Part shown: in pieces, positions 1 through 20,285 of the stretch
Position numbering within the stretch: the stretch's first letter is position 1
How the letters are laid out: the number at the start of each line of letters is the position of its first letter
Origin: a virus
Strand: one strand, 5' to 3'
DNA: 20,285 nt
IMG/VR virus record: IMGVR_UViG_3300042294_002150
Span: 1 to 20,285 of that record
Program-made: the position numbers and the translations under genes
The notes under the pieces: generated by a model
Told to the model about the DNA's origin: nothing
Database searches by the model: none
What the model saw: the letters and a program-made list of their open reading frames with translations, nothing else

Positions 1-672
1 GCGGCAACGACGGGCGCAGGAAACACGGCGCTGGGCAGCGATGCGCTGTTGCTGGTGTCCACGGGAGCGGACAACGTGGCGGTGGGCTACGCGGCGCTGG
101 ACGCCTACACCGGCAGCGATGCCGTGGCCGTAGGCCGCTCGGCGCTGGGGGCAAATACCAGCGGCACCGGCAACACTGCGGTGGGCAAGGATGCGGCTCT
201 GCTGGTGGTCACGGGCGCGTACAACGTTGCCATCGGGTGGACTGCGCTAGATGCGGCCACCACCAGCAACAACACGGCGGTGGGCGCGTCGGCACTGGGG
301 GCGCTGACCTCTGGCGCAAACAACGTGGCTCTGGGCTTTCAGGCCGGCGACTCGCTCACGACCGGCAGCAACAACACGGTGATTGGCTACGACGCCGATG
401 TGTCGGCAGTCGGTGTCAGCAACGAAATCACGCTGGGCAACAGCAGCGTGACGTCGTTTCGCATACCAGGTCTGACGCTGACGTTCAGTGTTAAGTACTT
501 CAACCACGGCACGCTAACCGTGGCTACGCTGCCGGCAGCGGCTACTGCCGGCGCAGGCGCACGTGCCTTCGTCACCGACGCCAACGCAACAACGTTTGCC
601 TCCGTGGTTGCCGGCGGCGGGGCAAACGGAGTTCCTGTGTACAGCGACGGTACCAACTGGCGGATTGGGTGA
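1..672 (+). CDS. Tail fibre protein, 3' part (NTAVG-repeat adhesin with phage tip domain)
   Basis: The frame is open from base 1, so the start lies outside the window; it ends at TGA 670-672. Most of the visible protein is a series of imperfect repeats of roughly 22-27 residues built on NTAVG-x-x-AL or NVAIG/NVALG cores (for example GNTAVGKDAALL, NNTAVGASALG, NNVALGFQAG). This is the left-handed parallel beta-roll pattern of YadA-like head domains, which phage tail fibres often share. The repeats end at NEITLGNSSVT. The C-terminus (TLPAAATAGAGARAFVTDAN, then VPVYSDGTNWRIG) is a tip block common at the ends of phage tail fibres. The likely role is a trimeric host-receptor-binding fibre on the virion. 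No intramolecular chaperone domain is seen after the tip. The next gene starts 8 bases on. The family call is firm; receptor and full length are unknown. Confidence 0.85.
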   Translation, partial: AATTGAGNTALGSDALLLVSTGADNVAVGYAALDAYTGSDAVAVGRSALGANTSGTGNTAVGKDAALLVVTGAYNVAIGWTALDAATTSNNTAVGASALGALTSGANNVALGFQAGDSLTTGSNNTVIGYDADVSAVGVSNEITLGNSSVTSFRIPGLTLTFSVKYFNHGTLTVATLPAAATAGAGARAFVTDANATTFASVVAGGGANGVPVYSDGTNWRIG

Positions 673-680
673 GGTGAATC

Positions 681-2210
681 ATGGCACAACAGTGGCTTTC
701 CGCGAGTGACCCGTTCTTTGCGCAATTTAGCGGCACCGTTGACGAGGGCGGCTACGTTTCCGGGCCGTACGACTCGACCGTTGCGGGTCTGCAATCCGTA
801 TCAAATTGGCAGGCTATTGCGCCACAGCTTGGTTGGACTGGGCCGACCACCATTCAAGGCTACGACGGAGACGGCTACAACGTCGAATACGTATCGCCCG
901 ATTTCCTGCAGTGGATTGAGTCCAAAAAGGCCGAGGGATACGATTTTGTCACTGACGCCAGCAAGATCAACAAGGACACTCAGACGATTGGTCTGCGCAC
1001 TCCGTCTGGAGAGGTCGTTGGTCAAAAGACGGTGAAAGTCGGCGGCTTCGGCGACTTTTTCAAGGAATTCGTCCTGCCGTCTGTGGGGGCGTACTTCGGT
1101 GCCGGGGCACTGGGCAACGCGCTGGCGCCTGTGACGAATGCGCTGACGGGTGGTGTAGCGGCCGGCGGCGGTGCGGGGGCGGCGCTAGCCGGCGGCATCG
1201 CTGAGGGCATGGCGCCAGGCGTGATGGCCCCAGCGTCGGCGGCTGAACTTGGTGCGGTCAACGCTCTGACAGGCGCTGGCGGGACGCTTACTGCCGCTGA
1301 TTTGGCCGACCTGCCAACCAACGTGATGAGCAGCGGCGAGGCCGTTGGCGCTGGGGGCGATATTTTGGCGGGAGGCGCAGAAACCGCCTTTGACCCCGAA
1401 ATACAAAAACTGCTGCGTCAGAAAGAAATTGCCCAAGCCGGCGGTTCTGCGCTGGGAGGCATAGGCCCCGGCGCAACGTCGCTGCCGGGGATGATGATTT
1501 CTGGTTCCGCTGCGGGCGATTTGGTGGACCGCGCCCTCGACCTCATCAAAACCCCCGCAGGCCAAGCCGTGCTGGGCGGAGTCGGCAGCGCAGTCGGCGG
1601 CGTGCTGGAGGCCAACGCGGCAGAGCAGGCCGCAGAAACGCAGTCGCAGGCTGCGCAGAACGCGCTTGCCTTGCAGCGGGAGATGTTCGAGTACCAGAAA
1701 AGCCTGCTGGAGCCGTACCGCACTGCCGGCACGAAGGCTCTGGAGCGCCTATCTGGCGCGATGGGCCTCGGCGGACCGGGTTCGCAGCAGCAGATGCTGG
1801 AGATGGACCCCGGCTACGGGTTCCGTCTGGGCGAGGGCCTGAAAGCGCTGGAGCGCATGCAGGCGTCTCGAGGCAATTTCCTGTCGGGCGGCGCGCTGAA
1901 AGCGGGTCAGCGGTTTGCGCAGGATACGGCGTCGCAGGAGTACGGCCGGGCGTTTGGCCGCCTTGCGGATATTGCAGGCATCGGCCGATCTACCGGCACC
2001 CAGCTTGGTACTGCCGGGACGCAGTATGCTTCTTCGGCCGGCAACATCATGGGCCAAGAGGCCAACGCGCTGGCGGCGGGGCGCGCTGCCCGTGGTTCAG
2101 CGTACAGTAACGCCATCGGCGGGGCGCTGGGCTCGTATCAGAACTATCTGAACCGGCAGCAAGAAGAACGCCTCATCCGAGACATCTTCGGGCGCACCAT
2201 TGGGGGCTGA
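681..2210 (+). CDS. Virion protein, probable DNA-ejection/internal protein
   Basis: 509 residues. The ATG follows a strong Shine-Dalgarno sequence, GAGGTGA (671-677), which fixes the start. The N-terminal 130 residues look globular (WLSASDPFF near the start). Residues about 130-330 are rich in Ala and Gly with hydrophobic stretches. The last third, from about residue 330, contains an Ala/Gln helix followed by EPYRTAG, then DPGYGFRLGEG, a second helix ending RGNFLSGGALKAG, and EYGRAFGRL. That C-terminal pattern recurs in phage structural proteins annotated as DNA transfer or injection proteins. The Gly/Ala-rich amphipathic composition fits a protein that leaves the capsid and crosses membranes. 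It sits between the tail fibre and two further virion proteins. The domain recognition is from memory of the family; the ejection role is inference. Confidence 0.7.
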   Translation: MAQQWLSASDPFFAQFSGTVDEGGYVSGPYDSTVAGLQSVSNWQAIAPQLGWTGPTTIQGYDGDGYNVEYVSPDFLQWIESKKAEGYDFVTDASKINKDTQTIGLRTPSGEVVGQKTVKVGGFGDFFKEFVLPSVGAYFGAGALGNALAPVTNALTGGVAAGGGAGAALAGGIAEGMAPGVMAPASAAELGAVNALTGAGGTLTAADLADLPTNVMSSGEAVGAGGDILAGGAETAFDPEIQKLLRQKEIAQAGGSALGGIGPGATSLPGMMISGSAAGDLVDRALDLIKTPAGQAVLGGVGSAVGGVLEANAAEQAAETQSQAAQNALALQREMFEYQKSLLEPYRTAGTKALERLSGAMGLGGPGSQQQMLEMDPGYGFRLGEGLKALERMQASRGNFLSGGALKAGQRFAQDTASQEYGRAFGRLADIAGIGRSTGTQLGTAGTQYASSAGNIMGQEANALAAGRAARGSAYSNAIGGALGSYQNYLNRQQEERLIRDIFGRTIGG

Positions 2211-2214
2211 AATC

Positions 2215-3645
2215 ATGCAACTTGACGCTCGACTTCCCCTGATGGCGGCCCAGCGCCAGCCGATGCAGTTTGCACCTGAGTCGCAGCTGCAGACGCTGTC
2301 GCGGATTGCGCCTGGGATCAATGCGCTGCGGGGGGTGCAGCAGCAGCAGATGGAAACTGCCGAGGCTGTGCGCAAGCAGCAGGCGTACCAGCAGTTTCAG
2401 TCTGAGGTCGCCAAGGCGTTTCCAGGCGGCGTGAAAGAACTGGCTCGCGTTTTTATGACGCAGGGCACAACCCCTCAGCACTTTGAAGTCGGCCAAAAGC
2501 TGATGCAGACGGCGATGGAGGAAGACGAGCGCCAGAGAATCTTTGGCGGCGGCGGTGCGCCTGCGATGGCCGAGCAGCCTGCCGCCATGCCGGCCGCAGC
2601 ACCAGAAGCAGTGCCAGAGATGGACTTTGGCGCTGCTGGAGGCGCCCAGCCCGTGAACGCCATGATGGCACAGGCCGCGCCTGCAAAGATGCTGGAGTAC
2701 GCCGGTAGGCAGTATTCGCCAGATCAGGTCGGGCAGATGCTGCAAAGCAGAAACCCGCAGTTGCAGCAGCTTGGGCGGTCAATTGCGGATGCGAACAAGC
2801 CAAAAGCGGATCGAGAATTTGCGCCGTCTGAAATCTCGCGCCTGCAGCAAGAAATTGCTCAGTTGCCGGCAGGCGACCCGCGAAGGGCTCCGCTGGAGCA
2901 GCGAATTCAGATGCTGACAACGCGGCCGCCAGCAGCGTCAACCAGCGTGGAAGTGAAGCTGCCGGAACTTGAGAAAAAAGAGCGCCAATCCAAGGGCGAG
3001 TTTAACGTCCGATCCTACGAGACAATTTCTCAGGCGGCTAGGCTTGCGGCAAGAACGTTACCAGCCATAGATACTCAATCGAACCTGCTTGACAAGGGCT
3101 TCCGCACCGGATTCGGTGCCGATGTGCAGAAAGCCGCAGCATCTGTGTTGTCCGCTCTTGGAGTGCCAGAGGCAAGTCAATACGCGACCGATGCTCAGTC
3201 ATTTACCGCCGCCCTCAACCAGACGGTTTTGCAGCGCCAGCTTGAACAAAAAGGCGTACAAACTCAAGCGGACGCCGACAGAATTCAGGCAACTGGCGCC
3301 CAACTTGGAAACACGGTTGAGGCAAACAAGTTTATTCTGGATGTCGCAAGGGCTCAAGCCAAACGCGACATAGAGCAACGAGCGTTCTGGGATAAATGGT
3401 GGAGGGAAAACAAGACCTACGAGGGCGCTGAAGATGCTTGGTATTCCGGAGAAGGCGGCAAGTCATTGTTTGACCGGCCGGAGTTACGCAAATATGTTCG
3501 GCAGCCTGCGGCCAATCCGCCTGCGCGCACTCCGCAGACTGGTCGGCCGGCTGGCGTTGGCGCCGACTGGACGCTGAAGCAGGACGCCAAGGGCAATCGA
3601 GCGTGGGTTAGCCCTGATGGCAAAAGGTTTGTGGAGGTCAAATAA
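2215..3645 (+). CDS. Virion protein, Gln-rich, second of three putative ejection proteins
   Basis: 476 residues from the ATG at 2215, preceded by a GGGGG tract (2202-2206) that can act as ribosome binding site; an in-frame TTG at 2200 would add five residues and overlap the previous gene. The N-terminal 130 residues are rich in Gln, Ala and Met. A conserved-looking block runs from about residue 250 to 430, with KGVQTQADADR, AQLGNTVEANKF and WWRENKTYEGAEDAW. I have seen these motifs in phage structural proteins of unknown function. The C-terminus (about 450-470) contains WTLKQDAKGNRAWVSPDGK, a short beta-like element. The TAA stop shares one base with the next ATG (TAATG). A structural or injected-protein role is inferred from composition and neighbours. 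Confidence 0.65.
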   Translation: MQLDARLPLMAAQRQPMQFAPESQLQTLSRIAPGINALRGVQQQQMETAEAVRKQQAYQQFQSEVAKAFPGGVKELARVFMTQGTTPQHFEVGQKLMQTAMEEDERQRIFGGGGAPAMAEQPAAMPAAAPEAVPEMDFGAAGGAQPVNAMMAQAAPAKMLEYAGRQYSPDQVGQMLQSRNPQLQQLGRSIADANKPKADREFAPSEISRLQQEIAQLPAGDPRRAPLEQRIQMLTTRPPAASTSVEVKLPELEKKERQSKGEFNVRSYETISQAARLAARTLPAIDTQSNLLDKGFRTGFGADVQKAAASVLSALGVPEASQYATDAQSFTAALNQTVLQRQLEQKGVQTQADADRIQATGAQLGNTVEANKFILDVARAQAKRDIEQRAFWDKWWRENKTYEGAEDAWYSGEGGKSLFDRPELRKYVRQPAANPPARTPQTGRPAGVGADWTLKQDAKGNRAWVSPDGKRFVEVK

Positions 3646-5360
3646 TGGCGTTCGACCTTTCTACTGCCAAGCCGGTTGAGCAGGAGCCCGCCTCGGGTTT
3701 TGATCTTGCTACCGCTCGGTCTGCGTCAGAAGTTCCCGGCCCACGACGCCGCGCTTCTACGATGGACATCATCACCAGCGCGCCATATCGCGCTGTTGCT
3801 GGCGCGGCGGACATCTTTCTGACGGCGCCGCAAAACGTGGCCAATCTTGCCAAGATGGGATTTGGCACGGCGGCCACCGCGCTTGGCAGGCCCGATCTTG
3901 CGCCAGACGTCACCGCGCCTCGGCAGCCCGTTGCAGAGGCATTCAAACGCGCTGGGCTCATCCGCGAACCGCAGGGCGAAACCACTGCAGGCCAGCGAGT
4001 GCTTGATGTTGCCCTGCAGGGCGCGACTGGGGCGGTGCTTGGCGGGGCTGGCGGCATTGGTCAAGCCGCAAAGACGCTGCCGCAACTGGCGCGGGCCACA
4101 ACCGGCATGGCCGCAACTGGGGCCGTTGCCGGCGCGGCGGGTCAAGGCGTCACCGAGGTTACCGGGCAACCGCTGCTGGGGGCCGCAATTTCAATGGCGA
4201 CGCCGGGAGTTGCCATCAGCGCCGCACAAGCTCGCCAAGCTCGATTGCAGGCAGAGCAGGCGCGGAATGCTGTGCGCGATTTGACGCTTCGACAGGGCCA
4301 AGCTGAAGGCTACATTGCAACGCCCGGAAGCATTACGCCATCAACCCAAAACGTGCTGGCGGAACGCCTTGCGGGCAAGACACGAACGCAGCAGGAATTT
4401 GCTGTCCGCAACCAAGAGGCGACGGATTTTCTTGCGCGAAGGGCTCTTGGCTTACCGCCAGACGCAAGGCTTGAGCGCAGCACAACGCAGCAGATCCGCA
4501 AGGACGAGTTTCAGAAGGGATACGAACCGTTGAACCGGATCGGCACTGTAAAAACCGATCAGGACTTTGACAGCGCCTTGAACAATGTGTTGCAGGCGTA
4601 CACTGGACCGGGCCGGTCTTTCCCTGGAGCCATTCCGCAGCCCGTTGTTGATCTGGTCAATTCGTATCGCGTGGGGCAGTTCAATTCTGCAGACGCCTTG
4701 CAGGCCACCAGAACACTACGAGAGCAAGCCAACGCCAACATTTCTCGCGGCGACAACGCGCTTGGTTTAGCGCAAAGAGCCGTCAGCAATGCGCTGGAAG
4801 ACCAGATTGAGCGTTCGCTGCAGCAGGCTGGCAATCCGAACGCTCAGGCCATGCTTGAGCAGTTCCGAGCATCTCGGCAGCGCATGGCAATCAGTCACGC
4901 GGTAGAAGACGCCATCATCGAAGGCGGTGGCTCCGTCAACGCAAGGCAACTCGCCAACGATCTGCAGACCAGAGGCAAATACTTCAGCGGCGACCTAGAC
5001 CTGATCGCACGATTTGCCAACATCTCGCGGCCGGTGATGGTGCAACCTGGCACTCAGGGCACGCCTGGATCGCAAACACTGTTTGGCGGCATAGGCGGAG
5101 GCCTCGGCGCTGCGGTTGGCTACGCTATGGGCGGGGCGCAAGGCGCAACCCTTGGTGGCGTGGTGGGTGCCATGGCTCCAGCAGCAGTTTCCGCTGGAGC
5201 AAGGCGCTACCTCAGAAGCGACTTGGCGCAGCAAAGGGCAATTCCCACCTACGACTCGCCGACTGTCAATGCGTTGGCGGCTCAAAACGAGGCGCTTTTG
5301 CGCGCGGCGATGGGCATTCCGACGTTCACAAATCAGCCTGTCAACGCCCTAGCCCCATGA
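3645..5360 (+). CDS. Virion protein, third putative ejection/internal protein
   Basis: 571 residues. The start overlaps the previous TAA by one base and has GGAGGT (3633-3638) seven bases upstream of the ATG. The N-terminus carries a short duplicated motif, FDLSTAKPV (residues 3-11) and FDLATARSA (19-27), a tag-like repeat I associate with the N-termini of large internal virion proteins. Residues about 126-186 and 479-515 are Gly/Ala-rich and hydrophobic, resembling membrane-inserting segments (VLGGAGGIG; GGIGGGLGAAVGYAMGG). The middle is largely charged helical sequence. No lytic transglycosylase catalytic motif was found, so an enzymatic role is not claimed. The stop overlaps the next start as ATGA (5357-5360). 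The three proteins together resemble the trio of ejection proteins of P22-like podoviruses in size and order, though no homology to that trio is established here. Confidence 0.65.
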   Translation: MAFDLSTAKPVEQEPASGFDLATARSASEVPGPRRRASTMDIITSAPYRAVAGAADIFLTAPQNVANLAKMGFGTAATALGRPDLAPDVTAPRQPVAEAFKRAGLIREPQGETTAGQRVLDVALQGATGAVLGGAGGIGQAAKTLPQLARATTGMAATGAVAGAAGQGVTEVTGQPLLGAAISMATPGVAISAAQARQARLQAEQARNAVRDLTLRQGQAEGYIATPGSITPSTQNVLAERLAGKTRTQQEFAVRNQEATDFLARRALGLPPDARLERSTTQQIRKDEFQKGYEPLNRIGTVKTDQDFDSALNNVLQAYTGPGRSFPGAIPQPVVDLVNSYRVGQFNSADALQATRTLREQANANISRGDNALGLAQRAVSNALEDQIERSLQQAGNPNAQAMLEQFRASRQRMAISHAVEDAIIEGGGSVNARQLANDLQTRGKYFSGDLDLIARFANISRPVMVQPGTQGTPGSQTLFGGIGGGLGAAVGYAMGGAQGATLGGVVGAMAPAAVSAGARRYLRSDLAQQRAIPTYDSPTVNALAAQNEALLRAAMGIPTFTNQPVNALAP

Positions 5361-5626
5361 CCCCCCGCCCCGCCCGCCACATCATCGCCTGGTTCCTGCG
5401 CCGCTTCGGCTTCGCAGGCGTGGCGCTGGCGCCGTGGGGGATTTTTGTGCTGCCCGAGCATCTGGCAAACCAGCGCCTGACTAGGCACGAAATCGCCCAC
5501 TGGCGGCAATACCAGCGCATGGGCTTGCTGCGATACTACGTCACGTACCTATGGGGTCTGCTGCGCCACGGGTACACCAACCATCCAATGGAAATCGAAG
5601 CCCGCGCGGCCGAACATCAGCCATGA
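5357..5626 (+). CDS. Mini zinc-metallopeptidase-like protein (HEXXH)
   Basis: 89 residues, coupled to both neighbours through ATGA overlaps. It contains an exact HEXXH zinc-binding motif, TRHEIAHWRQYQRMG, with H44, E45 and H48. The downstream NHPMEIEARA supplies Glu79 or Glu81 as a possible third ligand. The spacing is short, as in stripped-down gluzincin-like folds. A hydrophobic stretch (residues 18-32) may lie at a membrane. I have seen this type of small HEXXH protein in other phages without an assigned function. It sits directly upstream of the holin, so a role in lysis or envelope modification is possible but unproven. The motif is certain; the activity is inference. Confidence 0.7.
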   Translation: MTPRPARHIIAWFLRRFGFAGVALAPWGIFVLPEHLANQRLTRHEIAHWRQYQRMGLLRYYVTYLWGLLRHGYTNHPMEIEARAAEHQP

Positions 5627-5832
5627 GCTTGACGATGCAACAGAAAGCCGACATCGCCGCCGAAGCCGCCAAGGCATCGCCACCAGTTGCCGTTGCCGGC
5701 GCGACCATTGCCGGCATGCCGATCAATGACTTGGTGTTGTGGGCGACGCTGATCTACCTGGTGCTGCAGATCGGCTTTCTGCTGTATCGTTGGGGCAAGA
5801 TGCACTTCCAGCGCGCGCCGGATACCGAATGA
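5623..5832 (+). CDS. Holin, single transmembrane segment
   Basis: 69 residues starting at ATG 5623, which overlaps the previous TGA (ATGA). The N-terminus is helical and polar (QQKADIAAEAAKASPP). After a short hydrophobic stretch (VAVAGATIAG) comes one clear membrane segment at residues about 35-56 (DLVLWATLIYLVLQIGFLLY), then a basic tail starting RWGK. Size, charge distribution and position just ahead of the endolysin fit small phage holins of the T7-type/class II group, which form membrane lesions that trigger lysis. An open frame runs upstream to 5551 in the same frame, but the coupled ATG is the natural start. The family is recognised by pattern only; a pinholin is the main alternative because the endolysin appears to have a signal-anchor. 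Confidence 0.75.
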   Translation: MSLTMQQKADIAAEAAKASPPVAVAGATIAGMPINDLVLWATLIYLVLQIGFLLYRWGKMHFQRAPDTE

Positions 5833-6077
5833 GTCTTTTGATTGCACTAGACTACGACGGCACATACACTGCCGATCCGGAGCTATGGAACTCATTTATT
5901 GCGTCGGCGCGCAAAAATGGTCACATGGTCAAAATTTTGACCATGAGATTTCCGCATGAAGAAATTGCAAATCCGCCATGCGAAGTGGTTTATACATCGC
6001 GGCGCGCAAAAGCAGAATTCATGCCGGCAGACATTTACATTGATGACAAGCCGTTTTTCTTGTTTGCAAACGGGTAG
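5829..6077 (+). CDS. Small HAD-superfamily hydrolase-like protein
   Basis: 82 residues from ATG 5829 (ATGA overlap with the holin stop). All four HAD motifs can be placed: motif I as ALDYDGT with D8 and D10, motif II as the Thr of KILTMR (T38), a motif III Lys candidate K61 (SRRAKAEF), and motif IV as IYIDDKP with D72 and D73. No cap domain would fit at this length, so it would be a minimal phosphatase-like fold. GC is about 46 percent by my count, far below the genes on either side. With its position inside the lysis cassette this suggests a recently acquired moron-type gene. Possible substrates are small phosphorylated metabolites or nucleic-acid ends; nothing in the sequence decides. Confidence 0.75.
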   Translation: MSLLIALDYDGTYTADPELWNSFIASARKNGHMVKILTMRFPHEEIANPPCEVVYTSRRAKAEFMPADIYIDDKPFFLFANG

Positions 6078-6083
6078 CCATCA

Positions 6084-6542
6084 ATGAAAGCCCGCATCGT
6101 CATCGGCGCCCTGACGCTCTCGGCGTCTGCGCTGGTCGGCATTGCCGTCCATGAGGGCTATCGTGGCGAGGCGTACATTCCGGTCAAGGGCGATGTGCCG
6201 ACCATCGGCTTCGGCACCACTGCCGGCGTAAAACCCGGCGACCGCATCGAGCCCGTGCAGGCTCTGGTGCGCAAGCTGCAGGATGTGCAGCGCTTCGAAG
6301 GGGCGCTGAAACAGTGCGTTCGGGTGCCGCTGCATCAGTATGAGTACGACGCCTTTCTGAGCTTGGCGTACAACATCGGGCCGGGGGCGTTCTGCGGCTC
6401 GACGCTGGTGCGCCGGCTGAACGCGGGCGATTACGCCGGGGCCTGCGCCGAGATCCTGCGCTGGGATCGCTTCCGTGGTGAGCCTTTGCGCGGTCTGACC
6501 CTGCGCCGCCAAGCCGAGAACCGGCAGTGTCTGGGCCAATGA
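6084..6542 (+). CDS. Endolysin, glycoside hydrolase family 24 lysozyme with N-terminal signal anchor
   Basis: 152 residues. It hydrolyses the glycan strands of peptidoglycan at lysis. The lysozyme core is obvious: HEGYRGEAYIPVKGDVPTIG, with catalytic Glu24, Thr40 and Asp37 as the nearest acidic partner. The family Asp normally lies four residues nearer the Glu; the IPVxGDVPT variant seen here is common in related phage lysozymes. YEYDAFLSLAYNIGPGAFCGST follows as the second core helix. Residues 4-22 are moderately hydrophobic, Gly/Ala/Ser-rich and preceded by KAR, which fits a signal-anchor-release segment like that of P21 endolysin, so export could be Sec-dependent. The ribosome binding site is weak. 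The stop overlaps the Rz start as ATGA. Confidence 0.92.
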   Translation: MKARIVIGALTLSASALVGIAVHEGYRGEAYIPVKGDVPTIGFGTTAGVKPGDRIEPVQALVRKLQDVQRFEGALKQCVRVPLHQYEYDAFLSLAYNIGPGAFCGSTLVRRLNAGDYAGACAEILRWDRFRGEPLRGLTLRRQAENRQCLGQ

Positions 6543-7069
6543 TCTACCGCCCCGTCGCCTACGCTCTGGGTGTGGTCTGCATCGGCTTGGTGGCGCTGTC
6601 GGGCACGCTGCTGTGGGAGCTGCGCGGCACCGAAACCACGCTGGCCCGAGAGCGCGCAAAACGGGCTCAGGAGCGCGAGAAACTGGTGGCCGAGGCCTTG
6701 GCAGCCAGCGAAGCCGCGCGAGCCTTGGAGGCCCGCTGGCGAGCCCAGCACACGGAGGTGCAGACCGATGCCCAGAACCGAATCCGCGCTGCGTCGGCTG
6801 ACGCTGCCCGTGCTCGCAGTGCTGCTGACAGCCTGCAGCGCCGTGCCGAAGTCATCGCCGCCCAGTGCGCCCATCCCACCCGCGACAGTGCCAGCCCTGC
6901 CCCCGGAGGGGCGGCAGCCCAAGACCCCGGAGTTGTGCTCGCCAACCTGCTCCGAGGGGTTGCGCAAGCGGCTGGAGAGCTTGCTGCCGTAGCGGACGCT
7001 CGGGGCACTGCCGGCGCGGCCTGCGAGCGGGCCTACGACGCTATAACAGCGCCGCTGCCCCAGCGATAG
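6539..7069 (+). CDS. Rz: i-spanin (Rz-like inner-membrane spanin)
   Basis: 176 residues from ATG 6539, coupled to the endolysin stop. A short cytoplasmic start (MIYRPV) leads into one membrane segment at about residues 6-26 (ending SGTLLW). A long charged, Ala/Arg/Glu-rich periplasmic coiled coil follows (about 30-110), typical of Rz and DUF2514-type spanins. With Rz1 it bridges the inner and outer membranes and disrupts the outer membrane in the last step of Gram-negative lysis. The C-terminal part is Ala/Pro/Gly-rich. A complete Rz1 frame lies inside it in another frame. The end runs 29 bases into the 3' end of a small minus-strand gene. Assignment rests on topology, position and the nested partner. 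Confidence 0.85.
   Translation: MIYRPVAYALGVVCIGLVALSGTLLWELRGTETTLARERAKRAQEREKLVAEALAASEAARALEARWRAQHTEVQTDAQNRIRAASADAARARSAADSLQRRAEVIAAQCAHPTRDSASPAPGGAAAQDPGVVLANLLRGVAQAAGELAAVADARGTAGAACERAYDAITAPLPQR
6768..6992 (+). CDS. Rz1: o-spanin (Rz1-like outer-membrane lipoprotein), wholly embedded in Rz
   Basis: 74 residues, in a different frame from Rz and entirely inside it. ATG 6768 has its own strong ribosome binding site GGAGGTG (6754-6760). The protein has a basic start, a hydrophobic signal (LTLPVLAVLLTAC) and a lipobox LTAC with Cys23 as the acylation site. The mature part is short and proline-rich (PPSAPIPPATVPALPPEG), as expected of Rz1 lipoproteins. It ends with a charged C-terminus suited to contact Rz. 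The lipobox, proline-rich body, own Shine-Dalgarno and nesting together make this a confident call even without a database match. Confidence 0.9.
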   Translation: MPRTESALRRLTLPVLAVLLTACSAVPKSSPPSAPIPPATVPALPPEGRQPKTPELCSPTCSEGLRKRLESLLP

Positions 7070-7211
7070 CGCCCACGATGATGACGGCGAACACGACCTG
7101 CCAGATCACGAACCTGGCAGCGTCGGTGATGTCGTCGGCGCCGAGTTCGGTGGCGGCCTCGGCAGCCTCGGGATAGCGACCCTGCTGGTCGCAGCCTGCG
7201 GGAATGCTCAT
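7041..7211 (-). CDS. Small membrane protein, 56 residues
   Basis: Reads leftward from ATG 7211, which overlaps the TGA of the 27-residue gene before it (ATGA), to TAG 7041-7043. The N-terminal half is polar and acidic (AAEAATELGADDITDAARF). The C-terminal half is one hydrophobic segment, about residues 34-56, ending GAIAGAAALL. It is the last gene of the leftward chain and its 3' end overlaps the convergent Rz gene by 29 bases. I do not recognise a family. The coupled start and clean topology argue that it is real. Possible roles include a lysis accessory protein or an inner-membrane exclusion protein. Confidence 0.7.
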   Translation of the reverse strand: MSIPAGCDQQGRYPEAAEAATELGADDITDAARFVIWQVVFAVIIVGAIAGAAALL

Positions 7212-7291
7212 AGCTGCGGCCAGAAAAGCAGCGCGCCGGCAGCGGCCAGCACGGCAACGACGATGATGTCGATTGTCAGAGCAACGTCCAT
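7208..7291 (-). CDS. Tiny membrane peptide, 27 residues
   Basis: Starts at ATG 7291 with a GGGAG ribosome binding site seven bases upstream, and ends in a TGA that overlaps the next ATG. The sequence is MDVALTIDIIVVAVLAAAG followed by ALLFWPQL: a short acidic start and one hydrophobic helix with an aromatic end. Its first 16 bases overlap the end of the preceding gene in another frame. It is too short for family recognition. It is the middle member of three consecutive single-segment membrane proteins. Confidence 0.65.
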   Translation of the reverse strand: MDVALTIDIIVVAVLAAAGALLFWPQL

Positions 7292-7431
7292 AGCAGGGCT
7301 CCCAGCGCGATGCACGCGATGATAACCGCAGGCGCTGGCGTGTAGCGCTGGCGCGATTCTGCGATGCTGTGGCCGACAGTGAAAGTACAGTCGGCCAGCG
7401 TGCGCGGGGTGGTGAGGTGGCTGGGTTTCAT
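7276..7431 (-). CDS. Small membrane protein, 51 residues
   Basis: Starts at ATG 7431, overlapping the TGA of the preceding 125-residue gene (ATGA), and ends at TGA 7276-7278. The first 30 residues are polar (MKPSHLTTPRTLADCTFTVG). The C-terminal third is a hydrophobic segment (PAVIIACIALGALLWTLL). No family is recognised. It heads a cluster of three single-pass membrane proteins at the downstream end of the leftward operon, next to the lysis cassette on the other strand. Confidence 0.7.
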   Translation of the reverse strand: MKPSHLTTPRTLADCTFTVGHSIAESRQRYTPAPAVIIACIALGALLWTLL

Positions 7432-7805
7432 GGCGCTGTTTCCTCAATGAGACGGGCGATGTACCCGCCGTAGTTGGTGTTCGGCTGCTCGCGGTCGAAT
7501 TCGCGGGCGATCTGGGCGCAGCGTTGGCGTTCGGCCATTGTCTCGGCCTCCAGTCCCTCGTCAATCCCGACGCCAAGGAAGTCCAGCAAATCCTCCGTCG
7601 TTTTCCCCTGCCCCGTGGCGTAGCCCAGGCTGCGCATCCAGTGGGCGAGTTTCTTGCGCTCTGCTGCGGCGACAAGGGCGGCGAAGCGCTCAAGTTCTTC
7701 GTCCCAATCCTCATATGCGCATGACACATTTGGAACGTCGCAACCGCTGTAAATAGGAGCCAGCCCCGCTTCCCGCGCCATGCGTATGATGTCTTCTTGG
7801 GTCAT
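7428..7805 (-). CDS. Phage accessory protein with MTxEDIIRMARE start, larger paralogue
   Basis: 125 residues, ATG 7805 overlapping the upstream TGA. The start MTQEDIIRMAREAG and the internal LERFAALVAAAERKK are a module widely seen in small phage proteins of unknown function. The middle contains a Tyr/Asp/Glu-rich stretch (YEDWDEEL), and a second helical half ends CAQIAREFDREQPNTNYGGY. The gene immediately upstream has the same start and central motif, so the two are tandem paralogues. The motifs suggest a helical, probably soluble protein. No function can be given. Confidence 0.8.
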   Translation of the reverse strand: MTQEDIIRMAREAGLAPIYSGCDVPNVSCAYEDWDEELERFAALVAAAERKKLAHWMRSLGYATGQGKTTEDLLDFLGVGIDEGLEAETMAERQRCAQIAREFDREQPNTNYGGYIARLIEETAP

Positions 7806-8029
7806 GTCATATTCCTTTTGCCGCTATAGATTTGCACGCCTGTCGGAAGATGTGTGTCGCATACCGTGGTCTCTGCGGCCTTCGCGCACGCCTCGCGTTC
7901 AGCGGCGGCAACAAGGGCGGCGAAGCGTTCTAGACCGTAGCTGTCGTAGGTGAAAGTTTCTCGGCCACGGCGGTCTGTTTCAACGTCTCCAGTTTCCCGC
8001 GCCATACGGATGATGTCTTCTCGGGTCAT
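7802..8029 (-). CDS. Phage accessory protein with MTREDIIRMARE start, shorter paralogue
   Basis: 75 residues. ATG 8029 overlaps the upstream TGA and has AAGG close before it. MTREDIIRMARETG and LERFAALVAAAEREACAKAA match the same module as the next gene downstream. A longer frame extends upstream to 8173 but would overlap the previous gene over much of its length, so the coupled ATG is preferred. It is likely a duplicate of its neighbour that lost, or never had, the extended C-terminal half. Function unknown. Confidence 0.8.
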   Translation of the reverse strand: MTREDIIRMARETGDVETDRRGRETFTYDSYGLERFAALVAAAEREACAKAAETTVCDTHLPTGVQIYSGKRNMT

Positions 8030-8256
8030 GTCCTTGCCCTTTCCGGCCACGATGCGGGCCTGTCGGTCCATTTGATGTCGTTTTGATAACGCGACTTCTG
8101 TGCGGCGCTGCCTGCCGCTGTTTGCGCAGAATAGCGGGCAACACAACCACAACTCCACCAAACACCGTTCCACCAGCGGAAGATGTTTGGATCACGCGCT
8201 GTACTCGCCGGCCACCAGCCGATGCTAGGCGGCGGGCCTTTGTGCCATGTGGTCAT
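8026..8256 (-). CDS. Conserved phage protein, WHKGPPPSIGWWPAS type
   Basis: 76 residues, ATG 8256 coupled by ATGA to the gene upstream. The N-terminus TTWHKGPPPSIGWWPAS, then FRWWNGVWWS and a C-terminal KWTDRP, match a small Trp-rich protein family I have seen repeatedly in phages and prophages of Gram-negative bacteria, always without known function. The Trp/Pro-rich composition suggests a compact beta fold. The recurring motif and tight coupling make the gene call firm. Confidence 0.85.
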   Translation of the reverse strand: MTTWHKGPPPSIGWWPASTARDPNIFRWWNGVWWSCGCVARYSAQTAAGSAAQKSRYQNDIKWTDRPASWPERART

Positions 8257-8501
8257 TTCTGTCCTCCTTCCGCCCATGCTATGGCAACGCGGGCTCGTTT
8301 GCAGCACAGGTTGCCCTCGTATCCACAAGGCGTTGACTCAGTTGCATCGCAGGATGAGCCATAAAACTTCAACGCCTCCAGCAGTTCCCCGTTCAGGGCG
8401 TGCAACCGGCGCAATTCGGCTGCGGCATCGTCGTGATGTGTTTTGCTTGCGGGGTCTGCCTTGATGACATCAGCAAGAAATAGGGCTTTGGGTTGGCTCA
8501 T
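8253..8501 (-). CDS. Hypothetical phage protein with helical AELRRLHALN segment
   Basis: 82 residues, start ATG 8501 and stop each coupled to neighbours by ATGA. The sequence has a polar N-terminus, a helical stretch AAELRRLHALNGELLEALK that is likely a short coiled coil, then a Cys-containing region (SSCDATESTPCGY, NLCCKRARV). This layout resembles the small Ead/Ea22-like accessory proteins of lambdoid and other phages, but I cannot confirm membership. Four cysteines in the second half could bind a metal. Function unknown. Confidence 0.8.
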   Translation of the reverse strand: MSQPKALFLADVIKADPASKTHHDDAAAELRRLHALNGELLEALKFYGSSCDATESTPCGYEGNLCCKRARVAIAWAEGGQK

Positions 8502-9058
8502 TGGTTCTTCTCCTTCAGCGCTTGCTCGACGGCGCGGGCGAATTGCTGTCTACGAAGCTCGCTATCTGTGCCGGTCACCGACATATCCTCAATCTCCTCC
8601 TCCGTCAACCCCTGCCACTCGCGGCGGGGTGGGTGGGCGTAGAGTGGATTCCATGCACCCGACTCAGCATTGGCTGGCGGCTTCTTGCGAAAGTACGCAC
8701 TGTTCAACCATTGCCACGCCACCGGCTCCTGCTCCGTCTCGCGGCGGGGCTGAGCTATCTCCTGCCTGCGCTCCTCAAGGAGCAGGGCAGCATCCAGCCT
8801 TGACTGCAGGTTTTGCGCAACGTCCTCCTGCGCCCGCGCTGTTGAGCCCCCGAATATTTCTTCCATCAATTTCAGATTTGCTGCAGCGTTTTGCATTTCT
8901 TGAACAGTGGGTCTTATTGGCTCCTCCTGCGCCAGCGCGGCGCGGAGGGCTTGTTTCCGGCGGTCAAGTTCGTAGTGGTCAACCACGCCAGATGGCGGGG
9001 CATCTAAAGCCTCCAACGCCTCCAGCGCCTGCTGGGCGGCTTCGCGCAGCGCACTCAT
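8498..9058 (-). CDS. Phage accessory protein with EPVAW and PPRREWQGLTEEEI motifs
   Basis: 186 residues from ATG 9058, overlapping the TGA of the HTH gene upstream. The N-terminal half is helical (REAAQQALEALEALDAPPSG; RRKQALRAALAQEEP). The C-terminal half contains EPVAWQWLNS, NPLYAHPPRREWQGLTEEEI and a terminal helix. These motifs are a recurring mosaic in phage accessory proteins (Ead/Ea22-like), with the N-terminal and C-terminal modules often swapped between phages. The motif order suggests modular exchange. No biochemical role is known to me. Confidence 0.8.
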   Translation of the reverse strand: MSALREAAQQALEALEALDAPPSGVVDHYELDRRKQALRAALAQEEPIRPTVQEMQNAAANLKLMEEIFGGSTARAQEDVAQNLQSRLDAALLLEERRQEIAQPRRETEQEPVAWQWLNSAYFRKKPPANAESGAWNPLYAHPPRREWQGLTEEEIEDMSVTGTDSELRRQQFARAVEQALKEKNQ

Positions 9059-9258
9059 ACCCCACCTCCTCGGATCGCCCGCTCCTCGAAAACCAGCACA
9101 TCAGTCAGCCTATACAACACCCGGCCGACGACAGGGTGCCCGATGCGAATATGCGCCGGCAGCCTAGCCGTGGATCGCCAGCGCCGCAGCGTGCGCTGCG
9201 AGACGCGCCAGCGCTCGGCTAGCTGCTGCTCGGTCAGCAGCGTGTCACTCGTCGTCAT
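9055..9258 (-). CDS. Excisionase/AlpA-like helix-turn-helix protein
   Basis: 67 residues from ATG 9258. The protein is almost entirely one MerR-like/HTH_17 domain: LLTEQQLAERWRVSQRTLRR as the helix-turn-helix, then HIRIGHPVVGRVLYRLTDVL as the wing and closing helix. Such small proteins act as excisionases or as AlpA-type transcription regulators. No integrase is present here, so a regulatory role is more likely than excision. Its start lies 14 bases inside the previous gene, and its stop is coupled to the next by ATGA. A frame extending upstream to 9333 is rejected because it would overlap the previous gene further. Confidence 0.82.
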   Translation of the reverse strand: MTTSDTLLTEQQLAERWRVSQRTLRRWRSTARLPAHIRIGHPVVGRVLYRLTDVLVFEERAIRGGGV

Positions 9259-9505
9259 CGGTGCTCTCCTCGGCAAACCACCAGTCCTCGATCTCGGCAG
9301 CGATGTCGTGCGCCTTGCCGGCGGCCTCGCCATGCTCCGGGTGGCTGAGCAGCGGAAACGACAGTTCGTAGATCGCCACCAGCAGGCGGTCGATGTGCTC
9401 GCGGGCGGTGCGTGCTCTGTCGTCAGCGACGGCGAACATGTCCTGCGCGACCCGCAGGCGGTAGTGCAGCGCCGCCTCGGCCTGCGTCATAACGGGTGCG
9501 TTCAT
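9245..9505 (-). CDS. Hypothetical helical protein
   Basis: 86 residues. ATG 9505 overlaps the TGA of the gene upstream; a second in-frame ATG at 9490 is possible. It is mostly predicted helix (AEAALHYRLRVAQDMFAVAD, then REHIDRLLVAIYELSFPLL), with an acidic C-terminus ending WWFAEESTDDDE. The acidic tail is notable next to recombination proteins, where acidic tails often mediate contacts in single-strand DNA-binding proteins. That parallel is only suggestive. No family is recognised. Confidence 0.75.
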   Translation of the reverse strand: MNAPVMTQAEAALHYRLRVAQDMFAVADDRARTAREHIDRLLVAIYELSFPLLSHPEHGEAAGKAHDIAAEIEDWWFAEESTDDDE

Positions 9506-10185
9506 ACTGTGCCCTCCTCAGCGCGGATCTGGTTGGTGCGACGAGTTGCCGCCTCAATGACTTGCTTTCGTTCTTCGCTCCCCTTTGGTAGCCGGTTGAT
9601 GTCAATGCGAAGCAACTCTAGGCCCTCCATCGTGCTGGCAAGCTCAATCTGCTCCAGCAGGGCGTTGACGCTTACCGTAGACGCGGGCGGCGGCGGTGCC
9701 GCAGGAGGCTTTGGTGGCGGCGGTGCCGCAGGAGGCTTGGGAGTAGCGCGGCGCTCTTGCCTTTCGTCTTTTTTCTCCTCCTCGTGACCGGACTCCAACG
9801 GCAGCTTGGCCCATAGCTCGTAAGCAAGGCCGAACGTCATAGCCGCCGCCAAGCAAACGCCTCGACGATGCGTATCCGTCAGGTCGCGCGCCGTGATCTT
9901 GTCGCGCTGGATTGCGGCGTTACGCGTATCCATGACGGCTTGCGGGACTGCGGGCGTGACCTGCTCACCATTGCGGAAACAAATCAGCAAATAGCAACCA
10001 ACAGGCGCCGCGTGCAGCAAGCTGCCATCCGCATTGGGGACCGTTTCTGGCAGCCAGCCTGGCGCATGCTCCCGCAGAAGCTGCAGGGTGCGCGACCAGT
10101 TGATGTAGGAAGCCTTGAAATTGCCGGCGCCGATGGTTTCCACCAGATCGTCCGTGGCAACTCCGGCTAGATTGGGAATTTGCAC
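9502..10185 (-). CDS. Putative single-strand annealing protein (Sak3/DUF1071-like)
   Basis: 227 residues from GTG 10185 with GGAG seven bases upstream. The N-terminal domain shows an ordered series typical of DUF1071/Sak3-like annealing proteins: KASYINWSRTLQLL (24-37), a beta region GCYLLICFRNGE (63-74), PAVPQAVMDTRNAAI (78-92), then DLTDTHRRGVCLAAAMTFGL (101-120) and LAYELWAKLPLE (120-131). A Pro-rich linker (150-168) contains a nine-residue tandem repeat, and a helical C-terminal domain follows. Such proteins pair complementary single strands made by an exonuclease, here the YqaJ gene two genes upstream. The pattern match is good but the assignment rests on memory; Erf or RecT types remain possible. 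Confidence 0.65.
   Translation of the reverse strand: MQIPNLAGVATDDLVETIGAGNFKASYINWSRTLQLLREHAPGWLPETVPNADGSLLHAAPVGCYLLICFRNGEQVTPAVPQAVMDTRNAAIQRDKITARDLTDTHRRGVCLAAAMTFGLAYELWAKLPLESGHEEEKKDERQERRATPKPPAAPPPPKPPAAPPPPASTVSVNALLEQIELASTMEGLELLRIDINRLPKGSEERKQVIEAATRRTNQIRAEEGTV
9689..9738 (-). repeat. 27-base tandem repeat inside the annealing-protein gene
   Basis: A 23-base block (9689-9711 and 9716-9738) is repeated exactly with a 27-base offset, nine codons. It encodes the duplicated Pro/Ala linker PKPPAAPPP. The period is in frame, so copy number can change without breaking the gene. Confidence 0.75.
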
Positions 10186-10201
10186 AGTTGTTCTCCGAAA
10201 T

Positions 10202-10219
10202 GGGGCGGTTTCCCGCCCC
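10202..10219 (-). promoter_or_regulatory. Hairpin before the annealing-protein gene
   Basis: Perfect inverted repeat, arms GGGGCGG and CCGCCCC around a four-base loop, in the only sizeable gap (40 bases) of leftward operon A. The ribosome binding site GGAG of the gene at 10185 follows it on the minus strand. No T-run follows, so it is not a classical terminator. Confidence 0.6.
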
Positions 10220-10225
10220 GTGGGT

Positions 10226-10480
10226 TCAGTCGGTCAGGCCGGCGTTTTCGGCGCTGACGGAAACGACGCCAGCGGTCTCCACCGGGCATCCTGCAGCCAT
10301 CAGTTCAATGATGTCGTCGTGCGACGCCAGGCGGACCTGAAGCTGAGGCATGCAGTGCCCGAGGGCGCCGGCAGGCGTGTAAGCGCGGACCAGACGGTCT
10401 TCTTCTCCGGTCTGGCTGACGACGTAGGTCTTCAGCGTGCGGGTGTAGGCGCGCTTGGTTGCGGTGACGGTTTCGCTCAT
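10226..10480 (-). CDS. Hypothetical protein between nuclease and annealing protein
   Basis: 84 residues, ATG 10480 coupled by ATGA to the YqaJ gene. The sequence is beta-rich: KRAYTRTLKTYVVSQTGEE, RLVRAYTPAGALGHCMPQ and a VETAGVVSVSA end. It is short, soluble, without cysteine pairs or membrane segments. Proteins of this size between phage nuclease and annealing genes are common and unassigned. A small DNA-binding or nuclease-modulating role would fit the context, but nothing in the sequence shows it. Confidence 0.78.
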   Translation of the reverse strand: MSETVTATKRAYTRTLKTYVVSQTGEEDRLVRAYTPAGALGHCMPQLQVRLASHDDIIELMAAGCPVETAGVVSVSAENAGLTD

Positions 10481-11109
10481 TTTCTTTGCTCCGCGAGACG
10501 CCGCAGCGCCTCGACTTGGTTGCCGACCTGCTGCAGGAAAATCGTGATCCGGGCTTCCAGGTCGGCAATGAAGCTCGGGTCACGTTGGATGCGCTGAACG
10601 TGCAGCTGCAGTTCAACGGGCATCCGGGGATCGTAGGAAACGAAATCGCACCACTGGCGGCCGGTGATCCACATCTGGCCCTGCACCTGTGCGCGGTGAT
10701 CGTCGGGCATGCCGTTCAACAGCGTTTCGATGTGGTTGGCGCTGTTGAACGGGCACTTGATCTCAATGAGCCCGTCCCAGTCCACCAGGCCGTCCGGGCT
10801 GCAGCCTGCCAGCAGGGTGTCGTGGGCGATGAAGCCCGTTTCCTCGACACTGATGCCGGTGACGCGCTCGTAGGCTGTGCGTGCTTCGGGTTCGTGATCG
10901 CCCCACTGCATGGCTGCGGTGACGAATTTCTGCACACGCTGGCCGGTCAGACGCTCGACCACCAGTTCGGTGACGTAGTCGCGCTGGGCCTGCGCCGGGT
11001 CGCCGGATTTCAGCGCGGCGATGGCGTCGCGGAACCGGCTGGCCGTGGCCTTGCCGATGCGGGCGGCGTACCAGTCGGCGTCGCGCTGGGTGGCGGTTTC
11101 GAGGATCAT
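10477..11109 (-). CDS. YqaJ-like viral recombinase/exonuclease
   Basis: 210 residues from ATG 11109, coupled by ATGA to the gene upstream. YqaJ/lambda-exo-type PD-(D/E)xK nucleases digest one strand of duplex DNA and hand the other to an annealing protein. The motifs are in order: DWYAARIGKATAS (12-24), WGDHEPEARTAYE (69-81), the catalytic SPDGLVDWDGLIEIKCP with Asp106, Glu116 and Lys118, and the Gln motif RAQVQGQMW (139-147). Length matches the family (about 200-230). With the putative annealing protein in the same operon it forms a two-component recombination module. Confidence 0.92.
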   Translation of the reverse strand: MILETATQRDADWYAARIGKATASRFRDAIAALKSGDPAQAQRDYVTELVVERLTGQRVQKFVTAAMQWGDHEPEARTAYERVTGISVEETGFIAHDTLLAGCSPDGLVDWDGLIEIKCPFNSANHIETLLNGMPDDHRAQVQGQMWITGRQWCDFVSYDPRMPVELQLHVQRIQRDPSFIADLEARITIFLQQVGNQVEALRRLAEQRK

Positions 11110-11294
11110 TGCCGTTCCTCGTCAACAATCGAAATCTGCGCAACCTTGTCCTCGGCCGCAGGGAACAGCGAAATCTTGACCTCGTTCCCTTCAGAATCGG
11201 TCAAGACGATGTGCCGCCAAGTGTGGCCGTTGGCGCTGCTGCGCTTCGTGGCAACCACGCTGACGATGCCGTGAAAACTCATGTTGGTGAACAT
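11106..11294 (-). CDS. Small hypothetical beta-rich protein
   Basis: 62 residues. ATG 11294 has GAGGAG five bases upstream; a second in-frame ATG lies at 11282. The body, HGIVSVVATKRSSANGHTWR then HIVLTDSEGNEVKISLFP, alternates beta strands with turns and could form a small OB- or SH3-like barrel. A DNA-binding helper for the exonuclease encoded directly downstream would fit, but I recognise no family. It is coupled to that exonuclease by ATGA. Confidence 0.75.
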   Translation of the reverse strand: MFTNMSFHGIVSVVATKRSSANGHTWRHIVLTDSEGNEVKISLFPAAEDKVAQISIVDEERQ

Positions 11295-11303
11295 GTCCGC
11301 TCC

Positions 11304-11687
11304 TCAGATGTCGTCGTAGAACTCAGGCTCGCGGTCGCCCAGCGAAGCCCACAACTGGTCTTCAATTTGCCGCAGCCGGTCGGCGTTGTCCCGCAGGAAA
11401 CGCGACTGCAGCTCGTAGCGCGCCGCCTCGGCCTGCGCACGGGTGCCGCTGAACACGCACGCCAGAAGCGTGTCCACGCAGACGTCGGACATGTCGTCCT
11501 CGCGGACGTTGATCACGTCAAACGCAGCGCCCTCGCGGGCATGCGAGACGCGGGCCAGCCACATCTGCCAGTCTGCTGGGCAGGCCAGCAGGTGGTCGCG
11601 GGCTTCGCTGGTCATCGGGGAATCGTCGTCGAGGGGCTGGTTACCCTGCCAGGTGATCGGGTCACCAGGCCCATAGGTCGTGTACAT
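11304..11687 (-). CDS. First gene of the leftward operon, hypothetical
   Basis: 127 residues from ATG 11687, chosen because GGAG lies eight bases upstream. In-frame ATGs at 11729 and 11732 and a TTG at 11777 lack a convincing ribosome binding site, and the longer frames would run into the operator-like repeats. The protein has a polar N-terminus (TYGPGDPITWQGNQPLDDDS). The middle and C-terminus are helical (SEARDHLLACPADWQMWLA; RYELQSRFLRDNADRLRQIE), ending in the acidic EPEFYDDI. No family is recognised. As first gene after the divergent control region it should be among the earliest expressed. Confidence 0.72.
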   Translation of the reverse strand: MYTTYGPGDPITWQGNQPLDDDSPMTSEARDHLLACPADWQMWLARVSHAREGAAFDVINVREDDMSDVCVDTLLACVFSGTRAQAEAARYELQSRFLRDNADRLRQIEDQLWASLGDREPEFYDDI

Positions 11688-11750
11688 TCGTCGCTCTCCG
11701 TTGTCGCGCTCGAATCGGCGCGGACGCATCATGTCACCATATGGCCCACC

Positions 11751-11781
11751 TTGTCCAGCATTGGACAATCCTGACAATCCT
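11751..11781. promoter_or_regulatory. Operator-like inverted repeat plus 9-bp tandem repeat
   Basis: TTGTCCA and TGGACAA form a perfect 7-bp inverted repeat with a four-base spacer (11751-11768). Its right arm runs into two exact tandem copies of GACAATCCT (11764-11772 and 11773-11781), so three TTGTC/GACAA half-sites lie within 31 bases. The region lies between the divergent operons starting at 11687 (minus) and 11855 (plus). This is the layout of a phage repressor or activator operator. The winged-helix protein at 11855 is a likely ligand. No clear sigma-70 promoter hexamers were found, so exact promoters are not called. Confidence 0.6.
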
Positions 11782-11854
11782 GCAGGGTCATTCTCGGGAG
11801 GTTGACTGCGGCAGCGCTGCGGGCTGACACTTGCGGCCCCAACAGGAGGACAGC

Positions 11855-12142
11855 GTGAACCTCTCAGACAGGCAGCAGGAAATCTTCGATTACATCTGCC
11901 AGCGTCAGCCCGTCATGCGCGGGGCGCTTGCGAAGCACTTTCGCATCTCGGTCAACACCGTCGCGTGCCATGTCAACGCGCTGCGGCTCATGGGCCTGAT
12001 CGAGCCCACCAGTGTGGGCCGCTGGTCAGCCTGGCGCATGGCGACGACTCTGCCGCCCAGTGGGCCGGCGCTGAAAGCGTATGAACGGGCTCCGAGCGTC
12101 TGGGCGTATGCGGCGCGGTGCGCGCAGGAGTCGAATCGATGA
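11855..12142 (+). CDS. Winged-helix DNA-binding protein
   Basis: 95 residues from GTG 11855, which has a perfect AGGAGG (11844-11849) five bases upstream. An in-frame TTG at 11831 is less likely. The first 60 residues form a winged helix: LSDRQQEIFDYICQRQPV, ALAKHFRISVNTVACHVNAL (recognition helix) and RLMGLIEPTSVGRWSAW (wing), similar to LexA N-terminal and MarR/ArsR-like folds. The rest is a short unassigned tail. It is the first gene of the rightward replication operon and faces the operator-like repeats at 11751-11781, so it is the best candidate for their ligand. Its stop is coupled by ATGA to the nuclease gene. Confidence 0.8.
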   Translation: MNLSDRQQEIFDYICQRQPVMRGALAKHFRISVNTVACHVNALRLMGLIEPTSVGRWSAWRMATTLPPSGPALKAYERAPSVWAYAARCAQESNR

Positions 12143-12615
12143 GAGGCCGCCGCACGCTGCGCGAGATCATGCTCGCCAATCAGGCCAGCATGGACGTCTA
12201 TGCCGCGATGAGCGGGAAGCCTCGCATTGAGTTTGACATTCCACCAGAACCGAAGAAACGCGCCCCAGCGAAGCCCAGCACGGAGCCGTCAGAAGCCGAG
12301 ATCCTGCGGGCGATCATGCAGCTGTTGAAGCGGCACCCGCGCGTGGCTCAGTGCTGGCGGCAGAACAGCGGCACCTTTCAGGAGCGCAACCGGGACGGCT
12401 CGACGCGGTACATCCGCGCGAACACGCAGAAGGGCATGAGCGACATCATGGGCGTCCTGCGCGACGGTCGCACGCTGGCCATCGAGGTCAAGTCGCGCGT
12501 CGGCAAGATGCGCCCCGGACAGGATGAGTTCCTGCAGACGATCCGGCAGGCCGGAGGCGTGGCGGGTGTGTGCCGCAGTGTGGACGATGCCGTCAGGCTG
12601 CTGGGGGATGCATGA
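12139..12615 (+). CDS. VRR-NUC domain nuclease
   Basis: 158 residues from ATG 12139, coupled by ATGA at both ends. The N-terminal 45 residues are basic and Pro-rich. The nuclease core follows: Glu52/Glu54 in PSEAEILRAI, then NTQKGMSDIMGV with Asp102, LAIEVKSRVGKMRPGQDEF with Glu116, Lys118 and Gln128, and a closing GGVAGVCRSVDDAVRLL. This is the E...GxxD...ExK...Q signature of VRR-NUC (PD-(D/E)xK) nucleases, often found beside phage replicative helicases. Structure-specific cleavage during replication or recombination is the likely role. Confidence 0.9.
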   Translation: MRGRRTLREIMLANQASMDVYAAMSGKPRIEFDIPPEPKKRAPAKPSTEPSEAEILRAIMQLLKRHPRVAQCWRQNSGTFQERNRDGSTRYIRANTQKGMSDIMGVLRDGRTLAIEVKSRVGKMRPGQDEFLQTIRQAGGVAGVCRSVDDAVRLLGDA

Positions 12616-14909
12616 CAACGAAACTCGACTTCTCAGCACTCGCACAGCGCCTGCTTATCTCTGCCGACACTCTCGTGCCCCAGTGGCTTCCTGGCGGCCG
12701 ACGCCGAGGCCATGAGTGGGTCTGCGGCGACTTGGCCGGCGGCGAGGGCGATAGCTGCTCGGTGAATTTGTTGTCAGGACGCTGGGCCGACTTCGCCACC
12801 TCGGACCGGGGCGGCGACCTCATCAGCCTGTACGCCGCGATCCATGAACTGAGCATGGCTGAGGCCTACCGCGAACTCGACGACCAGCCAGCAGCGCCAG
12901 CGCGGCCGCCACGACCGCCGAAACCGCAGCGGCAGGTGATCGTGCCGGTGCCGTCAGAATCGGCCGATCACGACTGCCGGCATCCCATATACGGCGACCC
13001 GTCGCAGCGCTGGACGTACTTCGACGGCAACGGGGACGTCTTGGGCTACGTGGCGCGCTACGATCCCGAGGGGCAGCGCAAGCAGATCGTCCCGTGGACA
13101 TTCAGCAGTGACGGCTGGGGCATGGGCCAGTGGCCGGTGCCGAGGCCGTTATACCGACTGCAGGAACTGGAGGCCCGCCCTGAGGATTCGGTGCTCATCA
13201 CGGAGGGCGAGAAAGCCGCAGACGCTGCCGCAGCCCTGACGGGCTCGCCTTACGTCGCCGTGACCTGGCCCGGGGGCGCGCAGGCTCTCAGCAGAGCGAA
13301 CTGGCAGACCCTCCGGAACCGGAAAATCCTGCTCTGGCCCGACGCAGATCAGGCCGGCATCGAGGCCATGCAACGCTTGGCGGCGATTCTGCAGCCGCTG
13401 GCGGCCGAGGTTAAGGTCATCGACCCCACAGGCCAGCCTGACGCATGGGATTGCGCCGACAGCGGCTGGACCCGGTGGTCCGACGCGCGGGCGTGGATCG
13501 CGCCGCGCACGACGCTGTGGCTGCAGGCGCCAGCGCCTGAGCCGGCAGCGCCCACGCCCGCAGAGCAGGCAGTCGCAGCGCGGGACGTCAGCACGCTGGA
13601 ACCGGCAGAATGGTATGCACGCTGGGCCTACATGGTCCCGGACGACGGGTTCTTCGATCTGGTGGAGCGAACCGAGGTTTCACGCTCGGCGTTCAACGCG
13701 CTTTATCGGCGCGTCCGGTGCCATTCAATCCACGCCAGCACCAGCGGCGCGGCACGCAAGATCGAAGCCAGCGTCAGCTATGATGAAAACCGCGCCGCAA
13801 TGGGCGCCCGCGTCTTGGCTGGCGCGACCTACGCGCCTGGGGCGTCAACGCTGTGCGAGCATCAGGGGCAGGCCTTCGGCAACAAGTGGCGCGACGGCAG
13901 GCCCGTGATCACCAGCAGCATCGATCCGCAGCCGTGGCTAGATCACATCGAGAGGCTAATACCCGACGAGGCCGAGCGAAACCACATGCTCGACGCTTTC
14001 GCTTTCAAAGTGCAGCGCCCCGGGGTCAAGATCAATCACGCGATCTTGATCGGCGGCGTGCCTGGCGCGGGCAAGGATTCCATGATTGCGCCTTTGCTCT
14101 ATGCCATCGGCGGCGAAAACAAAACCAATTGCGCATCAGTCGAAACCGCAGAATTACAGGATCAGTGGGGATACTATCTCGAGAACGAGTTGATTATTTT
14201 TAATGAACTGCGGCAGTCTGAGGCCGTGGACAGGCGCGCCTTGGAAAACCGACTGAAACCGATCCTTGCAGCGCCGCCGGAACTGCTATCGGTGCAGCGG
14301 AAATTTGCGCATCCGATACAGGTGCGGAATCAGGCGCTGGTGCTGGCGTTTTCGAACTACCGCGACGCTATTGCGATACCGTCAGATGACCGCAGATGGT
14401 ACGTTTTGTGGACAGATGCGCCCAGAATGACCGACGAGGAATCCACGCGCTTGTGGCGGTGGTTCGCCGCAGGCGGGCTGCAGGCCGGTGCGCTGTATCT
14501 TCGGCAGCGGGATGTATCGCGCTTCCAGCCTGGGGCTACACCACCGTGGACCGACGCGAAACAGATCATGGTATCCACCAGCCGCAGCGGCGCAGAATCG
14601 TGGCTGGTGGATCGCATCGAAAAGCGCATCGAGGAATTCCGCCTAGGCCTGATCAGCGGTCCGTGGCAGCCTCTGGTGGACCGCCTGCAGAATCAGGCGC
14701 CGCTGCACATCCGGTTGAACCTGCAGGCCCTGCAGCATGCGCTTGCCGAGGCGCGTTGGCAAGACCTCGGCATGTGCAAATCCCGCGCCAACCAGACCGC
14801 GCGCCACTGCTGGGCCTCGCCAGATTGGCGAGGCACGAAGTCAGACGCGCGCGATGCGACCGAGACGCATCTCGGCTCTATGCCGACGCCGATGCGGCGG
14901 GTGGTCTGA
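12612..14909 (+). CDS. Primase-helicase: Toprim domain plus DUF5906/P4-like ATPase
   Basis: 765 residues from ATG 12612 (ATGA with the nuclease stop). Residues 30-90 resemble a primase N-terminus (EWVCGDLAGGEGDSCSVNLL, RWADFATSDRGGDLISLYAA) but lack a CHC2 or CysX2Cys zinc pattern. The Toprim region (190-275) has the acidic motifs VLITEGEKAAD (Glu198, Glu200) and LWPDADQAG (Asp244, Asp246). The C-terminal helicase half has Walker A GGVPGAGKDS with Lys488, Walker B-like ELIIFNE ending in Glu532, a sensor LVLAFSN and an arginine-finger candidate SDDRRW. This is the phage D5/P4-like superfamily 3 primase-helicase arrangement. It should prime and unwind at the phage origin. The last 32 bases overlap a convergent gene. 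Confidence 0.88.
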   Translation: MTTKLDFSALAQRLLISADTLVPQWLPGGRRRGHEWVCGDLAGGEGDSCSVNLLSGRWADFATSDRGGDLISLYAAIHELSMAEAYRELDDQPAAPARPPRPPKPQRQVIVPVPSESADHDCRHPIYGDPSQRWTYFDGNGDVLGYVARYDPEGQRKQIVPWTFSSDGWGMGQWPVPRPLYRLQELEARPEDSVLITEGEKAADAAAALTGSPYVAVTWPGGAQALSRANWQTLRNRKILLWPDADQAGIEAMQRLAAILQPLAAEVKVIDPTGQPDAWDCADSGWTRWSDARAWIAPRTTLWLQAPAPEPAAPTPAEQAVAARDVSTLEPAEWYARWAYMVPDDGFFDLVERTEVSRSAFNALYRRVRCHSIHASTSGAARKIEASVSYDENRAAMGARVLAGATYAPGASTLCEHQGQAFGNKWRDGRPVITSSIDPQPWLDHIERLIPDEAERNHMLDAFAFKVQRPGVKINHAILIGGVPGAGKDSMIAPLLYAIGGENKTNCASVETAELQDQWGYYLENELIIFNELRQSEAVDRRALENRLKPILAAPPELLSVQRKFAHPIQVRNQALVLAFSNYRDAIAIPSDDRRWYVLWTDAPRMTDEESTRLWRWFAAGGLQAGALYLRQRDVSRFQPGATPPWTDAKQIMVSTSRSGAESWLVDRIEKRIEEFRLGLISGPWQPLVDRLQNQAPLHIRLNLQALQHALAEARWQDLGMCKSRANQTARHCWASPDWRGTKSDARDATETHLGSMPTPMRRVV

Positions 14910-15177
14910 CCGCCTCCGCCGGCTCCGCGCGCCATTCCAGCGCCGCAGCGCCGGGGGCGTGGCGGAATTGCCCGTAGACGGCCAAGATCGCGCATTCCTC
15001 GGCGGAATACCATTGCCGCAGGGCGTCGCGGTCATACGCTGCGCCGACGGCCAGCGCCTCGGCGGCGCGCCAGGCGGCAACGGGATCGGCCCCGGTGTCC
15101 TGAAAATAACGCTCGGCGGCAGCGATGCCGCGTGCCAGCGCGTCCGGGTTGGGGTTGCAGTAGGTCAGAACGAACAT
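14878..15177 (-). CDS. Hypothetical protein, last gene of leftward operon B
   Basis: 99 residues from ATG 15177, with GGAG nine bases upstream. The sequence is acidic-helical: NPDALARGIAAAERYFQDTG, AAWRAAEALAVGA, DRDALRQWYSAEECAILAVY, then an Ala/Pro-rich tail. No family is recognised. A strong minus-strand terminator (15191-15231) lies directly before it, so it may be expressed only by readthrough. Its 3' end overlaps the primase-helicase 3' end by 32 bases on the other strand. The extended frame up to 15300 is rejected because it would translate through the terminator hairpin. Confidence 0.7.
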   Translation of the reverse strand: MFVLTYCNPNPDALARGIAAAERYFQDTGADPVAAWRAAEALAVGAAYDRDALRQWYSAEECAILAVYGQFRHAPGAAALEWRAEPAEAVRPPAASASA

Positions 15178-15190
15178 TCTCGATGCTCCG

Positions 15191-15231
15191 AAAAAAGGCC
15201 CCCGGCAGCGATGGGCGCACAATCCGGGGGC
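15191..15231 (-). terminator. Intrinsic terminator reading leftward
   Basis: On the minus strand an 8-bp perfect stem (GCCCCCGG with CCGGGGGC, 18-base loop) is followed by C and six T (the A6 at 15191-15196 on the plus strand). It lies between the 20-residue peptide gene and the last gene of operon B. It could end most leftward transcripts and leave the last gene to readthrough. Confidence 0.72.
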
Positions 15232-15289
15232 GAAGTCGGCACAGGAACCGACAGGAGGAGACAACGGCCCCCGTGAGGAGGCCGCGCGA

Positions 15290-15352
15290 TTATAGGTCAA
15301 GCAGGATCGCCAGCAGCAGCGCCAGCAGGATAGCCAACAGCGCCAAAATCAT
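15290..15352 (-). CDS. Micro-peptide of 20 residues, wholly hydrophobic
   Basis: ATG 15352 overlaps the TGA of the preceding gene (ATGA), the coupling used by most genes in this phage, and the frame ends at TAA 15290-15292. The peptide is an almost pure Leu/Ala/Ile helix with a single Asp near its end (MILALLAILL, then ALLLAILLDL), long enough to cross a membrane once. The DNA is a short-period CTG/GCG-like sequence, so chance is possible. No family is recognised; toxin-like or micro-holin roles are conceivable. The coupled start is the main support. Confidence 0.5.
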   Translation of the reverse strand: MILALLAILLALLLAILLDL

Positions 15353-15615
15353 GTCGCACCCGTGGCGGCCCGGATGACGCTTTGCGCATAAGCCAGGTCG
15401 TCATCGTCAGCGGCGGGATGCGTCAGGCGCTGCAGGGCGCGGAGCATGGCTGGCGCGGCAACGATAAGCAACGCATTGTTCATGCGCTCCTCTAATGGCA
15501 GCCATGCCGGAACGACCGCCAAATATCCGCCCTTTCCGGGCCGACATAAAGGGTCCGCTATGGCGATGCTTTCGCCTCTCTGCGCGGCAAGGTACCAAGG
15601 TCCAGGGGTGTGCAT
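15349..15615 (-). CDS. HTPGPW-type small phage protein
   Basis: 88 residues from ATG 15615, preceded by GAGGAG and the leader GGAGCAACGAAG that also precedes the gene upstream. The N-terminus MHTPGPWYLAAQRGESIAIA and the helical C-terminus (LLIVAAPAMLRALQRLTHP) match a small protein class often seen in phages and bacterial accessory regions, without assigned function. The frame can be extended to 15654 but that would overlap the previous gene. Its stop is coupled to a 20-residue hydrophobic peptide. Confidence 0.78.
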   Translation of the reverse strand: MHTPGPWYLAAQRGESIAIADPLCRPGKGGYLAVVPAWLPLEERMNNALLIVAAPAMLRALQRLTHPAADDDDLAYAQSVIRAATGAT

Positions 15616-15634
15616 CTTCGTTGCTCCTCGCATA

Positions 15635-15826
15635 TCACTGCAAGCGGAATTCAATCGGCACGCCCAACTCTAGCCCGAGTCGGCGCCGGATGAGCCTGTC
15701 GCTGAATTTCCATCGCATCTGATCAAAGCTGCGGAAAAAGAAAGACTCTCCGCTCTCATGGTGATGCGCGATCACTTCGCCACGCGCGCAGCGTACGCGC
15801 AGGATTACGGGCGTTTCGGTGGTCAT
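15635..15826 (-). CDS. Hypothetical protein, 63 residues
   Basis: Starts at ATG 15826 after GGAGCAACGAAG, the same leader found at the gene downstream. The first half contains strands (TPVILRVRCARGEVIAHHHE) and a His cluster. The second half is basic with aromatic residues (FFFRSFDQMRWKFSDRLIRR). It is net positive and could bind nucleic acid. No family is recognised. It is preceded by a 149-base gap with a hairpin, the largest gap in this operon. Confidence 0.7.
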   Translation of the reverse strand: MTTETPVILRVRCARGEVIAHHHESGESFFFRSFDQMRWKFSDRLIRRRLGLELGVPIEFRLQ

Positions 15827-15849
15827 CTTCGTTGCTCCTTCAAAACAGA

Positions 15850-15870
15850 GCCGGCTCGGCATCAGCCGGC
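15850..15870 (-). promoter_or_regulatory. Hairpin in 149-base gap before gene at 15826
   Basis: Inverted repeat GCCGGCT with AGCCGGC around a seven-base loop. On the minus strand it is followed by TCTGTTTTG and then the GGAGCAACGAAG leader of the next gene. The T-run is short, so termination is possible but weak. The rest of the gap (15871-15975) holds no gene that I can support. Confidence 0.55.
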
Positions 15871-15975
15871 GGGATTACGCGGCCCACAGGGCGCGCGCAG
15901 GGTGGTTGGCTGGGGTAGTCCAGTAACGCGGGTGGGAAAGGCCACACGGGCCCGCGTAGGGGCTCGGCGGGGGTG

Positions 15976-16260
15976 TTAGGCGCGGCGGGCTGCATCGAGG
16001 CCTGCCAAGAAGGCATACATGCGCCCGAGCAGCTCGCGCGCCGGGATGTGGCCGGTGCTCAGGGGCGACGACTCGCCGCCGCCTTCGGTCACCATGCGGT
16101 GCAGCGCGAAGCCGCCGTAGGCGCGCGACAGGTGATAGTTGCCGATCTGCGCGCGCTGGTGGCCGTCAGCGTCAGATGCGTAGGGCTGCATCGGGGAATC
16201 GGTTTCGCGGTTGATACGGTCGATCACGGCTTGCAGTTGGTTCAGGGTGACTCGGTTCAT
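15976..16260 (-). CDS. Conserved phage protein, GNYHLSRAYGG type
   Basis: 94 residues from ATG 16260 with GAGGAAG upstream. Motifs: TLNQLQAVIDRINRETDSPM, a polar loop, QIGNYHLSRAYGGFALHRMV, and the C-terminal RELLGRMYAFLAGLD. The same order of motifs is familiar from small phage proteins of unknown function. The frame could extend to 16365 but crosses two palindromes in the upstream gap, so the SD-preceded ATG is preferred. The family is recognised by pattern; no function is known to me. Confidence 0.82.
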   Translation of the reverse strand: MNRVTLNQLQAVIDRINRETDSPMQPYASDADGHQRAQIGNYHLSRAYGGFALHRMVTEGGGESSPLSTGHIPARELLGRMYAFLAGLDAARRA

Positions 16261-16276
16261 CGTCTTCCTCTTTATC

Positions 16277-16293
16277 TGCGCCACTGTGGCGCA
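16277..16293 (-). promoter_or_regulatory. Perfect palindrome before gene at 16260
   Basis: TGCGCCAC and GTGGCGCA flank a single T, giving 8-bp arms. It lies just upstream of the GAGGAAG ribosome binding site of the gene at 16260. As DNA it could be a protein-binding dyad; its GTGGCGCA arm differs by one base from the GTGGCA unit repeated at 18191-18430. As RNA it would fold with a slightly opened loop. Confidence 0.5.
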
Positions 16294-16301
16294 TCCTAGA
16301 A

Positions 16302-16315
16302 CCCCGCGCGCGGGG
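16302..16315 (-). promoter_or_regulatory. GC palindrome in the same gap
   Basis: CCCCGCGCGCGGGG is a perfect 14-base palindrome that extends by further pairs in RNA (with G-U). It is one of the GC hairpins located between the stop of one gene and the ribosome binding site of the next in this operon. Confidence 0.5.
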
Positions 16316-16328
16316 CTCGGCGGATGCG

Positions 16329-16526
16329 TCACCAATTGGTCACTTTCACTTGCCAACGCTCCCACTCTTGTCGGTCATCTTCGCGCGTGACGTAAGCGTC
16401 ACACGGATACCGATCTAGGCGGGTTACGCGCTGCGCCCAGGCTGCAAAGCGGCGGGCTTCGTGATAAGTCTCAAAACCGTGATAGCTAACGCCCAAGCTG
16501 GGCAACATGTTGCGGTGGAATTCCAT
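16329..16526 (-). CDS. Hypothetical protein, 65 residues, Trp/Arg-rich
   Basis: ATG 16526 with AGGAGAG upstream, in a CGATATAGGAG leader similar to those of two other genes in this operon. The protein is aromatic- and Arg-rich (YHGFETYHEARRFAAWAQRV; EWERWQVKVTNW), with one central Cys. A compact alpha/beta fold that binds nucleic acid is plausible but not shown. No family is recognised. Confidence 0.75.
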   Translation of the reverse strand: MEFHRNMLPSLGVSYHGFETYHEARRFAAWAQRVTRLDRYPCDAYVTREDDRQEWERWQVKVTNW

Positions 16527-16550
16527 GGTGTCTCTCCTATATCGTCAGTG

Positions 16551-16643
16551 TCAGAACCCAAGCGCCACCAGGGCGCCCAGGGCGATGCCGAATGCGACTG
16601 CGAACAGGGCGTCGGTCAGAGTCAGGGGGATATCGTGCATCAT
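16551..16643 (-). CDS. Tiny membrane peptide, 30 residues
   Basis: ATG 16643 overlaps the TGA of the 77-residue gene (ATGA), with GGAGGG just upstream. A tandem ATG at 16640 is in frame and better spaced. A polar start (MMHDIPLTLTDA) leads into one hydrophobic helix (LFAVAFGIALGALVALGF) that runs to the stop at 16551-16553. No family is recognised. Coupling and a good ribosome binding site support it as a real gene. Confidence 0.62.
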   Translation of the reverse strand: MMHDIPLTLTDALFAVAFGIALGALVALGF

Positions 16644-16873
16644 TCACCCTCCAGCCGCGCTGCGGCATATTCGGCGCTGATCATGTCGGCCATGACCAAG
16701 CGGGCTCGATATTCTGTTTCGTCGCGCCAGCCGGCGCCGATGATGCAGGCATCGGCGTCCTGCGGCTGCCCGTAAGCCGGGCAAACGGCCCAACGGGGCG
16801 TGTGGCGGTCATCCCGCCAGATGGTCACGCCACTGTCAGCGTGTTCCTCGATCAGGGTCCAGGTGTCGGCCAT
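16640..16873 (-). CDS. Hypothetical protein, 77 residues
   Basis: ATG 16873 after GGAGAACGAAG, the leader type shared with two other genes here. The sequence MADTWTLIEEHADSGVTIWR suggests a beta hairpin. PAYGQPQDADACIIGAGWRD follows, then a C-terminal helix with MADMISAEYAAARL. It is acidic and soluble with two cysteines. No family is recognised. The stop is coupled to the 30-residue membrane peptide. A 70-base gap with a hairpin lies upstream. Confidence 0.72.
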   Translation of the reverse strand: MADTWTLIEEHADSGVTIWRDDRHTPRWAVCPAYGQPQDADACIIGAGWRDETEYRARLVMADMISAEYAAARLEGE

Positions 16874-16889
16874 CTTCGTTCTCCAGTGT

Positions 16890-16904
16890 GCCCCGGTGCG
16901 GGGC
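16890..16904 (-). promoter_or_regulatory. Hairpin before gene at 16873
   Basis: GCCCCG and CGGGGC form a perfect 6-bp stem around a three-base loop. On the minus strand the GGAGAACGAAG leader follows within a few bases. No T-run is present. The remaining part of the 70-base gap shows no further structure that I can support. Confidence 0.55.
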
Positions 16905-16943
16905 GTGGGTAGTGTCGAGAGCTAGGCTGACGCGGGGCTTACG

Positions 16944-17282
16944 TTAGTAATCCATCGTCTCGCGCTCCTGACGCGCGAGAATCGCGGCTTCGTAGTCCGG
17001 GCCTTCGGTCCGGTGCCGCATCGGTTTGTACGTGGTTTCAGCGTGCCACGGGTGCTCTGCAGCATCAGCCCGCAGGGCGTCCTGCGCCGCGCGGGTATAG
17101 GCCTTCCAGGCCGGGTGGCCGTGCCAATCCGTAGAACGCAACACAATGAAGCCTGCGGACCGCAGGCCGTCTAGGAGCCAGCGCTCACTAGGCACGAAAG
17201 ACCAGCCGTTATTTCCCATCATCACGTCGTGAGCAGCGCTCAGGATTGCTGCCGACTGCTCGGGCGTATATATCGTCGTCAT
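16944..17282 (-). CDS. Hypothetical protein, 112 residues
   Basis: ATG 17282 follows AGGAG at eight bases. An in-frame ATG at 17303 would put that ribosome binding site inside the gene, so it is less likely. The N-terminus is helical (YTPEQSAAILSAAHDVMMG). The centre has WSFVPSERWLLDGLRSAGFI then VLRSTDWHGHPAWKAYTRAA, and the C-terminus is charged (DYEAAILARQERETMDY). Several His and Trp residues cluster near the middle. I see no catalytic motif. Function unknown. Confidence 0.72.
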   Translation of the reverse strand: MTTIYTPEQSAAILSAAHDVMMGNNGWSFVPSERWLLDGLRSAGFIVLRSTDWHGHPAWKAYTRAAQDALRADAAEHPWHAETTYKPMRHRTEGPDYEAAILARQERETMDY

Positions 17283-17303
17283 CTCATCTACTCCTATCGT
17301 CAT

Positions 17304-17343
17304 CGCGCAAACCGCGCGCCATAACCCCGGCTCGCGGGGTTAT
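17304..17343 (-). promoter_or_regulatory. Double hairpin before gene at 17282
   Basis: Two stem-loops lie in a 72-base gap. The larger has 9-bp arms ATAACCCCG and CGGGGTTAT (17321-17343, five-base loop). The smaller has arms CGCGC and GCGCG (17304-17318, five-base loop). On the minus strand the CGATAGGAG leader follows. Neither stem is followed by a T-run. Confidence 0.58.
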
Positions 17344-17354
17344 AACTCGAGGTC

Positions 17355-17567
17355 TTATACCTGCGCCAATGCTGCGCGAATGCGCTGCGCGCGCATGCTG
17401 AGTATCGAGGCGCGTTGCTCCAATTCGGCGATATTCCTCTCCACGGCTTGCGTGGCCGTCTCTCCTTCGTTCATCATGAATTGAACCTCCATGACATCGG
17501 TTTCGAGAATCGCATAGCGCGTATCTCCAGTGTGGATACCGCGCAGGCTTGCATTCGTCGTCGTCAT
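17355..17567 (-). CDS. Hypothetical protein, C-terminal coiled coil
   Basis: 70 residues from ATG 17567, with GGAG eight bases upstream; an in-frame ATG at 17573 is too close to it. The N-terminal half has strands (LRGIHTGDTRYAILETDVME). Residues about 38-70 form a heptad-like helix (ATQAVERNIAELEQRASILS; RAQRIRAALAQV) that is probably a coiled coil for dimerisation. No family is recognised. A hairpin with a CUACGG-type loop lies upstream. Confidence 0.72.
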   Translation of the reverse strand: MTTTNASLRGIHTGDTRYAILETDVMEVQFMMNEGETATQAVERNIAELEQRASILSMRAQRIRAALAQV

Positions 17568-17586
17568 CTTCATCACTCCAGGTTAC

Positions 17587-17602
17587 CGGGCCCGTAGGCC
17601 CG
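17587..17602 (-). promoter_or_regulatory. Hairpin with UACG loop before gene at 17567
   Basis: On the minus-strand RNA, CGGGCC-UACG-GGCCCG gives a six-base-pair stem closed by a UNCG-type tetraloop in a C(UACG)G context, an exceptionally stable RNA loop. It lies between the TAA of the previous gene and the GGAG of the next. Confidence 0.58.
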
Positions 17603-17605
17603 TGG

Positions 17606-17827
17606 TTATTCGTCAGCGCCAATACTCGCCAGCCAATCGCGCGCAGCAGTATCGGCGCGCTGCTGCTCTGCTGCAGTAGCAGGCGGGCGCAATATAGCCT
17701 GCAGGTGTCCAATGGCAACCCGAGCAGTCGCTCGGGCGGCTTCGGCATACCGCGCATTGCGTTGGGCTTCGGCGCGCCACTCGGCTACGCCCTTCTCCAG
17801 CCAATCAATCCTGTCAGCGTCGCTCAT
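17606..17827 (-). CDS. Hypothetical helical protein, 73 residues
   Basis: ATG 17827 shares one base with the TAA of the gene upstream (TAATG). It is almost entirely helical: MSDADRIDWLEKGVAEWRAE, ARATARVAIGHLQAILRPP, AARDWLASIGADE. The RIDWLEKG start recurs in small phage proteins. An extended frame up to 17860 would overlap the previous gene. Function unknown. Confidence 0.76.
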   Translation of the reverse strand: MSDADRIDWLEKGVAEWRAEAQRNARYAEAARATARVAIGHLQAILRPPATAAEQQRADTAARDWLASIGADE

Positions 17828-18066
17828 TACAGCGCCCTCCAGCTCAGGCTTACCGTGCACTCGCCATCGAGCCCGAAACCCACGGTACGCCAGTGCTCGA
17901 CCGTCTCAGCAGTGCCGTCAATCCAAAGCTTGCCCTTGCCCAGGAACCGACCCAACAGCGCGCGCTGTTCGTCAGCAGGCATGCGCCCGCTCCAGGTGGC
18001 AAGGCACGAGCCCTTGCGTTCCGTCAGGAACAGCGCCAGCGCTGCCGGGGTGTCAGTCTTCGTCAT
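17827..18066 (-). CDS. First gene of leftward operon B, hypothetical
   Basis: 79 residues from ATG 18066, with AGGAG four bases upstream in a CGATAGGAG leader. The sequence begins with a helix (TPAALALFLTERKG), then ATWSGRMPADEQRALLGRFL, then strands (KGKLWIDGTAETVEHWRTVG; GECTVSLSW). This mixed fold is not recognised. It is the first gene downstream of the GTGGCA array on this strand, separated by a hairpin, and so is the likely first product of this operon. Confidence 0.75.
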   Translation of the reverse strand: MTKTDTPAALALFLTERKGSCLATWSGRMPADEQRALLGRFLGKGKLWIDGTAETVEHWRTVGFGLDGECTVSLSWRAL

Positions 18067-18080
18067 CTCTCTCTCCTATC

Positions 18081-18099
18081 GGCACCGACCATCGGCGCC
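18081..18099 (-). promoter_or_regulatory. Hairpin before first gene of operon B
   Basis: In the minus-strand RNA, GGCGCCGA pairs with UCGGUGCC (one G-U) around a UGG loop. The CGATAGGAG leader of the gene at 18066 follows immediately. It is the most upstream member of the hairpin series in this operon. Confidence 0.55.
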
Positions 18100-18122
18100 A
18101 CACACGCATCATCGGCGGCCTT

Positions 18123-18152
18123 CCTGACGCGAAACTTACAGATGCCGTCAGG
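18123..18152. repeat. Inverted repeat upstream of operon B
   Basis: CCTGACG (18123-18129) and CGTCAGG (18146-18152) are perfect 7-bp arms with a 16-base spacer, between the operon B start and the GTGGCA array. It could be a leader hairpin or a binding site. The rest of 18100-18190 shows nothing else that I can support. Confidence 0.4.
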
Positions 18153-18190
18153 GAACACTGGGGCTTTCCCTAATCCGAGCCTTTCGGGGC

Positions 18191-18430
18191 GTGGCACCGA
18201 GCGTGGCAGTCTACGTGGCACAACCCGTGGCAGTGGCTCTCCCTATGTGTGGCAATTGTGGCAGTGGAACACTAAACCCTAATAGCCTACTGTCATTCAT
18301 AGGTATTAAGTGGGCGTGGCATTGCCACAATTGCCACAAACGCCACCGAGGCCTCGTGGCAGCCGTGGCAGTCCATCGGTGCGCCAATCCAGACTACCGT
18401 GGCAGCTGCCATTTTTGCCACACTTGCCAC
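18191..18430. repeat. Iteron-like array of 14 exact GTGGCA/TGCCAC units
   Basis: Exact GTGGCA begins at 18191, 18203, 18215, 18227, 18249, 18258, 18316, 18356, 18365 and 18399. Exact TGCCAC begins at 18323, 18332, 18416 and 18425. The first four are exactly 12 bases apart. Four pairs (18249/18258, 18323/18332, 18356/18365, 18416/18425) are exactly 9 apart. The 15-mer at 18249-18263 recurs inverted at 18323-18337. Near-matches occur too (18341, 18407, 18448). An AT-rich stretch (about 18268-18312) lies between the two halves. There is no supportable gene. An origin or multi-site control region is the likely function. Confidence 0.85.
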
Positions 18431-18557
18431 GCGTCTAACCGGCGTTACGCCACGCAGCGTCAGCCTACGTTGACACGTTAGTGGTCACTCACTTGCACTC
18501 GGGGCTAGGTGTGGGCGCTGCGCTCGCCCTGCCGGCCAGGTGCTGCGCTGCAGCATG

Positions 18558-18662
18558 GTCAGTGTGCGGAGCGTCAGCGTGCGGATGGTCAGTGTGCGGA
18601 TGGTCTGAGCTGCGATGATTAGCGTGCGGATGGTGGACCCGAGGATCGTCAGTGTGCGGACG
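18558..18662. repeat. Seven-unit 15-bp tandem repeat upstream of terS
   Basis: Units start at 18558, 18573, 18588, 18603, 18618, 18633 and 18648, exactly 15 bases apart. The consensus core is GTCAGYGTGCGGA plus two bases. Units 1, 2, 3 and 7 match it fully, unit 5 nearly, and units 4 and 6 are degenerate. The array ends about 170 bases before terS. This position fits a TerS-binding pac/cos element. The sequence from 18431 to 18557 holds no gene that I can support. Confidence 0.82.
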
Positions 18663-18666
18663 ACTA

Positions 18667-18687
18667 GGCGGGGAGGGCGGGGAGCGG
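18667..18687 (+). other. G-rich tract before terS
   Basis: GGC-GGGG-A-GGG-C-GGGG-AGCGG: three runs of at least three G and two GG runs within 21 bases, on the plus strand. It could form a two-layer or bulged G-quadruplex. A C6 run follows at 18692-18697, which could instead pair with it. Confidence 0.4.
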
Positions 18688-18725
18688 CAGACCCCCCGGC
18701 CAGGGCCCGCGCAAGGTGTGAAAGT

Positions 18726-18758
18726 GTGTGGAGGACCCGCACAAATTTTTCTTTTTTT
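18726..18758 (+). terminator. Terminator-like hairpin with long T-run, in the terS leader
   Basis: GTGTGG and CCGCAC form a 6-bp stem (one G-U) around a five-base loop (18726-18742). AAA, T5, C and T7 follow up to 18758. It reads on the plus strand, about 75 bases before terS, with no plus-strand gene upstream in this block. The stem is modest, but the T-run is long. It may be a leader attenuator for late transcription, or an AT-rich bend at a packaging site. Confidence 0.45.
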
Positions 18759-18833
18759 GGTACCATCGCCAAATGTTCCGCCCCATGTGCGCTCCGCGCA
18801 TTCACTGCCGAAACCGCGTCAGCGGCCATTGAT

Positions 18834-19340
18834 ATGTTCCGCGACCTACCCATTCGCGCCCGCAAGCTAAAGGCCACGCCCGAGATGCTGGAGCGCATAT
18901 ACGATGCCGCCAGGCTGGGTTTGCGCGGAGAATCTCTTGCACTGGCGGCGGGTATGTTGCCGGTTGAGTTGGCGCGACTGAAGATAATGGACCCGATAGC
19001 CGAGGTAGCGGAAATGAAAGGCCGCGCCGACAGCGAGATGGAAATGTCCCGCGTGGTATTTGATGCTGCGCAGGCTGGGGATAGTAAGGCGGCGCTGGAG
19101 TTTCTCCGTCACAGACACGAGTGGGTGGCGAAGACGAATGTGCAGGTTGACGTGAATACTCAGATCAGCGTGGTGGCCGCGCTGGAGGCTGCGAACGGGC
19201 GGTTGCAGCGTGGGCTGGCGGTGGAGGTAGAGGATGCGGTGGAGGTGACGGGAAGCGGCCGCGCTGGTAAGATAGCCGCGCCGCCGTCGCCTGCGGCGCT
19301 GCCGGCCAAGGAGCCCGTGTATGCCGAACGCCCTGATTGA
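18834..19340 (+). CDS. terS: Terminase small subunit
   Basis: 168 residues from ATG 18834. An open frame extends upstream to 18615 but crosses the repeat region, so this ATG is preferred although its ribosome binding site is poor. The N-terminal part is an HTH-like domain (ATPEMLERIYDAARLGLRGE; SLALAAGMLPVELARL). A helical oligomerisation region follows, with AAQAGDSKAALEFLRHRHEW, AKTNVQVDVNTQISV and an Ala/Pro-rich tail. This order is typical of phage TerS proteins, which recognise the packaging site and load the large subunit. A 15-bp tandem repeat lies 170 bases upstream. The last 20 bases overlap the next gene. A TerL gene is not next to it within this window. Confidence 0.82.
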   Translation: MFRDLPIRARKLKATPEMLERIYDAARLGLRGESLALAAGMLPVELARLKIMDPIAEVAEMKGRADSEMEMSRVVFDAAQAGDSKAALEFLRHRHEWVAKTNVQVDVNTQISVVAALEAANGRLQRGLAVEVEDAVEVTGSGRAGKIAAPPSPAALPAKEPVYAERPD

Positions 19341-19950
19341 CGATGACGCGGCTGCTGCCGCTGCCGCGATGAACGCACTGCGGCGAGCCGAGGCTGAGCG
19401 TGCTGGCGCGACGCCGATTGAAGTGCAGCGTGAGCGGTACCGGATTTTGCAGCGGTACGCGGAGCCGCAGACGGATGCTGGCGCGATGTACGCCACGCGG
19501 TACACGGGGCCGAGGCCGAACAGGCCGGTGGTGAACGGCAAAGCGATGGTGAGCCGGGAAGAACTGGCGGATTTTCAGCGGCTGTTTGGGGCGGATAAGA
19601 CCCTGCGGGATTTGCTGAACGCGGATCGGATGGGTGTGCCGTCGGTGCCGTCGGCGATGGACCCCCGGGCGCGTGGGATGCAGGGGGCGAACGTGGCGCC
19701 GGGAATGCCCGGGATGATCCCCGGTGGTGGCGCGGGGCCGATGGCGCAGGGGCGGATTCCGGGTGAGGTCGAGCGGAATGTGATGAATTCGCTGATGGCG
19801 CTGGGACCGATGATGGGCGGGCTGCCGCTGGCTGGGCGTGCCGCGATGGCGATGCGGGGCCGGCAGCCGATGCCGAGGATTGACCCGTATATGCCCGACG
19901 CCGCCCCGGTGTTGCTGCGGCAGGCGCCGCGTGCGTTGGTGCGGGACTGA
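19321..19950 (+). CDS. Hypothetical virion-type protein, Gly/Met/Pro-rich C-terminus
   Basis: 209 residues from ATG 19321, with AGGAG seven bases upstream inside the end of terS. The N-terminal half is helical (AAAAAAAMNALRRAEAERAG; PIEVQRERYRILQRYAEPQT). The middle is polar (VSREELADFQRLFGADKTL). From about residue 115 the protein becomes low-complexity and rich in Gly, Met and Pro (PGMPGMIPGGGAGPM) with a weakly hydrophobic stretch (NSLMALGPMMGGLPLAGRAA). This composition resembles the putative ejection proteins at 681-5360. A virion or scaffold-like role is inferred. Confidence 0.7.
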   Translation: MPNALIDDDAAAAAAAMNALRRAEAERAGATPIEVQRERYRILQRYAEPQTDAGAMYATRYTGPRPNRPVVNGKAMVSREELADFQRLFGADKTLRDLLNADRMGVPSVPSAMDPRARGMQGANVAPGMPGMIPGGGAGPMAQGRIPGEVERNVMNSLMALGPMMGGLPLAGRAAMAMRGRQPMPRIDPYMPDAAPVLLRQAPRALVRD

Positions 19951-19954
19951 CGAT

Positions 19955-20285
19955 ATGGCTGACGGTAAGAATTTTTTGGCGCCGCCGTCGGTAAACGCGC
20001 TGGCTAGGGCGGCGCTTGATCCGTTGCAGCGCGCGTACGGGGCGTACCAGCAGTATGTGGGGCAACCGTTCCAGCAGGCCGTGCGCGGCGGCGTGCGAGG
20101 ATATTTTGGCCTGCCGCTGATGTCCGATGCGTCGTCTGTTGGCCGCGAAGCGTACAGGCAAGGCGAGGCGCTGGGATTTGCGCCAGGTGTCGGCGTGCCC
20201 GCTGGCGCTGTGCGCGTGGCCGCTGAGGGCGTGCAGGCGTTGCCGTCAATCGCTGGGGATATTGGACGCGTGATTGGCGGGTTGC
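19955..20285 (+). CDS. Hypothetical virion-type protein, N-terminal part
   Basis: The frame starts at ATG 19955, four bases after the previous stop, and stays open to the window end, giving at least 110 residues. The sequence begins MADGKNFLAPPSVNALARAA and continues QRAYGAYQQYVGQPFQQAVR and RGYFGLPLMSDASSVGREAY. It is then rich in Gly, Val and Ala (GFAPGVGVPAGAVRVAAEGV). Its Ala/Gly-rich composition resembles phage internal virion or very large polyvalent proteins. No ribosome binding site stands out, so translation may be coupled to the previous gene. Function cannot be settled from the fragment. Confidence 0.65.
   Translation, partial: MADGKNFLAPPSVNALARAALDPLQRAYGAYQQYVGQPFQQAVRGGVRGYFGLPLMSDASSVGREAYRQGEALGFAPGVGVPAGAVRVAAEGVQALPSIAGDIGRVIGGL

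Follow-up and report, generated by a model that had tools for sequence, protein, structure and literature searches.

The lysis cassette of the viral contig analyzed here (IMG/VR record IMGVR_UViG_3300042294_002150; "the window" denotes its whole 20,285-nucleotide stretch) carries a small gene, inserted between the holin and lysozyme genes, whose product adds a new member, in an unusual location, to a known but uncharacterized phage HAD family. It is probably best understood as a minimal, capless HAD phosphomonoesterase carried as accessory cargo.

The HAD gene and its neighbors in the lysis cassette

The coordinates given for the open reading frame (ORF) in an earlier note on this DNA are correct (ATG at 5829, TAG at 6077), and its description of an 82-residue ORF with four HAD motifs between holin and endolysin agrees with the families and the motif conservation found here (Table 1). 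The ATG overlaps the holin stop codon in an ATGA at 5829 to 5832, and a gap of 6 nt separates the HAD stop codon from the lysozyme start at 6084. The lysozyme has a hydrophobic N terminus, a feature of signal-anchor endolysins. Farther downstream, the ORF nested in the Rz-like spanin gene is probably the Rz1 outer membrane lipoprotein, judging from its translation. Upstream of the holin, at 5357 to 5626, lies an 89-aa protein with an HEIAH motif, kept in the HAD-bearing relatives L004, L005, L006, and L011; it matches phrog_37302 (function unknown) and, weakly, phrog_15610 ("protease") and is possibly a small zinc peptidase of the lysis region.

TABLE 1 Features of the lysis cassette in the window
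Feature	Position	Strand	Evidence
Holin	5623..5832	+	PF10746, E = 6.1e-7; phrog_920, E = 1.8e-20; stop overlaps HAD start (ATGA)
Minimal HAD-like protein, 82 aa, PHROG 4256/4919 family	5829..6077	+	ORF; phrog_4256, E = 4.7e-17; phrog_4919, E = 2.4e-16
255-bp insert relative to empty sites	5829..6083	+	Junction comparison; flanked by ATGA, at the holin stop and HAD start on the left and at the lysozyme start on the right
HAD motif I codons D8-Y9-D10	5850..5858	+	Invariant in 37/37
HAD motif II codons T38-M39-R40	5940..5948	+	T38 at 90% or more; R40 invariant
HAD motif III codon K61	6009..6011	+	Invariant
HAD motif IV codons D72-D73	6042..6047	+	D72 invariant; second position D or N in alignment
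Lysozyme-type endolysin	6084..6542	+	PF00959, E = 3.2e-36; phrog_7
Rz-like inner-membrane spanin	6539..7069	+	PF10721 (DUF2514), E = 2.4e-17; phrog_312, E = 1.3e-28
Probable Rz1 lipoprotein, nested in Rz, other frame	6768..6992	+	Translation; LTAC (LLTAC) lipobox read by eye; Pro-rich

The break in composition reported earlier, at about 46% GC, was confirmed: the GC content of the HAD gene is 0.458 (45.8%) versus 0.633 (63.3%) for the window. Its GC3 is 0.500, compared with 0.707 ± 0.050 expected from the codon use of the other genes for the same amino acids (z = −4.2), and lies under all 2,000 codon-use simulations (minimum, 0.524). Among the 35 tabulated ORFs, it has the lowest GC, GC12 (0.439), and GC3; two long ORFs have larger z values (−4.7 and −5.0) at a GC3 of 0.63. 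We also considered a perfect 22-bp palindrome within the gene (5924 to 5945) as a binding site and rejected it: it is broken in the related copies L003 and L006, and an equally long palindrome appeared in 7 of 300 dinucleotide-chain shuffles of the window.

HAD motifs and predicted fold

The motifs of the window protein read D8-Y-D10-G-T12 (motif I), T38-M-R40 (motif II), K61 (motif III), and D72-D73 (motif IV), and residues D8, Y9, D10, G11, T12, Y13, W20, R40, K61, D72, and P75 are invariant in 37 aligned homologues. The AlphaFold (AF2) model (mean pLDDT, 97.2; pTM, 0.86) has a Rossmann-like core, with strands at residues 4 to 8, 33 to 38, 53 to 55, and 69 to 71 and helices between them. Each motif stands where a HAD protein has it: motif I, with the pattern DxDx(T/V), after S1 (residues 4 to 8), T38 closing the strand 33 to 38 (S2), K61 beginning the helix 61 to 63 before the strand 69 to 71 (S4), and D72 and D73 directly after that last strand. 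Part of PMC8069645 describes the layout of HAD motifs at strand ends, and the four motifs of the window protein match it. The model has no cap, and strand S5 of the five-stranded HAD sheet is absent from it: there are four strands, and the chain ends soon after S4. Because the motifs and the fold are those of a HAD protein, we treated the missing S5 as a truncation of the core; with neither a cap nor a fifth strand, the protein would therefore be a minimal C0-type HAD core.

Structural comparison with the PDB by VIA-align gave a Z score of at least 5 for 80 of 1,000 chains, none reaching 8, and the top rows superposed over residues 1 to 80 at about 2.5 Å, as expected of a HAD core. Among the 50 matches listed, which, judging from their titles, are HAD proteins, the top one was 2pr7 (Z = 7.6), and others were 3bwv (deoxyribonucleotidase-like; Z = 7.1) and AphA (1n8n; Z = 6.2); the PDB chains among these listed matches all have at least 121 residues. 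Plain Foldseek against the PDB returned nothing at an E value of ≤0.001 (best, 0.067), with HAD proteins mixed among other Rossmann-like folds; against viral models, it returned 13 at that threshold, one of them titled HAD-like. In a sequence search of solved structures, none was found for the window protein, and the profile gave chance matches only. Pfam had no family for the protein, with weak, scattered matches among the members, and NCBIfam yielded zero families for the window protein itself; TIGR01484 (HAD-IIB) was weakly matched by 19 of 37 members (best E value, 2.7 × 10−4). The predicted Rossmann-like HAD core and its alignment to HAD proteins bear out the assignment first made from the letters, and motifs and model together support a minimal, capless member of the HAD superfamily.

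Occupied and empty sites at lysis-gene junctions

We fetched the 80 best of 231 relatives of the window lysozyme and the 80 best of 116 relatives of its holin. Together with the first loci, these gave 124 loci with both genes, loci lacking either being excluded, and removing loci of the same contig by name, by hand, left 65 contigs, including the window. The holin and lysozyme genes abut or overlap (−4 or −1 nt) in 59 of these, typically as GATACCGA-ATGA-AAGCCCGC. The same 255-bp HAD insert lies between the two genes in five contigs (the window, L003, L004, L005, and L006), with ATGA or GTGA at its left border and ATGA at its right one; owing to the ATGA repeat, its edges may slide by up to 4 nt. 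The remaining contig, L202, has a different gene at this junction, a homologue of a 90-aa ORF of L008.

On a tree of 52 nonidentical holin-plus-lysozyme rows, the four HAD rows fall in four places and imply four changes, at least three of which are forced by well-supported branches; shuffled labels gave a mean of 3.9, and the observed number is no smaller. The window's nearest rows, at 94% identity, lack the gene; the indel is thus young enough to differ between phages that share about 94% identity in holin plus lysozyme. The empty sites and this scattered distribution support insertion of the HAD gene in the lysis cassette; the tree cannot separate its gain from its loss. In L005, the HAD gene (3182 to 3430) begins like those of L003 and L006 and continues like that of the window, which suggests a mosaic formed by recombination inside the insert. 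Recombination between genes of these phages is likely, and it blurs gain versus loss.

The HAD gene is also found at another lysis-gene junction. L007 to L011 carry an AT-rich copy, 72 to 74% identical to that of the window, in the order 90-aa ORF, HAD, second holin or 55-aa ORF, and then an M15-type endolysin, with no lysozyme. In ten other contigs, the genes flanking this second junction overlap by start/stop codon, without HAD; L211, an eleventh, likewise lacks HAD and has another holin at this site. Two distinct start/stop junctions of lysis operons have thus received the gene, whether each by its own entry or by movement from one to the other. As for the 90-aa ORF (L008, 4720 to 4992; L202, 2704 to 2973), it matched no PHROG at 0.01; it occupies the holin-lysozyme junction in L202, precedes HAD or the second holin in other relatives, and, like HAD, is an optional gene at junctions between lysis genes.

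Selection, age, and AT-richness

Between the window and L003, the HAD gene has 15 synonymous and no amino acid changes, and the protein is under purifying selection. The dS of this pair is 0.36 for HAD, 0.35 for the holin, and 0.29 for the lysozyme; because the HAD value is similar to those of its neighbors, the gene has been resident in such cassettes for a while. The recent acquisition proposed in the earlier note thus stands as an insertion and in part as a recent one: the indel separates close relatives, yet the HAD gene has diverged like the holin and lysozyme genes.

All ten lysis-located contigs have a HAD GC of 0.37 to 0.49 versus a locus GC of 0.59 to 0.63, and AT-richness, being common to all of them, alone gives no date. 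The copies in L008 (5001 to 5249) and L011 (725 to 973) have a GC3 of 0.33 to 0.37 versus 0.72 to 0.84 in neighboring genes, at a dS between them of 2.3, a value unreliable near saturation. Synonymous sites are likewise saturated between the window and the 74%-identical second-junction copies, and both are AT-rich, so AT-richness is not a clock. Either the low GC is selected or the copies are renewed from an AT-rich pool, and renewal is tentatively favored because the junctions are polymorphic. Scans with the window, A2, L013, and L008 proteins found no AT-rich donor above 64% identity outside the lysis-located group; the nearest there were L012 and L013, from AT-rich phages (locus GC, 0.42 and 0.40; gene GC, 0.30), and the L013 gene adjoins head-tail genes.

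AT-richness as a family-wide trait was rejected. Across 37 loci outside the lysis-located clade, a set that includes near-duplicates as well as L053 and L055, whose ORF starts are called too far upstream, the median GC3 difference to flanking ORFs was −0.05, with negative values in 21 of the 37 (Wilcoxon P value = 0.80). Relatives with the gene at host-like GC, which the earlier note had held to speak against its view, thus exist among the distant members and are absent from the lysis-located ones.

The wider phage family and its genomic settings

By tblastn, the window protein matched 304 of 50,697 phage records, all at less than 60% identity; scans of IMG/VR gave 44 to 48 loci of the family, and 4 related loci came from scanning genomes for a single conserved peptide pattern. 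PHROG 4256 and PHROG 4919, both of unknown function, were each matched by all 37 aligned members, which are 80 to 127 aa long. In named phages, the HAD gene adjoins ribonucleotide reductase and thymidylate synthase in one setting and, in others, thymidylate synthase and GroES, DNA polymerase, or a position upstream of terminase genes. Neighbor tallies elsewhere include terminase, portal, nucleotide kinase, ribonucleotide reductase, and methyltransferase; these scans covered 57 of 121 upstream and 53 of 109 downstream ORFs, with families recorded as tallies only, after a selection by eye that removed near duplicates, the lysis-located loci, and many ORFs that were short or on the minus strand and likely spurious. 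Packaging genes are as frequent as nucleotide genes near the distant members, and the link to nucleotides is weak because the neighborhoods are mixed. None of the 37 members matched a PADLOC model, a collection that holds defense and not counter-defense proteins. In the open-licence literature, we found no paper joining haloacid dehalogenase with holin and endolysin or a lysis cassette and none on the PHROG 4256/4919 numbers, BT0820, or PNK phosphatase residues.

Role of the HAD protein

The HAD gene looks like optional cargo, gained and lost where lysis genes meet, and not like a part of the lysis machine, because holin-lysozyme sites are empty in relatives, its distribution on the tree is scattered, and a second junction exists with and without it. 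The lysis operon would then be a landing place and an expression slot rather than the site where the protein functions. The protein would be made late, the ATGA overlap coupling its translation to that of the holin. Asp8 would attack the phosphate, with Asp10 as general acid/base; Thr38, Arg40, and Lys61 would hold the phosphate, and Asp72 and Asp73 would bind Mg2+, in an active site left open by the lack of a cap. We favor a phosphomonoesterase since the residues for HAD chemistry are all present. The substrate may, as a tentative guess, be a nucleotide or a phosphorylated nucleic acid end, a proposal based on the open, capless site and on the nucleotide and replication neighborhoods of part of the family. 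PMC8069645 and, similarly, PMC7066176 describe macromolecules as the typical substrates of C0 HADs whose active sites are open, MDP1 and PNKP being examples. Of the late activities first imagined for the enzyme, action on nucleotides is plausible and action on cell wall precursors is unsupported. A bolder version is doubtful: that this four-strand, 82-residue protein has all it needs for catalysis, ranks with the smallest HAD enzymes, and is encoded by a mobile one-gene module that repeatedly lands on lysis-gene start/stop overlaps, is expressed with the lysis genes, and acts late on macromolecular phosphate (nucleic acid ends or a host or membrane target).

Were the gene a true component of the cassette, its protein might tune the timing of lysis, for instance by removing phosphate from a lysis protein or from a precursor linked to the membrane. 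Such a role agrees with the occurrence of the gene at a pair of different lysis-gene junctions, where its frame is kept and start/stop overlap couples it, as well as with purifying selection and with the ability of capless HADs to act on membrane lipids (lipin/Pah; PMC7066176). However, it is missing from 59 of the 65 holin-lysozyme contigs, persists next to endolysins of two unrelated types (lysozyme and M15 peptidase), and shows by eye no signal peptide or membrane segment in its 82 aa. Since the gene is absent from most sister cassettes and distant members lie outside lysis regions, among packaging, replication, and nucleotide genes, it is unlikely to serve lysis specifically.

The inserted DNA might also matter more than its protein, by uncoupling translation of the endolysin from that of the holin and so changing the holin:endolysin ratio. 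The 4-nt overlap does turn into a 6-nt gap behind another gene, every insert sits exactly on a translational-coupling junction, and the homologue of the 90-aa ORF fills the same junction in L202; but such junctions may simply be where insertion harms least, and amino acid purifying selection and invariant catalytic residues are unexpected for a spacer, which makes this reading very unlikely. It is doubtful, too, that the protein is a catalytically dead HAD that serves to bind or inhibit, for instance, a host defense. Its unusual shortness, the missing S5, and a presence/absence polymorphism typical of conflict genes would suit that idea, whereas distant homologues keep all catalytic positions and the PADLOC search was empty for all members, although its models concern defense rather than counter-defense.

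With the gene read as accessory cargo encoding a small phosphatase, lysis operons that are nearly identical except for its presence or absence make, together with a second independent junction, a clean natural experiment. The function of a very common, unstudied phage HAD family is now directly testable, as is whether lysis operons act as landing sites for cargo. If active, the protein would show how little of a HAD core suffices for catalysis.

Comparison with known systems

The closest likeness is to PHROG 4256/4919, the same family, some of whose members, such as that of Vibrio phage 1.015.O, are annotated "HAD-like domain protein." The window protein is near the short end of the family's length range, and it lies in a lysis cassette, as none of the named-phage members examined does.

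The phosphatase domain of T4 polynucleotide kinase/phosphatase (Pnkp; 2ia5) probably shares its C0 HAD core with the window protein (Z = 6.7 over 80 residues, a score that ties with those of other HAD families), and its motif I and motif II S/T-x-R align with the HAD family; in contrast, the window protein has no kinase domain and is much shorter. An hhalign comparison of A2 with T4 Pnkp, with a single sequence on one side, was not significant (probability, 1.4%; E value, 0.035), and by sequence, membership in the PNKP group is not supported. BT_0820 (2obb), of the BT0820-family HAD phosphatases (NF046079), is likewise a small, cap-poor HAD (Z = 6.1 to the window protein), but it has 121 residues and the window protein has no significant sequence match to it; NF046079 was weakly matched by 1 of 37 members (E value, 0.059).

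Phage morons are likewise accessory genes of odd composition that sit between a pair of core genes and leave empty sites in relatives, and the HAD gene is such an extra gene relative to collinear phages, as the 59 of 65 empty sites show. Textbook morons have their own promoter and terminator. The abstract of PMC6469090 describes them as "transcribed independently." Unlike them, the HAD gene is locked into its operon by start/stop overlap: the ATGA shared with the holin and the 6-nt gap before the lysozyme leave little room for a promoter or terminator of its own.

Follow-up and report, generated by a model that had tools for sequence, protein, structure and literature searches.

The window analysed here is an entire IMG/VR virus record (20,285 bases) and carries a compact array of the hexamer GTGGCA between divergent operons. 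The array and its surroundings comprise the following features.

18082–18182, left flank, conserved irrespective of the relatives' array type; the swapped segment starts at ~18183
18191–18430, whole GTGGCA iteron array, proposed replication origin; 14 exact hexamers, position kept in relatives
18191–18232, plus strand, left block of four direct GTGGCA copies in 12-bp steps (18191, 18203, 18215, 18227)
18249–18263, plus strand, 9-bp-spaced pair (18249/18258) GTGGCAATTGTGGCA, left arm of the first dyad
18264–18315, relatively AT-rich core, candidate unwinding element, retained in many GTGGCA relatives
18316–18337, minus strand, one plus copy followed by an inverted 9-bp pair (18323/18332), right arm of the first dyad
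18356–18370, plus strand, 9-bp-spaced pair (18356/18365), left arm of the second dyad
18399–18430, plus copy at 18399 followed by an inverted pair on the minus strand (18416/18425), right arm of the second dyad
18515–18833, right flank, conserved with any array type; DNA 97% identical to contig L006, which has a GGGGACA array
18834–19340, plus strand, downstream ORF, probably the small terminase subunit by position, with no family match; landmark for finding relatives

GTGGCA/TGCCAC occurs 21 times in the window, and the 14 exact copies that the initial annotation had counted within 240 bases are indeed found at 18191–18430. Every other hexamer of the window reaches at most 8 copies per 240 bases, and 8 was also the highest count of any hexamer per 240 bases in 60 second-order Markov simulations. 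The motif is not equally frequent elsewhere, a possibility that the annotation had raised against itself: the other 20 kb hold 7 copies, fewer than the 17.4 from whole-window dinucleotide shuffles. The quantised spacing was recovered as described, with three 12-bp steps and four 9-bp pairs (18249/18258 and 18356/18365 on the plus strand, 18323/18332 and 18416/18425 on the minus strand), as was the inverted 15-base dimer, 18323–18337 on the minus strand being the exact reverse complement of 18249–18263 on the plus strand (both GTGGCAATTGTGGCA). The core had been called AT-rich, which holds in a relative sense only: its A+T content of 58% is moderate but richer than that of the window (37%), and its best 50-bp stretch lies within the top 0.26% of the window for A+T. 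The features by which iteron origins are recognised, namely copies of a short repeat (14 in 240 bp), a non-coding region and an adjoining AT-rich stretch, are all present. GC skew changes direction at the array, which proves nothing because gene orientation changes there too. The window, itself a fragment contig, contains one GTGGCA cluster.

Using the ORF at 18834–19340 as a landmark, we gathered 61 viral contigs. About half of them contain a GTGGCA cluster at the matching place, some 640–170 bp upstream of the terminase-like ORF, and its inverted pairs have the geometry seen in the window. The other relatives keep the same flanks (up to 97% identical) and have a different repeat in the same slot. 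The replacement units are GAGGGGACA or GAGGGGTAT in the first set of contigs, and the replacement words seen are GTTGTC, ATGGCAG, GGGGGC(TA), GGGGACA, GGGGACC, GGGGACG, GGGGTAC and GGGGTAT. In L006, for example, DNA identity to the window is 87% over 18064–18182 and 97.4% over 18515–19931, while 18183–18514 is unalignable and GGGGACA units occupy that slot. The initial annotation had asked whether relatives lack both the hexamer and its spacing; many retain both, and the rest retain the architecture with another word. IMG/VR contigs are fragments and possible assembly chimeras; the array-swap pattern recurs in many samples. A DNA similarity search among isolated phages gave no match, and a search of genome contigs for a cellular host returned two distant matches only, one of them a Burkholderiaceae MAG contig, too weak to name a host.

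Other elements were observed around the array and in the relatives. Direct repeats of 15 bp (CAGTGTGCGGATGGT-like), six to seven in number, lie at 18555–18660 between the array and the terminase-like ORF; relatives with any array type have them too, and they may be a site for packaging or regulation. A conserved inverted repeat at 18122–18157 (TCCTGACG...CGTCAGGG around CGAAACTTACA), which lies upstream of the leftward early operon and is also retained in relatives with any array, is a candidate operator or promoter element. The early-gene block at 15300–18066 is mosaic: its slots, delimited by conserved linkers of ~55–110 bp (near 16258–16338, 16530–16640, 16867–16947, 17279–17354 and 17565–17620), are filled by different small genes, as if the genes were exchanged like cassettes. 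Rfam and tRNA scans of the window found nothing. Contigs L190 (~2750–3050) and L191 have a separate tandem array, CCTTGCC/GCCTCGCC, of 12 copies, which lies ~6.6 kb upstream of the helicase end and is unrelated to the iterons. In L177, the complete podovirus-like genome MW202483.1, the GTTTACAT/ATGTAAAC array at 10210–10585 overlaps in part with a hypothetical CDS, whose annotation may be spurious.

Among the genes of the window, the one whose product follows the array type encodes a primase-helicase.

12612–14909, plus strand, primase-helicase with a Toprim-type N-terminal half, a helicase and a C-terminal winged helix; proposed array-binding initiator
14589–14817, plus strand, predicted winged-helix (origin-binding) part of the C-terminal domain (AlphaFold2 model mf9f9e03482bc; translation checked)
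14778–14801, plus strand, wing loop KSRANQTA, residues 725–732, the segment that tracks the repeat word

Its Pfam matches above cut-off are Toprim_2 and DUF5906, and a profile match covers the NrS-1 primase helicase region (E = 3e-10). Residue numbers start at codon 12606, the likely ATG being at 12612. Residues 1–300 are ~90% identical in all close relatives, and residues 300–767 are 92–100% identical in phages with a GTGGCA array compared with ~50% in GGGGACA/GGGGTAT phages, where the last 100 residues are 30–40% identical. A sharp junction lies near residue 300 (13505–13560), with an N-terminal half common to close relatives and a helicase half of two deep types; judged from these alignments, the primase-helicase of close relatives is chimeric. 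The helicase gene and the array are ~3.3 kb apart in the window, the mosaic early genes in between show no agreement with the array type, and two separated segments therefore change together. A wider scan of helicases yielded more array types, with arrays ~1.4–4.2 kb downstream of the helicase.

The initial annotation had suggested as binders the winged-helix protein at 11831, the HTH protein at 9055 or the product of 18066, all from the same phage and either DNA-binding or encoded nearby. These proteins do not track the array; the primase-helicase wing does. The 11831 protein is 79–84% identical in GGGGTAT or GGGGACA phages and at most 40% identical in other GTGGCA phages, the HTH protein reaches 86% identity in a GGGGTAT phage, and the 18066 protein reaches 90% in a GGGGACA phage. 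With such close homologues in phages with different arrays, these regulators were rejected as array binders, and it is very improbable that any of them binds it in place of the helicase. The rest of that interpretation agrees with the data: an iteron-type origin, located between divergent operons, with sites to which a single protein would bind cooperatively.

An AlphaFold2 model of the C-terminal 128 residues, of middling confidence (mean pLDDT 72), runs helix, strand, helix, helix, strand, loop, strand, which is a winged-helix topology, and residues 725–732 form the loop between the last two strands; a larger model of helicase plus C-terminus had low confidence. Foldseek searches with the C-terminal model gave zero matches below 0.001, and the best VIA match was weak (Z 6.2). 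The weak winged-helix-like matches from Foldseek and VIA were cullin WHB, RTP, RFX5 and the NrS-1 tail at Z 3.9. Because the structural matches are weak, the fold assignment rests on the predicted topology, by which the KSRANQTA loop is predicted to be the wing.

The loop was compared between similar proteins with different arrays. Two GTGGCA contigs (L155, L149) and two GTTGTC contigs (L147, L151) differ at 22–31 positions after residue 300, six of them within 725–732 (for L155 versus L147, 24 positions, six in the eight-residue wing), where KSRTYQTA of the GTGGCA pair is replaced by ASRANPGK of the GTTGTC pair. The same-word pairs L155/L149 and L147/L151, of equal divergence, have zero differences in 725–732. 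GGGGACA and GGGGTAT proteins, ~90% or more identical, are perfectly separated only by columns 725, 726, 727, 729 and 731, and columns 730 and 732 alone do so for the GTGGCA/GTTGTC/ATGGCAG set; in these two clade contrasts the perfectly separating columns of the whole aligned protein all fall within 725–732. Helicase pairs that are 95% identical outside the wing but have different wings have different repeats. The helix before the wing, which is the usual position of the recognition helix, is nearly the same in the GTGGCA and GTTGTC types, and the bases that differ between these words are therefore probably read by the wing.

The 86 helicases with an assigned array have 35 wing strings and 17 repeat classes, with zero wings found with two classes, which is the covariation expected of a cognate initiator; the word classes of this wide set were assigned from k-mer tables that listed the wings too, for which an automatic array finder partly compensates. 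Within 6 kb downstream of the helicase the finder detected arrays of at least 7 copies in 79 of the 86 contigs, compared with 5 of 48 upstream control stretches. The 7 contigs without such an array include L141 and L172, with five exact GTGGCA. The word predicted from the wing came true in contigs outside the rule-setting set (GTGGCA in L166 and L095, GGGGGC in L122). This correspondence is one-way, from wing sequence to repeat word, and is the new part of the finding. The pairs in the wide helicase set, with a typical unit spacing of 9 or 10 bp, are listed below.

KSRxxQTA or KSRxxQSA: GTGGCA
ASRxNPGK: GTTGTC
KSRHYMTP: RTGGCAG
KTKRYGTR: GGGGGC(TA)
HSREHPTK: GTGGGGTA
HSRE(F/Y)PTK: GTGGGCA
K(T/A)xxNG(N/S)K: ATGGGTCA
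KSRAHSTK and KSRTHQNK: GTGGGT
KSREFDTR and MSREFSTR: GTTAGT
ASRDYLSK: GTAAGTCA
FAPELSTK (complete 38.8-kb phage genome MW202483.1): GTAAAC
RCPEHPVK: GGGGACA
KTPEHPTK: GGGGACG
RARGEHATK: GGGGACC
RTKAEHSVK: GGGGTAC
KTNELAQK, KANDLPQK and KTADIAQK: GGGGTAT
KTVEHQTK: ATGGGC (less certain, few copies)
KSRLNPSS: GTGGCA (less certain, few copies)

A tree of the 86 helicases built without the wing columns implies 22 word changes. For the same 39 contigs with nine classes, the number of word changes was 16 on the terminase tree (shuffled mean 22.4) and 13 on the wing-less helicase tree. Same-word and different-word pairs were distinguished with an AUC of 0.999 by the wing, 0.95 by the helicase, 0.74 by the primase half and 0.69 by the terminase; within the GGGG clade the values were 0.97 for the wing and 0.48 for the terminase. 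Like the terminase, the primase half does not track the array. At helicase identities of 0.90–0.97, array word sharing had a mean Jaccard index of 0.45 with agreeing wings versus 0.05 otherwise. Phylogenetically independent pairs were concordant in 5 of 5 cases on supported branches and in 8 of 8 when all branches were used, each set being too small for a formal test. Since wing and helicase relatedness are confounded at wide range, the case rests on a few within-clade contrasts, 5 of them well supported.

The position of the array, 400–640 bp upstream of the terminase-like ORF, would also suit a packaging (pac/cos) site read by the adjacent small terminase. That ORF does not track the array: L006 is 97% identical from 18515 through the terminase-like ORF and yet has an unrelated array, and the AUC values above show that terminase identity barely separates array types, both overall and in the GGGG clade. 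A pac/cos site is contradicted by the covariation and was rejected; its chance of being correct is slight. An open frame of 96 codons (ORF 18191–18481) extends across the array, which could accordingly be read as a repeat within coding sequence, or else as a neutral minisatellite. Mixed orientations, 9- and 12-bp steps and wing-matched replacement by unrelated words are unexpected of slippage or of a gene, and Pfam gives two sub-threshold matches only for the coding reading. The coding repeat was rejected, and we give hardly any credence to either origin of the repeats.

We propose, with a probability of roughly 85%, that the array is an iteron-type replication origin that would be bound by the phage's self-loading primase-helicase and exchanged with it as a matched protein–DNA module. 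The array is taken as a replication origin because its arrangement (a specificity-matched primase-helicase, inverted phased repeats and an AT-rich core) is that of P4 alpha and its ori/crr; its mode of action would also resemble that of the SaPI, SCC and PLE initiators. From these patterns we infer that the protein physically binds the array, that the wing reads the bases, that rings are loaded and that the origin is active. Primase-helicase monomers would bind GTGGCA units one helical turn apart through the C-terminal winged helix, the identity of the unit being read mainly by the eight-residue wing. With unit pairs in opposite orientation, one helicase ring would be positioned on each side of the AT-rich core; the two rings would melt it, and replication would start. 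The helicase half, the wing and the array would be inherited together as a matched module, and its exchange between near-identical phages would give members of one group different origin specificities.

It is conceivable that the primase-helicase binds the array chiefly to control transcription from the divergent early and late operons and not to fire an origin, as the array lies between them and a self-binding initiator could also repress. However, for known analogues of the binder (P4 alpha, SaPI Rep), arrays of this kind serve as origins, and a promoter scan, which covered the sigma-70 type alone, found no such promoter at the array. We consider a chiefly regulatory array unlikely. The two roles are not mutually exclusive, and the proposed origin may also have a second, "master control" role, as the initial annotation had suggested.

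Only a few systems with known initiator–iteron specificity exist. A single phage family here supplies at least 17 repeat words and 35 wing sequences while the rest of the protein hardly varies, so that sequence comparison is enough to name DNA-reading residues and small swaps can test them. Origins of uncultured phages become findable from one gene, and the correspondence predicts, for phages sharing a cell, which of them can use one another's origins for replication. It also raises the question of what selects for a change of origin word while the terminase stays 99% identical. As a tentative answer, to which we give somewhat less than even odds, the wing could be a compact, near-modular DNA-reading code, in which an eight-residue exchange retargets the helicase, diversifying under antagonistic selection (decoy origins, satellites, origin-directed nucleases) and making near-identical phages replication-incompatible. 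Cells with additional copies of the lambda origin are protected from lambda (PMC4488673), and phages in which word and wing change together would be favoured under decoy-origin or origin-nuclease pressure.

P4 alpha binds its ori/crr repeats. Like the window protein it is a primase-helicase of about 770 residues, which combines primase, superfamily 3 helicase and C-terminal winged helix in one protein (in the window protein the winged helix comes from a middling-confidence model), and P4 ori/crr (NC_001609) resembles the array in having short (8-bp) repeats in 9–11 bp steps, inverted pairs and a T/A-rich stretch. The P4 repeat GGTGAACA differs from GTGGCA, P4 has two arrays (ori and crr) whereas one was found here, in a fragment contig, and P4 is a satellite whereas the window phage is a self-sufficient tailed phage. 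A comparison of the helicase profile with single-sequence P4 alpha by hhalign found no significant match, and the tools used detect no sequence relation.

SaPI Rep and SCCmec Cch2 are hexameric self-loading helicases with a C-terminal domain that binds short iterons of their own origin (PMC7581432, citing Ubeda et al. 2007). SaPI/SCC origins lie directly downstream of the helicase gene, whereas the window array lies 3.3 kb after the stop codon at 14909, and Pfam found in the primase-helicase neither DUF927 nor D5_N/Primase_Cterm, giving the DUF5906 and Toprim families instead. In PLE RepA, from a Vibrio cholerae satellite, the DNA-binding domain and the iterons are swapped as a module and cognate pairs are needed; the proposed driver of the swaps is a helper-phage nuclease that targets the origin (PMC8263062). 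PLE RepA belongs to the RepA_N family without a helicase, with two module types known compared to at least 17 repeat classes here, and Pfam found no RepA_N domain among the ten window proteins scanned. As the family-defining domains were not found, we do not file the array system under SaPI/SCC Rep or PLE RepA.

The nearest solved sequence relative of the helicase part is the NrS-1 helicase region (6k9c/6k9e). The NrS-1 primase-polymerase helicase is a superfamily 3 ring and recognises an 8-nt sequence with only two occurrences in its genome, not an array (PMC7102993); its N-terminus is Prim/Pol, whereas that of the window protein is Toprim. The short iterons of geminiviruses differ between close relatives and need the cognate Rep (PMC12548392). 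Geminiviruses are rolling-circle ssDNA viruses with a Rep fold unrelated to the window initiator, and the iteron-related domain of Rep gives an earlier comparative example of how initiator residues can be matched to iteron bases.
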